Of a stretch of DNA of 56,163 nt, positions 1 through 56,163 are shown in pieces (position 1 is the first letter of the stretch; the number at the start of each line of letters is the position of its first letter). Source of the DNA: Sphaerisporangium rufum (GTDB lineage Bacteria > Actinomycetota > Actinomycetes > Streptosporangiales > Streptosporangiaceae); the NCBI RefSeq assembly GCF_016863395.1, contig NZ_BOOU01000096.1, positions 1-56,163 on the forward strand, given 5' to 3'. Under the pieces are notes generated by a model. That model was not told the origin of the DNA. It did not search any database and worked only from the letters and a program-made list of their open reading frames with translations. The translations under genes were made by a program, and so were the position numbers.

Positions 1-13
1 ATCGCGGCCACCC

Positions 14-490
14 TCAACGCCGGTGGTCCCCGCCGCGGATCTGGTCGACGGCGTGCCGCAGCACCGGGGCGAGCACCGCCATGCCGTCGCGGACGCCGCC
101 GGAGGAGCCGGGCAGGTTGACGATGATCGTGGTGCCCGCCTGGCCGGCCAGGCCGCGGGACAGGATCGAGGTCGGCACCCGGTCGCGGAACGCCTGCCGG
201 ATCGCCTCGGCGATGCCGGGTATCTCCCGGTCGATGACCCGGCGGGTCATCTCCGGGGTGAGGTCCCGCGGGGTGAGGCCGGTGCCGCCGGTGGTGACGA
301 TCACGTCGTAGCCGGCCAGGACGCCGTCGCGTATCGCGGCCTCGACCGGGTCGCCGTCCGGCACCACCACCGGGCCGTCCACCGGCTCGCAGCCGGCACC
401 GGCCAGCAACTCCCGGAGCAGTTGTCCCGATTTATCGGGATAAACACCGGCGGCGGCCCGGGTGGACGCGGTCACCACCAGCGCCCTCAC
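14..490 (-). CDS. mog: Molybdopterin adenylyltransferase (MogA/MoaB family)
   Basis: 158-residue protein of the MogA/MoaB family, which activates molybdopterin by adenylylation before metal insertion. The N-terminus (VRALVVTASTR) and the substrate-binding stretch VTTGGTGLTPRDLTPE are family hallmarks, and the length matches a stand-alone Mog/MoaB. The GTG start at 490 overlaps the moaC stop codon in a GTGA arrangement, so translation is probably coupled. A longer in-frame upstream extension exists, but it runs through moaC and is Arg/Gly-rich junk, so it was discarded. It is the last gene seen of the moeA-moaC-mog operon. The operon could continue past the left window edge. Confidence 0.93.
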   Translation of the reverse strand: MRALVVTASTRAAAGVYPDKSGQLLRELLAGAGCEPVDGPVVVPDGDPVEAAIRDGVLAGYDVIVTTGGTGLTPRDLTPEMTRRVIDREIPGIAEAIRQAFRDRVPTSILSRGLAGQAGTTIIVNLPGSSGGVRDGMAVLAPVLRHAVDQIRGGDHRR

Positions 491-966
491 GGCCGGGTCC
501 AGACGCCGGTCTTGCCGCCGGTCTTCTCCTCGACACGCACGTCCGCGATCGTCGCGGCCGGGTCGACCGCCTTGATCATGTCGATCATCGCCAGCGCGGC
601 CACGGTCACCGCGGTGAGGGCCTCCATCTCCACGCCGGTACGGTCCGCGGTGCGCACCCGGGCGGTGATCTCCACCCCGGCATCGGCCACCGCGAGGTCC
701 ACCTCGACCCCGTGCAACGCGATCGGATGGCACAGCGGGATCAGGTCGGGCGTGCGCTTGGCCCCCATGATCCCGGCGAGACGCGCCACGCCCAGCGCGT
801 CGCCCTTGGGCACCTCGCCCGACCGCAGGATCGCGACCGCCGCCGGCGACAGCAGCACCCGGCCGCTCGCCCGCGCGGTGCGGACGCCGACGTCCTTGGC
901 CGACACGTCGACCATCCGGGCCGCCCCCGACTCCGTCAGGTGGGTCAGCCGGCCTGGCTCGCTCAC
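487..966 (-). CDS. moaC: Cyclic pyranopterin monophosphate synthase MoaC
   Basis: 159 residues, the usual MoaC length. MoaC acts with MoaA in the first step of molybdenum cofactor synthesis, turning the GTP-derived intermediate into cyclic pyranopterin monophosphate. Diagnostic stretches are MVDVSAKDVGVRTARASG near the N-terminus, the KRTPDLIPLCHPI active-site segment, VEMEALTAVTVAALAMIDMIK, and the C-terminal EEKTGGKTG. The GTG start at 966 overlaps the moeA stop by four bases, and its own stop overlaps the mog start the same way, so all three cofactor genes look translationally coupled on one transcript. Confidence 0.96.
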   Translation of the reverse strand: MSEPGRLTHLTESGAARMVDVSAKDVGVRTARASGRVLLSPAAVAILRSGEVPKGDALGVARLAGIMGAKRTPDLIPLCHPIALHGVEVDLAVADAGVEITARVRTADRTGVEMEALTAVTVAALAMIDMIKAVDPAATIADVRVEEKTGGKTGVWTRP

Positions 967-2198
967 AGCGGGATCACCTCCACGACCGCGCCCGCGGGCA
1001 CCTCGGTCACGTCCTCCGGTACGACGATCAGCGCGTTCGCCGCGGCCAGCGCGGCCAGCTGATGGGACCCCTGCCCGTGCACCGGCGTCACCCGCGCCTC
1101 CCCGCCCGCGCCGTCCGCACCGTCCGCACCGTCCACGCCGGACAGCACGCCGCGCAGGAAGGACCGCTTGCCGGCCGGCGAGCGCAGCGCCGCCGCCGCC
1201 CGGGCCGGCACGGTGGCCGGCGGGCCGGCCGGCAGCCCGCGCATCAGCGCCAGCGCCGGCCGCACGTACAGCACGAACGACACGTACGACGACACCGGGT
1301 TGCCGGGCAGCGTGAAGATCGGCACCCGCCGGTCGCCCAGCAGGCCGAACCCCTGCGGCATGCCCGGCTGCATGGCCACCTTGCCGAACCAGACCGTGCC
1401 GAGCGAGGCCAGCGCCTCCTTGACCGGCTCGTAGGCGCCCATCGAGATGCCGCCACTGGTGATCACCGCGTCCGCCGTGCCGAGCAGGCCGTTCAGGGTG
1501 GCGAGGAACTCGGCCGGGTCGTCGCGCACCGCCCGGCGCCGCTCGGCCCGGCCGCCGGCCTGCCGGACCGCGGCGACCAGCGTGACCCCGTTGGACTCCC
1601 AGATCTGCCCGTGCCCGAGCGGCGTGCCGGGCTCGACCAGCTCGGCCCCGGTGGACAGCACCACCACCCGGGGCGCCGGCCGGGCGAGCACCGCCCGGCG
1701 GCCCGCCCCGGCCAGGATGCCCAGCTGGGCCGGGCCGAGCACCGTCCCGGCGGGCAGCACCACGTCGCCGGGCCGGACGTCCTCCCCGGCGCGACGGATC
1801 GCGTTGCCGGGCGGCGCCGGCCGGCGGATCGCCACCGTGCCGGTGCCGCCGTCGGTCCACTCCACCGGGACGACCGCGTCGGCACCCGCCGGCAGCGGGG
1901 CGCCGGTCATGATCCGGGTGACCTGTCCCGGCGCCAGCCGCCGCGGCGCGGTGTCGCCGGCCGGCACGTCCGCCGCGACCGGCAGCAGCACCGGGTCGTC
2001 CTCGCGCGCGCCGGCCACGTCCGCGGCCCGCACCGCGTACCCGTCCATCGCCGAGTTGTCGAACGGCGGCAGCGCCACCGGCGCGGCGACGTCCTCGGCG
2101 GCCACCGCGCCGAGCGCCTCGTCCAGGTCCAGCTCGACCGGGTCCAGCGGGCGCACCGCGGCCAGGATCGCGGCCAGGTGCTCGTCGACCGGCCTCAC
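963..2198 (-). CDS. moeA: Molybdopterin molybdenumtransferase MoeA
   Basis: 411 residues, full length for MoeA, which inserts molybdate into adenylylated molybdopterin. Visible motifs are PPFDNSAMDGYAVRAAD near residue 45, the MoCF-domain stretch ITSGGISMGAYEPVK, and LPGNPVSSYVSF near residue 295. A short Gly/Ala/Asp-rich insertion (around DGADGADGAGGE) sits before the C-terminal domain IV. The GTG start at 2198 overlaps the stop of a small repeat-containing reading frame, which in turn overlaps the galU stop. This places moeA in an operon led by galU. Confidence 0.95.
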   Translation of the reverse strand: MRPVDEHLAAILAAVRPLDPVELDLDEALGAVAAEDVAAPVALPPFDNSAMDGYAVRAADVAGAREDDPVLLPVAADVPAGDTAPRRLAPGQVTRIMTGAPLPAGADAVVPVEWTDGGTGTVAIRRPAPPGNAIRRAGEDVRPGDVVLPAGTVLGPAQLGILAGAGRRAVLARPAPRVVVLSTGAELVEPGTPLGHGQIWESNGVTLVAAVRQAGGRAERRRAVRDDPAEFLATLNGLLGTADAVITSGGISMGAYEPVKEALASLGTVWFGKVAMQPGMPQGFGLLGDRRVPIFTLPGNPVSSYVSFVLYVRPALALMRGLPAGPPATVPARAAAALRSPAGKRSFLRGVLSGVDGADGADGAGGEARVTPVHGQGSHQLAALAAANALIVVPEDVTEVPAGAVVEVIPL

Positions 2199-2368
2199 GA
2201 CGCCCCGCCCGCGCCGCCGGGACGGGCTGCGGCGCGACCGGGCCTTGCGCCGGCGCGGGCCACCACGAGGCCTGGCCTTGTTCCGGGGCGAGCCATCACA
2301 AGGCCGGGGCCTGTGCCGGCGCGGGCCGTCACCGCCCGGCCGGGCAGGGCTGTGGCGCGAGCCGTCAC
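2195..2368 (-). CDS. Candidate 57-residue repeat-encoded small protein between galU and moeA
   Basis: An open frame starts with GTG at 2368, overlapping the galU stop as GTGA, and ends at a stop overlapping the moeA GTG start in the same way. It is built of four units of 36, 33, 33 and 33 nt, each beginning with a GTG codon and encoding variants of V-x-A-R-x-G-x-x-P-G. The peptide is basic and rich in Ala, Gly, Pro and Arg; no fold or family is recognised. The seamless junctions on both sides suggest the repeat expansion kept the frame between galU and moeA and may be translated as a coupling peptide. High GC also keeps frames open by chance, so coding status is uncertain. Confidence 0.35.
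   Translation of the reverse strand: MTARATALPGRAVTARAGTGPGLVMARPGTRPGLVVARAGARPGRAAARPGGAGGAS
2234..2368 (-). repeat. Four tandem units (33-36 bp) between galU and moeA
   Basis: On the minus strand, units begin with GTG at 2368, 2332, 2299 and 2266. The spacings are 36, 33 and 33 nt, so every unit keeps the reading frame. Each contains a variant of GTGACGGCCCGCGCCGG followed by CCCGGCC-like bases. The units are imperfect, which suggests an old expansion. Confidence 0.75.
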
Positions 2369-3276
2369 CGCTCGGCCGGCAGCTCGTCCAGGAACCGGCG
2401 CAGCCACGGCAGCAGCTCCGGCGCCAGGTCCGGGCGCTCGGCCGCGAAGCGGATCACCGTCCGCAGGTAGTCCATCTTGTTGCCGGTGTCGTACCGGCGG
2501 CCGCGGAACAGCACGCCGTGCACCGGCCCGCCCTGCTCGGACGGCCGGCCGGCCAGCTCCAGCAGCGCGTCGGTCAGCTGGATCTCGCCGCCGCGGCCCG
2601 GCGGGGTGTTCTCCAGCACCTCGAACACCGCGGGGTCGATCACGTACCGCCCGATGACCGCCCAGTTGGACGGGGCCTCGTCGGCCGGCGGCTTCTCCAC
2701 CAGCCCGGTCACCCGGACCACGTCATCCTCGCCGGTCGGCTCGATCTCGGCGCAGCCGTACAGCGAGACCTGCTCCTTGGGCACCTCCATCAGCGCCACG
2801 ACGCTGCCGCCGTAGGTGTTGCGCACCTCGATCATGCGCTTAAGGAGCTGGTCGCGGGGGTCGATCAGGTCGTCGCCGAGCAGGCAGGCGAACGCGTGGC
2901 CGTCCACGTGCTGCTTGGCGCACAGCACCGCGTGTCCGAGCCCCTTGGCCTCTCCCTGCCGGACGTAGTGCAGCGTGGCGAGATCGACCGGCTCGAGCAC
3001 CTGGGACAGCCGCTCGTCGTCCCCCTTGGACGCCAGCGCCTCCTCCAGCTCGTACGCTCGGTCGAAGTGGTCTTCCAGGGAGCGCTTGTTGCGGCCGGTC
3101 ACCATGAGCACGTCGAGCAGCCCGACCGACACCGCCTCTTCGACGACATACTGGATGACCGGCTTGTCGACGATCGGCAGCATTTCTTTCGGCGTCGCCT
3201 TGGTCGCCGGCAGGAATCTCGTGCCGAGACCCGCCGCCGGGATGACTACTTTCGTCACAGGATCGTGGTCAGCCAT
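2365..3276 (-). CDS. galU: UTP-glucose-1-phosphate uridylyltransferase GalU
   Basis: 303 residues. Makes UDP-glucose from UTP and glucose-1-phosphate, feeding cell-envelope polysaccharide and trehalose/glycogen pathways. The nucleotide-binding signature AAGLGTRFLPATKA is at residues 13-26, followed by PKEMLPIVDKPVIQYVVEEAV. ALMEVPKEQVSLYGCAEIE and LTDALLEL further mark bacterial GalU. The ATG at 3276 is only 24 bp from the divergent fthC start, and a -10-like TAAGGT lies 6 nt before the ATG, so galU is probably read from a leaderless transcript. It heads the operon that continues into moeA, moaC and mog. Confidence 0.96.
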   Translation of the reverse strand: MADHDPVTKVVIPAAGLGTRFLPATKATPKEMLPIVDKPVIQYVVEEAVSVGLLDVLMVTGRNKRSLEDHFDRAYELEEALASKGDDERLSQVLEPVDLATLHYVRQGEAKGLGHAVLCAKQHVDGHAFACLLGDDLIDPRDQLLKRMIEVRNTYGGSVVALMEVPKEQVSLYGCAEIEPTGEDDVVRVTGLVEKPPADEAPSNWAVIGRYVIDPAVFEVLENTPPGRGGEIQLTDALLELAGRPSEQGGPVHGVLFRGRRYDTGNKMDYLRTVIRFAAERPDLAPELLPWLRRFLDELPAER

Positions 3277-3282
3277 GGGTGC

Positions 3283-3288
3283 ACCTTA
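3283..3288 (-). promoter_or_regulatory. Probable -10 hexamer of a leaderless galU promoter
   Basis: On the minus strand TAAGGT fits the actinobacterial TANNNT -10 pattern and ends 6 nt before the galU ATG. Transcription would start at or next to the A of the start codon. No Shine-Dalgarno sequence is placed for galU, which supports the leaderless reading. Confidence 0.5.
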
Positions 3289-3300
3289 ATGGAGGTCCGA

Positions 3301-3912
3301 GTGGGCAAGGCAGAGCTGCGGCGGAGCATCATCTCCGCCCGGGCGGGACTCCCCGACCAGAGTGGCTCGGCGAGCGCAATCAGGGAAACGCTACTCGACC
3401 GGCCCTGGGTGCAGATGGCCGGGTTGGTGGCCTGCTACTGGTCCATGGGCACCGAGCCGGCCACCCACGGCCTGGTGTTCGCGCTGTGGAAGCACGGCGC
3501 GACCGTGCTGCTGCCCGTGCTGCGCCCGGACCTCGACCTGGACTGGGCGGTGTACGACGGCCCCGACTCGCTGGCCCCCGGGCCGCGCGGCCACCTGGAG
3601 CCGGTGGACACCCGGCGCGGGGTGGACGCGATCCGCACCGCCGCGCTGGTGATCGTCCCGGCGCTCGCGGTGGACCGGGTCACCGGCGTCCGGCTCGGCC
3701 GCGGCGGCGGTTCCTACGACCGGGCGCTGGCCCGGGTCGGCCCGAACGTGCCGACGGTCGCGCTGCTGCACGAGGGCGAGCTGGTCGAGGGCGTGCCGGC
3801 CGAGCCGCACGACCGGCCGGTCGCCATGGCCGCCCTCCCGTCGGGCATCGTCACCTTCGCCGGCCCGCCGGGAGCCGGATCGCCGGCCCGCCCGGCCCGC
3901 CGTTCCTGGTGA
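3301..3912 (+). CDS. fthC: 5-formyltetrahydrofolate cyclo-ligase
   Basis: 203 residues. ATP-dependent conversion of 5-formyl-THF to 5,10-methenyl-THF in one-carbon metabolism. The family fingerprint is the C-terminal GVRLGRGGGSYDRAL loop with preceding VPALAVDR; the N-terminus KAELRRSIISAR is typical too. The start is GTG at 3301, because a strong GGAGGT (3291-3296) sits 4-5 nt before it; an in-frame ATG at 3289 lies inside that ribosome-binding site and is rejected. A Pro/Ala/Arg-rich tail follows the fold. Divergent from galU, convergent with the LCP gene. Confidence 0.94.
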   Translation: MGKAELRRSIISARAGLPDQSGSASAIRETLLDRPWVQMAGLVACYWSMGTEPATHGLVFALWKHGATVLLPVLRPDLDLDWAVYDGPDSLAPGPRGHLEPVDTRRGVDAIRTAALVIVPALAVDRVTGVRLGRGGGSYDRALARVGPNVPTVALLHEGELVEGVPAEPHDRPVAMAALPSGIVTFAGPPGAGSPARPARRSW

Positions 3913-3958
3913 GCGGTCCACCGGAGTGTCATCGCCTCCCCGCCCGTCCCCGGCAGGG

Positions 3959-5053
3959 TCAGCGGATCTCCAGGTCGGCCAGGCCGCCGTTCTTGGTGAA
4001 GTAGTCCGGCAGGGTGTCGGCGCGCACCGCGTCGAACAGCGCCTTGCCGGCCTTACGGTCCACCCGGACCACGCTGGCCCCCTTGACCATGGCGGTGCCG
4101 CGGGTCGGGATGGTCGTCGAGTCGATCTTGTCCGGCCGCACGTCGCGCAGCTCCAGCGCCAGGTCGCGCAGGGTGCTCATGGTCACCCCGGAGTCGACGC
4201 TGACCGCCCGGGTGAACGCCTCCAGGAAGTCGTTCAGCCGGAACGGGTTGGTCAGCGTCTCCTCGCTGATGATCTTCTTTCCGAGGGCGCGGACGAACGC
4301 CTGCTGCCGCCGCATCCGGTCGAAGTCGCCGCCGGGCAGGTTGTACCGCTGGCGGACGAACAGCAGGGCCCGCTCCCCCTCCAGGTGCACGGTGCCCTTG
4401 GGCCAGGTCACCTTGTTGGCCGGGTCGTACACCTGCTGGGCCAGCTCGACGTCGACCCCGCCGATCACCTGGGTCATGGTGACGAAGCCCTGGAAGTCGA
4501 GCGCGGCGAAGTGGTCGATCCGGACGCCGGTCAGCTGCTCCACCGTGCTGATCAGCAGTTTCGGCCCGCCGAAGGCGTAGGCTGCGTTGATCTTGTTGTT
4601 TCCGCGTCCGGGGATGCGGACATAAGAGTCGCGGGGGATGCCGATGAGGGTGAGCCGGTCGCGCGCGGCCGGAACATGGACGATCATGATGCTGTCGGCC
4701 CGCTGGCCGCCCGACTCGCCCGGACGCCGGTCCGACCCGATGAGCAGCCAGTTCTGCGCGCCGTCCGCGCCGACGGCGGGCCGGCCCGCGCCGTCGGGGA
4801 ACGCTCCAGGGATGCGCTCGATGTTGCCGTTCAGCGTTATCTGACGCTCCATAACCACGGCGAACCCGGTGGCGAGCACCATCGCGACGAGCAGCCCGAT
4901 CACGATCATCAGCCGGCGGAACGGCCGCCGTCTCCTGGGCGGTCTCCCCGGCGGCGTGGCCGGGCGGTCGGGCCCGGCGCCGTCCGGGCCATCCTCCGCC
5001 GTGCCGCGGGGGGCGTCGAGATCACCGAGGATCCGGGACTTCTCGTCGGTCAC
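3959..5053 (-). CDS. LytR-CpsA-Psr (LCP) family cell-wall polymer ligase
   Basis: 364 residues. LCP proteins transfer lipid-linked glycopolymers onto peptidoglycan outside the membrane. A Pro/Arg-rich cytoplasmic N-terminus is followed by one membrane segment (LMIVIGLLVAMVLATGFAVV, about residues 48-67), then the catalytic LCP domain with NWLLIGSDRRPGE, RADSIMIVHVPA, LIGIPRDSYV and the late RYNLPGGDFDRMRRQQAFVRAL, which hold the Arg/Asp residues that bind pyrophosphate. The start is GTG at 5053 with AGGTGA upstream. Longer in-frame ATG starts exist, but they would add about 68 poorly structured residues reaching into the promoter region shared with the antiporter gene. Confidence 0.93.
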   Translation of the reverse strand: MTDEKSRILGDLDAPRGTAEDGPDGAGPDRPATPPGRPPRRRRPFRRLMIVIGLLVAMVLATGFAVVMERQITLNGNIERIPGAFPDGAGRPAVGADGAQNWLLIGSDRRPGESGGQRADSIMIVHVPAARDRLTLIGIPRDSYVRIPGRGNNKINAAYAFGGPKLLISTVEQLTGVRIDHFAALDFQGFVTMTQVIGGVDVELAQQVYDPANKVTWPKGTVHLEGERALLFVRQRYNLPGGDFDRMRRQQAFVRALGKKIISEETLTNPFRLNDFLEAFTRAVSVDSGVTMSTLRDLALELRDVRPDKIDSTTIPTRGTAMVKGASVVRVDRKAGKALFDAVRADTLPDYFTKNGGLADLEIR

Positions 5054-5177
5054 CTGGTCACCTGAAGTTGCTTTAGTGCGTGATGTGTCGCAGGTGACGC
5101 TAGCCCAAAGCAGTGCACCGGGATAGTGGACCGTATGAATACGAAAGAATAGGTGCAAAACACGAGAAGGGAGACCG

Positions 5178-6680
5178 GTGACGCTGGACGTCTGGCTGCT
5201 TCTCGCGTCCGTCGTCGTGATCGCGGCCATCGCCTCGGTCCGGGTGGCGCACCGCACCGGCCTGCCCAGCCTACTGATCTATCTCGGGCTCGGACTGCTC
5301 GTCGGCGAGGCCGGCCTGGGGCTCCAGTTCGAGAACGCGCAACTCGGCCAGCAGATCGGCATGGTCGGCCTCGCCATCATCCTGGCCGAGGGTGGCCTGA
5401 CCACCAACTGGGAACACGTCCGCAAGGCGGTGCCGAGCGCCCTGGTGCTCGCCACCCTCGGCGTCGCGGTCAGCATCGTCACCCTCGCCCTCGCCTCGCG
5501 CTGGCTGCTCGGCATGGACTGGCGCACCGCGCTGCTGCTGGGCGCGGTCCTGGCCTCCACCGACGCCGCCGCCGTCTTCTCCGTGCTGCGCCGGCTGCCG
5601 CTGCCGCCCCGGCTCGCCGGAGTGCTGGAGGCCGAGTCCGGGTTCAACGACGCCCCCACCGTGATCGTCGTGGTGATGCTGAGCGCGTCCGGCGCGCCGC
5701 TGCCCACCTTCGGCCACGTCGTCGTGGACGCCGCCCTGGAGCTCGCCATCGGCGCGGCGATCGGCCTCGCCATCGGCCCGATCGGCGGCTACGCGCTGCG
5801 CCGGGTGGCCCTGCCCGCCTCCGGCCTCTACCCGATCGCGGTGCTCGCCCTCGCCTTCATCGCCTACAGCGGCGCGACGCTGCTGCACGGCAGCGGATTC
5901 CTGTCGGTCTACCTGTGCACCCTGGTGCTGGGCAACATGCGGCTGCCGCACCGGGCCGCCACCCGCGGCTTCGCCGAAGGATCGGCGTGGCTGGCGCAGA
6001 TCGGCCTGTTCGTCATGCTCGGCATGCTCGCCAGCCCGCACGAGCTGCCCGCCGCCATCGTCCCCGGCCTGATCGCCGGCGTCGCGTTGCTGCTGGCCGC
6101 CCGGCCGCTGTCGGTCATGGCCTCCGCGCTATTGGTACGGATCGCCCGGATCGGCCGGCTCACCTGGCGGGAGCAGGCGTTCCTGTCCTGGGCCGGGCTG
6201 CGCGGCGCGGTGCCCATCGTGCTGGCCACCATCCCCTGGGCCGCCGGGCTGCCCGGCGCCAAGGGGGTGTTCAACGAGGTCTTCATCATCGTCATCGTCT
6301 TCACCATGCTGCAGGGGCCCACCCTGCCCTACCTGGCCCGGCTGCTGAAGGTGAGCGCGCCGGACGAGGCGCGCGACCTGGGAGTGGAGAGCGCCCCGCT
6401 GGAAGAGCTGCACGCCGACCTGCTGCAGGTCAGCATCCCGCCCGGCTCCGAGCTGCACGGCGTGGAGATCTTCGAGCTGCGGCTGCCGTCCGACGCCGCC
6501 GTCACCATGGTCGTCCGGGACGGCCGGTCGTTCGTGCCCGAGCCCAGCACCCGGCTGCGCGCCCGGGACCAGCTGCTGATCGTCACCACCGCCGCCTGCC
6601 GGCAGACCGTCGAACGCCGGCTGCGCGCGGTCAGCCGCCGCGGCAAGCTGGCCGGCTGGTACGGCGAGCGCGGCGAATGA
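5178..6680 (+). CDS. Potassium/proton antiporter, CPA1 type with TrkA-C domain
   Basis: 500 residues. Residues 1 to about 390 form roughly a dozen hydrophobic helices of the Na+/H+ exchanger fold, including the LASTDAAAVFSVLRR segment with the conserved Asp pair region and ESGFNDAPTVIVV. Residues about 405-485 form a soluble RCK/TrkA-C domain (LLQVSIPPGSELHGVEIFELRLP, LLIVTTAACRQTVERRLRAVS), which normally gates transport by nucleotide binding. This architecture matches the CvrA/NhaP2 group of K+/H+ antiporters. The GTG start is preceded by GAAGGGAGA. Ion preference is inferred from the family only. Confidence 0.9.
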   Translation: MTLDVWLLLASVVVIAAIASVRVAHRTGLPSLLIYLGLGLLVGEAGLGLQFENAQLGQQIGMVGLAIILAEGGLTTNWEHVRKAVPSALVLATLGVAVSIVTLALASRWLLGMDWRTALLLGAVLASTDAAAVFSVLRRLPLPPRLAGVLEAESGFNDAPTVIVVVMLSASGAPLPTFGHVVVDAALELAIGAAIGLAIGPIGGYALRRVALPASGLYPIAVLALAFIAYSGATLLHGSGFLSVYLCTLVLGNMRLPHRAATRGFAEGSAWLAQIGLFVMLGMLASPHELPAAIVPGLIAGVALLLAARPLSVMASALLVRIARIGRLTWREQAFLSWAGLRGAVPIVLATIPWAAGLPGAKGVFNEVFIIVIVFTMLQGPTLPYLARLLKVSAPDEARDLGVESAPLEELHADLLQVSIPPGSELHGVEIFELRLPSDAAVTMVVRDGRSFVPEPSTRLRARDQLLIVTTAACRQTVERRLRAVSRRGKLAGWYGERGE

Positions 6681-6710
6681 CCTCCACCCCCCTGGCGCCC
6701 GCCACGCGCT

Positions 6711-6824
6711 GGCACTTCTCCTCCCGCCCCCGGAACCCGTCGAGCGCCCGCACTTCTCACTCCGCTCCCGGAGCTCGTCGGGCGCCCGCACTTCTCACTC
6801 CGCTCCCGGAGCCCGTCGGGCGCT
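6711..6824. repeat. Three tandem 38-bp repeats after the antiporter gene
   Basis: Units at 6711-6748, 6749-6786 and 6787-6824 share GCACTTCTC near the start and CCCGTCGGGCGC-like bases at the end. Units two and three are nearly identical; the first is diverged. The repeats begin 31 bp after the antiporter stop. The rest of 6825-7081 is GC-rich and shows no gene. Confidence 0.8.
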
Positions 6825-7081
6825 CGCACCCCCACCCCGCCGGCTCCGTCCGGCCCTCGTCCCGCCGGCCCCGCCGGCCCCCGGCGCCCCGACCGGCCCT
6901 CGACCACGGGCCTAATGAGAACTGTTCGAGCGGGACTCCAGGCATTCCTGCGATCATCCCCTGAGATGGTGGTCACCACCCGTACGACGGTTCACCACAA
7001 CCCTGTGGCGAGCTCCTACACACGGTGTGGGAGGGATTAGAAGCCGTCTGGGTGGCGTTTAGCCTAATCGGCTGCGTACCA

Positions 7082-7108
7082 TTAGCAGTCGCACCGGTAG
7101 AGTGCCAA
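7082..7108. promoter_or_regulatory. CIRCE-like inverted repeat (HrcA-type operator) upstream of FmdB gene
   Basis: TTAGCAGTC, nine spacer bases, then GAGTGCCAA. The CIRCE consensus is TTAGCACTC-N9-GAGTGCTAA, so arms and spacer match with one change in each arm. It ends 28 bp before the FmdB start, a position suited to repression by the heat-shock regulator HrcA. Confidence 0.6.
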
Positions 7109-7136
7109 TCTGCGCGAGCCATACGAGGAGGAGTCC

Positions 7137-7487
7137 GTGCCCACTTACCAGTACGCCTGCACAGCCTGCGGCGAGGGGCTCGAGGCCGTCCAGCGTTTCA
7201 CCGACGAGCCGCTCACCACGTGCCCGAGCTGCCAGGGCCAGTTGCGCAAGGTGTTCTCGGCCGTCGGCATCGTGTTCAAGGGTTCCGGTTTCTACCGGAC
7301 CGACAACCGCTCCTCCAGCTCCTCCAGCACCACGACGAGCGCCAACGGCTCGTCCTCCTCGAGCTCCTCGTCCTCGGGGACCGGGTCCGACTCCGGCTCC
7401 ACCGCCAAGAAGGAGCCCGCCGCGGCCTCGTCCGCCGGCTCCTCTTCGTCCAGCGGCAGCAAGAGCAGCAGCACCTCGGCCGCCTGA
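7137..7487 (+). CDS. FmdB-family zinc-ribbon protein with Ser-rich tail
   Basis: 116 residues. The N-terminal 50 residues form the FmdB/CxxC_CxxC_SSSS domain: MPTYQYACTACGE and TTCPSCQG supply two CxxC pairs for a zinc ribbon, followed by VGIVFKGSGFYRTDNR. The remaining half is a low-complexity Ser/Thr/Gly/Lys tail, probably disordered. Members are often called regulatory proteins, but their molecular role is not firmly known. The GTG start has a strong GAGGAGGAG ribosome-binding site. A CIRCE-like operator upstream suggests stress control. Confidence 0.9.
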   Translation: MPTYQYACTACGEGLEAVQRFTDEPLTTCPSCQGQLRKVFSAVGIVFKGSGFYRTDNRSSSSSSTTTSANGSSSSSSSSSGTGSDSGSTAKKEPAAASSAGSSSSSGSKSSSTSAA

Positions 7488-7936
7488 CCCCCGACCGCCC
7501 ACCGGCGCGGTGCCCGGCCATCGGGCCGGCCCCCCACTCACCCTCGCCGTCCACCCGGCCCGGGACCTCCGGGCCGGACGCGGAACGCCCTCCGGCCCGC
7601 GACGGCTCCCGGACGCCGCCCGACCATGAGCCACCCCGGACGGCCCCTGGACGCGGAGCGGTCGAGGGCCGCACTTGACGGGGCCTCGCAGACGCCGACA
7701 GGTCGGAGCGACCGCACCTGATCAGGCCTCGCCGGCGGGCCCGATCGCATTTTCTCGCGGGCTCCGTCCGGCCGTCACCGCGACCTCCACCGCCTTGAAC
7801 GCGCGCTAGCCGCGCCGAGCCGCCCGCATTGAGCCACTTGCCGCCGTGCCACCGCTGGATGGTGAAGCCACGCCCCGGCTCACCGGCGAAGCCACGTTAA
7901 CCCGGCAGCCAGATCTCACACCGGCGCCCCCATCCC

Positions 7937-7965
7937 GCACTTATCCACAGGCTGTGCATAAGTGC
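7937..7965. promoter_or_regulatory. 29-bp near-perfect palindrome holding two inverted DnaA-box-like sites
   Basis: Arms of 14 bp around one central base match at 13 of 14 positions. The left arm contains TTATCCACA (7941-7949), the canonical DnaA box; the right arm contains TGTGCATAA (7953-7961), the complement of TTATGCACA. A further box-like TTTTCCACA lies at 7992-8000. All three sit 50-110 bp upstream of mtnP. Confidence 0.6.
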
Positions 7966-8039
7966 AGGTCGCCGGCTCCGGATCCGCCACGTTTTCCACA
8001 GCCGGCACCACCGGCCACCGTCCCCCGTGCCACGCCCAC

Positions 8040-8045
8040 TAATGT
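8040..8045 (+). promoter_or_regulatory. Probable -10 hexamer of leaderless mtnP promoter
   Basis: TAATGT fits the actinobacterial -10 pattern and lies 7 nt before the ATG at 8053, with no Shine-Dalgarno sequence between. This predicts a transcript starting at the mtnP start codon. Confidence 0.45.
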
Positions 8046-8052
8046 CTGCGCC

Positions 8053-8859
8053 ATGGTCATGAAAGCGGACATCGGGGTCATCGGCGGCTCCGGCTTCTAC
8101 TCCCTCCTCGACGACGCCGAGGAGGTCCAGGTCAGCACGCCGTTCGGCCCGCCCAGCGACGCCGTCACCGTCGGGCACATCGGCTCCCGCACGGTCGCGT
8201 TCGTGCCCCGGCACGGCCGGTCGCACCAGTTCCCGCCGCACCGCATCCCCTACCGGGCCAACCTGTGGGCGCTGCGCTCCCTCGGCGTCCGCCAGGTGCT
8301 GGCGCCGAGCGCCGTCGGCTCGCTGCGCGCCGACCTCGGGCCCGGCACGCTGGTCATCCCCGACCAGCTCGTCGACCGCACCTCGGGCCGGCCGCAGACC
8401 TACTACGACGAGGGCGGCGCGGTGCACGTGCCGTTCGCCGACCCCTACTGCCCGGCCGGGCGCGCCCTGGCGGTCGCCCGCGCCCAGGGCGACGGCTGGC
8501 CGGTGGCCGGCGACGGCACCCTGGTGGTCATCGAAGGGCCGCGCTTCTCCACCCGGGCCGAGTCCCGGTGGTTCGCCGGCAACGGCTGGTCGATCGTCGG
8601 AATGACCGGCTTCCCCGAAGCGGTGCTCGCCCGCGAGCTGGCGCTCTGCTACACCACGCTGGCCCTGGTCACCGACCTGGACGCCGGGGTCGAGTCGGGC
8701 GAGGGCGTCACCCAGGAAGAGGTCTTCGCCTTCTTCGCCGCCAACAGCGAGCGGATGCGCTCCCTGGTCGCCGCGCTCGTCACCGAGCTGCCCGCCGAAC
8801 GCACCTGCCCCTGCGGCGAAGCACTGGCCGGCGTCAAGCTCCCCTTCCCCCTCCCCTGA
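8053..8859 (+). CDS. mtnP: S-methyl-5'-thioadenosine phosphorylase
   Basis: 268 residues of the purine nucleoside phosphorylase/MTAP family; cleaves methylthioadenosine with phosphate in polyamine/methionine salvage. Seen: the phosphate-binding IGVIGGSGFYSLLDD, RHGRSHQFPPHRIPYRANLWAL, IEGPRFSTRAES and GMTGFPEAVLARELALCY, followed by the purine-side residues TDLDAG. Two ATG codons (8053, 8059) could start the protein; the first fits a leaderless transcript. Substrate could also be another 6-oxo or 6-amino purine nucleoside, since actinobacterial MTAP homologues vary. Confidence 0.88.
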   Translation: MVMKADIGVIGGSGFYSLLDDAEEVQVSTPFGPPSDAVTVGHIGSRTVAFVPRHGRSHQFPPHRIPYRANLWALRSLGVRQVLAPSAVGSLRADLGPGTLVIPDQLVDRTSGRPQTYYDEGGAVHVPFADPYCPAGRALAVARAQGDGWPVAGDGTLVVIEGPRFSTRAESRWFAGNGWSIVGMTGFPEAVLARELALCYTTLALVTDLDAGVESGEGVTQEEVFAFFAANSERMRSLVAALVTELPAERTCPCGEALAGVKLPFPLP

Positions 8860-8883
8860 TCCACGCCATCCGCTGGAGTCAGC

Positions 8884-9522
8884 ATGCCCATCGTCCTGCG
8901 GGCGCTCCGGATCATCAACCGCCGGCGACGGCTGCTGGCCGCCGCGCTGGCCGCCGCCGCGCTGGCCTGCGCCGGCCTCGCCATCCGGCCGGTCCCGTCC
9001 CGGGAGGTGCTGGCTGCCGCCCGCGACCTGACCCCCGGCGTGTTGAGGGCCACCGATCTGACCATGGTCCGCCTGCCGGAGCAGGCGGTGCCGGACGGCG
9101 CGCTCACCTCCCGCACCCGGGCCACCGGCCGCATCCTCGCCGCGCCGCTGCGGCGGGGCGAGCCGCTCACCAACGCTCGGCTGCTCGGCCCTGGGCTGGT
9201 CGACGCCTACGGCCCCGGCACCCGCGCCACCCCGATCCGGGTCACCGACGCGGCGTCCGCCCGGTTGCTGCGCACCGGCGACGTGATCGACGTGATCGCG
9301 GCCGCGCCCCGCTGGGACGACAACGTCGAGGCCCGGACGGCGACGGTGGCCGAGGCCGTCCGGGTGATCCTCCCGCCGGTGACCGCCCGCGACACCGAGT
9401 CGGAGCCCGGCGAGAGCGGCGCGCTGGTGGTGCTGGCCACCACCGGCTACCAGGCCATCCGGCTGGCCCAGGCCGCGGCCGGCTCCCGCCTCTCCATCAC
9501 CATCCACGGCCAGCCTCACTGA
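8884..9522 (+). CDS. SAF-domain (RcpC/CpaB-like) membrane-anchored protein
   Basis: 212 residues. An Arg-rich N-terminus (IINRRRR) precedes one hydrophobic segment (LLAAALAAAALACAGLAI, about 18-35). Then comes a SAF domain (VLAAARDLTPGVLRATDLTMVRLPEQAVPDGAL, RILAAPLRRGEPLTNARLLGP) and a C-terminal RcpC-type region (LLRTGDVIDVIAAAP, ALVVLATTGYQAIRLAQAAA). CpaB/RcpC proteins help assemble tad/Flp pili, but no pilus genes are nearby, so the role here is open. It follows mtnP by 24 bp and is probably co-transcribed. Confidence 0.85.
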   Translation: MPIVLRALRIINRRRRLLAAALAAAALACAGLAIRPVPSREVLAAARDLTPGVLRATDLTMVRLPEQAVPDGALTSRTRATGRILAAPLRRGEPLTNARLLGPGLVDAYGPGTRATPIRVTDAASARLLRTGDVIDVIAAAPRWDDNVEARTATVAEAVRVILPPVTARDTESEPGESGALVVLATTGYQAIRLAQAAAGSRLSITIHGQPH

Positions 9523-9759
9523 TCATGCGCGCCGCACGCCCGGTTCGTCCCGCATGATCGACCCGGACGAGATCGGACCAGGCCCCCTAGCCCGCGGCCA
9601 CAGCTCCATCGTCCGGGGTGCGAACCACCTGCTCGACGAGAGCAACATTCGACCGGCCTCCGGCCCAGCCGGTGCACCACCATCGCCAGGGCTCACCCAG
9701 CGCGGGGAGCTGTCGACCAGCCCTGCGGTCCGGCGGGAACGCCATCGCCTGGCGCTCGG

Positions 9760-10380
9760 TCAACCACCCGGGCGGCGGGCGGCCAGCCGCTCGATCATGC
9801 CGAGCTTGAAACGCTCGTGCCGCTCCAGGGTGAACCCCATCGCGCGCACCCGGCGCACCGGCCGCCGGCCGAAATGCTCGCCCTGCAGCGGAACGGTGAC
9901 CGCGTCCAGCAGCCCTTGCAGTGCCCGGACCGGCCAGACCGGCGAGGCCACATGATCGGCGAGCAGCAGCGTCCCGCCGGGGCGGAGCACCCGGGCCATC
10001 TCCGCCAGCGCGCGGCCCTCGTCCGGAATGCAGCACAGGGCGAACGTGCAGACGACGGTGTCGAAGCTCGCGTCCGGCAGGTCCAGCGCCTGGGCGTCAC
10101 CCTCCCGCAGGTCCACCTCACGGCCGAGCGACGCGGCCCGGCGCCGGCCGATCTCCAGCATCGCCGGACTCCACTCCACCGCGGTCAGCCGGATCTCGCG
10201 GGGGTAGTACGGCAGGTTGAGGCCGGTGCCGAACGCCACCTCCAGCGTGTCACCGGTGGCCTGCCCGCACAGCCAGGGCCGGGTGTCGGCGAAGAACCGC
10301 CGCTCGGCGACCGCCATGATCCGGTCGTAGGACGCCGACTGCCGGTCCCAGTACCGCCGCAACCGCTCCGTCCGCGCCAC
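9760..10380 (-). CDS. Class I SAM-dependent methyltransferase
   Basis: About 206 residues from the GTG at 10380. The motif I region is DTLEVAFGTGLNLPYYP, followed by LTAVEWSPAMLEIGRRRA, DLPDASFDTVVCTFALCCIPD and MARVLRPGGTLLLADHV, the standard order of a methyltransferase-11-type fold. YWDRQSASYDRIMAVAERRFF at the N-terminus is typical of UbiE-like proteins acting on small or lipid substrates. In-frame starts at 10419 and 10455 are possible; the chosen one begins where family similarity begins. Substrate unknown. The 237 bp before it (9523-9759) shows no gene. Confidence 0.85.
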   Translation of the reverse strand: MARTERLRRYWDRQSASYDRIMAVAERRFFADTRPWLCGQATGDTLEVAFGTGLNLPYYPREIRLTAVEWSPAMLEIGRRRAASLGREVDLREGDAQALDLPDASFDTVVCTFALCCIPDEGRALAEMARVLRPGGTLLLADHVASPVWPVRALQGLLDAVTVPLQGEHFGRRPVRRVRAMGFTLERHERFKLGMIERLAARRPGG

Positions 10381-10434
10381 CGTCCACCCCACAACCCTAG
10401 AAAAGCCCCATTTCACCATGCCAGCGCTGACACC

Positions 10435-10478
10435 GGACAGCCACGCCCGTGACACCCCTGGACAGCCACGCCAGTGAC
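10435..10478. repeat. Pair of 19-bp direct repeats upstream of methyltransferase gene
   Basis: GGACAGCCACGCC followed by one variable base and GTGAC occurs at 10435-10453 and 10460-10478, period 25 bp. The sites lie 55-98 bp upstream of the chosen methyltransferase start and could bind a regulator. The rest of 10479-10629 has nothing recognisable. Confidence 0.5.
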
Positions 10479-10629
10479 GCCCGGCCAGGCCGGCACGTCA
10501 CCCGGCTGGCGAAGGGATCCGGCGAACAGCCGGGACTACCGGAAGGGGTCCATTTTCACGCGTCGCCACGAGGGCAACGAGCGGCGCGACGTCAACCGAT
10601 GCCGACGCGACCAGGCATGGCGGCGGAGA

Positions 10630-11742
10630 TCACAGCTTGGCGGCGAGCTTGGGGTCGTACTCCCAGTGCCACGGCTCGAAGGGGCTGCTGTACGCCCAGT
10701 CGGGATGGATCCACCCGAACTTCTTGCTGTTGGCCTCCAGCCAGTTGAACTGCGGCGACCGGAAGGTCTGCACGCCACCGCACAGGTCGACGGCCATCCC
10801 CAGCCCGTGGTTGCTCTTCCCGGGGACCGCGGCGAACCCGGGCCGGCGGTAGAAGACCGCCTGCTGCCCGGCCAGGCTGCGGTAGCTGTCGGTCACGCAG
10901 ATGCGGGTGCCGAACCGCTTGCGGTAGGCCTCGCTGAGCGCGACGAACGCGATGGCCGCGTCCGCGCGCAACTCCTGCCCCGACTGCTGGAGCGGGCACA
11001 GCACATCCTTGGGCAGCAGCCCGTTCGGGTAGTCGGTGGCGGCACTGACCCGGGTAGGGTCGCAGGCCGTCCCGCCGGAACGCCCACCCTGGTTGACCTT
11101 GACCCCGAGCTTCACCAGGGCCTTGGTCAGCGACCGCACCACGGTCGCCGACCGTTTCCGCAGCGTCTCGATCTCCACGCCGAGCTGGGCCTCCACCAGC
11201 AGCTTGGTGGCCCGCAGCTCCTGCGCCTCGGCGGCCAGCCGCTGCTGCTGCTGGTACAGCCGACCGGCGTCCTGCAGCACCTCGTCCCGCCCGGACACCA
11301 GATAGGTCATATCGCTGAGCGCGCGCAGGCTCTTGGTCTCGTCCTGACCGCTGAGGAAGGGAGCCATGTCCCCGCCGGACGGCGCCTGGTACAGCGACTG
11401 CACCAGCTCCGACAGCGGCCGGCGCATCTCGGACAGCCGGGCGGTCGCCACCCGGAACTGGTCCAGCTTGACCTTGAGTTCCTTGTCGGCCTTGCTCAAC
11501 GTCGCCTGGCGCTTCTCCAGCGCCTTGGTGGCCTCGGCCAGCGCCTGCGACGACTTCTCCGCGTCCCGCCGCAACTCGGTGAGGTTGCCGGGATCCGACG
11601 GCGCGCCGCCCGCCTGCTCGCGCGCGACCGGCCGCGCCTGGGCGGCGTCCGGCTGGGCCACGTTGACCACGCAGGCCATCGCCACCGTCACCAGCGCGAC
11701 CAGGCCGGCGGATCGAGGAGATGGCACGCTCGATCCCTCCAT
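10630..11742 (-). CDS. Secreted M15B (VanY-type) peptidase with long coiled coil
   Basis: 370 residues. An N-terminal signal peptide (about 1-36, ending near AQARP) is followed by a long charged coiled coil (about 50-225), then a D,D-carboxypeptidase domain. The zinc and catalytic signatures are ICVTDSYRSLAGQQAVFYRRPG, SNHGLGMAVDLCGG (SxHxxGxAxD) and the terminal EPWHWEYDP (ExxHWE). Likely acts on peptidoglycan stem peptides outside the membrane; the coiled coil may position it or regulate it, as in NlpC/P60 hydrolases of actinobacteria. Transcribed alone on the minus strand. Confidence 0.9.
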   Translation of the reverse strand: MEGSSVPSPRSAGLVALVTVAMACVVNVAQPDAAQARPVAREQAGGAPSDPGNLTELRRDAEKSSQALAEATKALEKRQATLSKADKELKVKLDQFRVATARLSEMRRPLSELVQSLYQAPSGGDMAPFLSGQDETKSLRALSDMTYLVSGRDEVLQDAGRLYQQQQRLAAEAQELRATKLLVEAQLGVEIETLRKRSATVVRSLTKALVKLGVKVNQGGRSGGTACDPTRVSAATDYPNGLLPKDVLCPLQQSGQELRADAAIAFVALSEAYRKRFGTRICVTDSYRSLAGQQAVFYRRPGFAAVPGKSNHGLGMAVDLCGGVQTFRSPQFNWLEANSKKFGWIHPDWAYSSPFEPWHWEYDPKLAAKL

Positions 11743-11975
11743 TTGCGAAACCGTGACCTGGACCCGGCCTGCACGTTACTACAGCAGGGCGAATGCCCGA
11801 GCCGTAGGCACGAGAGGCGTTACGTACGGATCATGGCATTTATCCCGCTCGCCCACCCGGGATTCGCCGACATACCTCCACCAATCACCGTCCCTAGCGC
11901 CGCAATCGGTCACCAAGCGAAACGCCCTGCTCACCCATGGCACAAGGCACGTTCCACCCGCACCCACCACCGCCG

Positions 11976-12242
11976 GACAAGCACCCCACGGCACTCATCC
12001 CTGCACCACCGCCCGGCCAGGGTGACCGGTAGGCCGGGCGGTGCCGGACCTCGGTCTCACTTCCGCACAAGCACCCATGGCACTCACCCCTTGCACCCCG
12101 GCGCCCACCCAGGGGTGACCGATAGGCCAGACGGAGCCGGACCTCGATCTGACCGCGCACAAACATCCATGACACTCACTCCCTGCACCCCGGCACCCGC
12201 CCAGGGGGGTGACGGCAGGCCGGGCGGAGCCGGACCTCGATC
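11976..12242. repeat. Three tandem ~90-bp repeats in an intergenic region
   Basis: Units start near 11976, 12066 and 12158 (periods of about 90 and 92 bp). Each contains ACAAGCACCC-like and GCACTCA-like bases, CCTGCACCCCGGC-like bases, then GGCCGGGCGGAGCCGGACCTC-like bases. All three are imperfect. They end where the unknown minus-strand gene ends. The flanking 11743-11975 holds no gene. Confidence 0.75.
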
Positions 12243-13268
12243 TCATTGCCGCGTCGCGGCGCCCCGCCACGCGGCCGGAGCCACCGGCACAGCTCCCGCC
12301 GCATCCGAGGGCTCCTCTACGGTGAACGCCGTCTCGACCACATCCGGGGACATCAACCGCTCCCCGGTACGGGCCGGCCGCGCCGAGGGAGTCGCCGGCA
12401 CCGGCGACGGGTCGCGGACCCGCTCCGGCCCACCGGCCGCCTTCTCACCCGCCGCTCCCCCTGCCATCCCATCCGTCCCGGTCGCCGGCGCCGGCCCGCC
12501 ACCAGCCGGGCCATCCCCACTGGTCCCGCCGCTTCCGCCGGGGCCGTCCACTTGGCCACCCCCGTCAGCGCGGCCATCTCGCAACGCAGGACTCACCCCG
12601 ACGGGCCGCTCCGCCCGTCCCGCGCCGGCGGCCACCGCACTCCGTGGCCCATCACCCACGCCGTCCCGCCGTCCCGCAGCAGCGCCGCCACGTCCCGATG
12701 CCGTACCACCGGGCCCATCGGCCAAGATCAGCCGCCCCTGCCGCCGCTTCGCCCCGCGCCGCCGCTCCCCATCGCCCACACCAGCCCCGGCGAGCCGCGC
12801 CGGCTCACCCGCTCGACCCGTTGTGGGCGTGCCCACCCGCAGCCCTGCCTCGTCGCGGACGGCTCCCCACCCACCACCGTCCGGCCGCCGATAACCGGCC
12901 TCCAGCAGCCGGGTACGCATCCGGAAGATGGCCACGACCTCTTCCCCCTGCGGCGTCTCCTCCTGCGCAGGCGGCACCGCACCGTCGTACCCCTGGTTCG
13001 CGTGCAGCGGCGCCGGCACCGGGCTGACGAACGAATCGTTGCTGATTCCGCGCGCCGAGGCGCGGGTAGTAGGGGCGGCGTCCCGCCACGGTGACGCAAC
13101 CAGGTCTGCCTCATGGCGTCCTGCGCTCCGCGCCCGGTCGCCGTACCCGGTGACCTCGGCCACCACCAGCCCCAGCCCGAGCACCGCCGGCGCCAGCATC
13201 GCCGCGCCCAGCACCCGCGGCCGGATCCCGCCACGCCTGCGCGCCGGCTTTCGTCGCACTCCAGTCAC
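12243..13268 (-). CDS. Unknown membrane-anchored Gly/Ala-rich protein
   Basis: 341 residues, GTG start at 13268. A basic N-terminus (RRKPARRRGGIRPR) is followed by a hydrophobic helix (VLGAAMLAPAVLGLGLVVAEV, about 19-39) that could be a signal anchor. The rest is Gly/Ala/Arg/Asp-rich without a recognisable domain and is likely disordered on the outer side. A direct repeat of AGTCACAG (13263-13270 and 13282-13289, 19 bp apart) covers the start and upstream region and may be an operator. Codon use looks like its neighbours. I do not recognise the family; the C-terminal half could be shorter in reality. Confidence 0.55.
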   Translation of the reverse strand: MTGVRRKPARRRGGIRPRVLGAAMLAPAVLGLGLVVAEVTGYGDRARSAGRHEADLVASPWRDAAPTTRASARGISNDSFVSPVPAPLHANQGYDGAVPPAQEETPQGEEVVAIFRMRTRLLEAGYRRPDGGGWGAVRDEAGLRVGTPTTGRAGEPARLAGAGVGDGERRRGAKRRQGRLILADGPGGTASGRGGAAAGRRDGVGDGPRSAVAAGAGRAERPVGVSPALRDGRADGGGQVDGPGGSGGTSGDGPAGGGPAPATGTDGMAGGAAGEKAAGGPERVRDPSPVPATPSARPARTGERLMSPDVVETAFTVEEPSDAAGAVPVAPAAWRGAATRQ

Positions 13269-13422
13269 AGTGCGTGACAGTAGTCACAGCCTGCTACAGT
13301 ACGTTGCTGGCATGTCCCGCCTTTACCCCAGCTCAGCGCAGACATGGGAGACGATCCCGAAACGTGGCCCCCGCCCGGGCCCACGCCGCACCCAGCTTTC
13401 GGTACGCTTGACACCACATCCC

Positions 13423-13495
13423 GCCTCCGTAGCTCAGGGGATAGAGCACCGCTCTCCTAAAGCGGGTGCCGCAGGTTCGAATCCTGCCGGGGGCA
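13423..13495 (+). tRNA. tRNA-Arg (anticodon CCU)
   Basis: 73-nt cloverleaf. Acceptor arm GCCTCCG pairs with CGGGGGC, discriminator A at 13495, and no CCA is encoded. The D-arm GCTCAGGGGATAGAGC, the anticodon stem CCGCT/AGCGG with loop CTCCTAA (anticodon CCT in DNA), and the T-arm GCAGGTTCGAATCCTGC are all intact. It marks the left border of the foreign island, a classic integration spot. Confidence 0.97.
13450..13471 (+). repeat. 22-bp direct repeat, left copy (inside tRNA-Arg)
   Basis: The segment covering the tRNA anticodon stem-loop and the start of the variable region is repeated exactly at 25268-25289. Identity stops abruptly on both sides. It could be the core of an attachment site. 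Confidence 0.6.
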
Positions 13496-13520
13496 CTCAT
13501 GTGATGTCTCAAGACATCGG

Positions 13521-13559
13521 AAACCCTCGAACCTACGGGTTCGGGGGTTTCTTGTTTTT
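13521..13559 (+). terminator. Intrinsic terminator downstream of tRNA-Arg
   Basis: Arms AAACCCTCGAACC and GGTTCGGGGGTTT (12 of 13 pairs) around TACG form a hairpin at 13521-13550, followed by a T-rich run ending at 13559. It overlaps the left end of the insertion element and the last codons of the transposase frame on the other strand. Confidence 0.7.
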
Positions 13560-14734
13560 GGGGTTTGCCTGGGGCTGGTAGTCGCGGGTGGGGTCGATGG
13601 TGAGTTCGCGCAGGAGTTCGCCGGTGATGGCGTGGACGACGCGGACGTGCAGGTCGTCGACGAGGAGTAGGACGCAGGTCCGGGCGTAGGTTCGGCCGAT
13701 GCCGATGTGGTGCAGGCGGCCGTTCAGGCGCAGGGTGACGATGCCGGATCGGTCGATGCGGTCGTGGCGGACGCGGCTGTGGTGGTCGTGGTCGCGGGTG
13801 ATGGCGGGCCGGGCCTTGGGCAGGTTGTGGTAGATCGCCGCGGGGGTCGCCCGGTGGGGTAGCGAGCGGTGCGGGCGTTGGTGGTTGTAGGCGGCGAGGA
13901 AGCGGTCCAGCAGTGCCTGCAGGCCGGTCATGGTGGTGGGCTGGTCGGGTTGGGCGCGGAGCCGGTTCTTCATGGTCTGCTGGAAGCGTTCGACCTTGCC
14001 GCAGGTGGTGGGGTGGTTGGGGCGTGAGTTCTTCTGCTGGACGTGCAGGCGGCGCAGTCGGTGTTCGAAGGCGTTGCGGCCGCCGCGGCCGCCGGCCAGG
14101 CGGGTGGTGAACACCATGCCGTTATCGGTGAGCGTGGAGGCGGGAACACCATGCGCGGCGACGGCGGCGTCGAAGGTGGTCACGACGATGGGCCCGGTGA
14201 TGCGGGCGTGGACGGTCACCGACAGCGCGTACCGAGAATGGTCGCCGGCCAGGTGAGGATCTCGGCGTCGGCGCCGTCGGTGAGGCGGTAGTGGGTGAAG
14301 TCGGCCTGCCAGGTCTCATTCGGCAGGGCCGCCTGGAAGCGGATGTAGGAGGAGCGGGGTCGTTTGTTCGGTTCGGGTGTCACCAGGCCGTGCCGGGTGA
14401 GGTAGCGGCTGATCGTGGCACGCGACACCGTGCGCCGGTGGTGGGTTCGCAGGTGCCAGGCGATGGTGTCCGGCCCGCCGTCCAGGCCCTGGCCGGTCAG
14501 TTCCTTACGCAACCGGACGATCAGCTCGACGGTATCGGCGTCGATCGCGTTGGGTGAGGTCAGCGGCCGCCGGGACCGCGGCTCGAACGCCGCCTCGCCC
14601 TCGGCCCGGTAACGCGCCAGCAGCTTGGACATCCAGCCCTTGGACACCCCGTAGGCCCGGGCGACCTCGGCCGGTGAGCGGCCCTCGACGACGACAGCGG
14701 TGATCAGGAGTCTGGCTTTCGACACACCGGCCAC
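13533..14734 (-). pseudogene. IS481-family transposase, frameshifted
   Basis: The upstream part (14734-14216) encodes the HTH region (EVARAYGVSKGWMSKLLARY) and the start of the DDE core (NETWQADFTHYRLTDG). The downstream part (14219-13533) continues with ITGPIVVTTFDAAVAAHGVP, STLTDNGMVF, KVERFQQTMKNRLR and AAYNHQRPHRSLPHRATP. The expected joint residues around DHSRYALSV appear only if one base is skipped near 14245-14255. The DDE triad is present across both frames, so the break looks recent. A simple one-base deletion is likelier than programmed frameshifting, because no slippery heptamer is seen. Confidence 0.8.
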
Positions 14735-14802
14735 ACTCCTGACCGCCCCGGTTTCCTATCTCCGGAGACACACTCCACCCGGGTTTCCCATGTCCTGAGA
14801 CA

Positions 14803-15321
14803 TGGGTTTCCTATGTCCTGAACCAGCACACTGCCGGGGGCACCGACCAACCAGCCCAAACCCGTCCACTACCAGGGCCCTTTCCCGCTGGTTCTTTTCG
14901 ATCTTGAGCAGCCATAGTCCACTGTGTGCAGCCCTATGTCAGCCGTCGCGGGATATACGCGGGATGGCGGCCCACCCGTTTGCCCAGCTCAGCCCTGCGC
15001 AAAGAAAGAACCCCGAGCTGACCCGGGGTCCGCAGCACAGCGAGTTTGATCAACCTTCGAGTGCGTCACCGATCTTTGCGATTGGCGGGAAGCTGCTGCC
15101 CCTTCACGCACTTGGCGTAGACCGTAACAGGACGTCATCACCGTAACCGGCGCGCTTGACCACCTCGGTAGCCGCCGGCCCCGGCGTCGAGCCACAGCGA
15201 CACCGCCGCGTGCCGCTGGTCATAGGAGCGTACGGCCAAGCCTCTCCCAGTTCGGTCTCCACGCTACGAGGGAAGGTCAGAAGCGCTGCGCTGGTATCGA
15301 TGGACTACGGGTCAAGCTGGT
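14803..15321. other. Gene-free stretch between the IS and the ssp operon
   Basis: No reading frame with family features on either strand. It contains an extra IS-end-like copy at 14805-14825 and a terminator-like hairpin at 15010-15029. It may be the scar of a lost island gene. Confidence 0.5.
15010..15029 (-). terminator. Hairpin with U-tract on the minus strand
   Basis: ACCCCG and CGGGGT flank an 8-nt loop. On the minus strand the hairpin is followed by TCTTTCTTTG, a U-rich run. It would stop minus-strand transcription that reads through beyond sspD. Confidence 0.55.
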
Positions 15322-15371
15322 GTGACCTCTCGCTCCCCTCCCTGGCATAAGGGTGGAGAGCGAGAGGTCAC
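15322..15371 (-). terminator. Long hairpin just after sspD
   Basis: GTGACCTCTCGCTC (15322-15335) and its exact inverse (15358-15371) make a 14-bp perfect stem around a 22-nt loop, 6 bp beyond the sspD stop. There is no U-tract, so it may act as a transcript-end stabiliser or a bidirectional stop for the ssp operon. Confidence 0.6.
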
Positions 15372-15377
15372 AGTGCC

Positions 15378-16214
15378 TCAGAGGTGACAGACAGCGCATC
15401 CGACCTGGTCGTCATCCTCATCGTGGGCGTCGGAGAGGATCTCGAGAAGGGGGCGATTCGGCTTGCGACGTCGAGCAGCCCGTTCCATCGCGTCGCGGTG
15501 CTTGGCCTCAATCTCTTGGCGTCGGGCGATGAGCTCATCGAGCGACTCGCCCTGCGACCAGGTGTACTTGCGCCCCTTCATGGCTGTCTGCTGGTAATTG
15601 ACCTTCTCCTCGTAGGCGACGGCCTTCTCGAACAGCTCCGGATGGCGGTCCTTAAGCCCAACCCACTCATGCTTACGTTGGAAGAAGCAGAAGTAGCAGC
15701 CCGAACGGGTACGCCATTCATAGTAGGCTGGCAGGCCGATACCGGCCTCGTCGAGTATCCGGTCGACCCCGGTCCTGTCGATGCCGTCTTCACGGAAGGG
15801 GAAGACGGCGGTGATGTTGGGCTTGGTGCTGACGTAGCCGAGGCGGTTCTCATCCGCACGGATGGCTACGTAGGAGATGACCTCATCATCGCCAACCCAA
15901 GCCTCCAGCGGCTTGATCTTGAGGTTCTTGGTGCACCAACGCATCTGAGGGCTTGGAAGGGTCCCCTGGTACACCTCGAGCCAGTGATCGAAATCGCGAT
16001 TGGAGTTGAGCCGCTCGATCGGCTTGCCAAGCGCAGCTTCCAGCCGATTGAGGTACTCGTAGGTCTCGGGAAGCTCGGCGCCGGTATCGCAGAAGAAGTA
16101 CTCCATCTCGGGGACCCAGTCCCGCATGTAGATGGCCAGGGCTGAGGAGTCCTTCCCTCCAGAGATGCCCAGCACGTGCCGAGTCCCTCTGCCAGAGTCG
16201 TTGGCCTTGGTCAC
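15378..16214 (-). CDS. sspD: SspD: PAPS-reductase-like ATP pyrophosphatase of DNA phosphorothioation
   Basis: 278 residues. The PP-loop SGGKDSSALA is at 18-27, followed by EYFFCDTGAELPETYEYL and MRWCTKNLKIKPLE, as in DndC/SspD proteins that adenylylate DNA and pass on sulfur. Cys residues suited to an Fe-S cluster or sulfur relay include SGCYFCFFQRK and the terminal GCAVCHL. The GTG start overlaps the sspC stop (GTGA). It is the last gene of a four-gene ssp operon with a strong hairpin 6 bp beyond. DndC is longer and sits with DndD/E, which are absent, so SspD is the better name. Confidence 0.88.
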   Translation of the reverse strand: MTKANDSGRGTRHVLGISGGKDSSALAIYMRDWVPEMEYFFCDTGAELPETYEYLNRLEAALGKPIERLNSNRDFDHWLEVYQGTLPSPQMRWCTKNLKIKPLEAWVGDDEVISYVAIRADENRLGYVSTKPNITAVFPFREDGIDRTGVDRILDEAGIGLPAYYEWRTRSGCYFCFFQRKHEWVGLKDRHPELFEKAVAYEEKVNYQQTAMKGRKYTWSQGESLDELIARRQEIEAKHRDAMERAARRRKPNRPLLEILSDAHDEDDDQVGCAVCHL

Positions 16215-19200
16215 AGCTTCTCCTCCCTCTGGGGGTCGTGGCCAGAGTCCGTCGCGGTGAGACGCTCGGCTAGGGCGGCAAGCAAGATGCGCGCACCGCC
16301 AGGCCCTAGCTCTTGCTCAGCTTGCCTAATGACACCGACAACCAGAGTCTCGGCAGTGTTCCTGACCTTCTTAGGCACATGGATGAGCGTGCGTACTTCT
16401 GTTCCTTGAGGTGTGGTGAGTGTCAGCAGGTGAGTGTCGATCTGCTTGGGTTCGGGCGCACGAGTCTGAGGTGCTGGTACCTCCTGCACCTGGTAGAGGT
16501 GGCCGACACGGTCAAGGCGGCGGGCCACCTCTTTGACACGCAGGTAGAAGCCGTCGGCGTCCTGGTCGGTCCAGTCGCCGAGCGCCTTGTTCGTGAGGCG
16601 AATGATGATCGGGTCGAGCCAGTCCTCATTCGGCAGGCTGGTGTTGAGGACACGAGACACGAACCCTTGCAAATCAAGCTCAAGGCTTGCGTCTGCGAAG
16701 CCGCTGAGTGCCTCTGCTAGCCCTGGCCGCAGTTGGGGAAGGTCACCGGCGATACCGAACGCCTGACCTATCGCGGCTACGACGTCTCGCCTCAGTGCTG
16801 TGCTTGCTCCGGAGATAGCGTCCAGGGCGTTGATCACCCGAGCGACGTACGAGCCGGCGGCCTGCTCGTCTTTAGTCGCGTTGGCAGGAATGGCATTCAG
16901 TGCAAGTGCCTGTGGCAGGGCAGTGAATACCAGTTGGTCGGGGTCGGTTGCCTCGAAGAGGACTTTTCGGACCTGCAGCGCTTCCGGAGTGAGGCGCTTG
17001 GTGTAGCGCGCGTAGGGAGTAAGAACCATGACGCGCTCGAGCATGGCCCGAGTCACTGCCAGCAGCGCCGGGTTGCGGGCGGTACGAGAACGAGGAGCAT
17101 CCACATTGAGAGCCGCAGCGAGGCGCTCAACAACCAAGCTGCGCTGTCCTTCCCCGATCGGTACGGCCTTGACCGTGAATCGGTTGGGCCCTGTATCAGC
17201 AAGCAGGCGCTCAATGATCTCCGGGGTGAGCCGCGGACAATAGTTTCCCTCTTCGAACAGCGCGACGTCGGAGCTACGGAGAATCAGCGCAGCGACCATC
17301 AGGATCGGGACAACGCCAGCCTTGACGCCGAAGGGCGGCGCCATCAGCTGCTCATAGATGTCGACAATCGGGGTGGGCTGAGCGGCATCGGTGAGTGCCT
17401 GCTCTAGGCGCTCCCAGGTAGGGGTGACCTCCGGATGCTTCTTCGGATCCGGCCGGGAGACACCGTGGGTGGCAATGGTTTGGGCCTGTATCGCCTGGCC
17501 GACCTCCTTGGCAGCACGGTGCAGGCCCAGGTACTCCACGACACCGTGGTACATGGCCCGTTCCTGCGAGTACTTAGTGGTGTCATATCCCAGCAGCGCC
17601 AGCCCCGTATTAGTCACCAAGTCGGACAGAAGCACACGTCGTGCACGCGCTCCGTTGCTGGTGAGTTCATGACGGCCGGCCATCTCGTTGCGGATGTGCG
17701 GTGTCTGCGGATACACCCGGTCGCAGGCAGCCGACACCAACGCACCGTAGCTGCGGGCCTCGATGGGCTCACTCCGTTCGAAATGTGTGTCCTGCCCGCT
17801 TTGCCAGAGGTGCCAGGAGGAATCGTCGCTCTGCGGGTTGAATGCCTCGTCTAGCTGAGTTCCCAGCTCTTGCGAAATTCCCGCGATGCGCTCCTCGATC
17901 TCGCGTCCCGCCACGAGATCGATGTCATCCTGGTGTCGGAGGTCCTCGAGGGCCCTGAGGGTGATCCCTGCATTGAGGATGGCGGCAGGGTCTTTCGTGG
18001 TTCCGATAAGTACGGGCAATGGAGAGTTGACCAGCGGCCGCGTACCGGGCTCTCCAAGATGGAAGATGATCATACCGTCGGCCGCGTCACTCACGACGCC
18101 AGGGCCTTCGAGTTTGTCGGCCTGGAGACTGATAGCGGTGCGGAAGTACCGCAACATCCCGGTGCGTTGCATGTGCGCTCCAGCGACCACCTCCTTGGGC
18201 AGAACCGTTCCGAGGTGCTCGCCAAGGTGGTCGACGACATGGCTAGGAGCGACGTGGCCGGCGATTTCCTTGACCCGGGCATCAATATCGATGTTGGTTC
18301 CCTGCCAGACCCGGTACTCATCGCTATAGGACCGGTGGGTGAGGAACCCGGTTTCGACGAGGTGTTGCAGCCGCTGCTGCAGCATCTCAAACCGCTCAGG
18401 ATCCGCAGCGTTGCTCGGATCGTTCATAGCGAGCTGGATCATCGCCGGGGTTGCCCGAAGAACGCCGTCGACATCGATAAGGTTCAGAATGCCGATCGTC
18501 TTGAGGATGTCTCGGTCCTCGGGGGGAAGCCCGTGGGCTTCGTTGAGCCGGTTGTCGACCTCCAGCCAGCGGCTGGCGTTGGACGAGGCCAGGATGGTGG
18601 TGCGACCGGAAGCGAAGAAATAGTCATAAAGCTGGGGCAGCAGAATGGTGGAGGCCCGCTCCGGCTCGGAGCTTGAGGCTTCATCGATGGTACGGCGGAC
18701 CGTGTAGGGCTCGTCGTTGGTGAGGAACCCGACGAGGCTGCGGTCATGCTGACCGATCTGGAAGGCCAGGAGCGGTGCCGCCACGGCGGTAAGGGGATGC
18801 AAGGGATAGAGGCCGGCGAACATCTCCGGGGAGATGTGAACCACAGAATCGAGGCCGTGCTCGACCCAGGCTTGGGCGGCCGCTTCCGCCTGCCTGCGGA
18901 TGAGCTGCTGACCAGCTTCAGCGACGCCGGACTGATCGAGACGTCTTTGCAGAAGGTGAACGGCATCGCCAAGATTCGGCGTGAAGGTGATGTCTTCGAA
19001 TCGACCTTGGACCTTGGCCCATTCCTTGGTCTGGATCAGGCTAGATCGTGCTGCATAGTCGCTGAAGGCCAGGTGCTGCAGGGTGAAGATGAACAGCGGA
19101 AGTCCCGACCGCCCCGCGCCCTTCTCGGCGAGCATCTGCAGCAGAAATACATCGTTCTCGGCGCTGCCAGAGTCGCCCGAGGCGGCAAGGTATTCCAGTG

Positions 19201-19828
19201 ACTTACCGAACTCATCAAGAATCAGCAAAACCGGGTGGCCTGTCTCACACAATGCGGTGAGCGCGTCCAGAAGGCTCTCGGTTGTCGGAATTTCACGCTC
19301 TGCGCAGGCACGGAGGGCTTGTGCCACGTCCTCCGGCGGCCGTTTCCCCCACCTGCGTTCCACGGCGGCAGCCAGTGCTCGATACACAGTGGCGGCCAAG
19401 GGTTCACGGCGCGCGGTCGCCACGGCACCTAGGAACCCCTTCTCGGCACGTTCGTCACGTGCCTGCTCCATGCGTGCAGCGAGTCCTGGGCTCGTAGCCT
19501 CCACGGCTTGCCGAGCTTCGTCCTGCCGCTCCGGGTCATGGCCTAAGAAGGCGTCAAGCAGGTTCGATAGTGTCGACTTTCCTGAGCCGTAAGGACCGGT
19601 GAAGGACCATGCACGTGTTCGCTTGAGGTCTGCCATTGCGTTGGCAACACGATTCAGAACGTCCAGTGCCCTGGCCCCCACATAGGGAGAGTTCAAGTGT
19701 GGGTCGCGGACGTCGCGCTCGAGGTTGGTGGAACGTAGTTCCGACCCAACCAGCGTGACGCCGGCAGGAAGCTGAGCGCTGGCGCGGTCCTTACGAAGGC
19801 TATGAAGGGGGTTGGTGGCCATGGTCAC
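16211..19828 (-). CDS. sspC: SspC: large P-loop ATPase of the Ssp phosphorothioation system
   Basis: 1205 residues. Walker A GPYGSGKST at 78-86; a Walker B-like VLLILDEFGKSLEYLA about 200 residues in, followed by ENDVFLLQMLAEKG. No other domain is recognised by eye in the long C-terminal region, which fits SspC, the DNA-binding ATPase that couples with SspB and SspD. The start could be GTG at 19828, overlapping the sspB stop, or ATG at 19822; GAGGAG lies upstream. Part of the same operon. Assignment relies on neighbours (DUF4007 gene, PAPS-reductase-like gene, cysteine desulfurase) as well as on size and motif positions. Confidence 0.85.
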   Translation of the reverse strand: MTMATNPLHSLRKDRASAQLPAGVTLVGSELRSTNLERDVRDPHLNSPYVGARALDVLNRVANAMADLKRTRAWSFTGPYGSGKSTLSNLLDAFLGHDPERQDEARQAVEATSPGLAARMEQARDERAEKGFLGAVATARREPLAATVYRALAAAVERRWGKRPPEDVAQALRACAEREIPTTESLLDALTALCETGHPVLLILDEFGKSLEYLAASGDSGSAENDVFLLQMLAEKGAGRSGLPLFIFTLQHLAFSDYAARSSLIQTKEWAKVQGRFEDITFTPNLGDAVHLLQRRLDQSGVAEAGQQLIRRQAEAAAQAWVEHGLDSVVHISPEMFAGLYPLHPLTAVAAPLLAFQIGQHDRSLVGFLTNDEPYTVRRTIDEASSSEPERASTILLPQLYDYFFASGRTTILASSNASRWLEVDNRLNEAHGLPPEDRDILKTIGILNLIDVDGVLRATPAMIQLAMNDPSNAADPERFEMLQQRLQHLVETGFLTHRSYSDEYRVWQGTNIDIDARVKEIAGHVAPSHVVDHLGEHLGTVLPKEVVAGAHMQRTGMLRYFRTAISLQADKLEGPGVVSDAADGMIIFHLGEPGTRPLVNSPLPVLIGTTKDPAAILNAGITLRALEDLRHQDDIDLVAGREIEERIAGISQELGTQLDEAFNPQSDDSSWHLWQSGQDTHFERSEPIEARSYGALVSAACDRVYPQTPHIRNEMAGRHELTSNGARARRVLLSDLVTNTGLALLGYDTTKYSQERAMYHGVVEYLGLHRAAKEVGQAIQAQTIATHGVSRPDPKKHPEVTPTWERLEQALTDAAQPTPIVDIYEQLMAPPFGVKAGVVPILMVAALILRSSDVALFEEGNYCPRLTPEIIERLLADTGPNRFTVKAVPIGEGQRSLVVERLAAALNVDAPRSRTARNPALLAVTRAMLERVMVLTPYARYTKRLTPEALQVRKVLFEATDPDQLVFTALPQALALNAIPANATKDEQAAGSYVARVINALDAISGASTALRRDVVAAIGQAFGIAGDLPQLRPGLAEALSGFADASLELDLQGFVSRVLNTSLPNEDWLDPIIIRLTNKALGDWTDQDADGFYLRVKEVARRLDRVGHLYQVQEVPAPQTRAPEPKQIDTHLLTLTTPQGTEVRTLIHVPKKVRNTAETLVVGVIRQAEQELGPGGARILLAALAERLTATDSGHDPQREEKL

Positions 19829-20949
19829 ACCTGCTCCTCGGTCAATTCCAGAACTATGGGCTGCTCAGACTGCTGTTCGCGTTTGCGGCCCTTGCTGGCG
19901 TGCTCCAGACCGGGGTAGCGCTGTTTCCACTCCTCAGGGGTCGGAAGGTCGGCTTGGCGGCGGATGTTCCCATAATGCCGATCCAGGATGTCCCAGGCCA
20001 ACTGCTGAGGATCTACGGCAAAGGACAGGCTCCGCTGGCCCAGCGAGTCAGTGATCTGTAGATCATCCTGTTCCGCGACGAGCGGTTCTATGACCTTGAT
20101 GAGCTCGGGCTCTCGCATGCGGAAGGCTCGACCGGGAGCACCTGGCTCGTTGGCAAGCCGGGCCAGAGAGATGGAGTTGCCGCCAGTGACGTGCGAGGCG
20201 TAGTCAAGGCATGCGTAGAGCAGCACCGCTGCTGGAAGATTGACCCGAGACCGGGTGGTGAACCGCCAGACGCGGCTCTTGCCCTTGCCTTGACCTTCCA
20301 GCAAGCCGAGCTCCCGGAAGGGACTCATCAGCTGATCTTCAAAGCTGCCCTGCGACTGCGGATTGGGCTCCAGGTCTAGGGCGTACATCTTGATGAGGCA
20401 GTCCACATCTCGCTTGATCGACTCTGCGGCCGGCATAGCGTTCTCGGGATAGCTTTCGTGTACATGCCGGGTGATCAGAGTGACCATCTCTGCGGTTGTG
20501 ACCTTGGAGAACGGCGCCAGGTGGAACATCACGTACCAGCTGGGCACCATGCACTTGGCTCCGTGCTCCCCGTATTCACTGGACAGCAGCCACCAATGCA
20601 GCAACCACAGACTTCCAGTGTCTTCCAAGTAAGGGTCCGCGCCGTTCTTACCGAGCAGCCACTCCGCCCTCCAGGTCGGAGAGGCGATGTAGGCTCGGTT
20701 GGAAGGGTCCCGATGTGGGTGTTCTCGAGTGAGCTTGAATGCCTGCGACCAGAAGCGGATGGCGTTCACCATGTTCCGGCCGACGCCCAGCAGCACAGGC
20801 GCGTTCTCTCGGTGGAAAATGTCGCTGCCGCCCTCGCCATCTCGAACAACCTCGGTGTGGGCTTTATAGAGCCAGCCATAGCGAGGAGCGAAGGTTTCGT
20901 GCCGGGCGAATCTCGGCTCTGTCGCTTCTACTAGCCGGCTGTCGGTCAT
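19825..20949 (-). CDS. sspB: SspB: DUF4007-domain DNA nicking protein
   Basis: 374 residues. The N-terminal region is the DUF4007 domain (RFARHETFAPRYGWLYKAHTE, ENAPVLLGVGRNMVNAIRFW, AEWLLGKNGADPYLEDTGSLW, LHWWLL). SspB is known to nick DNA so that sulfur can be placed in one strand. The C-terminal half has helical stretches (LDRHYGNIRRQADLPTPEEWKQ) without a motif I can name. The ATG at 20949 follows the sspA stop by 57 bp; the stop overlaps sspC by four bases, indicating tight coupling. Confidence 0.88.
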   Translation of the reverse strand: MTDSRLVEATEPRFARHETFAPRYGWLYKAHTEVVRDGEGGSDIFHRENAPVLLGVGRNMVNAIRFWSQAFKLTREHPHRDPSNRAYIASPTWRAEWLLGKNGADPYLEDTGSLWLLHWWLLSSEYGEHGAKCMVPSWYVMFHLAPFSKVTTAEMVTLITRHVHESYPENAMPAAESIKRDVDCLIKMYALDLEPNPQSQGSFEDQLMSPFRELGLLEGQGKGKSRVWRFTTRSRVNLPAAVLLYACLDYASHVTGGNSISLARLANEPGAPGRAFRMREPELIKVIEPLVAEQDDLQITDSLGQRSLSFAVDPQQLAWDILDRHYGNIRRQADLPTPEEWKQRYPGLEHASKGRKREQQSEQPIVLELTEEQV

Positions 20950-21006
20950 GCGTGGAGACCTTTCAATCAGTCAAAATGGAGCTCGGTCATGCTTGAGGGC
21001 CGACGG

Positions 21007-22182
21007 TTATGGCTCTGCGGTAGCCGCCATGGCTGTTCGAACCTCTTTAACCGCGAGAACAGTGGCTTCTATGGCTTGTTTGATTTCGTGCTCCGTGGTG
21101 GCGTAACCCAAGGAGAAACGCACAGTAGAGTCAGCGTCCTGTCGGCTGAGCCCCATCGCCAGTAACACATGGCTTGGGCTGGGTGCGCCGGAGGCACAGG
21201 CGCTGCCGTTCGAGGCAGCAATCTCTGGCATCGCGGCCAAAAGTGCGTCGGCTGGCAGCCCGGGGAAGGTAACATTCGTAACACCAGGCAGCCGTGGCGA
21301 CCTAGCGCCGTTGATATAGCAGTCGGGCAGACGCGAAGTCAATCCATCCTCGAGCACATAACGTAGAGACGCGACACGAGCGGATTCGTTATGCAGCTGC
21401 ATTTGTGCAGCCTTGGCAGCGGCCCCCAGTCCTGCGATGCCCGGAACATTCAGCGTTCCTGCACGCCAGCCACGCTCCTGACCACCTCCGATTAGGAGAG
21501 GGCGGTAAGGCATCGACGTTCCGCGACGAACGAACAGGGCGCCGACACCCTGTGGGCCTCCGAACTTATGACCGGACAACGATAGGAGGTCAACGTCAAG
21601 TTCATTCAGGTCTAGCGGGAGCCGACCGACATACTGTGTGGCATCGGTGTGAACCAGCGCCCCTGCCTCACGTGCCAGTCCGATGATGGGATCCATGTTG
21701 GTCAGAACCCCAGTCTCGTTGTTGGCCAACATTGCCGAGACAAGCGACACCTTGCCCTGACGAATCGCCACCTCCAGAGGCGTCAGGTTGACCACGCCGT
21801 CCCGGTCCACGGGCAGCTCGACCAAACTACCGCGACCGTCCGTAGTAATGGCGCGCGCTGCCTCACGGATCGCCGGATGTTCAACAGCAGTGGTTGCGAG
21901 GGTCTCTCCGACCGAATAGCCCGCATGGAGCGCGAGATTGTTCGCCTCGGTGGCCCCGGAGGTGAAAATTAACTCGCCGGGCGCACAGGCGAGCAGGTGA
22001 GCAACCTGTTGACGTGCTAGATCGACACGAGCGGCCGCATCACGGCCTGCTGTATGGATGCTAGAAGCGTTGCCGACGCTTCGCAGAGTGTCCAACATCA
22101 CTTCGAGCGCCTCTGGACGTAGAGGGGAAGTGGCGTTGTAGTCCAGATACACCACATCCGCACGATTGGCCTCAGCCGACAT
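21007..22182 (-). CDS. sspA: SspA: cysteine desulfurase of the phosphorothioation system
   Basis: 391 residues of the NifS/IscS class, PLP-dependent. VVYLDYNATSPLRPEALEVM at the N-terminus, FTSGATEANNLALH, NNETGVLTNM, HTDATQYVGRLPLDL, the PLP lysine in LSGHKFGGPQGVGALFVRRG, and the catalytic Cys in SNGSACASGAPSPSHVL. It supplies sulfur for the backbone modification (known for SspA/DndA). The ATG at 22182 is favoured by GGAG 7 nt upstream over a TTG four codons earlier. First gene of the ssp operon; a 394-bp spacer separates it from the DndB-like gene, so it may have its own promoter. Confidence 0.92.
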   Translation of the reverse strand: MSAEANRADVVYLDYNATSPLRPEALEVMLDTLRSVGNASSIHTAGRDAAARVDLARQQVAHLLACAPGELIFTSGATEANNLALHAGYSVGETLATTAVEHPAIREAARAITTDGRGSLVELPVDRDGVVNLTPLEVAIRQGKVSLVSAMLANNETGVLTNMDPIIGLAREAGALVHTDATQYVGRLPLDLNELDVDLLSLSGHKFGGPQGVGALFVRRGTSMPYRPLLIGGGQERGWRAGTLNVPGIAGLGAAAKAAQMQLHNESARVASLRYVLEDGLTSRLPDCYINGARSPRLPGVTNVTFPGLPADALLAAMPEIAASNGSACASGAPSPSHVLLAMGLSRQDADSTVRFSLGYATTEHEIKQAIEATVLAVKEVRTAMAATAEP

Positions 22183-22576
22183 ATTCAGCTCCAAGTGCCG
22201 CCTCGCTTCCCCAAGGCACTCCTGGAGGGTTCTGTCGCCTCGACCTCTTCTCTCGCCAGGAGTGCACTGAGATCCTAGCGAACCCTCTCCGTTGCGGATG
22301 GCTTCGTGCGTAACAAAACGCCTCTTACCGAGGAGGGCTTGTCAACAGAACGTCAACACTCGTGACTGTGAGCAACGTAGCGGCTGCATCGCTGAACAAG
22401 CGTGCAGATCTGCCCTCGCAGCACTGGCCGACCCAAGAGGGGGCAAGCCGATCGAAAAGTGCAACCAGGACTGCAAGGTAGATCCTTGGATGAATTACGC
22501 TAGAGCGCGCATTCGTAGTGTATCTACATGGCCAGATGAACCAGCGTTTCATCTGGCCATCAGACCGGAGGGATTA
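22183..22576. other. Spacer between the DndB-like gene and sspA
   Basis: 394 bp without a gene. It holds a perfect 12-bp stem at 22529-22559 beyond the DndB-like stop and must contain any separate sspA promoter. It is more AT-rich than the chromosome to the left, as is the flanking DndB-like gene. Confidence 0.6.
22529..22559 (-). terminator. Perfect 12-bp hairpin after the DndB-like gene
   Basis: TGGCCAGATGAA (22529-22540) and TTCATCTGGCCA (22548-22559) pair around a 7-nt loop, 17 bp beyond the stop codon of the DndB-like gene. No clear U-tract follows on the minus strand. It could end the GIY-YIG/DndB-like transcript or be a protein-binding palindrome in front of sspA. Confidence 0.55.
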
Positions 22577-23905
22577 TCAATTATTTTCCTCAGCCGCCAT
22601 CGATGACGCCACAGGGGAAATAATAATTCCATCTACGAGATCGTCGATAGGAACCGGATACCTTTTGCCTTTAACGGAACGATATGATCTGATTGCCCTC
22701 TCGATCTGCGCTTTCGATTTAGGCGCGACATGAGCAGAAAGTAGTTCTAGCAGCAGATCGGATATATCCTTGCCCGTAGCCATCTTACCCGTCGCTCTTT
22801 CGCCGGGGGTTTCATTCCAGGCGGCCACGAACGGGGCTGCACCCATTCTCCAGTCCAGCATGGAGAGTCTTTGGAATCCTTCGTCCCAATCGATAGTACC
22901 TTGCTCAATCGCGTGCCGAAGCGTCTTAACAACAGCAGTTTGGACGATAGGCCTCATGAAGGGGTGGCCATCGTGCTCATGCCCCTTAGGCGTCCTGAGC
23001 TCTTTAGGAGATGCTGCACCGAGGTAAAGCCGGCGCAGCTCGCCACAAGAATCTAAGAGGCTTTCCATGCGCTCCGAAAGGATCTCGTAGCTTTCATCCA
23101 GCACTTCATCGGTGGCACGCACTGACACTTTATGCATGCTGCCGTCTAGATCGAACCCGAGCTCTCGTAGTATGTCATAGAGAACTCCGATCGTTGTCCA
23201 CGCCGACTGCCCAACGGGCACCTGTCGAGTCGCTAGCTTAAGTTCCCCTTCGGTTCCTTGTTTGCTAAATACTTGCACAACCCCCTGCTTGGAGATGAAC
23301 TCGTGATCATCTAGGAAGCGACGGGTCAGGATGGCGAAACCGTCATCTTCGTCTAGGGCGATATTCTCTTGCTTATTTGTTGTTACAGCGTTCTTGTTGA
23401 TATTCGTGAAAAGGCGACGCGTCTTCCTTCTTCCTTCTTCGCTATCGAAGTGGGGAACGACCACCACGCCAATATCTTCGCTACCTAGATCAGGCTTCCT
23501 CTTGATCGCATCTTTAATTGCTCGGAGGCGATGTTGCCCGTCGAGCGCAAAGAATTGGTGCGTCCCATCAAAGGTGAGTACGCCGAACTCCCTGTCTACC
23601 CCCGCAAGCATCCCTTGTTCCGCGGATTCTTCCATGGTGAGGGGAATGTACTCAGGATGCCCTCCCCATGCCGCTACAACAAGTGACCCTAGGAAGCGAT
23701 GAGGATTCGTGAGGAGGTACTCGGTGATCTCAGCCGTGCGGGCACCCACGCCACGCTGAATCATTGTGCCAAGGTCCTTGTTTCCGCCGAGCTCGTATGC
23801 AAACTGCACCTCCCGCGCGACCTGGGCATAACTCATAAGGCATAGGTAGTACTCCCATTCGCCTACTCTAGCCTTAAACGCAGGCACGAAAGTCTTAGTT
23901 GGCAT
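22577..23905 (-). CDS. DndB-like DGQHR-domain protein
   Basis: 442 residues. Carries the family motif FALDGQHRLRAIKDA (DGQHR at 122-126) and FTNINKNAVTTNKQE (about 166-180), both typical of DndB/DGQHR proteins. DndB is known as a negative regulator of dnd modification genes; other DGQHR proteins have unknown or putative nuclease/ParB-like roles. The start is ATG at 23905 with AAGGAGAG upstream; a longer frame to 23992 is rejected. It lies 22 bp behind the GIY-YIG gene and upstream of sspA, all on one strand. Base composition is clearly AT-richer than the flanks. A DndB-type protein next to Ssp rather than Dnd genes is unusual. Confidence 0.8.
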   Translation of the reverse strand: MPTKTFVPAFKARVGEWEYYLCLMSYAQVAREVQFAYELGGNKDLGTMIQRGVGARTAEITEYLLTNPHRFLGSLVVAAWGGHPEYIPLTMEESAEQGMLAGVDREFGVLTFDGTHQFFALDGQHRLRAIKDAIKRKPDLGSEDIGVVVVPHFDSEEGRRKTRRLFTNINKNAVTTNKQENIALDEDDGFAILTRRFLDDHEFISKQGVVQVFSKQGTEGELKLATRQVPVGQSAWTTIGVLYDILRELGFDLDGSMHKVSVRATDEVLDESYEILSERMESLLDSCGELRRLYLGAASPKELRTPKGHEHDGHPFMRPIVQTAVVKTLRHAIEQGTIDWDEGFQRLSMLDWRMGAAPFVAAWNETPGERATGKMATGKDISDLLLELLSAHVAPKSKAQIERAIRSYRSVKGKRYPVPIDDLVDGIIISPVASSMAAEENN

Positions 23906-23927
23906 GACACTCTCCTTTTTTAGCAGC

Positions 23928-24554
23928 TTAGGAGCCAACGTCGAATGCTGGCTTAGGAGGCTGCGGACGCAGCTTCGGGCCTTGGCTAACATTCAGAGGC
24001 GGATTGATAAGCTTGATTAAACGATCTTCGAGCAGTGTTATCCTTTTTTGATCTTCCATTGGCGTGAACCAGTATTCGAGGGGGCGAAGTGGAAGATATC
24101 GGGCAAGAAGTCCGTCTCTCTTAGTAGGGACCGTTCCATCGCTCCATATGTCTTCAGGGTCACCATTTAGGTATTTCCGATATCCTTTATACCTTCCTCG
24201 GAGCGTTCCTGAAGAATACTTATCACCTCCAGCTTGACCTATATATAGGGTAAAGCACGGCCCTTCGCGGTTGCCATCTCTAGCTAGCTTGAATGTGAAT
24301 GGTGGTCGCCAGACGAACATGTACAAACCCGGCATGTCCGGCAAGGTCTCTGCAAGCTGATCCGTGGCCGTCCTCACTTCCCATGGTCCTGCGAATCTTT
24401 GCAGGTCTTGTTCCAGGCTCTGGCAGTGTGCTCGATCCAGCAGACGGAGTAAGCCCAGGTCGAGTCGCAGACTCGGGCTGGGGACGTCTCCATACCGCCT
24501 AACCAATGACCCGAAGGGGTCCGATATGCCGTTTCTTGGCGATTTGTCCTGCAT
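23928..24554 (-). CDS. GIY-YIG nuclease-domain protein
   Basis: 208 residues. Residues 75-190 show a GIY-YIG fold: PGLYMFVW (GIY position) at 75-82, LYIGQAGG (YIG position) at 103-110, LRGRYKGYRKYL with the catalytic Arg at about 121, and LLEDRLIKLINPPLN with the metal-binding Glu at about 176 and the late Asn. The N-terminal 70 residues are a helical extension without a known name. First gene of the pair with the DndB-like protein. It may cut DNA that lacks, or carries, the Ssp sulfur mark (inference). No strong ribosome-binding site lies right before the ATG, so a slightly different start is possible. Confidence 0.78.
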   Translation of the reverse strand: MQDKSPRNGISDPFGSLVRRYGDVPSPSLRLDLGLLRLLDRAHCQSLEQDLQRFAGPWEVRTATDQLAETLPDMPGLYMFVWRPPFTFKLARDGNREGPCFTLYIGQAGGDKYSSGTLRGRYKGYRKYLNGDPEDIWSDGTVPTKRDGLLARYLPLRPLEYWFTPMEDQKRITLLEDRLIKLINPPLNVSQGPKLRPQPPKPAFDVGS

Positions 24555-25267
24555 TGGATGCTTGGTTTCACCTCCAGATGACTAGACTAGGCCAAGAGCA
24601 GACGTAAGCGTGTATAAAGATTTAACTCCAGCTTCATCACCGTAGGCTCACCCGCGGAGCGTTAGAGCTGCGTCATAGCCACGAAAGTTGACCACATAGA
24701 GTCATGAATCCGTGACAGATTGCTCTTGGTGTGGCATGACGTACTACGCGGTTGGACACTGTCGGTCCACGTCCGCCAACAGGAGCAGCCGGAGCATGTT
24801 CGGCTGCAGGCGGTGGATTGGGCGAGGGCAAGTAGACCAGGGCGGTTGCTCCGTGGTTGCGGGTGTACGAGCGTGATCGGTGGCGCGTTGACGTAGGGCA
24901 TGGAAGAAGGGCAGGACCTCGACGCTGCTGTCGAAGGGGAGCAAGCTCACACCTGGTAGCACAGGAGAGCGATCGGCTCTACCTCGGGTAGGCCTCGTCG
25001 GGCTTCGTCTCTGGACACAGTGGGCCGGTGGCAACGATGCCGGCCACCAGTCGGCTTCCCGTGAGCCTTTGTCTTGCAGTGCGCGACGCTGCTTCAGCGC
25101 TTAGAGATCGCAATCATCAGGTGTTGCCGTCCGGGGTGACGTGATGACCGTGCTCACTCAGCGTGTCAACGGGCGATGCGGGACATGCGCGAGATGATCA
25201 AGTCAACTGTCCGGGCTAATCATGATGTTTCAGCAGGTCAGACCATGTGGACGAGCGCCTCCGCCCG
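24555..25267. other. About 700 bp without a recognisable gene upstream of the GIY-YIG gene
   Basis: Short frames exist on both strands, but none shows a family motif or ribosome-binding site; no integrase remnant was recognised. The left end should hold the promoter of the GIY-YIG/DndB-like pair. Confidence 0.5.
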
Positions 25268-25289
25268 CGCTCTCCTAAAGCGGGTGCCG
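25268..25289 (+). repeat. 22-bp direct repeat, right copy (tRNA-Arg fragment)
   Basis: Exact copy of tRNA-Arg positions 13450-13471 (anticodon arm and start of the variable region). The bases after it do not continue the tRNA, so it is a fragment, not a second gene. It separates the ssp block from mcrBC and may be an attachment-site core. Confidence 0.65.
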
Positions 25290-25366
25290 AGATTGTCACT
25301 TCGGGTGTGTAAGGAGGTAGCTGTGGTTACGAGTCCGTCTTGTGGGTGTCGGGCTGAGGGAGGTCG

Positions 25367-26563
25367 TTACGCTTGGTCCTCGGAAGATGCTGCGAGCCGG
25401 TCGACCAATGTGGCTACGGCGATTGCAAGGTCAGTGGACTCCTGGTTGAGATCGAGGACATGCAGGTGGACCCTGATATCCGAGTTGTTGATTCGGTATG
25501 GCTCCGCCGGCGGCGTGCCAGCAGCGTAGACAAGGTGCCCCTCGGTGAGGCCGAGGGCAGTGCAGTACGAGATCATCTGAAATAGATGCGCTGTCGGCGG
25601 CGTACCATCCAGGTTCCGATACTTCGCGTCTACCACCACGATCGGCCGGCCGTCGCGGTAGATGAGGATGTCAGGCTGGAAGCGTGCCCGCTTCTGCTGA
25701 TCGAGCCGGTGCCCTTGCTGAGAGACGCAGCGGAGACTGTGCTGCGGAAGCGCTGTGGTTAGTCGCCGAGTGAGGAAGCGCTCGAAGATCTGTGCCATGT
25801 TCAGGATGAATCCGTCGATCTGTATCGCCTGTGATCCCTCCGGCTGTAGAGAGGCCCCGGCAAGGATAAGTTCGGCCAGCTGGAGTGCGGGGACATAGCG
25901 CTCGTTGAGCTGGGTATGCCACCACGGCGGCAGCAGTGCACCTGGCCGGATGGGGGTAACGCCGACAAGTCGTCCCGCCAGGTGACGCAGCAACGCGACT
26001 GTGGTGCCCGCGACCCCGGGCAGGGCCTGAGCGAGGTCGATCGCGCCTAGCAGTATCCGGTTCTCGGGAATGTCCGTCAGGTAGTCGTCGTAGGCAACCT
26101 CGATCGCAGTTGGCAACCCCATCCGGCGGCTCAGCTGAGCGCTGGTCCGGATTCGGCCTCGCAGGACGGGGAGAGCATCCTCGCGATAGACGTAACCGTG
26201 CAAAACACCACCGCGAAGAACCCGCTCTGCCGCGCGAGCGAACACGGTGACCAGTGCGGCCACGAACAGGTCGTCGGTAGCGGCTGAGATCTGGCGGTGT
26301 TGCCAGATGTCGTCGTAGTCACCGAGCAGGCTGAAGATTCGCCGGACGGGCAGTTTCGGCTGAATGCGTAGCTCAACGGCACCGTCGTTGCGGCCAAGCC
26401 GTATGGTCCCAACGCGCTGGCGTCCCGCGAGCCGCCACCGCCCGCCCGCGGTCGGGTTGATGGTGACCAAGTCGGGAACGGTGGCCAGCGTGACAACCTG
26501 CGCTGGAGTCAGGGACCGGGACGGGCCGGCGGTGGCCTCGGCTAGGTGAAGACGCAGGGTCAC
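25367..26563 (-). CDS. mcrC: McrC-type nuclease subunit of type IV restriction
   Basis: 398 residues. McrC partners the GTPase McrB and supplies DNA cleavage. The N-terminal part has a beta-rich region (VGTIRLGRNDGAVELRIQPKLP), the middle is helical, and the C-terminal PD-(D/E)xK core reads FQPDILIYRDGRPIVVVDAKYR with the following YCTALGLTEGHLVYAA. Its start codon overlaps the mcrB stop by four bases, so the two are co-translated. Codon composition is intermediate between the island and the chromosome. Confidence 0.88.
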   Translation of the reverse strand: MTLRLHLAEATAGPSRSLTPAQVVTLATVPDLVTINPTAGGRWRLAGRQRVGTIRLGRNDGAVELRIQPKLPVRRIFSLLGDYDDIWQHRQISAATDDLFVAALVTVFARAAERVLRGGVLHGYVYREDALPVLRGRIRTSAQLSRRMGLPTAIEVAYDDYLTDIPENRILLGAIDLAQALPGVAGTTVALLRHLAGRLVGVTPIRPGALLPPWWHTQLNERYVPALQLAELILAGASLQPEGSQAIQIDGFILNMAQIFERFLTRRLTTALPQHSLRCVSQQGHRLDQQKRARFQPDILIYRDGRPIVVVDAKYRNLDGTPPTAHLFQMISYCTALGLTEGHLVYAAGTPPAEPYRINNSDIRVHLHVLDLNQESTDLAIAVATLVDRLAASSEDQA

Positions 26564-28767
26564 GGCAAAGTGTGGCCGAGCGCGGCAAGTAGGACCGGCA
26601 GGCCATAATCGGCCTCGATGTCATCGACTTTGCCATAGAGCTGGTCTTCCAGCAGGGGCAGGATCTCCCCTTTCCAGATGAGTTCCAGTCCGCGCCGGGT
26701 GGCCACGTTGGGGGTCATCAGGTAAGAGGGACCGACGGCGCGATCCGGATCGTTCAGGCGGCGGTTGACCTCTTCCAGCAGAAGCGCGGGCAGGACGGGA
26801 AGTTTCTCGCGTTCCAGCCAGCGGCGTAGCAGCCCGTCGACCGGGGCTCGATCTGGGGCCAGGGAACGGAAGACGAATCGACGGCGCATGGCAGCGTCGA
26901 TCAATGCCACCGAGCGGTCGACGGTGTTCATCGTGCCGATGACGAGAACGTTCTTGGGCAGCTTGAACGGGTCGTCCGGCGAGTACTGCAGAGTGATCTC
27001 GCGGTTGCGGTATTCCAGCAAGAAGTACAACTCGCCGAACACCTTGGCCAGATTAGCGCGGTTGATCTCGTCGATGAGCAGCACGTACGGCCGCTCCGGC
27101 TCCTTCTCGGCGGCCTCCACGGCGTTCTTGAACGGGCCGGGCACCAGGTCGAAGCCGACCATGCCATTCTCACCGAGCCGAGGGCGGAAGCCTTCGACGA
27201 AGTCCTCGTACCCGTAGGAAGGGTGAAACTGCACCAGGCTTGTGCGATCGGGGCCGGCCAGCTCCTCTCCGAGCTTGGTGGCCAAGTAGGTCTTGCCTGT
27301 ACCGGGTGGGCCGTAGAGGATCATCTGTCGTTTGGCGGTCAGCAAGTCGGCGGTCTCCTGCAACCAGGGAAGTGGCATGAGCAGGTCGTCGGCGAACCTC
27401 TGGGGAAGTACTGGGACGATCAGGCTGCGGGTCTCGTCCTGGGCCAGCACCTCGTCGGTGAGCTTTTCCTCCAGCCCGGCACTGGTCGCTAGTGCCGCCA
27501 TCACACTGGTCAGCTCGCCGATCGTCATCGCGGTCTTGAGTTTGGCCTGGACTTCCTCAGGGAGGGTCCGACGGCTCATCGCGTTCGGGTTCCACTCGAC
27601 CGAGCGGCGGCGAGCCAGGCCACGGCCAGCGGAAAGGTCGTAGTAAGCATCGCTGGTGATGGTGCCGACATAGATGGCATCACCGTCGACGGTTGCGATG
27701 AGATCACCGGGCTGGAAGACGCTGAGAAAACGCCACAGCTGCCCGGCCGTGACGTCCTTACTGTTTCGGTTGGCGTCAGGAAGACCTGTAGCGACAGCCT
27801 CCTTAATCTGCTGGCGGGACGCACCGGCCGGAAGCTGATCAATTTCGCAAAAGCTTACCGAGCAAAAACCTTCGGCCAGCCACTGGGTGATCGCATTGAC
27901 ACCGTCGACGTTCGCCCCGCGCACCAGCCAGCCCTTCTGCGGCCGCCGTGGCTCCCATCGAGACCTCCAGGGCTCGTCATAGAAGCTGAACCGTCCGTGT
28001 TCTGCTTCTATCCGCCGGCGAATGGTGCACAGGTCGCGATCTAGATCCTCCGACGGCTCGGCCAGCAGATCGGCAAAGGCATCCCGGATCAGCCGCTTGG
28101 CATTCTCGACCGAGACCGGGAGGAACACGTCAGGGAACAGTAAGAACAGCAGCACGTGGAACTGGGCACGAGCCCGTGACTTGCCGTCGTAGTCCGGAAT
28201 CACCGATTCGGCCAGATCTCGGAAGCGCCACGGATCTCGTAGAGCCGATTCGCGTTCGCCATACGGTAGCTTCACTAAAAGGCGCGTGAGGCGGATGAGG
28301 AACGCGAACTGGGCCCAGCGGTAGTTGAGGAACGCCTGGCCCCCCTTCAGATAACCCGGTGAGGCCGCCGCAGCCAACTCGTCGGGTACCTTCACCTCGA
28401 AGGATGCCCATGACAGCACTCTGTTCAAGATCTCGAGCTTGCGATTGACGCCGATTGTGGCCAAGCTCAGCGGCATGACGTTGAGATAGAGCAGCTCGGC
28501 GGCAAGCACGATCGCCTCGTTGCCACCTTCGGCGATCTGCCGGTTGAGCTTGACCAGGAACTCGTCAGGCGACCCGTCGAAGTTCTCTACGAACCGACGG
28601 AAAAGCTCGTCTGCGGCACCCGGTGTCCAGGTGCGTAAGCCGGGAACAAACGATGATTCACCGGTCAGAACGCCGCCTTCGACCACCTTACGCGCCGCGC
28701 GACATACGATCATGCCCTCGTCCCAGCCCACTGCAGATCCTTCCTCGTACATCTCCGGTGACTCCAC
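26560..28767 (-). CDS. mcrB: McrB-type AAA+ GTPase with EVE/PUA-like reader segment
   Basis: 735 residues. Residues 1 to about 270 are alpha-helical without a named domain. About 275-400 contain GWLVRGANVDGVNAITQWL, ...GDLIATVDGDAIYVGTITSD and RRRSVEWNPNA, a pattern like the EVE/PUA folds that read modified bases. The C-terminal AAA+ part has Walker A YGPPGTGKTYLA (about 484-495), PSYGYEDFVEGFRP, Walker B VLLIDEINRANLAKVFGE and the sensor GTMNTVDRSVALIDAAMRRRF, as in McrB. GTG at 28767 is used; an ATG five codons later is possible. Which modification it reads cannot be told from sequence. Confidence 0.88.
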   Translation of the reverse strand: MESPEMYEEGSAVGWDEGMIVCRAARKVVEGGVLTGESSFVPGLRTWTPGAADELFRRFVENFDGSPDEFLVKLNRQIAEGGNEAIVLAAELLYLNVMPLSLATIGVNRKLEILNRVLSWASFEVKVPDELAAAASPGYLKGGQAFLNYRWAQFAFLIRLTRLLVKLPYGERESALRDPWRFRDLAESVIPDYDGKSRARAQFHVLLFLLFPDVFLPVSVENAKRLIRDAFADLLAEPSEDLDRDLCTIRRRIEAEHGRFSFYDEPWRSRWEPRRPQKGWLVRGANVDGVNAITQWLAEGFCSVSFCEIDQLPAGASRQQIKEAVATGLPDANRNSKDVTAGQLWRFLSVFQPGDLIATVDGDAIYVGTITSDAYYDLSAGRGLARRRSVEWNPNAMSRRTLPEEVQAKLKTAMTIGELTSVMAALATSAGLEEKLTDEVLAQDETRSLIVPVLPQRFADDLLMPLPWLQETADLLTAKRQMILYGPPGTGKTYLATKLGEELAGPDRTSLVQFHPSYGYEDFVEGFRPRLGENGMVGFDLVPGPFKNAVEAAEKEPERPYVLLIDEINRANLAKVFGELYFLLEYRNREITLQYSPDDPFKLPKNVLVIGTMNTVDRSVALIDAAMRRRFVFRSLAPDRAPVDGLLRRWLEREKLPVLPALLLEEVNRRLNDPDRAVGPSYLMTPNVATRRGLELIWKGEILPLLEDQLYGKVDDIEADYGLPVLLAALGHTLP

Positions 28768-29234
28768 AGGCCTGCTGTCTCACGTTACCCAAAGAAGACG
28801 GCAAAGGTTTCTCGTCATTAAGTTTTGACGGACTGCCGCACTTGGGGATCTCCAGCGCGTCGATCATTAACCGCGATCGGGATGAGGCCATCACCACCCG
28901 AAGGACGGCTCACGAGAGCCTCAGCAGGGCAATAAATCGGACGATTGGTACTTCTCGCAGGTAGCAGATGCGCTTTCTCGACGATCAGCAGCCTCATCCC
29001 CTTTCGGGCGGTTTGTCGGCGGAGTTCGACTATTTTCTTCGGCCACAGCGCGATGTGGCATACGCAGGTAGAGCCATGCAGCAGCTCGCCACAAGCACAG
29101 TCGATAGCCGGACAAGCCGCCGGCCGCTCCAGGTCCATCTCGTCGGATTTCCTGAACGACAGGAAGCCACCTGGCTTGCTGATGGCCCTCGGCGGTCCGT
29201 ACGGTCCCGACGATTGATAGCGGGCTCCGGCCTG
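28768..29234. other. 467-bp spacer right of mcrB
   Basis: Only short frames. A minus-strand frame at 28818-29138 has a few Cys and a basic patch but no family match or good start, so it is not annotated. Composition shifts back towards high GC at its right end, marking the approximate island border. Confidence 0.5.
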
Positions 29235-30143
29235 TCAAGTGTTGGTGGGGGTTCGGGTGGGGTTGTAGGTGGGGAGGCGCCAGCAGGCCCAGAGGGTTTT
29301 GCCGGGGCCGGTGGCGGGTCGGGTTACGCCGTTCTCGTGGGCGAGGGCGGCGACTATGGAGAGGCCGCGGCCGTGTACGGCGTCCAGGCCGAGGTCGAGG
29401 CGTCGGGGCTGGTCGGGGCCGTGGTCGGTGACGCGGATGCAGAACCGGTCGGGTGCCGCCCATAGGGAGAGCCTGATCGGTGGCTCGCCGTAGGTGACGG
29501 CGTTCGCCAGCAGCTCTCCTACGACGAGGATTGCGTCGTCGGCCAGGTCGGCGAGGCCCCAACCGGCCAGAACCACGCCGACCAGCCGGCGGGTCTTACC
29601 GATCATCGCCAGGTCATCCGGCAGGTCCCAGCAGACCGTACGCAACCCGCTTGGCGTTTCGATCATCGATGCTCCTTCTGGTGGTAGGGGTACGGCGGTC
29701 GCTGGGCGTTGTGGATTGATGGATCCGCGGCCGGGAGTGGGCGGATCGACCGGACGCGGTGTTTCGGCTTCGCGCCGCCGTCCGTGGAATTCGTCCGCCG
29801 GGCGCAGGCTTGCGGCTTCGCGGAGGAGTTCGTGCTGGTCGTGGGCTGGACGCCGGATTTCGGCTTCGCGTAGCGGTTCGTGTTGTTCGTCCGCCGGGCG
29901 CGGTGATTCGGCTTCGCGTAGGAGTTCGTGGAGTTCGTCTGCGGTGCGGGCCTGGAGGACTGGGGTGCTGGGCGTGGGGTGGAGCGGCGCCGCGTAGAAG
30001 TGCCGGCTCCAGGTTCCGTACCAGATGAGCCACTCCGGCTCCGTCGCGTTCAGGCGGCGGGCGATGGCCTGTTGCGCGGGGTCCCAGGTTCGCGGGGGTA
30101 CCCGCACGACGGGCTTGCCGTGGTGGTGCCGTCCCCGCTTCAT
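29235..30143 (-). CDS. HATPase (RsbW-like anti-sigma type) protein with 16-residue repeats
   Basis: 302 residues. Residues about 160-300 form a GHKL ATPase/kinase domain: VVGELLANAVTYGEPP (N box), RVTDHGPDQPRR (G1 area) and DAVHGRGLSIVAALA (G2 area). Residues 68-131 are four exact-length 16-residue units of the type ADELHELLREAESPRP. The start is ATG at 30143 with GGAGG upstream. Divergent from the HTH-DUF5753 gene, with which such ATPases often pair in actinobacteria; partner anti-sigma or switch function is inferred. Confidence 0.85.
   Translation of the reverse strand: MKRGRHHHGKPVVRVPPRTWDPAQQAIARRLNATEPEWLIWYGTWSRHFYAAPLHPTPSTPVLQARTADELHELLREAESPRPADEQHEPLREAEIRRPAHDQHELLREAASLRPADEFHGRRREAETPRPVDPPTPGRGSINPQRPATAVPLPPEGASMIETPSGLRTVCWDLPDDLAMIGKTRRLVGVVLAGWGLADLADDAILVVGELLANAVTYGEPPIRLSLWAAPDRFCIRVTDHGPDQPRRLDLGLDAVHGRGLSIVAALAHENGVTRPATGPGKTLWACWRLPTYNPTRTPTNT
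29751..29942 (-). repeat. Four in-frame 48-bp tandem repeats in the HATPase gene
   Basis: Encodes ADELHELLREAESPRP, ADEQHEPLREAEIRRP, AHDQHELLREAASLRP and ADEFHGRRREAETPRP. The units are contiguous and differ by point changes only. Each would form a short amphipathic helix ending in Arg-Pro. Confidence 0.85.
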
Positions 30144-30310
30144 CTCGACCTCCAAAGTGCAGACAATTGCGCCAAGCCACGGACGGGCACGCTCTGTGAG
30201 GGCTAGTGTGCACAGGGTTAGCAAGCGGCGTAGGGCGAATGCAGTGAACTAGTTCGCTCTTTCTTCGTGCACCGAAGGGTCGTTGTCCACGAACCGGGAG
30301 GAAACCCCTG

Positions 30311-31168
30311 ATGAGTCCACGTACCAGCCCCACCGCGCGGCGCCGTCGGCTCGCCGCGGAACTCCGCCGGCTCCGTAAGCAAGCGGGATTGACCCGCGAG
30401 CAGGTGGCCGAGGCGCTCATGTGCGCCCCCGCCACGGTCACCCGGTACGAGATCGCGCAATCCGGTCCGCGGGTCGGCGAGGTCACCCTGATGCTGGAGA
30501 TCTACGGGGTCACCGGGGAGCAGCGGGACGCGCTGCTGAAAATGGCCCGGGAGGCACGCCAGCGGGGCTGGTGGCATCCGTACAACGCCGCGCTGCCCGA
30601 GTGGTTCGAGACCTACGTGAGTCTGGAGGAGGAGGCGGTCGCGATCCGGGCCTACGAGTCAGAGCTCATTCCCGGGCTCCTCCAGACCGAGGCATATACC
30701 CGCGCGACGATGCTGACGGAGACGACGATTCCGACCGAGGAGGAGATCGAGCGCCGGGTGGCCCTTCGCAAGGAGCGGCAGCGGAGGTTCCCTGATGAAG
30801 GGGAGCCCGCCCTCTGGGTGGTACTTAACGAGGCGACCATCCGTCGCCTCGTCGGTGGCCGAGCGACGATGCGGGAGCAGCTTCGCCACCTGGTCGACGC
30901 TCAGCGACACAAGAATCTCACCCTGCAGGTCCTGCCCTTCGAGGTGGGCTCCCACCCAGGAATGGACACCTCGTTCTCCATCCTGGAGTTCCCCGAGCGG
31001 CAGGATCCGGACGTCGTCTATGTGGAGTATCGGGCAGGATGCCTCTATCTGGAGGACCCACACGAGGTAGAGACTTACAACGCGATTTTCGACCATCTTC
31101 GGGCTCGTGCGCTCGGTCCCGACGAGTCGTGCGCATTGATCACGAAGGTGGCCGAAGAGTTGGTCTGA
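30311..31168 (+). CDS. Helix-turn-helix regulator with DUF5753 domain
   Basis: 285 residues. HTH (XRE type) at about 12-66: LAAELRRLRKQAGLTREQVAEAL, ATVTRYEIAQSGPRVGEVTLML. DUF5753 sensor-like domain follows: YVSLEEEAVAIRAYESELIPGLLQTEAYTRA, ERRVALRKERQRRF, LWVVLNEATIRRLVGGRATMREQLRHL, and ...LQVLPFEVGSHPGMDTSFSILEF. Widely paired with DUF397 small proteins and HATPases in actinomycetes as in BldB/WhiJ-type developmental switches. ATG at 30311 after GGAGGAAA. The divergent spacing (167 bp) to the HATPase gene probably contains both promoters. Confidence 0.93.
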   Translation: MSPRTSPTARRRRLAAELRRLRKQAGLTREQVAEALMCAPATVTRYEIAQSGPRVGEVTLMLEIYGVTGEQRDALLKMAREARQRGWWHPYNAALPEWFETYVSLEEEAVAIRAYESELIPGLLQTEAYTRATMLTETTIPTEEEIERRVALRKERQRRFPDEGEPALWVVLNEATIRRLVGGRATMREQLRHLVDAQRHKNLTLQVLPFEVGSHPGMDTSFSILEFPERQDPDVVYVEYRAGCLYLEDPHEVETYNAIFDHLRARALGPDESCALITKVAEELV

Positions 31169-31200
31169 CGCCTCGACGCACGGGAGAAGTGGGGTCACGG

Positions 31201-31419
31201 ATGGACATGGCACAGGTCACCTGGCGGAAGAGCCGGCGCAGCAGCGCACAGGGCGGCAACTGCGTCGAGATCGGGACGCCCGGGCCGGGGCAGGGCAGCG
31301 CCGGTCCTCGGCTCCGCTTCGTCCGGGACTCCAAGAACCCCGACGGCGCCGTGCTGGCTCTTCCGCTCGCCGAGTGGACGGCGTTCCTGCACGGCGTCAG
31401 CGCCGGTACGCTCCGCTGA
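31201..31419 (+). CDS. DUF397 small protein
   Basis: 72 residues: VTWRKSRRSSAQGGNCVEIG, VRDSKNPDGAVLALPLAEWTAFL, the standard DUF397 pattern. These proteins act as small partners of HTH-DUF5753 regulators (WhiJ-like systems). It follows the regulator by 32 bp on the same strand; the ATG at 31201 is 6 nt after GGGGTC and about 15 nt after GGGAGAAG. Confidence 0.93.
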   Translation: MDMAQVTWRKSRRSSAQGGNCVEIGTPGPGQGSAGPRLRFVRDSKNPDGAVLALPLAEWTAFLHGVSAGTLR

Positions 31420-31440
31420 CGAAACGCCGACCGGGCGGTG

Positions 31441-31488
31441 GTACGCGAGTTACCGAGTGCGCGAATCACCAAGTACGCGAGTCACCTG
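31441..31488. repeat. Three 16-bp tandem repeats after the DUF397 gene
   Basis: Units GTACGCGAGTTACCGA, GTGCGCGAATCACCAA and GTACGCGAGTCACCTG are directly adjacent. The complement CTCGCGTAC occurs at 31505-31513, allowing a hairpin with the last unit. Confidence 0.75.
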
Positions 31489-32688
31489 GTGCTCTGGACG
31501 CCAGCTCGCGTACCGCCGCCGCCGTACCACCATCCAGCGGACGGAAACGGGAGGGTCTTCCGATCGGACGTGCCCAGGCTCCCCGGCTATCCCAGTGCGA
31601 CCGATCCGACCGACTCTCCCACGCGACCGGCTCTCCGGCGCGAGCGGCGCGAACGGCTGACCGGCGCGAGCGTGAGCGGCTGGCCGGAGCAGGATGAGGG
31701 ACCGATGCGAGTGATCGACCGGGGCCGGGCAGAACCCGACCGACCAGGTAATCGGACTGGCCGGCCGACCAGAACAACCGGACTGGCCAGGCTGGGAGTG
31801 AACAGCGCGAGCGGCAGGCCGGCGCGAGCTGGGTGACCGGCGCGAACGACTGATCGGGACCGGGCAACGGATCGACCGGCTGACCAGGTGTCCAAGCTGA
31901 CCGGCCGGCCGGGGTGACCGGGCCGGCCGAGCTGGGGCGGCCGAAGGCGCGACGGCGTCCGGAACGGGCTCGCGGGTGGGCACGGCGTCCCCGGGGCGTC
32001 CGGAGCGGGCTTGCGGGTGAGCATGGCGGCCCCGGGACGGCCGGGGTGGGCGATCAAGGTCGTTGAAATTTTCATCGATAACGGCGCTTAATCGATGCCG
32101 ATGTGAGCGGTCTCCGCTTCCGGCCTGTCCGTCATGAGGCCGCACTGGAGGCCCCGCCGTCCGGACCCCGCCGGGGCGCCGGCCACCGGTACGGGGGCGG
32201 CATGAGCGGCTCTTGACCTGGGTGATCGGGGCCGCGGGCCGTCGGGCGGAAGGGCGAGCGGAACCTGTCAGGCCCCACCCCGGCCGGCGGGGCCGGCACC
32301 GCGCTTTACAACATCATCGGATGCCGCGGCGCCCGGGTGATCCAAGGCGCGCTCTCCCCGCGCATTCGACTGTTGCCAGACACCTTTGTTAATGCGACAT
32401 TACCCAGACATCAATCGGCATACGTCATACGTTATGGCGTCACACACGTAACGCTGCGTTTGCCATGGCTTCTTGGGGCGTGTCATGAGAAGACCTCTCG
32501 CGCCCCGGCGGCGGTGACCCTGGTCAGCGCGGCGCCGGGCGGACGGCCAGGGCTCCGCCGGCGCCGCAGAGATCCCCTTCGCGTACCTAGAGCCCACCAG
32601 CCGCCTGCGGCGAATGCCCGGTGGGCGAACCCGCGGCAATGACATCCGGTCTCTCCGACGAGCCCGGAACCAGCGAAAGGAACAGAGC
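31489..32688. other. 1.2-kb region without a supported gene
   Basis: 31580-31990 is a degenerate repeat-rich stretch of CCGGCGCGAGCG- and GACCGGC-like units that keeps several frames open; none has a family motif. 32270-32688 is less GC-rich, has an AT-richer patch around 32385-32460 with CATACGTCATACGTTATG, and should contain the promoter of the beta-helix gene. Confidence 0.6.
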
Positions 32689-35388
32689 GTGAAGTCAGCC
32701 CTGTCCACCACTGGGAAGGCGCTGGCAGCGCTTGCGGTGTTCGTCGCCGCGGTGCTGCTGCCGGCCCTCGCAGGGAGTACCGCCGCCTCGGCGGCGACCC
32801 AGGCGACCTATTACGTCGCCCCCGACGGCGACGACGCCAACCCTGGGACGCTCGCGGCACCGTTCAAGACCGTGCAGCGCGCGCGGGACGTCGTTCGTAC
32901 GGTGAATGCCAATATGACCGGCGACATCTACGTGTATCTCCGTGGCGGTAACTATCCGGTCGGCAGCACGATCGATTTCACACCGGCCGACTCCGGGACG
33001 AACGGCTACCGGGTCTTCTACTCCGCCTACCAGAACGAGACGCCGGTGCTGAACGGCGGCGTCCAGGTGACCGGGTGGACGCAGCACAGCGGCAACATCT
33101 GGAAGGCGCCGCTGAACCGCGCCAACAAGCTGCGGGCGCTCTACGTCAACGACAAGCGCGCGTTCATGGCGTCGAAGACGATGAACTCGGCCGGCTGCTG
33201 GGGCACCTACAACATCACGGCCGGGCAGGCGTCCTGGGCGTGGGAGTCGGGTTCGCAGTGCGCGGGCGCGAAGTACAGCACGAGCGATTTCCCGGTGATC
33301 GGCGGCAACCAGGACGACATCGAGATCGAGACGTCGACGACCTGGACCACGGCCATCGTGGGCGTGCGGGGGGTGATCACCGAGAACTCGAACCGGATCG
33401 CGCAGTTCCAGCAGCCGGGTGCGGCCATCGCGCAGGGCGCCTTCAACGGGAACGCGCAGACCGGCGGCAGCCACAAGGTGATGAACGCCTACGAGTTCCT
33501 GGATTCGCCGGGTGAGTTCTTCTTCGACAAGTGGAGCCGGACGCTGTACTACTACAAGGCGGCGTCGGAGAACATGTCGACCGCGACGGTCTACGCGCCG
33601 AACAACGTGTCGACCCTGCTCAAGGTGACCGGTAACTCGACGAGCAACCGGGTGCGGAACATCACCTTCTCCGGGCTCACCGTGCAGCACTCCGACTGGA
33701 ATCTGTTCAACGTGGCCGGGTCGGTGCTCAAGCAGGCCCAGCAGGGCAACCTCGGCGCGCAGGCGTACGCCAAGCAGAACTTCCACGCCTACTACTACCG
33801 CAACGTCGACACCGCGCCCGGCGCCGTCCAGGTCGACAACGCCGACGGGCTCGTGCTGCAGAACAACCGGGTCCAGCACACCGGGGTCGACGGGATCAGC
33901 CTGACCAATGACGTGGTGAACACCCAGCTGATCGGGAACTCCACCAACGACATCGCCGGGTCGGCCATCGCCGTCGGGCACCCCCAGCACGTCTACATCG
34001 GCGACTACACCTCCTCCAACCGGGAGAAGTACCCGGTCGCGGTCGAGGGCGCGCCCAAGAGCATCAAGATCGAGAACAACTACATCTACGACAGCGCGGT
34101 GCTGTTCAACGGGCACAGCCCCATCACGGCGTACTTCGCCGACGGGCTGTCCATCCAGCACAACCGGATCGAGAAGTCCCCGTGGTCGGGCATTACGCTC
34201 GGCTGGGGGTGGTGGAACTTCGACGGGTCGTCCGGCTCGATCGCGCCGAACCGGCCGACCAACACAGCGAAGAACAACACCATCGCCTACAACCACATCA
34301 TCGACACGGTGCAGCGGCTGAGCGACACCGCGCCGATCTACACGCTGGGCGCCCAGCCGGGTACCACGATCACCAACAACTACCTGCAGGGCGTCCCGTC
34401 CGGGCACAAGTACGGGCTGCACCCGGACGAGGGTTCGGCGTACATGACGTTCCGCGACAACGTGCTGAGCGTCGACAAGAACGTCACCTGGCTCATCAAC
34501 TCCGACGACTTCGGCCGCAAGCACGACCTGAGCATCACGCAGACGTACGGCCCCATCAATAAGGTCTCCAACAAGAACCTGCCGAACAGCACGGTCCAGG
34601 ACATCATCGTGTCCTCCGACTATGTCTGGCCGGCGGCGGCCTACGGCATCGCGGTGAATTCGGGGCTGCAGGACGCGTACCGGGGCATCATCCCGCAGAG
34701 TAATCTCTCGCTGCCGGATTACGTGCTGCCGGCGAGCACGTTCACCGCGGCCGGGACGACGTCGATTCCCATCCGCAGCACCGGGGACGCGAGCAAGTCG
34801 GTCTGGCTGGCTCCGCTGGGCACGACCAGCTTCACCGCCGGCCCCACGATGACCCGGGCGGACGGCACCGCGACCTCCATCGCCGTCCCGACGACGGCCG
34901 GCGAATACCGGCTCTACGTGGTGGACGCCCAGGGGAACCGGTCGGCCGAGTCGAAGTCGCTGGTCCGGCAGGGGAACGGCGGCGGCAACCCCGGCGGGCA
35001 GAGCGGCACGATCGTGGGCGCCCAGTCGGGCCGGTGCGTGAACGTCAGCGGCGGCGCGGCGACCAACGGCGCCCAGGCGCAGCTGGCCGACTGCACCGGC
35101 GGCACCAGCCAGAAGTGGACCTACACCTCCGGCAAGCAGCTGCAGGTGTTCGGCACCAAGTGCCTGGACGCCTCCAACCAGGGCACCTCGAACGGCACCC
35201 AGCTGGTCATCTGGGACTGCAACGGGCAGGCCAACCAGCAGTGGAACATCAACTCCAGTGGCACCATCACCGGGGTGCAGTCCGGGCTGTGCGTGGACGC
35301 CTACGGCGGCGGCACCGCCAACGGCACCCGGATCATCCTGTGGGCGTGCAACGGCGGCACCAACCAGCAGTGGACCCTGCGCAGCTGA
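32689..35388 (+). CDS. Secreted right-handed beta-helix protein with C-terminal ricin-type lectin domain
   Basis: 899 residues. Signal peptide about 1-36 (ALAALAVFVAAVLLPALAGS, cut near ASAAT). The N-terminal segment TYYVAPDGDDANPGTLAAPFKTVQRARDVVR starts a large parallel beta-helix (to about 680) with repeated strand/turn units such as LVLQNNRVQHTGVDGISL and IEKSPWSGITLG. A Gly-rich linker (GNGGGNPGGQSG) leads to a ricin-B/CBM13 domain with three QxW motifs (SQKWTY, NQQWNI, NQQWTL). Likely a polysaccharide hydrolase or lyase outside the cell; it resembles GH120/GH141-like beta-helix enzymes, but family and substrate cannot be fixed by eye. GTG start after GAAAGGAA. Confidence 0.88.
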   Translation: MKSALSTTGKALAALAVFVAAVLLPALAGSTAASAATQATYYVAPDGDDANPGTLAAPFKTVQRARDVVRTVNANMTGDIYVYLRGGNYPVGSTIDFTPADSGTNGYRVFYSAYQNETPVLNGGVQVTGWTQHSGNIWKAPLNRANKLRALYVNDKRAFMASKTMNSAGCWGTYNITAGQASWAWESGSQCAGAKYSTSDFPVIGGNQDDIEIETSTTWTTAIVGVRGVITENSNRIAQFQQPGAAIAQGAFNGNAQTGGSHKVMNAYEFLDSPGEFFFDKWSRTLYYYKAASENMSTATVYAPNNVSTLLKVTGNSTSNRVRNITFSGLTVQHSDWNLFNVAGSVLKQAQQGNLGAQAYAKQNFHAYYYRNVDTAPGAVQVDNADGLVLQNNRVQHTGVDGISLTNDVVNTQLIGNSTNDIAGSAIAVGHPQHVYIGDYTSSNREKYPVAVEGAPKSIKIENNYIYDSAVLFNGHSPITAYFADGLSIQHNRIEKSPWSGITLGWGWWNFDGSSGSIAPNRPTNTAKNNTIAYNHIIDTVQRLSDTAPIYTLGAQPGTTITNNYLQGVPSGHKYGLHPDEGSAYMTFRDNVLSVDKNVTWLINSDDFGRKHDLSITQTYGPINKVSNKNLPNSTVQDIIVSSDYVWPAAAYGIAVNSGLQDAYRGIIPQSNLSLPDYVLPASTFTAAGTTSIPIRSTGDASKSVWLAPLGTTSFTAGPTMTRADGTATSIAVPTTAGEYRLYVVDAQGNRSAESKSLVRQGNGGGNPGGQSGTIVGAQSGRCVNVSGGAATNGAQAQLADCTGGTSQKWTYTSGKQLQVFGTKCLDASNQGTSNGTQLVIWDCNGQANQQWNINSSGTITGVQSGLCVDAYGGGTANGTRIILWACNGGTNQQWTLRS

Positions 35389-35452
35389 CGTGAGGTCCTG
35401 ACCGGGCCGCGGGCGGTCGACAACGCACCGCCCGCGGCCCACCCGGCCGGTC

Positions 35453-36043
35453 TCAGCGGCGTCGCCTGGTCCCGAGATAGGCCCGCTGCGGGCTGCCGAA
35501 CCAATCGGCGCCGAGCATCCGCCCGGTCAGGCGGCCGGCGACCGTGAAGGCCACCGCCGTGCGCTCGCCGAGGTCCTGTCCGGGAGCGAATCCGGCGGCC
35601 GCCAGCTCCTGGTCCAGGTGCGCCGGATCGGTTCCTTCTCGCCCGGCCGCCGCGGCGGTCAGCGACAGCGCGGTCACGATCACGCCGTCGCGCGCCAGGG
35701 CCAGGCCGCTGTCCAGATTGACGGTCCAGTGGATGTTCATCGCCTCCCCGCCGTCGCGGGACAGGGCGCGGAGGCGATCCGGCTCCGCGCCCAGGTAGCT
35801 CTGCGGTTCGACGACGAGCGTGTGCGTGTCGCCGATGGGCCCGGCGAGCAGGACGGGCCGGTCGGCGGGTAGCCGCCAGCGCTCGGCGTTCAACTCGTGC
35901 ATCGTGCGGAGGCCGGCGGACCACGGATCCGCGCCGAGCACGCGGGCCACGTCCTCGGCCGGCAGGCCGCGGACCCACGTCCCGCAGAACTGCTCGAACA
36001 GTCCCGCGTTCTCCAGCATGCCGGTCACTTCTCTGGCGTTCAC
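35453..36043 (-). CDS. DUF6461-type protein, candidate immunity protein
   Basis: 196 residues, GTG start with GAGG 5 nt upstream. The N-terminal LFEQFCGTWVRGLPAEDVARVLGAD, the middle LNIDW-like MNIHWTVNLDSGLALARDGV and the late LGERTAVAFTVAGRLTG match the DUF6461 pattern found in actinomycetes. It begins 72 bp after the stop of the large NucA/NucB-ended protein on the same strand, the usual place for an immunity gene. Cytosolic (no signal peptide). Immunity function is inferred from position alone. Confidence 0.65.
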   Translation of the reverse strand: MNAREVTGMLENAGLFEQFCGTWVRGLPAEDVARVLGADPWSAGLRTMHELNAERWRLPADRPVLLAGPIGDTHTLVVEPQSYLGAEPDRLRALSRDGGEAMNIHWTVNLDSGLALARDGVIVTALSLTAAAAGREGTDPAHLDQELAAAGFAPGQDLGERTAVAFTVAGRLTGRMLGADWFGSPQRAYLGTRRRR

Positions 36044-36065
36044 AGAACCTCATCGATCAGCCGGG

Positions 36066-36101
36066 CCGGGCGACCCCCGTCGCGTGACGGGAGCCGCCCG
36101 G
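36066..36101 (-). terminator. Two-part hairpin between the toxin-like gene and its neighbour
   Basis: CCGGGCG/CGCCCGG outer arms and CCCGTC/GACGGG inner arms around GCGT form a strong stem-loop in the 72-bp gap. No U-tract. It could partly separate expression of the two genes. Confidence 0.5.
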
Positions 36102-36115
36102 AGTCGAGCCGTGAC

Positions 36116-39100
36116 TTACTTGATGCGCACCCAGAACCTGTCTCCGTCGAGAATCCGGAATCTCTCGTAGAAGAAGTTCAGATCGTTGCCCGCATCCCTG
36201 TTGTGCAAGCGGTCGATCGGTTTGACGGAGACGTTGGTCCCGGCGGAGTAGGCACCCTCATGCGTCGTCGCGAAAGGATACTCGTCGCACTGCTTTCCGC
36301 TTCTCTCCGCCGCCGACCACTCGGTCAGGCAGAGCGTGTCCTTTCTCTTGCCGTTCTTGGTGGGAATATCCGACCAGCCGGCCGGCAGGTCCTTGTAGCG
36401 CGCGGCCCGATGCAGCGCCTTCGCCCGCGGGTCCCTCGGTTCCTGCAGGCGTCCGGGCAGGAAGTCCGCGTTCCCCGGAACGATCTTGTTGTCTGCCCGC
36501 GGCCTGGTGGTCTCCGGCTGGTAGAACGCCTGCCACACGTGGAGGGCGACCTGGCCGATGAGGGGGTCGGTCCGCTTCATCTGGTAGATCATCCGGGCGT
36601 ACTTGAGGCGGCAACCGCCCTTGTAACGCACGATCGCCGGGCTGGTGTCGCAGTAGACATCGGGCGTGATCTCCGGCTGGAACAGCGGCACCGTGTCGAT
36701 CGGGACCGTGGCCAGCGACGAGGTGACCTGGATCCACGGCCGCAGGCTGCAGGTCGCCGTCTTGTCGGGGCCCAGGCCGCCGCCGGAGCGGAAGAGGAAC
36801 TCCTCGTACTTGTCCGACTGCCAGGACGCCATGCTCCTGGTCCGCTGTGCCTCCGACCTGGGGTTGATCTCCTGGCACTCGGCCGCGGTATGCCCCGGTT
36901 CCGGGGCGGCCTTGATGGTGGCCTTGATCGACGTCTGCGGCGGGGTGGTCATGACGTTACCCGCGGTATCGAGCCAGAGCGGCTGGCTGATCTTGATCCA
37001 GGCCTTCATGTCTCGTGGCCCGGTTCCGCCCGCCGGAGTGCCGTAGTGGTCGGGAATGGCGTTGACGCCGGCCCCGTCACCGACATAGGTGTGCATGACG
37101 GTCGTCGCGGAGAACTGGAAGGCACCCACTCCGACCCTGGTCTTCTTGCCCGCCCGGTCGGTCGTCTCCTTGAAGACCGGGAGCACCAGCCACTGGCTGT
37201 AGCAGTAGAAGTACGGGCGGACGTATCCCACCGCGCCCTCCGGGCGATTGGACACGATCCTGAACTGCTCGTTCTCGCACCACTCCGCGGTCGGGTGCCC
37301 CGACTGCAGGTCAGGGTATCCGTAGGGGAACTGCGCGGTCGCCGCCAGCGGGGCCGCCGCCGATGTCCCCGCTCCGGCGGACTGCTGTACGGCGAGCGAC
37401 TGCCAGTCGGTCCAGGCGCCGGAGTTCCCCGAACCGGCGACGCGGGCGCGCCATCGCACCTTCTCGCCGTTCCGCAGCCGGCCCTTGGCCACCTGCAATG
37501 TCACCTGGGAATCGCCGGGCTCGGCGATCGTCTCGCTCGACCAGACCGGCGGGTCGCTCCCCGCCGCCCTTGCCACCTTGGCCGACCTGCCGCGTGCCAC
37601 GTTCTCCCGGATGACCTCCACTTGCACCTTCGCCGCGCCATCGCGCCGGCCGGCGAGCCAGGCGGTGAGCTGGGGGGTGGCGGTGGACGCGACGGTGACG
37701 CCGCCCGCGGTGCGGCCGTTCCGCACCGTCAGCTTGGCTATTCCAGCGGCGGTGGCCGTCGTCCCCGTGGACCGCGCCGCGCTGCTCGCCACGGCGGCAC
37801 CGGCGGCACTGATGGGCGTGTTCATGTCCGTCTGGATCTCGGGCGCGCTCTGGGCCCGGTTGTAGATCCGCACCTCGTCGATCAGGCCGCTGAAGTACTC
37901 ACCCCAGTAGTCGTTGCCGCCGATCCGCAGGACGCCGTCGTCGGTGACGAGCGGGCCGGTGACGGCTTCCTGGCCGACCTCGGTCCCGTTGACGTACAGG
38001 CGGCTGGTGCCGCCGTCGTAGGTGACCGCCAGGTGACTCCACTGGCGCAGCGGGAGCGGAGCGGTCCCTTCCGCTCCGCCGGGGCCGCCGGCGTTCAGCA
38101 GCCAGGCCGCCGGGACGGCGCCGTTGGAGGCGTAGAGGCCGTAGGAACCGCCGGCGGCGTGCTCCTTCATCATGACGGTTCGCCAGCTTTCACCCAGCGC
38201 CGTGGGTTGCACCCAGGCGGAGAGCGTCATGGCGTTCGTCAACCGCAGTGCCGCCGCGTCGGGGACGGTGACCCGGCTGGAGGTGCCGTTGAACGACAGC
38301 GCCGTGCCGAACCTGCCGGTCGCCCAGGTGGTGTCCCGGGCCGCGCCGGTGTTGTTGCGCCCGGAGGAGTCGCCGACGGTCGTTCCGGTGCCCTCCTGCA
38401 TGCCGTAGGCCGCCACCAGGCCCGGCACCGGAGTCGGGTTCCCGGTGGGACCGGGGGTGGGAGTGGCGGTCGGGGTGGCGGTGGGCGGGGTGGTGGCACC
38501 GATCGGGGTGTTCATGTCGGTGCGGATCTGAGCCGCGGTCTGGGCGCGGTCGTAGATCCGCACCTCGTCGATCAGGCCGCGGAAGTACTCGCCCCAGACG
38601 GAGTTGCCGCCGATCCGCAGCGCGCCACCGTCGTCGTGCAGGCCACCGCTGAGCGGGGTCTCGGCGGCCTGCTGTCCGTTGAGGAACAGCCGCAGGGTGG
38701 TCCCGTCATAGGTCAGCGCCAGGTGGCTCCAGGCGTTCACCGGCAACGGGGAGGTCCCGCTCACCGTCGAGGGGTCTTCCGGCCCGGTCTGCACCCAGCC
38801 GGAGGGCACCGAGTCGCCGTTGCCCGCGTACAGGCTGTAGGAGGCACCGGCGGCCAGTTCCTTGGTGATGAGACTGCTCCAGCCGGTCACCGTGACCGGG
38901 TTGACCCAGGCGGAGAGCGTCATCCCGGTGGTCAGCCGCAGCGGTGCGGCGTCGGGAACGGTGACCCAGGCGGCGGAGCCGTCGAACGTCAGCGCCTTGC
39001 CGTACTTTCCGTCGGTCCAGGCGGTGCCGCTGCCCGTACCGGTGTTGTCCTGGCCGGAGGAGTCGGTGACGCTCGCGCCGGACCCCTCGTTCATCCCGTA

Positions 39101-41512
39101 GGCCGCCACCAGCCCCGGAACCGGGGGTGGCGGCTCCGCCGCGGTGGTGAACGACCAGGTGTAGGGCGCCATGGGATTGCCCGAGGCATCCTTGCCCCCG
39201 CTGACCTCGACCCGGTACACCTTCGAGGCGGCGAGCGGCGACGCCGGCGCGAGGATCCACTGGGCGTTGCCGTTGTCGCTGGTCAGCGCCCCTTCCACCG
39301 TCGTGTCCGACGGATCCTTGACCGCGATCTGGACGTCGGAGACCGGTTCGTTGAACGTCACCTTGACCGCGGCGCTCGGCGGCACGTTCGTGGCGTCCCT
39401 GCCGGGTTCGACCCCGGTCACCGCGGGTGCGTCGGTGTCGGGCGGACCCGTGGTGAACGACCACGAGTGCGGCGCCGCCATCGGATTGCCGGCGGAGTCC
39501 TTGGCGCCCCGCACGGTGGCCGTGTAGACGGTGTCGCCGCGCAGGCTCTGCTGCGGCGAGAAGACGACGAAGCCGTTGCCCGGGTCCAGTGCCTGATCTC
39601 CGGGAACCGCGGTTCCGGACGGGTCGGCGAGGGTCAGCTCCGCTCCGGTGACCGCTTCGGTGAACTGGGCGCTCATCCGGGCGTCCACCGGCACGCCGGT
39701 GGCGTTCGCGGCGGGAGTGACCGCCTTCACCGCCGGTGGGGTCGAGTCCGGTTCGGGAGTGGCGGTGGGTGAGGTCGCCGGCCACGGCACCTCGGCCTCC
39801 ACCTCGGGATCCTCGCCTGGCAGCGGCTGGAGCGCCTCCCGATCGACGTCGTAGGGGTCATCGCTGCCGCTGGCGGCGTTGACCTCCTCGGCGGTCCGGC
39901 CAGGGAGCTGCGGAATGCCGGAATAGCCGGGTATCTGGTCCGCCACCGCCTCTTCATAACTCGGCATGCGGTTGAGCGGCCTGCTGGAGCCCATCCACAT
40001 GCTCACATACTCGGCCACGGCCGGTACGTACTCGACGACGAGCGCGGGCGGGTGCCGGTAACCCGGGTACGGGTCGCCGCTGTACTCGCTGGAGTAGTAC
40101 TGGCGCCAGTTGATCGACGCGGTCTCGGTGGCGGCCCGCAGCACCAGCCCGTGGTTGGGCGCGCCCTGCTCGATCCAGGCGCGGGCCATCCCGGTGACCC
40201 GGTGCACCAGCTGCTCCTCCTTGGCGCACCAGCTGCCGGCGGCGGCCTCGTAGTTGTAGCCGGCCTTGTTGCCGCCTTCCATCGTGCTGGAGATCGAGGG
40301 CTGGTTGTACCAGCTCAGCCCGGAGGTGGTCCAGGAGGAGGTGACGCGGGCGGCCGCGATGCCCGCCCCGAGGGGGTCGCCGCACAGCTGGCCGTTGGGG
40401 CCGCCGGACTTGTAGTTCCACACCCAAAGGTCGGCGTCGACGACGGTGGCGCCCTGCAGCGCCGGGTCGTCGGTGTTGAACTTCAGGTACACCCGGGCCA
40501 CGTCGGCGCTGGTGGAGGTGGTGCCGGCCCGCAGCCATCCGGCGGCGGCGTTGTTGGTGGACGGGCTGTTCTTGCTGACCCAGGCGTCGGTGGGCACGCC
40601 GCCGCCGAACCACTCCGAGGCGGCCGCGATCGTCACCGGGTAGGTCACCGCCGGGTCGGCCAGAAACTTCTGGTCCGGGGTGAACACCAGCTCCGAGGTC
40701 TTGCCGGTGGTCTCCACCCGCGCGGTGACCGGCGAGCTCTTGCCCTCCTCGGGGGAGGCCTCCAGCTTGGCGTCCATCGCGGTCAGCACGATCGGCGCGG
40801 CCTTCGCCTCGCCCTTGGCGTCCTTGAGCTGCGGCAGGCCGTCGGCCGTCTTGCCGAACCTGGTGCCCTCGGGCAGGGTGAGCGGCAGCCGTACGGTCAC
40901 CGCAGCGGCCGGCCGGTGCCGGAAGACGACCTGGGAGACGAAGCCGTCGGCCTGTGCCTGCACCACCAGGTCGGCGCCGGGGGCCACGGCGTCCGGATAG
41001 GTGATGGTGCCGCCGGAGATCTTCGGTTCCGGCAAGGGCCGGGTGACGTTCAGCCCGCTGGTGCCCTGGCGGCCGGTCGCGGCCACCAGTTGCCTGGCGC
41101 CGCGCCCGCCGAAGGTCAACGGGGTCTTGACCCGGGCGGCGCGCAGCTTTCCGTCCTCGGTGACGATCCGGGTGTCGATCCGTTCCCAGGCGCCGGCCGG
41201 GTTCTTCAGCTGGACGGGGCGGGTGTAGATCTCGGCTCGCATGTGCTTGCCGTCCGGGTTGGCCCAGACCTTCATGGTCTCGGTGAACTTGGACGGCACC
41301 TCGACCGGCTTACCGGACTTGGCCGCCTTGTCCCAGGCGGCGGTCAGCTCGGGGGTGGCGGCCGGTGCGGTCGTGGACGCGGGGGACGGTGTGGGGCCCT
41401 CGGCGATCGCGGGCGCGTTCAGCAGGGAGAGCGGAAGCGCCAGCATCGTGAGCAGGGCGGCACGACGGCGCGTCCGGCCTGGGCGGCCGGACGCTGGTTG
41501 ATGGGTGTCCAT
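36116..41512 (-). CDS. Secreted LamG/Ig-like multidomain protein with C-terminal NucA/NucB-type nuclease domain
   Basis: 1798 residues. Signal peptide to about residue 38 (LLTMLALPLSLLNAPAIAEG). A DNRLRE-type domain (about 290-500: WLRAGTTSTSADVARVYLKFN, WTTSGLSWYNQP, GLVLRAATETASINWRQYYSSEY) is followed by two SbsA-like Ig domains (VTPAANATGVPVDARMSAQF; VEPGRDATNVPPSAAVKVTF), then two concanavalin/LamG domains linked by a TPTATPTATPTPGPT spacer. The last 120 residues carry DTLCLTEWSAAERSGKQCDEYPFATTHEGA and RLHNRDAGNDLNFFYERFRI, the NucA/NucB nuclease signature. ATG at 41512 after GAAGGG. Fits a polymorphic toxin or an extracellular DNase; no Rhs repeats. Confidence 0.85.
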   Translation of the reverse strand: MDTHQPASGRPGRTRRRAALLTMLALPLSLLNAPAIAEGPTPSPASTTAPAATPELTAAWDKAAKSGKPVEVPSKFTETMKVWANPDGKHMRAEIYTRPVQLKNPAGAWERIDTRIVTEDGKLRAARVKTPLTFGGRGARQLVAATGRQGTSGLNVTRPLPEPKISGGTITYPDAVAPGADLVVQAQADGFVSQVVFRHRPAAAVTVRLPLTLPEGTRFGKTADGLPQLKDAKGEAKAAPIVLTAMDAKLEASPEEGKSSPVTARVETTGKTSELVFTPDQKFLADPAVTYPVTIAAASEWFGGGVPTDAWVSKNSPSTNNAAAGWLRAGTTSTSADVARVYLKFNTDDPALQGATVVDADLWVWNYKSGGPNGQLCGDPLGAGIAAARVTSSWTTSGLSWYNQPSISSTMEGGNKAGYNYEAAAGSWCAKEEQLVHRVTGMARAWIEQGAPNHGLVLRAATETASINWRQYYSSEYSGDPYPGYRHPPALVVEYVPAVAEYVSMWMGSSRPLNRMPSYEEAVADQIPGYSGIPQLPGRTAEEVNAASGSDDPYDVDREALQPLPGEDPEVEAEVPWPATSPTATPEPDSTPPAVKAVTPAANATGVPVDARMSAQFTEAVTGAELTLADPSGTAVPGDQALDPGNGFVVFSPQQSLRGDTVYTATVRGAKDSAGNPMAAPHSWSFTTGPPDTDAPAVTGVEPGRDATNVPPSAAVKVTFNEPVSDVQIAVKDPSDTTVEGALTSDNGNAQWILAPASPLAASKVYRVEVSGGKDASGNPMAPYTWSFTTAAEPPPPVPGLVAAYGMNEGSGASVTDSSGQDNTGTGSGTAWTDGKYGKALTFDGSAAWVTVPDAAPLRLTTGMTLSAWVNPVTVTGWSSLITKELAAGASYSLYAGNGDSVPSGWVQTGPEDPSTVSGTSPLPVNAWSHLALTYDGTTLRLFLNGQQAAETPLSGGLHDDGGALRIGGNSVWGEYFRGLIDEVRIYDRAQTAAQIRTDMNTPIGATTPPTATPTATPTPGPTGNPTPVPGLVAAYGMQEGTGTTVGDSSGRNNTGAARDTTWATGRFGTALSFNGTSSRVTVPDAAALRLTNAMTLSAWVQPTALGESWRTVMMKEHAAGGSYGLYASNGAVPAAWLLNAGGPGGAEGTAPLPLRQWSHLAVTYDGGTSRLYVNGTEVGQEAVTGPLVTDDGVLRIGGNDYWGEYFSGLIDEVRIYNRAQSAPEIQTDMNTPISAAGAAVASSAARSTGTTATAAGIAKLTVRNGRTAGGVTVASTATPQLTAWLAGRRDGAAKVQVEVIRENVARGRSAKVARAAGSDPPVWSSETIAEPGDSQVTLQVAKGRLRNGEKVRWRARVAGSGNSGAWTDWQSLAVQQSAGAGTSAAAPLAATAQFPYGYPDLQSGHPTAEWCENEQFRIVSNRPEGAVGYVRPYFYCYSQWLVLPVFKETTDRAGKKTRVGVGAFQFSATTVMHTYVGDGAGVNAIPDHYGTPAGGTGPRDMKAWIKISQPLWLDTAGNVMTTPPQTSIKATIKAAPEPGHTAAECQEINPRSEAQRTRSMASWQSDKYEEFLFRSGGGLGPDKTATCSLRPWIQVTSSLATVPIDTVPLFQPEITPDVYCDTSPAIVRYKGGCRLKYARMIYQMKRTDPLIGQVALHVWQAFYQPETTRPRADNKIVPGNADFLPGRLQEPRDPRAKALHRAARYKDLPAGWSDIPTKNGKRKDTLCLTEWSAAERSGKQCDEYPFATTHEGAYSAGTNVSVKPIDRLHNRDAGNDLNFFYERFRILDGDRFWVRIK

Positions 41513-41953
41513 CACAACCCTTCGGGGCAGGGGGTCGCTGGTGATCTCTGCGCACCTGCCGGGGCAGGGCGCAGCGGCCGAGGAGGGCCTCCGCGACCTT
41601 GGGAGAGGTCTCGGCCGGAGCAGGCCTGGTGCCGCCGGCCGAGGAGCGCACGGCGGCGGGAAATCCGAGGTGGCCGGCCGTCGCCGGCGTGGTCGGTCCG
41701 CACGGTGTCATCGGTGCCAGGCTCACCTGGATCGGCTGGTCCTTCTGGACTGGCGCGCGCCCCTTTCGTCGGATCGCAGGCGACCGTTTCACCTACTACG
41801 CTCGGCGTGGATCACTTGGTGGTGATATCGCGCCGATTGACGCATAGGTGCAGTGACCGGGGCACCTGATCGGGCGCAGCTCGGCGGCGTTTCCCCAGGT
41901 GATGGGAGTTGCGGCGGGTTTCTCGGACCGGTTCGGACCGAAAGGCGGCGGCG
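41513..41953. other. Divergent promoter region between the toxin-like gene and the WD40 gene
   Basis: 441 bp with no supported gene. The right end carries the CGGACCG direct repeat just before the WD40 start. Short frames on both strands are GC-driven. Confidence 0.6.
41919..41945. promoter_or_regulatory. Putative operator before the WD40 gene (TTTCTCGGACCG motif)
   Basis: TTTCTCGGACCG is followed by GTTCGGACCGAAAGG, so CGGACCG occurs twice at a 10-bp spacing, one helical turn. It ends 8 bp before the ATG at 41954. The same opening motif recurs at 46283 upstream of the winged-helix regulator. Confidence 0.5.
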
Positions 41954-44900
41954 ATGAGCGAGGGTGAGGATGGCGCGGAGCCGACGCCGAGGCGGTTGTT
42001 CGCCGCCCGGCTGGCCGAACTGCTGGAGCTGGCCGCCGACCTGCCGGTGAAGAGCCTCGTCGGCGAGGTGAACCGGCGGCGGCCGGCCGGGCGGGGGCGG
42101 CCGGTGAGCGGGCCGCGGATCAGCGACTGGAAGCGCGGCCGCCACCTGCCGGAGTCGGAGGCGGCGTTCCTGATGACGGTCCGGGTGCTCATCGAGCATT
42201 GCCGGGGCCGGCGGGTGCCGGCCGGGCGGACGAGCCCCGGGCTGCTCGACGAGGAGCAGTGGCGGCGCTGGCTGCGCGCGGCCCGGTCCTCTCCGCCCGA
42301 TCCGGTGACCGCCGAACCGGCCAGGGTGCGCGAGGTCGCCGCCGACGCCGGCGGGCGGAGAACCACCGAGGCCGCCGCGGCCGACGGGTGCAAGACCACC
42401 GGGACCGCCGAGGCCGGGCCGCGAGCGGCGGGCGCCGAGGCTGGGGTGACCGAGGCGGTGGCGGCGGTCCGGTCGGCGCTCGGGGAGTGTCCTTATCCGG
42501 GACTGGCGGCGTTCGGGCGGGCCCAGGCACCGGTGTTCTTCGGCCGGGAGAAGCTCACCGCGCAACTGGTCGACGCGCTGGCCACCCGGCTGCACCGGCC
42601 GGGGATCCTGGTGGTGACCGGGGCTTCGGGGGCGGGCAAGTCCTCGCTGGTGCACGCGGGGCTGTTACCGGCGCTGGCCCGCGGCGAGCTGGGCGCCGGA
42701 TCCGCCGGCTGGCCGGTCGCGGTGGTGCATCCGACCGCGACCCCGCGGGACGAGCTGGCGCGCGTGCTGGCCGCGCCGGCCGGCCGCGACCCCGGTCCGA
42801 TCCGGCAGGAACTGCGCACCGCGCCCGACCAGGCGCACACCCTGGTGCGCGACGCGGTGGTCGCCCGCACCACGGCCGGCGGGCCGGCCACCACCAGTGA
42901 TGATCGGTTGGTGCTGGTGGTGGACCCGTTCGAGCGGATCTTCACGTTGCCGGAGGACGCCGAGTCCGGCGGCGCGGGCGGGGCCGAGGGGCAGCGGGCG
43001 GATTTCATCGCGGCGCTGCACGCGATGGCGACCCGGCCGTGCGGGCCGGACGGTACCCCCGCGGCTCTGGTCATCGCGGTGGTACGCAGTGATTTCCTGG
43101 CCGACTGCGCGGCCTACCCGCAACTGGCCGACGCGGTGCGGGACGGCCTGTTCCTGGTCGGCCCGATGAGCGGACCGGAACTGCGCCTGGCCGTCACCGG
43201 TCCCGCCGAGCGGGCCGGGGCACGCATCTCCCCCGCGCTGGTGGACACCATCCTCAGCGATCTACCGGCCGTCGCCACCGAGGGCCGGTACGAGGTGGGG
43301 GCGCTGCCGTTGCTGTCGGAGGCGATGCGGGTCACCTGGAAGCACCGGGAAGGGGACCGGCTGACCAGCCGCAGCTACGGGCTGTCGGGCGGGGTGGCGC
43401 ACGCCGTCCAGACCAGCGCGGAGGCCGTCTACACCGCGCTGCCCGCCCACCTGCGGACCGTCGCCCGGCAGGTCTTCCACCGGCTGACCAAGCTCACCGC
43501 CGACGGGCGGGCCGTCCGCCGGCCCATGCCCTACCAGCGTCGGCCCGTCGCACGGCCCGGGGATCCGCCGGTCGAGCGGCGCGGAGGCGCAGATCCCGCC
43601 GATGTCGAGCGGGTGGTGGAGGCGTTCGCCGCGCAGCGGCTCATCGTGGTGGGCGAGCAGGCCGCGGAGATCACCCATGATTCGCTGCTGCACGCCTGGC
43701 CGCGGCTGCGCGGGTGGCTGCAGCAGGACCCGGCCGACCAGGCCCTGTATCACCGGTTGCTGGAGGACGCCGAGGACTGGGCCCGCAACCGGCGGCGGGC
43801 GTCGTTCCTGTACCACGGTGAGCGGCTGGCCTCCGTCCTGCGCGCCCGGCCGCGCTGGCAGGCCCATCCCGACCGCTACCCGGCCCTGCCGGACACCGCG
43901 GCCGAGTTCCTGGCGGCCGCCGCCGTCGCGCGCCGCCGGGCCACGGTGCTGCGCCGCACGGTGACCGCGGCCCTGGCCACGTTGCTGGTCATCGCGTCGA
44001 CCACGGCGGGCATGGCCGTCAAGGCCCAGCGGGACATCAGCGGTCAGCGTGACCTTGCCCTGTCCCGCCGGCTGGCCGCCCGAAGCGAGGTCCTCACCCT
44101 CGGCGACCCGGCGCTTCCCGCGCTGCTCGCGGCGACGGCCTGGCGGATCAGCCCCACTCCCGAAGCCCGCGCCGCCATGCTCAACGTCCTCAGCCGCCCC
44201 CAGCGTGCCGTCCTGCCCGCCCCCTTCCCGATCTCGGCGGTGGCCTTCGGGACCGACGGGCGGACGCTGGCCAGCGTCGGGGACGGCCTGGCGCGGCTGT
44301 GGGATGTCAGGTCCCGCAGGCTGCTCGATGCCCCCTTGCCCGGCGCCACCGGCTGGGTCTCGTCGGTGGCCTTCAGCCCGGACCGGCGGACGCTGGCCGT
44401 CGGCGACGACGGCACGGTCCGGCTGTGGGACGTCGCCCGGCGCGTCCCGCTGGGCGCCCCGCTCACCGCGCACCGCAACGCCGTCACCGCGCTGGCCTTC
44501 AGCCCCGACGGGCGGACGCTGGCCACCGGCGGCTTCGACGGCACCGTACGGCTGTGGGACGCCGCCACCCGCACCCCCGCCGGCGCGCCACTCGCCGCGC
44601 AGCACGGCGCCGTCACCGCCCTCAGCTTCACTTCGGACGGAAAGACGCTGGCCACCGGCGGCTCCGAGGGCGCCGTACGGCTGTGGGACGCCGCGGCCGG
44701 CACTCCCATCGGCGCGCCGCTGACCGGCCACACCGATGCGGTCACCATGCTCTCCTTCAGTGCCGACCGGCGGTTGCTGGCCGGCGGTGGCCCGGACGGC
44801 ACGGCGCGACTCTGGGAGGTCGGCACCCGCACCCCGATCGAGATCACCCTCCCCGGCCACCCCCGGGGCGACGTCTCGGTCGCCTTCAGCCCGGCGTCGC

Positions 44901-46105
44901 CGCCGATCCTCGCCCTCGGCGGCTCGGACGGCACCGTGCGGTTGTGGGACGCCGAGAGCCGCGCCCCCATCGGCGCGCCGCTGACCGGCCACACCGGCCG
45001 GGTCACCTCGCTCGCCTTCGGCCCGGACGGGCGGACCCTGGCCACCACCAGCGCGGACGACACCGTGCGGTTGTGGGACATCCGGCGGCACACGTCCATC
45101 GGAGCCTCGCCGGCCGACCGGCCCGGCCAGGTCACCGCGGTCGCCCTCGGCTCCGCCGGGCATGACGGGCACATCGTGGCCAGCGGTCACCTCGACGGCA
45201 CCGTACGGTTATGGGATGCCGTGACCCGCACTCCCATCGGCGCGCCGCTGACCGGCCACACCGACGCGATCACCTCGATCACCTTCGGGCCCGACGGCCG
45301 GAGCCTCGCCACCAGCAGCGTCGACGGCACCGCGCGGCTGTGGAACGGCAGGACCGGCGAACCCATCGGCACGCCGCTCAGCGGGCTCACCTTCCTGGCC
45401 ACCTCGGTCGCCTTCGGCCCCGGCGGACGGACCCTGACCGTCGCCGGCAAGGACGGCAACGCAGGGGCGTGGGACGTCCGGACCGGTGAGCCGGTCGGCG
45501 CTCCGCTCATCGACCGCCACGAACAGAACATCTGGTCCGTGCTGAGCTCCGACGGGCAGACCCTGGCCAGCATCAGCCGGGCGGGCACGGTACGGCTGTG
45601 GCGGGTCGGGACGCGCACTCCCATCGGCCCTCCGCTGACCGGCCACCCCGGCCCGGTGACCTCGGTGGCCTTCAGCCCGGACGGAACGATCCTGGCCACC
45701 GGTGGTAGGGACGGCACGGCGCGGTTGTGGCGGGTCGACACGCACGCCCCCGTCGGCACTCCGTTCGCCGGCTACACCGACGAGATCACCTCGCTCGCCT
45801 TCAGCCGGGACGGGCGGACGCTGGCCACCAGCGGCCCGGACGGCACCGTGCGCCTGTGGGACACCACGACCGGCGCCCCCATCGGCGCGCCACTCGCCGG
45901 CCACACCGATTCGATCACCTCGCTTGCCTTCAGCCCAGACGGGCAGACCCTGGCCACCAACGGCGGTGGCACGACGAGGCTGTGGGACATAGGGATGCCG
46001 AAGGATCTGTTCGCCGCCGTCTGCGCGGTTCCCGCCCGCCCGGTCACCCGCGCCGAATGGGCCCAGTACGTATCCGAGGTGGACTTCCGCCCGGTCTGCC
46101 GCTGA
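41954..46105 (+). CDS. HTH-nSTAND1 NTPase with 14 WD40 repeats
   Basis: 1383 residues. Residues about 10-80 look like an XRE-type DNA-binding region (ISDWKRGRHLPESEAAFL). An nSTAND1 NTPase follows: YPGLAAFGRAQAPVFFGREKL, Walker A VTGASGAGKSSLVHAGLLP, RLVLVVDPFERIFTLPED, LPLLSEAMRVTWKHR and ITHDSLLHAWPRLRGWL. One hydrophobic segment (TVTAALATLLVIASTTAGMAV) lies before the propeller part. Fourteen WD40 units, each of the type VTSLAFSPDGRTLATxGxDGTVRLWD, would build two seven-bladed propellers. STAND proteins act as switch ATPases in signalling or defence; the ligand is unknown. Confidence 0.9.
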   Translation: MSEGEDGAEPTPRRLFAARLAELLELAADLPVKSLVGEVNRRRPAGRGRPVSGPRISDWKRGRHLPESEAAFLMTVRVLIEHCRGRRVPAGRTSPGLLDEEQWRRWLRAARSSPPDPVTAEPARVREVAADAGGRRTTEAAAADGCKTTGTAEAGPRAAGAEAGVTEAVAAVRSALGECPYPGLAAFGRAQAPVFFGREKLTAQLVDALATRLHRPGILVVTGASGAGKSSLVHAGLLPALARGELGAGSAGWPVAVVHPTATPRDELARVLAAPAGRDPGPIRQELRTAPDQAHTLVRDAVVARTTAGGPATTSDDRLVLVVDPFERIFTLPEDAESGGAGGAEGQRADFIAALHAMATRPCGPDGTPAALVIAVVRSDFLADCAAYPQLADAVRDGLFLVGPMSGPELRLAVTGPAERAGARISPALVDTILSDLPAVATEGRYEVGALPLLSEAMRVTWKHREGDRLTSRSYGLSGGVAHAVQTSAEAVYTALPAHLRTVARQVFHRLTKLTADGRAVRRPMPYQRRPVARPGDPPVERRGGADPADVERVVEAFAAQRLIVVGEQAAEITHDSLLHAWPRLRGWLQQDPADQALYHRLLEDAEDWARNRRRASFLYHGERLASVLRARPRWQAHPDRYPALPDTAAEFLAAAAVARRRATVLRRTVTAALATLLVIASTTAGMAVKAQRDISGQRDLALSRRLAARSEVLTLGDPALPALLAATAWRISPTPEARAAMLNVLSRPQRAVLPAPFPISAVAFGTDGRTLASVGDGLARLWDVRSRRLLDAPLPGATGWVSSVAFSPDRRTLAVGDDGTVRLWDVARRVPLGAPLTAHRNAVTALAFSPDGRTLATGGFDGTVRLWDAATRTPAGAPLAAQHGAVTALSFTSDGKTLATGGSEGAVRLWDAAAGTPIGAPLTGHTDAVTMLSFSADRRLLAGGGPDGTARLWEVGTRTPIEITLPGHPRGDVSVAFSPASPPILALGGSDGTVRLWDAESRAPIGAPLTGHTGRVTSLAFGPDGRTLATTSADDTVRLWDIRRHTSIGASPADRPGQVTAVALGSAGHDGHIVASGHLDGTVRLWDAVTRTPIGAPLTGHTDAITSITFGPDGRSLATSSVDGTARLWNGRTGEPIGTPLSGLTFLATSVAFGPGGRTLTVAGKDGNAGAWDVRTGEPVGAPLIDRHEQNIWSVLSSDGQTLASISRAGTVRLWRVGTRTPIGPPLTGHPGPVTSVAFSPDGTILATGGRDGTARLWRVDTHAPVGTPFAGYTDEITSLAFSRDGRTLATSGPDGTVRLWDTTTGAPIGAPLAGHTDSITSLAFSPDGQTLATNGGGTTRLWDIGMPKDLFAAVCAVPARPVTRAEWAQYVSEVDFRPVCR

Positions 46106-46460
46106 CGCACGAACCGCCCATGGCTCCATGAGCCACAATAATCTCTGAATCCGATTCGCTCGGTCTTTCGTGGCGTTTCATGGCGATGCGACGTCCGGCC
46201 AGGGGCGGCTCGAACGGCTGGGAACGGCGTCATCCACCAGTGTCCTCGGGGCGCCGGAACTTGTCGGATCCATCTGGCGGCTTTCTCGGACCGAACGGGT
46301 CCGAAAAGGTCATCAGACCGTCTTCATCAGCGGAAATACCCTGAGTGCCGCTCGGCCACGTCGCTTCGGCGCCACACTCATGCGTCAATCGGCACGACAC
46401 CGGCTTCGGGTTCTTCCCGTACCGCCGATATCCGATAGGGAGAGGAAGTGGGGTCGCCGA
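46106..46460. other. 355-bp region before the winged-helix regulator
   Basis: An open frame leads into the regulator, but it has no family features before the ATG at 46461, so it is treated as upstream DNA. It contains the TTTCTCGGACCG inverted-repeat motif at 46283-46310. Confidence 0.6.
46283..46310. promoter_or_regulatory. Second copy of the TTTCTCGGACCG motif, as an inverted repeat
   Basis: TTTCTCGGACC, GAACG, then GGTCCGAAAAGG: arms CGGACC/GGTCCG are perfect around a 5-nt centre. Similar flanks (GGCGG before, AAAGG or AAAAGG after) occur at 41919-41945. It may be bound by the regulator encoded 150 bp downstream. Confidence 0.5.
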
Positions 46461-46772
46461 ATGGACAAGTCCACCGGGCATTTACATAAGCAGCTGAACA
46501 CCGTGATCCATCCACCCATTCGACTCTCGATCATCGCGATGCTATCCAGACAAAAGAAGGTCGAGTTCGGCAAAATACGTGATGCGGTGGGTATCAGCGC
46601 GGCCGCGCTGTCGAAGAACATGACACCGCTGGAAGCCGCCGGGTACATCGAGATCCAGAAGGGTTACGCGGGGAAGCGGCCGCGCACCTGGCTTTCCATA
46701 ACAGACCAGGGATCGGCCGTGTTCCAACGGCACACCGCCGCGCTGCTGGCGATCTCGCGCGGCCTGGCCTGA
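46461..46772 (+). CDS. Winged-helix transcriptional regulator (MarR/HTH_27 type)
   Basis: 103 residues. LNTVIHPPIRLSIIAMLSRQKKVEFGKIRDAVGISAAALSKNMTPLEAAGYIEIQKGYAGKRPRTWLSITDQG shows the winged-helix order, the recognition helix around AALSKNMTPLEAAGY and the wing around KGYAGKRPRTW. Such short proteins bind DNA as dimers. GAGGAAG lies 12 nt before the ATG. It is convergent with the RiPP operon and downstream of the WD40 gene, so either could be its target; the shared upstream motif points to the WD40 gene and itself. Confidence 0.88.
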   Translation: MDKSTGHLHKQLNTVIHPPIRLSIIAMLSRQKKVEFGKIRDAVGISAAALSKNMTPLEAAGYIEIQKGYAGKRPRTWLSITDQGSAVFQRHTAALLAISRGLA

Positions 46773-46781
46773 GGAGAGAAA

Positions 46782-46813
46782 GGCCGGCCGGCGGCGGGCC
46801 CCGCCGGCCGGCC
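46782..46813. terminator. Bidirectional hairpin between convergent genes
   Basis: GGCCGGCCGGCGG (46782-46794) and CCGCCGGCCGGCC (46801-46813) form a perfect 13-bp stem with a 6-nt loop. It lies between the regulator stop and the end of the RiPP operon. Confidence 0.7.
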
Positions 46814-46885
46814 CCATCCGCGCCCGCGCACCGCCGGCGGCGGACGTCTTTCCGGAAGATCCCCGGCCGGCGCCGTTCACGTCGG

Positions 46886-47626
46886 TCAGGAGTCACCTGT
46901 CCACCCGCCCGCGGTACCCCAAGGACTGACCGCCGGATCGGACATCGGGAAGCCGCAGGCGAACGCCAGGAGAGGGCTCCGGACACCCCCGGGCCGGAAA
47001 TCGGACAGCGGCACGCCCCATGGAACCAACCCGCCGAATATGGATCCGGCGAGCCCACGTCGGCCCGCTGCCAGCCACATGCTGTGCGCGGCCACCCCCG
47101 CCTGGTGCATGACCAGGCGGTGGGCATGGGCACCGGCCGTCGCGACGGCGGGCAGATCGCAGGTGATCACGGTCACCAGGGCCGCGTCGGCGAACTCGTC
47201 CTGCAGCAGCCACTCCCGGGCGGGCGGGAGAACCGCCAGGTAGTCGATCCGCCTCCCGGCCGGATCCACCGCGTAGAGCCCCGGCCGCAGCCCCTCCACC
47301 CGGTAGGCCGCGGCCATGATCCGCACGTCTGGAACCGTCGCCGCGGTGTCGAGATCGGCCCGGGCCGAGGAAGGGGCCTGCAGCACGCCGGCCATCGCCG
47401 CCTGGTCGATGCCGGTCGGGCGGTAGAAGCGAGTGGCCTGGCGCAGCGCCAGCACGGTCATCGGATCGATCGTGGGAGTGCTCGCCGGCGGAAGGAGATG
47501 TCCGGTGCCCCGCCCGGCGGAGGGATTCCGCCCCCGGGCAGGTCCGCTGTCTCGTCGGGACCGCGATCGGGCGATGAGGTCCTGCACGATCTCCTTCGGC
47601 CTGTACCCGGGAGTCCGATCAGTCAT
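46886..47626 (-). CDS. Nitroreductase-family flavoprotein of the RiPP operon
   Basis: 246 residues. A disordered N-terminus (about 1-55) precedes a nitroreductase/SagB-like fold: MTVLALRQATRFYRPTGIDQAAMAGVL, RPGLYAVDPAGRRIDYLAV, HRLVMHQAGVAAHSMWLAAGRRGLAGSIFGG and LLAFACGFP. The start is ATG at 47626, because GGAGG lies 8 nt upstream; the GTG at 47635 is too close to it. Last gene of the RiPP operon. It may oxidise azolines or reduce dehydroamino acids; the operon already has another dehydrogenase, so its own reaction is open. Confidence 0.8.
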   Translation of the reverse strand: MTDRTPGYRPKEIVQDLIARSRSRRDSGPARGRNPSAGRGTGHLLPPASTPTIDPMTVLALRQATRFYRPTGIDQAAMAGVLQAPSSARADLDTAATVPDVRIMAAAYRVEGLRPGLYAVDPAGRRIDYLAVLPPAREWLLQDEFADAALVTVITCDLPAVATAGAHAHRLVMHQAGVAAHSMWLAAGRRGLAGSIFGGLVPWGVPLSDFRPGGVRSPLLAFACGFPMSDPAVSPWGTAGGWTGDS

Positions 47627-49328
47627 GGGTGACACCTCCTCGTTCCGGACCGATGCGTGTCCGGCGCAGCGTGAGCACGGCGGTGATGGGCGTCTGCCGG
47701 ACGTCGATGTCGAGGAGGTCGATCAACCGGCTGTCGTCCCAGTCGGCGAGTGCGGTGACCCTCCATCCGAGACGTGCCGCGTTGAACGCCAGCTGCCAGG
47801 TGACGACCCCGGCGTCCAGGTTGATGATCCGATACCCGAAGCTCTGGTACTTGTCCACGAGCTTCAGGCAATCACCGACCAGGACCAGCACCGCCTCCGC
47901 CCGCGTCCCCGCCCCCGGGACGGCATCGACCAAGAACTGCTCGGGGACCGCGTTCCCGCCGCGTAGCAGGCGGTTGGCCACCGGATCGTATACGTGCACC
48001 ACTGGCTCCAGCCGTACCCGCCCGGTCTCCAGGGGGATCAGGTAGGCCGTCTGGGAACCCAGGTTGCCACCGGTGGGAGCCCAGCGGCGGCGGGTGGGCC
48101 CTCGCGTCGTCGTCGCGGGAATGATCTCGCGGATGCCGAAGGAGAACTCCAGCAGGGCGCTGAGCTCCGATCCGACCTGGCCGGTGACGGTGACCGGCTC
48201 CCAGTCGCGTGGGCGGTCGAAGAACTGCAGCTCCAGGTTGGCGGTGCTGTAGTGGCCCTGATGCGAGCTGGCATGGATGTAGCGGCGCGGCGGCTGGGTG
48301 ACCTCCTGCTCGAAGGCGACCACGATCAGGTCGTCGTGGTCGATCGGCTCGGTGCCCGGCAGGCAGTCAGGGCAGCCGGGGAGCTGGACGAAGGTTTCGA
48401 TCTCGCACGTCCAGGCGCCGGCGTCGACGACGGTGACGGCCGACTCGTCGTACAGCGATTGCACTCCGGTCGCCAGGCGGCACACCTCGTTGCCCAGCAG
48501 TCCCGCCAGCAGGTCTTCCTGCCAGGCGGGGATCTTCACCGGCTCGGCGGATCGCGGCAGCGGGCGCTGCGCGAGGTAACACGACAGGCAGCCCGACCAG
48601 CCGTTCTCGAAGAGCGGACTGATCACGATGCCCGGATCGGCCGGCGAGACCAGGAACCAGCGTCCCCCGCGTGACCGCACCGAGGCGTCGAACACGCGCA
48701 AGCGGTCCAGGTCCAGCGTGCCGTCGTCGATCACGACGGCGATGGGAGCGGACGGCAGCGGCGCGGATCCGAGGTGCACCTCCTCCTCCTGCACCGACGG
48801 CACGCCGCACTCGCGGAGCGTCTCCACCAGTGTCGACCGTAACGTGGCGGGCGGACCCGCGACCACGACCGCCTGCCGTGCCAATTTCAGCGCGGCATGG
48901 ACGCCGGAGGGATTGTCGCGGGTGGTGTCCACGTTCCGGCTCAGATAGCCGACCACGGCAGGCGGTACGGCGGTGCGCTCCAGGGCGCGCAGTTCTTCGG
49001 GCGCCGGGCCGGACTCCAGCATGCCGCAGGAGTAAAGCAGCGACAGCGCCGTCCGGACCACCTCGGTGGACGACAGACCGAGCATGCGGGCCAGTTCAGC
49101 CGTGGAGCGGCGGCCGTCCAGGAGAGGGAGCAGGCGCCGGACGAATTCGACGTGCCGGCCGGTGAAGAGCTGGGGCTTGGCGATGCCCTCGACGAGAAGT
49201 TCGCCCTTGCGAACCTCCGCGATCACCAGCCCGTCCACGACCTTGAGACGGTCCGGAAGAGACAGTTGCGGGTCACGTGCGAGGGCTGCGGCGATGTGCC
49301 GCGAGTCCAGAGCGCTTTCGGTGTTCAT
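47619..49328 (-). CDS. Azoline dehydrogenase fused to a ThiF-like/RRE region (TOMM biosynthesis)
   Basis: 569 residues. The N-terminal 120 residues are a winged-helix-like leader-binding region (FVRRLLPLLDGRRSTAELARMLGLSSTEV). The middle has a ThiF-like part with zinc-type Cys pairs GCLSCYLAQ and GCPDCLPG. The C-terminal part is a SagB-type flavin dehydrogenase: RRWAPTGGNLGSQTAYLIPL, DKYQSFGYRIINLDAGVVTWQLAFNAARLGW. These enzymes turn azolines into azoles. The start is ATG at 49328 with GGAGGG; a longer frame into the F-type gene is rejected. It overlaps the upstream gene by four bases. Confidence 0.85.
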   Translation of the reverse strand: MNTESALDSRHIAAALARDPQLSLPDRLKVVDGLVIAEVRKGELLVEGIAKPQLFTGRHVEFVRRLLPLLDGRRSTAELARMLGLSSTEVVRTALSLLYSCGMLESGPAPEELRALERTAVPPAVVGYLSRNVDTTRDNPSGVHAALKLARQAVVVAGPPATLRSTLVETLRECGVPSVQEEEVHLGSAPLPSAPIAVVIDDGTLDLDRLRVFDASVRSRGGRWFLVSPADPGIVISPLFENGWSGCLSCYLAQRPLPRSAEPVKIPAWQEDLLAGLLGNEVCRLATGVQSLYDESAVTVVDAGAWTCEIETFVQLPGCPDCLPGTEPIDHDDLIVVAFEQEVTQPPRRYIHASSHQGHYSTANLELQFFDRPRDWEPVTVTGQVGSELSALLEFSFGIREIIPATTTRGPTRRRWAPTGGNLGSQTAYLIPLETGRVRLEPVVHVYDPVANRLLRGGNAVPEQFLVDAVPGAGTRAEAVLVLVGDCLKLVDKYQSFGYRIINLDAGVVTWQLAFNAARLGWRVTALADWDDSRLIDLLDIDVRQTPITAVLTLRRTRIGPERGGVTHD

Positions 49329-49981
49329 GTGCCCTCCTTCGCTCCGGTGCCTACGGCGGCGAGGTGGTCGGCCAGACCGCGCCACGAGCGGTCCGGAGCT
49401 GCGATCGATCTCGGATGGCACCGGGGACAGCCGTGCACGCCCAGCGTCCGGCCCCGCATGAACTGCGGCTTCGCCAGGTTCATGGCCCGGTAGGCACCGT
49501 GCGCCGCGGACCCGCCGCTGCGGATCGCATCCACCCCCCACTGCGCCAGCCCGGCGGCCGTCAGCACCTGGGTGGGAAGATGACCGCCGGGTCCGGCCGG
49601 ATCTCGTGCGTAGAAGGCATGCAGGTCGGACAGGGCGCCGCCGATCACCGAATGCTGGATGGACCGGCGTTCGAAGCACTCGGCGCACGCCCCGGTCCCG
49701 TCGGGCACGGACAGCGGCCCGGCCCTGAGCCAGCGTGTTTCATGTACCACGGGGACGAATGCCGCACCCCACTTCCCGATCAGGTCGCCGATCTCCACCA
49801 CCAGCGTCGAGTCGTGCCGCGAGGTCACCAGGACGTAGACGTCCGCCGGGGGCAGCAGGCTGGTCGCCACGCCGTGTCCCTGGGCGAAGAAGGTCGGCCG
49901 GTCGTCCATGTTCCGCCGCTGCAGCACCCTGGCCACGTCGGCCGCGAATGGGCCGATGGCGATGACATGTGTCAGGTTCAT
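49325..49981 (-). CDS. F-type (ocin-ThiF-like) leader-binding partner of YcaO
   Basis: 218 residues. It opens with a short Rossmann-like stretch (THVIAIGPFAADVARVL), then holds ADVYVLVTSRHDSTLVVEIGDLIGKWG. Two Cys pairs, GACAECFERR and GCPRCHPRS, make a structural zinc site typical of ThiF-like F proteins, which present the precursor leader to the YcaO enzyme in thiopeptide and goadsporin pathways. GGAGA precedes the ATG by 5 nt. It lies 16 bp after ycaO and overlaps the dehydrogenase gene. Confidence 0.82.
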   Translation of the reverse strand: MNLTHVIAIGPFAADVARVLQRRNMDDRPTFFAQGHGVATSLLPPADVYVLVTSRHDSTLVVEIGDLIGKWGAAFVPVVHETRWLRAGPLSVPDGTGACAECFERRSIQHSVIGGALSDLHAFYARDPAGPGGHLPTQVLTAAGLAQWGVDAIRSGGSAAHGAYRAMNLAKPQFMRGRTLGVHGCPRCHPRSIAAPDRSWRGLADHLAAVGTGAKEGT

Positions 49982-49997
49982 CTTGTCTCCGGACTGA

Positions 49998-51347
49998 TCA
50001 GGCGAAGGGCTGCGGCCACGGATTCAGGTCGGGCTCCGCGTGCACCGGCAGGCCCATCCGTGCGGGGGCCTCGTAGAGCCGGGCGGTGCCGAGGAACCGG
50101 GCACGGTAGGCGAAGCTCAGCGGGACGAGTTCGGGGACGATGACCCGCACCACGCGCACCCCTGCCGTCCTGGCCTCGTCGGAGGTGATGTCCACGGCAT
50201 AGGCGGTGCACCCGGCGTCCCGGAGCCTGCGCAGCACCCATGACAGGCGCTCGGCGGGGGACTCCGGAATCGAGGGGATCATGTCAGACAGCCGGCGCCG
50301 GCGCGGGGAGTCGAGGAGGAAGTCGAACGCCTGCGCGCGCTCCGCCGCCGCCATATGAACCGCCCCGTCGAACACGTCGAGGTAATCGTCCAGCGGCTTG
50401 TCGTCGGCCTCCCGGTACTGCATGGCCACCCGCCCGGAGGACGACTCCCGCATCACCTTGACCATGGCCCGCCGGGGGTCCAGCTCCGTGGCGCACATCA
50501 CATATGTGCGAACCTTCGCCGCCCGTGGATCTATGTCCACGCTGTAGACCGTCGGGATGCCCAGGTCGGTCGTCCCGTCGAAGAAATGGGTGCGCAGGCC
50601 GGACCGGGCGGAGAGCTCCAGTGCCTCGTCGAGGACCGGATCTGAGACGTCGATCTCGATCTTCGTCAGGGCCAGCCGCTGCAGCCAGGTCAGCGCGATG
50701 CCATCTCGCTCGACGCACTCCAGCACCGCGCCCAGCAACGCGTTGTCGTAGTCGAAGTGCGCCGCCGTACCGGTCGAAATCGGCAGCCAGAACCGCTCGC
50801 CGCGGCTCACGAAGGGAATGTGCAGGTAGACCATGACCGCCGGCAACCACCGAGGTCGCCCGCTGATGAGGTCTACACCGCGTACCCAGCGCATCGGCGC
50901 GTCCGGGTCGGGTGCCAGCAGCGGGCAGGCGGGCTCGGCCAGCTCCGAGTCGGAACATCGCGGAACGCGGCTCAGGTCCAGCGCCTCGTCCCCGAGGGAT
51001 CGCGCGCTGGCCCAGATGAACTGCTCGGGGTCCCACAGGCAGCTGGAGTAGCGCTCGATCGCCTCCACCGTGGCGGTCAGCCGGGCACCTTCCTCGGCGA
51101 GCCCGCTTCCCGCCCCGTCAAGGGCGCCCCAGGCCATGCGCTGGGGCGCTTCCGTCGTGCCGGGCAGGATCCGTCCAAGGTCGCCCATGGCCGCGGTGAA
51201 CACCGGGAAGCGTTGCCGCCCGGTGGTCATCGGGATCCGGGTGACAAGGTTGACGAGGGCGCCTCGGGCGTCGATGAGCGGGTCCAGCCGCCCTAGCGCC
51301 TCCTCAAGGGTGGACGGCGGCGAGCCGCCCATCGGAGCGGTGCCCAT
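49998..51347 (-). CDS. YcaO cyclodehydratase (azoline-forming)
   Basis: 449 residues. ATP-dependent cyclisation of Ser/Thr/Cys in the precursor to oxazoline/thiazoline. Seen: GSGLAEEGARLTATVEAIERYSSCLWD, AAHFDYDNALLGAVLECVERDGIALTWLQ (ATP/Mg Glu residues) and KVMRESSSGRVAMQYRE. The C-terminus NPWPQPFA contains the PxPxP that is typical of azoline-forming YcaO proteins. The start is ATG at 51347 with GGAGG upstream, which lies 44 bp inside the preceding lyase gene. The longer in-frame version overlaps that gene fully and is rejected. Confidence 0.92.
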   Translation of the reverse strand: MGTAPMGGSPPSTLEEALGRLDPLIDARGALVNLVTRIPMTTGRQRFPVFTAAMGDLGRILPGTTEAPQRMAWGALDGAGSGLAEEGARLTATVEAIERYSSCLWDPEQFIWASARSLGDEALDLSRVPRCSDSELAEPACPLLAPDPDAPMRWVRGVDLISGRPRWLPAVMVYLHIPFVSRGERFWLPISTGTAAHFDYDNALLGAVLECVERDGIALTWLQRLALTKIEIDVSDPVLDEALELSARSGLRTHFFDGTTDLGIPTVYSVDIDPRAAKVRTYVMCATELDPRRAMVKVMRESSSGRVAMQYREADDKPLDDYLDVFDGAVHMAAAERAQAFDFLLDSPRRRRLSDMIPSIPESPAERLSWVLRRLRDAGCTAYAVDITSDEARTAGVRVVRVIVPELVPLSFAYRARFLGTARLYEAPARMGLPVHAEPDLNPWPQPFA

Positions 51348-52197
51348 TGGCGTCCTCCTTCGGTGCTCCGCCCAGCAGGGCGGCGAGTACGGCTTCGTCG
51401 GCCGGCGTGATCCCCAGCCGGTTGTTGTGCAGGTGCAGGAGGTGGAAAACCCACTGCCACGTGGTGAGCGACACGCCTGCCGCGATGGCCCCGGCCGCGG
51501 TGGCGCGGACCGCGTCGCCGTAATCCCCGGCGTCGAGCACCAGTTGCGGCGGTAGGCCGTTTTCGGCGGCCCGGATCGCGGGCGCCAGCCGGGTGGCCGC
51601 CGCGACCGCGGCCGCACGGCCGGCGGACGCGAGGGGCTCGTCCCGGCCCGTCCAGTACCAGAAGTACCTGGACCAGAACTGCTCCTCCGCACCTGGCAGG
51701 CAGTGCCGGAGGACGTTCTTCATCGTCAGCGCCGCAAGGGCCTGGCGCCGGGGACGGTCGAGTTCCTCGCACACCGCGCGCAGCGCGATCTCACTGGACC
51801 GCATGAAGCCGCCCTCGGCCGCATGAACTCCTTCGGCGCCGCCGTACCGGCGCGACTCGGGCTCGTAGAGCCGGACGTCGACCGCCTCCCAGTAATCCAT
51901 GGGAAGTGGTCCCGGCAGGGACTCGACCGGAGCGCTCGGATCGCTCCGCATCTCCCGCAGGAAGCCGGGGAAGCGGCCGGTGAGGTCGGTGTAAACGTCG
52001 TCCAGGAGTGCGGCCGGCCCCTGAACGCGCAGCCTGATGTGCGGGCCGCCGAGGTCGAGGAACCGGAGGAAGAACCAGCGGCCATGCTCGCCGGCGGTCT
52101 CGAGCCGGTGGTGTGTCCCCGCGACCAGATCCTGAACCACCCCGTCCAGCCGCTCGAAGGCGCCGGGATAGATCGCACAGTAGAGCCAGGAATGCAT
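51304..52197 (-). CDS. SpaB_C-type protein (thiopeptide-type dehydratase elimination subunit)
   Basis: 297 residues. MHSWLYCAIYPGAFERLDGVVQDLV, GRWFFLRFLDLGGPHIRLRVQG, REMRSDPSAPVESLPGPLPMDYWEAVDVRLYEPESRRYGG and HLLHLHNNRLGITPADEAVLAALL follow the pattern of stand-alone LanB C-terminal proteins. In thiopeptide and goadsporin pathways this protein removes glutamate from glutamylated Ser/Thr to give dehydro residues. A related paralogue forms the pyridine ring in thiopeptides; since only one is seen, elimination is the likelier role. Weak ribosome-binding site; probably coupled to lanB, which ends 2 bp before. Confidence 0.87.
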   Translation of the reverse strand: MHSWLYCAIYPGAFERLDGVVQDLVAGTHHRLETAGEHGRWFFLRFLDLGGPHIRLRVQGPAALLDDVYTDLTGRFPGFLREMRSDPSAPVESLPGPLPMDYWEAVDVRLYEPESRRYGGAEGVHAAEGGFMRSSEIALRAVCEELDRPRRQALAALTMKNVLRHCLPGAEEQFWSRYFWYWTGRDEPLASAGRAAAVAAATRLAPAIRAAENGLPPQLVLDAGDYGDAVRATAAGAIAAGVSLTTWQWVFHLLHLHNNRLGITPADEAVLAALLGGAPKEDANGHRSDGRLAAVHP

Positions 52198-52199
52198 GA

Positions 52200-54656
52200 T
52201 CAGGACCCGTTCCAGCTCAGGTGGGCGACGTACTCGGTGGTACGCGGATGTCCGTCGATCAACGGGGAGTCGACCCCGGCCCGAGGGAGGGCCTCCTCCA
52301 TGATGAGGATCTCACCCGGGGTGAGGGTGTCCAGGAGGCCCAGGACGGAGAGGGGCACGGCGCCGGACAGCCAGAGGGGCTTACGTGACTTGGCGAACAG
52401 GTCGGGTTCCGTCGTCCCACGGCGGACGAAAAGCTCGTCCGCAAGGCCGTGCGCCCGAGCCCACTCACGGTAGGCGGCGAAAGTCAGGGCCGGGTCGGGC
52501 GCCTTCAACTCGGCCAGCAGTTCGTTCGCGTCCACCATCCAGTGGGCTCGACGAGTGATCACCGAGCCGATGCGCTCGCGAGGCCGGTGCGTGACTCCGG
52601 CGGACCGCTCAAGATCGAGCAACAGTGAGGCGGTCCCCGGTGCTTCAGGCGCCGAGCAGTACCACGGGCTGGCGATGGTGGCCAGCACGTTGGCGGACCC
52701 GTTCAGGATGCGGCGGGGGACGATCCCCGAGTAGAAGGGGACGACCGGGCCGTGCTCGTCCGCCACGACCAGCGTTCCGGAGCGCTCGTCCAGCCGGATC
52801 CGCAACCGGTCCAGGGCCATCGAAGCTCCTGCGGGTACCAGTCCGCCGCCGACGTCGAGTGCCGGGGCGCGCCCCGTGCACCGCCCCTGGACGGGGTTCC
52901 AGTCCGCGGCCACGGTGAGTTCCAGTGGCCGCGAACCCGCCGGCACCAGATGTTCCAGCCATGCCTTCAGCGGATCTTCGAGGATCCCGGGGGCCGGCAG
53001 TTTGCGGAAGCGGGCGGCCACACCTCCTACGCCGTCCATTAGCTGGTTCAAAACGATCACCTGTTCCCCGTCTTCCAGGGTGGCGAGCTGGAACAGGATC
53101 GCGAAGGCGGGCCGCAGCGTCGAGGGGCCCATGCCGATGTCGGCGACCGACTCCGCGGGCAGCCTGATGTCGACGTTGCGCCGCAGGTGCGGGCCGGGCG
53201 TGGTCATGTAGTGGGCGAGGAACGCCGGCAGCGCCAGAGAATCGTGGACGGGCGCCATATGCCGCCGCCAGAAATCGACCGCACTCACGTACTGCGGCAG
53301 GACCCGCAGGCAGGCCGAGAGTCGTCGGCCATAACCGGCGAGGGCTTCCTCGACCCACTTGGGCAGCATAGGGAGGGCCTCGTTCCGGACGACATCTTCC
53401 CGAACCGCCAGGTCGGGGACCCGTGGCGCCGTGGCCGTGGCCGTCATCGCGTCGAGTTCGGCTGCCCGGCGCCTGATCCGCGAGACCAGAGCGGCTCGCA
53501 CCCGGGGCGCGGCCACAGGCAACCTCAGGAGGCCTTCCCGCATGTCGCGAAGCGCGTCGGCCACTTCGCTCCCCATCGCCTCGGTGACTCCGGGGCATTC
53601 GGCCAGCGCGGTCATCGAGTGGTGGGGGTCATAATCTCCGGGGGCCCAGACCGACTCCAGGCGAAGCAGACCCGAGTCGGTCAACCGGGCCACCCGGGGC
53701 CAGCCCGCCTCCGCGTCCTCCCCGCGTAATGCCGCGATCACCTGTGCACCCGGCATGGCATGGGACATCGCGGGTGCCTGGCCGCGGTGGACGGTCAGGT
53801 CGGTGAGCAGATCCTCTCGCCAGAAGAAGCTGTTGGTCCCGGTGTGGGAGTACGTGGCGCGCAGCATGCGCCTACCGTCCAGACGAACCGCCGGGTGGTA
53901 GCGCAAGAGGCGGCCGGCGGTCTCGTGTGCGGAGAAACGCTGGAGGAGGCGAACGTACAGCGGCTGGGGCAGCGTCGCGACTGCTCGGTAGGAACCGCCC
54001 TCGGTGGTGCCTTCAGGGCCTTCGCCGCCGAACGAACCTACTGCCACCAGGCTGAACCAACCGAGAGGACTGGTCTTGACCGTCGCCCGCACGAGGTAGT
54101 TGAAGAGCGTGCGCACCAGTCTCCGCCTCGACTTGGCCCCGGCGACGGCCGGACCGCCCCGCAGCACGGCGGCGATGACCTCAGGCGCTGCCAGGGAGAG
54201 GGCCCGGAGCATCTCATCCGTGCGAGCCTGCTCGAACAGTCCGGCTTCGAGTTCGGCGAGCTCCGCCGCGAAGATCTCCAGGTAGGCCGCGCCGGTCGCC
54301 TCGGAGCCCTCCAGGCACGCCAGCCATCGGGCCAGCGCCAGGCGTGCGTCCGGCGCGAGCCGGTCGGCGATCCGGTCGCGTGCCTCCGCGGTGATCCGCG
54401 GGAGGCGGCCATTGTGCACGTCCCTGCGGAGGCTCACTGCGGCACGGCGCTCAGCCGCGGGCAGGGTGGGCACGAGTTCGTACAAGGCGTCGGTCAGCGG
54501 GGCGGCGAGTTTCGCGGCCTGGGACCTGAGCACCCGGGCCTCGTCGAGCGTGGCCAGCGAGCGATTCGCGCGGAGCCGTGATGGCCCGGTCGCCGCGTAC
54601 CCGGAGCAGCGGATGACGACGAAGGGGGCGATGGTCGCCGATTCCTGAAATGTCAT
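52200..54656 (-). CDS. LanB-type tRNA-Glu-dependent glutamylation protein (split lantibiotic dehydratase)
   Basis: 818 residues without the C-terminal elimination domain, which is the separate next gene. The N-terminus FVVIRCSGYAATGPSRLR, KSRRRLVRTLFNYLVRATVKTSPLGWFSLVAVG, RYHPAVRLDGRRMLRATYSHTG and VADEHGPVVPFYSGIVPRRILNG match the glutamylation (Lant_dehydr_N) domain. It activates Ser/Thr side chains with glutamate from charged tRNA. The ATG at 54656 overlaps the protease stop by four bases, with GGAGG 6 nt upstream. Confidence 0.92.
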   Translation of the reverse strand: MTFQESATIAPFVVIRCSGYAATGPSRLRANRSLATLDEARVLRSQAAKLAAPLTDALYELVPTLPAAERRAAVSLRRDVHNGRLPRITAEARDRIADRLAPDARLALARWLACLEGSEATGAAYLEIFAAELAELEAGLFEQARTDEMLRALSLAAPEVIAAVLRGGPAVAGAKSRRRLVRTLFNYLVRATVKTSPLGWFSLVAVGSFGGEGPEGTTEGGSYRAVATLPQPLYVRLLQRFSAHETAGRLLRYHPAVRLDGRRMLRATYSHTGTNSFFWREDLLTDLTVHRGQAPAMSHAMPGAQVIAALRGEDAEAGWPRVARLTDSGLLRLESVWAPGDYDPHHSMTALAECPGVTEAMGSEVADALRDMREGLLRLPVAAPRVRAALVSRIRRRAAELDAMTATATAPRVPDLAVREDVVRNEALPMLPKWVEEALAGYGRRLSACLRVLPQYVSAVDFWRRHMAPVHDSLALPAFLAHYMTTPGPHLRRNVDIRLPAESVADIGMGPSTLRPAFAILFQLATLEDGEQVIVLNQLMDGVGGVAARFRKLPAPGILEDPLKAWLEHLVPAGSRPLELTVAADWNPVQGRCTGRAPALDVGGGLVPAGASMALDRLRIRLDERSGTLVVADEHGPVVPFYSGIVPRRILNGSANVLATIASPWYCSAPEAPGTASLLLDLERSAGVTHRPRERIGSVITRRAHWMVDANELLAELKAPDPALTFAAYREWARAHGLADELFVRRGTTEPDLFAKSRKPLWLSGAVPLSVLGLLDTLTPGEILIMEEALPRAGVDSPLIDGHPRTTEYVAHLSWNGS

Positions 54657-55786
54657 GTCGATCCTCCGACGGAGGCGACGAAGCGAGCGACGAACAAGGC
54701 CATTACCCCTAGGTAGGCGACTGCCAGCACGCCGTATCCCAGGTACAGCAGGCGAAGCCGGCGACTGGCGGTCTTGTGATGATGCGAGAAGGGCGTGCGC
54801 AGGACGATGCTCAACAGGTATTGGATCGCCCTGCGACGGAACGAGTGGTGGCCGGTCGCCGCTTCGAGCGCGTGTAAGCCGTCACTCGGCAACAACGGGT
54901 TGACGTCGTTGGCCAAGGTCAGCAGGAGGGTGTAGGCGACCGCCGCGGCGAGCGCGCGGAGTGTGGGGTCGTCAGTGGCGAAGGCCAGAGTTCCGGCCAC
55001 ACCGGCGTTCAGGGCATCGATGATGATTCCTGACATGGTGATGACCACCAGCGGTGTCCGGCGGTCGAGCCGGTAAGCATGTGAGCGATCGACGTAAGGC
55101 CGGGGCAGGAACCAGAACCAGAAGGCGATCCCGGCCTCGGGCACCGTGACACCGTAGTACCGGCACGACAGCCAGTGGCCGGCCTCGTGCGCCATCAAGT
55201 GAAGCAGCAGAATGAACGGCACCGCGATCGAGGCGGTACCGAGGGCCCGGACGTCGAGCAGTCGGATCGCCGCTGCCGCGGCCACACCGGTCGCCGCCAT
55301 GGCGACCACGCATACGAGGGCTCCGGCGACCGTCCGGGCCCGGCTCCGGGATGTCCCGGGCCTGCCCGCGGCGGCCGGTGGAGCGGAGTCGCGCACCAGG
55401 ACCAGGCGCCGCATGGGAATCTCCGCCAGGCCGCGGGCGGCTCTATTGCGCAGCCCTTCCGCCGCAGGCGCGACATCCAGCAGTCCTATCCCGCGGATCT
55501 CCGACAGGAAACCCGCAACGGTTCTCGCGGCGACCGACTCCTCTACCTGAAAAACGCGCGAGACCTGCCGCGACAGAAAGCGGGGGGTCACCCCCTCCTG
55601 CAAATACCTGATGAACATCCGCGAACTACGGCCGAGCCGGAAATAACGACCGCTGTCCGCCCGGTAGAGCAACAGGCCCGATTCGTTCTCGGCGACGATT
55701 TCCACTGACGGTGCGAAGGCGACCGGGAGATCCCAGGCCAACTGCGCATCACCCGCCGGAGCGGACCTGGAATCGAGGCGCGACAT
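54653..55786 (-). CDS. PqqD-like/M50 site-2 protease-type membrane protein
   Basis: 377 residues. Residues 1 to about 110 resemble a PqqD-type leader-binding domain (FAPSVEIVAENESGLLLYRADSGRYFRLG, FLSEIRGIGLLDV). A membrane region with about six helices follows, holding the zinc motif HLMAHEAGHW (HEAGH at 200-204) and NDVNPLLPSDGLHAL (about 293-307), the second S2P motif with the zinc Asp. The start is ATG at 55786 with GGGGAGG upstream. It is the gene right after the precursor, so it likely handles the leader peptide or exports/processes the product; this is inferred. Confidence 0.85.
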   Translation of the reverse strand: MSRLDSRSAPAGDAQLAWDLPVAFAPSVEIVAENESGLLLYRADSGRYFRLGRSSRMFIRYLQEGVTPRFLSRQVSRVFQVEESVAARTVAGFLSEIRGIGLLDVAPAAEGLRNRAARGLAEIPMRRLVLVRDSAPPAAAGRPGTSRSRARTVAGALVCVVAMAATGVAAAAAIRLLDVRALGTASIAVPFILLLHLMAHEAGHWLSCRYYGVTVPEAGIAFWFWFLPRPYVDRSHAYRLDRRTPLVVITMSGIIIDALNAGVAGTLAFATDDPTLRALAAAVAYTLLLTLANDVNPLLPSDGLHALEAATGHHSFRRRAIQYLLSIVLRTPFSHHHKTASRRLRLLYLGYGVLAVAYLGVMALFVARFVASVGGST

Positions 55787-55821
55787 CGGACTGGGACCTC
55801 CCCTCTGACCGATCCTCAGAC

Positions 55822-56010
55822 TCAGCCGGTGATGGACGATCCGGCGCTGGAAACGCTGCTCGCGCTGCTGCACGTGCCGGTGGAGAAGGTGAAGGCACTG
55901 CTCAGGCTCGAACCGAACGAACGACCGGCTTCCATCTCGTCACCCGAGAGTTCGCGAGCGAAGAGCTCGAAATCCGCGGCGAAATCGGGGGCGAGGCCGT
56001 GATCCTGCAT
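55822..56010 (-). CDS. RiPP precursor peptide, Ser-rich core
   Basis: 62 residues, ATG at 56010 with GGAAGGG upstream. Residues 1-30 are an acidic leader (FELFARELSGDEMEAGR at 14-30). Residues 31-62 hold 14 Ser, 4 Thr and one Cys (47) among 32 residues, with six Ser-Ser pairs (34-35, 37-38, 48-49, 51-52, 54-55, 58-59), as in SSASSVSSAGSS. This matches a substrate for YcaO/LanB modification to oxazoles, thiazole and dehydroalanine. It is the first gene of the operon, 35 bp before the protease gene. An in-frame extension to 56157 lacks leader-like character and is rejected. Cleavage site unknown. Confidence 0.85.
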   Translation of the reverse strand: MQDHGLAPDFAADFELFARELSGDEMEAGRSFGSSLSSAFTFSTGTCSSASSVSSAGSSITG

Positions 56011-56163
56011 GACGAATCCCTTCCTTTCCAATTGCCATTCTGTGGACAAATGCAGTCTTGCATGCGCCGGCAGATCAGGTGAAGTGTGACGTGAATCACA
56101 AATACAGGTCTCAGAAATTACTATCGGCTGGGCAATTGATTCCGCCTGCGGAACCAATTGCCC
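56011..56163 (-). promoter_or_regulatory. Upstream region of the RiPP operon (truncated by window edge)
   Basis: AT-richer than the operon and lacking a gene, so it should contain the promoter for the precursor. No confident -10/-35 pair is assigned. The window ends before the region does. Confidence 0.4.

Follow-up and report, generated by a model that had tools for sequence, protein, structure and literature searches.

Operons of the SspABCD family place single-strand phosphorothioates (PT) at 5′-CCA-3′. PT systems are modular and, to our knowledge, readers of the PT mark are known for only a few effectors. SspE, in which DUF262 (with a DGQQR motif) is fused to DUF1524 (HNH), is described as an NTPase domain that senses PT together with an HNH nickase (PMC9646914). 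The locus described here lies in a stretch of 56,163 nucleotides that was analysed as a whole and is called the window below; it has the four-gene PT core in common with SspABCD-SspE systems, and SspE too joins a QR/DGQxR domain to a nuclease, but the window has two genes, one with DGQHR rather than DGQQR and the other with GIY-YIG rather than HNH/DUF1524. The modification core is likewise common to SspABCD-SspFGH systems, and a relative of the gene pair adjoins SspFGH in one locus (L012), whereas the window itself is without SspF, SspG or SspH.

Three further systems resemble the pair in part. DndB of DndABCDE, reported to be a repressor that binds palindromes in the dnd promoter (PMC4507180), belongs to the same superfamily as the DGQHR protein of the pair (PF14072, TIGR03187), but the latter groups apart and scores under the DndB equivalog cut-off, and both proteins are present in one locus. 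GIY-YIG nucleases of the URI kind, described at the margins of Dnd loci (Rakesh et al. 2024, PMC10853773), also put a GIY-YIG protein near a PT operon; the description there is of Dnd neighbourhoods and, as far as we know, makes no mention of a fixed GIY-DGQHR pair in Ssp loci. Finally, type IV enzymes of the GmrSD kind combine DUF262 with a nuclease, at times as two genes, and the GmrS/DUF262 and DGQHR domains are reported to be related through shared QR, DGQ[HQ]R and FxxxN motifs (PMC4619093); the pair, in contrast, shows no DUF262 match above cut-off, and DUF1524 is not listed for it.

The ssp Operon and the Genes Upstream of It

All four ssp genes lie on the minus strand in the order A-B-C-D, and each gives a near full-length match to its PADLOC profile: sspA, a cysteine desulfurase (21007..22194, 422 bits; start codon most likely ATG 22182); sspB, carrying DUF4007 (19825..20949, 365 bits; PF13182, 296 bits); sspC, a BrxC-like P-loop ATPase (16211..19828, 1275 bits); and sspD, a PAPS-reductase-like sulfurtransferase (15378..16214, 400 bits; PF01507). 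The complete operon (15378-22194) announced by the original prediction is thus borne out. Its tight overlaps hold for sspB/sspC and sspC/sspD, at 4 bp each, but not for sspA/sspB, where 57 bp intervene, and its wording "DUF4007/SspC" has to be amended, as DUF4007 is SspB by the PF13182 match. Going by what is known for the family, this operon probably puts PT on the cell's own DNA.

The GIY-YIG gene followed by a DGQHR gene, said to stand upstream on the same strand, was found as described. The first, of 208 aa, occupies 23928..24554 and the second 22577..23905, both on the minus strand. The start of the DGQHR gene (scanned as 22580-23992) is most likely the ATG at 23905-23903 behind aaggag, not 23992 of the list of open reading frames, so that 22 bp separate it from the GIY stop.

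The first scans, against Pfam, PADLOC and NCBIfam, did not pick up the GIY-YIG-like protein of the window. Its identification comes from motif residues and from its relatives, 9 of 13 family members matching PF20815 (GIY_YIG_2; best E 1.7e-4), while the window protein scores 13 bits (E 0.1) against a cut-off of 22.4. Across the 13 aligned members G76, Y78, Y104, G106, R121, Y125 and E176 are invariant, which supplies the GIY and YIG motifs with the Arg and Glu; catalytic residues of GIY-YIG enzymes are expected at these positions, and their invariance argues for an active enzyme. Comparison of the family profile with E. coli UvrC aligned the Glu/Asn stretch alone (8%), and there was no match to PDB sequences at E 1 or to PHROGs. 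Structure prediction gave a model of low confidence (mean pLDDT 43.6), in which the order of strands and helices fits the GIY-YIG fold. Together these observations hint at a GIY-YIG fold for the window protein.

The DGQHR protein scores 86.6 bits to PF14072 (cut-off 29.1) and 83.2 bits to TIGR03187 (cut-off 58.85). QR, DGQ[HQ]R (here DGQHR) and FxxxN (F165/N169) are invariant in 9 of 9 aligned DGQHR proteins from pairs. Its profile found nothing among PDB sequences at E 1, and its two matches in PHROGs were weak (E 0.007 and 0.03).

A Two-Gene Module Tied to Phosphorothioate Operons

The GIY gene stands immediately 5′ of the DGQHR gene, on the same strand, in 13 of 13 distinct pair loci, which come from Actinomycetota, Alphaproteobacteria and one Salmonella element. 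The gap between the two ranges from −4 to +31 bp in the 12 loci measured (22 bp in the window, 14 bp in L089). Every one of the 13 adjoins a PT operon, Ssp in 11 cases and Dnd in 2, so the linkage to ssp genes that a co-occurrence survey was to probe survives so far. All 13 were found by way of the DGQHR protein, and three near-identical Rhizobium plasmids count as a single locus (L012); GIY genes without DGQHR were sought in 345 genomes and in plasmids. When a collection of 84,980 genomes was scanned for the DGQHR protein, with Ssp left out of account, five loci came up, all with ssp genes; being based on six exact 8-residue patterns, the scan catches close relatives only. Among the 345 genomes of the window's order, strong GIY matches occurred in three and strong DGQHR matches in the same three, all of which fall among the 16 genomes with DUF4007 (hypergeometric 8e-5, uncorrected for kinship). 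With the Rhizobium GIY protein as query, GIY was found in only 4 of the 68 plasmid records that match SspD, three of the four being near-identical. The DGQHR protein retrieved 22 records from the plasmid collection (four were opened, and most others are annotated dndB) and three from the phage collection (one Salmonella and two unannotated faecal records); scans of the viral_contigs collection gave no relative. Overall, GIY plus DGQHR is a real, PT-linked two-gene module. A DGQHR domain is by itself no sign of PT, since a related DGQHR subfamily lacks GIY and three of the four regions read for it also lack a PT operon.

How closely is the pair bound to marking itself? In six loci (L004, L006, L084, L089, L090 and L011) it ends a row of genes, sspABCD-GIY-DGQHR, in one direction, and from locus to locus it keeps company with differing effectors, as an accessory to modification would. 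GIY-YIG might accordingly be imagined to nick DNA for sulfur insertion by SspB/C/D, or to remove PT or damaged PT sites, under the control of DGQHR. We nevertheless consider such a role in modification or repair quite unlikely: 13 of the 16 DUF4007 loci in the window's order are without the pair (11 of these 13 are full sspABCD), including cassettes 88–90% identical to that of the window, and therefore the pair is probably dispensable for marking; SspB itself is reported to be a nickase needed for modification (PMC8092258); and the pair also goes with Dnd, whose choice of target differs. A sample of the class gave a similar picture, two of three Ssp loci being without the pair.

Base composition bears on another reading. 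In each of the 8 loci measured, the DGQHR gene has a lower GC content than any of the four ssp genes, and in 6 of the 8 so does the GIY gene, as in add-on modules; together with the tight coupling of the two genes, this would fit a back-up suicide effector, a nuclease restrained by DGQHR and freed should the PT system fail or be blocked. Such a role has been proposed for standalone nucleases near Dnd, the URI (GIY-YIG) nucleases at the edges included (PMC10853773). The tie to PT operons, however, fits an enzyme that reads PT at least equally well, and we regard a suicide function as improbable.

The DGQHR Protein, DndB and the sspA Leader

The closest characterised relative of the DGQHR protein is DndB. 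When family profiles were compared, DGQHR against DndB gave 99.1%, far stronger than the comparison with DUF262, and if the kinship extended to function, DGQHR would be a repressor tuning ssp transcription, with GIY-YIG as a control partner or an incidental neighbour. A candidate operator is at hand: an inverted repeat, GCACTCCTGG-N30-CCAGGAGTGC (22216..22265), lies 5′ of sspA, inside the conserved ssp cassette, and was matched in 0 of 100 shuffles. The repeat occurs with the pair (the window, L003, L006 and L007) and also without it (L117-L122, L125 and L126), and should therefore have another reader; the cassette, too, is found with other upstream neighbours. Nor is the protein a DndB ortholog. 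It scores 69.9 against the DndB equivalog TIGR03233 (cut-off 328); both Dnd loci with the pair carry a separate dndB; and in a tree, the 12 DGQHR proteins of pairs were split from 8 DndB (themselves 100/100) by a branch with support of 89/81, which is below the strict mark, in an analysis that omitted the L049 protein and in which the long branches of DndB and an unpaired DGQHR group meet. The idea of a DndB moved over from a Dnd system is consequently not supported. A regulator would also leave unexplained why a nuclease accompanies it in all 13 loci, and on this evidence repression of ssp is an unlikely function for the pair. As to the repeat itself, 27 loci were scanned, 22 of them with an sspA leader, and its core with a spacer of exactly 30 bp was seen in 12.

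The relation to SspE is fainter. The window DGQHR protein reaches 14.7 bits (E 0.035) against PF03235, whose cut-off is 33.2, and no PF07510 (DUF1524) was listed for either gene in the Pfam scan, so the fused DUF262–DUF1524 architecture is absent from the pair. When the DGQHR family was compared with six DUF262 domains, the DGQ[HQ]RL motif alone aligned (probability 14.6%), and comparison with the SspE N-terminus alone gave no sensible alignment (1.6%). The shared motifs hint at a kinship to SspE.

Known Effectors and the Exchangeable Side of the Cassette

The pair had been proposed to stand in place of known effectors, and locally this is correct: tblastn with one SspE and one SspF/G/H set (from L012) found none of SspE, SspF, SspG and SspH in the window, so that the SspFGH gene set is absent and no candidate for a PT-linked effector other than the pair was found there. 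Across the window's genome, one SspE model gave two short matches (44 and 27 bits) within a single GmrSD-like protein of 847 aa on another contig and no full-length SspE, and one SspH model gave seven matches, all confined to its FtsK-like part; each model is one of several that PADLOC holds. As a general rule the proposal does not stand, and the pair is rejected as a substitute for SspE or SspFGH at large, since 7 of the 11 Ssp pair loci also carry other effectors or effector candidates: SspE in L004, the adjoining SspFGH in L012, a helicase–HATPase–PLD module in L005, L007, L084 and L011, and PbeA/PbeC-like genes in L003. For SspE and SspH in L084, L089 and L090 the flanks were searched; effectors at L006, where the sequence begins 1.3 kb before sspA, and at L090, where the contig stops 0.3 kb after the DGQHR gene, could be missed. 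Such co-occurrence is no argument against an effector role, because SspE and SspFGH are reported to be compatible and additive (PMC8092258). It is more likely that the pair adds a cutting step to PT defence than that it replaces the known cutters.

Close relatives of the window's own cassette (about 15365-22291) are instructive here. In L119, L121 and L122 the cassette is 88–90% identical in DNA, and the place of the pair is taken by PbeA/PbeC-like genes (L119, L121) or helicase–HATPase genes (L122), which lie upstream on the same strand at 1.1–2.1 kb from sspA. The pair thus occupies the side of sspA on which close relatives of the cassette carry other candidate effectors, and these near-identical cassettes with differing upstream modules amount to natural swap experiments.

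A Possible Split Reader and Cutter

The explanation that we favour, while giving it slightly less than an even chance, is that the pair is a two-gene PT-linked nuclease acting like a split SspE, with a ParB/Srx switch and a nuclease on separate polypeptides. SspABCD would mark the cell's own DNA with PT, and GIY-YIG and DGQHR would form an accessory module travelling with PT-marking operons. The DGQHR protein, a member of the ParB/Srx superfamily with an NTP-binding motif, would sense whether the PT mark is present or absent and serve as a switch driven by NTP; DNA that fails the test would be nicked or cut by the GIY-YIG protein. Several observations weigh against this reading: the faint profile kinship to SspE and DUF262 beside the far stronger one to DndB, the weak GIY-YIG assignment of the window protein, the lack of the pair in most Ssp loci, and the DGQHR subfamily that has no GIY partner. 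Nuclease activity, sensing of NTP and PT, complex formation and phage restriction are all predicted for the pair from its sequences and neighbours. A more specific version, in which DGQHR senses PT and gates the GIY-YIG cutter as a PT-dependent plug-in for Ssp and Dnd, used alone or stacked with other effectors at a swappable 5′ position, is a shade more tentative.

Standing beside two kinds of PT operon and various effectors, the pair is a compact candidate for a reader–cutter. Should it restrict phage, SspE's design, a ParB/Srx switch plus a nuclease, would have a split counterpart built on another nuclease fold; should it not, the pair would still mark an unrecognised step in PT biology.

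Other Features of the Surroundings

Further upstream on the minus strand lie an mcrC-like gene (25367-26563; PF10117, 161 bits) and an mcrB-like gene (26560-28767; 145 bits to the McrB model PRK11331, below its cut-off). They were considered as part of the module and rejected (25367-28767), having no relative among the fetched open reading frames of the other 12 pair loci, and are probably a restriction system in their own right. No DNA resembling the 812 bp between mcrC and GIY turned up in the fetched loci, and in the Rfam scan a tRNA was the sole match. At the other end of the pair, the repeat search found a perfect 13-nt inverted repeat with a 7-nt loop (22528..22560), 16 bp after the DGQHR stop; as it has no T run, it is put forward only as a candidate end of the pair's transcript.

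A conserved gene pair beside phosphorothioation operons

On the minus strand of the window, which is one entire contig of its genome, a GIY-YIG-like gene and then a DGQHR gene lie upstream of sspA, sspB, sspC and sspD, which follow in that order and end at 15378, just as the original prediction had read them. The GIY-YIG-like gene (GIY; 24554-23928) is separated by 22 bp from the DGQHR gene (23905-22577, its start taken as 23905), and about 380 bp lie between the latter and sspA. Shortly upstream of the pair, on the same strand and at 25367-28767, are an mcrB-like gene (28767-26560), first in the direction of transcription, and an mcrC-like gene (26563-25367), with 812 bp separating the latter from GIY; the middle part of the McrB-like protein matches PADLOC PDC-S02. 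The final 13 bases of a tRNA-Arg(CCT) at 13423-13496 recur 1.3 kb downstream (14831-14843), possibly marking the edge of an island, and between the two copies are two overlapping frames that look transposase-like by eye.

A collection of 84,980 genomes, scanned with the DGQHR protein, yielded five relatives (64-77% identical); in all of them a GIY gene stands directly upstream, and ssp genes lie no more than 10 kb away in varying arrangements. The protein also matches 22 plasmid records, and the best five of these, three of them near-identical, carry a small GIY-related gene, annotated as hypothetical, directly upstream. Further pair loci came from a phylum sample (L089, L090), an order sample (L084) and a Salmonella record (L049), giving 13 distinct loci in all: the window and the fetched loci L003-L007, L084, L089, L090, L011-L013 and L049. 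In every one the two genes share a strand, with GIY first, and all 13 stand beside a phosphorothioate (PT) operon, Ssp in 11 and Dnd in two (L013, L049), which supports the linkage that the original prediction proposed to check. The commonest order, sspABCD-GIY-DGQHR in one direction, is found in six (L004, L006, L084, L089, L090, L011). The pair is a real, conserved unit.

The Salmonella pair (L049, 8321-12508) adjoins dndBCDE in an integrating conjugative element, and its DGQHR gene seems split over two frames. Where GC content was compared (the window at 22577-24554, L004, L006, L007, L084, L089, L090 and L011), the DGQHR gene is lower than all four ssp genes in 8/8 loci and the GIY gene in 6/8.

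Twelve residues are invariant in the 13 GIY proteins (W58, P72, G76, Y78, F80, Y104, G106, G109, R121, Y125, E176 and P185), among them the residues of the GIY and YIG motifs and the Arg and Glu that an active GIY-YIG nuclease should have. Pfam GIY_YIG_2 matches nine of the 13, and a structure model of GIY was poor and left the fold unconfirmed. Nine aligned DGQHR proteins share a QR pair (49-50), the DGQHR motif (121-125) and F165/N169. In a tree of 24 proteins, a branch (89/81) sets the 12 pair DGQHR proteins apart from eight DndB (100/100) and four unpaired relatives (100/99), which argues against regarding the pair protein as DndB proper.

Specificity for phosphorothioation loci

Across 345 genomes of the window's order, DUF4007 (SspB) occurs in 16, and DGQHR matches above 600 bits and GIY matches above 190 bits occur in the same three, all of them among the 16. 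Three GIY matches of 20-30 bits fall in longer frames, and 24 other genomes have only weaker DGQHR matches, four reaching about 160-180 bits (L085-L088), the remainder below 60. No GIY match was found in the eight weaker-DGQHR regions fetched from order and phylum (L085-L088, L091-L094); dnd genes are present in L087 and L091-L094, and the stretches read of L085, L086 and L088 hold no PT gene. L085-L088 represent another DGQHR subfamily in this order, accompanied by no GIY gene; of the four, L087 adjoins dnd genes. In a class sample, DUF4007 occurs in 3/394 genomes, with the pair in the window and absent from the other two (L015, L016), and of 68 plasmid records matching SspD at E 1e-20, four have the pair by GIY search.

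A possible swappable position upstream of sspA

The window's ssp genes share 88-90% DNA identity with those of L119, L121 and L122, from 15330-15378 to 22285-22291, where the similarity ends; the shared cassette thus includes all of sspD at one end and stops about 100 bp upstream of sspA at the other. Upstream of sspA, on the same strand and 1.1-2.1 kb off, L119 and L121 carry PbeC/PbeA-like genes and L122 carries HATPase/helicase genes, at the position where the window has DGQHR and GIY. This makes a case for a slot upstream of the window's sspA. Among 13 DUF4007 loci of the order that lack the pair, 11 have full sspABCD, accompanied by helicase–HATPase (seven), PbeA with PbeC (two), PbeC only (one) or, at a stretch edge, only a HATPase fragment (one); the other two have no recognisable ssp partners.

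The pair had been proposed to stand in place of known effectors. This does not hold in general, since seven of the 11 Ssp pair loci have a partner: SspE in L004 (1018 bits, facing the same way, on the far side of sspABCD from the pair), SspF, SspG and SspH after the pair in L012, PbeA-like and PbeC-like genes that separate ssp from the pair in L003, and helicase, HATPase and PLD-like genes in L005, L007, L084 and L011. The window, L006, L089 and L090 show no such partner within the fetched stretch. A general replacement of effectors is ruled out by L004, L012 and the other modules. The window's whole genome gave no full match to one SspE model, one SspH model or one HATPase. Another contig of that genome (G000 contig C10, ~69600-71129, outside the window) carries a GmrSD-like open frame of 847 aa, whose match to the SspE model is weak and confined to two short pieces.

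The helicase + HATPase module recurs beside sspABCD (L116, L120, L122-L126; L005/L132, L007/L134, L084/L136, L011) and is perhaps a further Ssp effector. Its helicase has RadD as best NCBIfam match, below cut-off, and a PLD-like gene, sought in pair loci only, accompanies it in L011, L132, L134 and L136. TIGR04096, a "DNA phosphorothioation-associated putative methyltransferase", occurs in L005 (5241-6740) and L090 (9334-10974), both Ssp loci with the pair.

Possible function of the pair

In SspE, according to PMC9646914, a DGQQR domain reads the PT mark and controls an HNH nickase, and the GTPase of this domain is stimulated by PT DNA. The pair would supply these two functions, PT reading and DNA nicking, from two genes. 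We tentatively favour such a PT-linked split effector, by analogy and with slightly more doubt than belief. DUF262 and DGQHR domains are described as related in PMC4619093, on which their kinship mostly rests, because our own profile comparison aligned only the central motif, at low probability. SspE and SspFGH have additive effects when used together (PMC8092258), and the stacking of a further effector is therefore plausible. In Dnd loci, Rakesh et al. (PMC10853773) report URI/GIY-YIG nucleases at the edges, which means that a GIY-YIG nuclease close to a PT operon has precedent; no description of the GIY–DGQHR gene pair was found in the open-access papers searched. A pair so placed could also aid modification or repair, which we consider improbable, or act as a suicide device, to which we give equally little weight.

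The split effector is likewise preferred to a regulator, which is rather unlikely. An unplanned result concerns the DNA 5' of sspA. There, at 22216-22265, lies a perfect inverted repeat whose arms of 10 flank a spacer of 30. Among 27 loci scanned, of which 22 include an sspA leader, 12 carry the core CTCCTGG-N30-CCAGGAG 5' of sspA with a spacer of exactly 30: the window, L003 (3276-3325), L006 (1257-1306), L007 (18431-18480), L117 (11880-11929), L118 (11936-11985), L119 (12164-12213), L120 (8162-8211), L121 (8446-8495), L122 (11931-11980), L125 (7770-7819) and L126 (12090-12139). Near matches occur in L123 and L124, and the same scan did not find the core in L004, L084, L089, L090, L011, L015, L016 and L116. 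The spacer sequence varies between most loci. The repeat is a candidate operator. It is found both where the pair is present and where it is missing, and therefore does not require the pair. Within its arms is 5'-CCA-3', reported to be the target of SspABCD, which would leave room for a possible feedback of PT state on the transcription of ssp.
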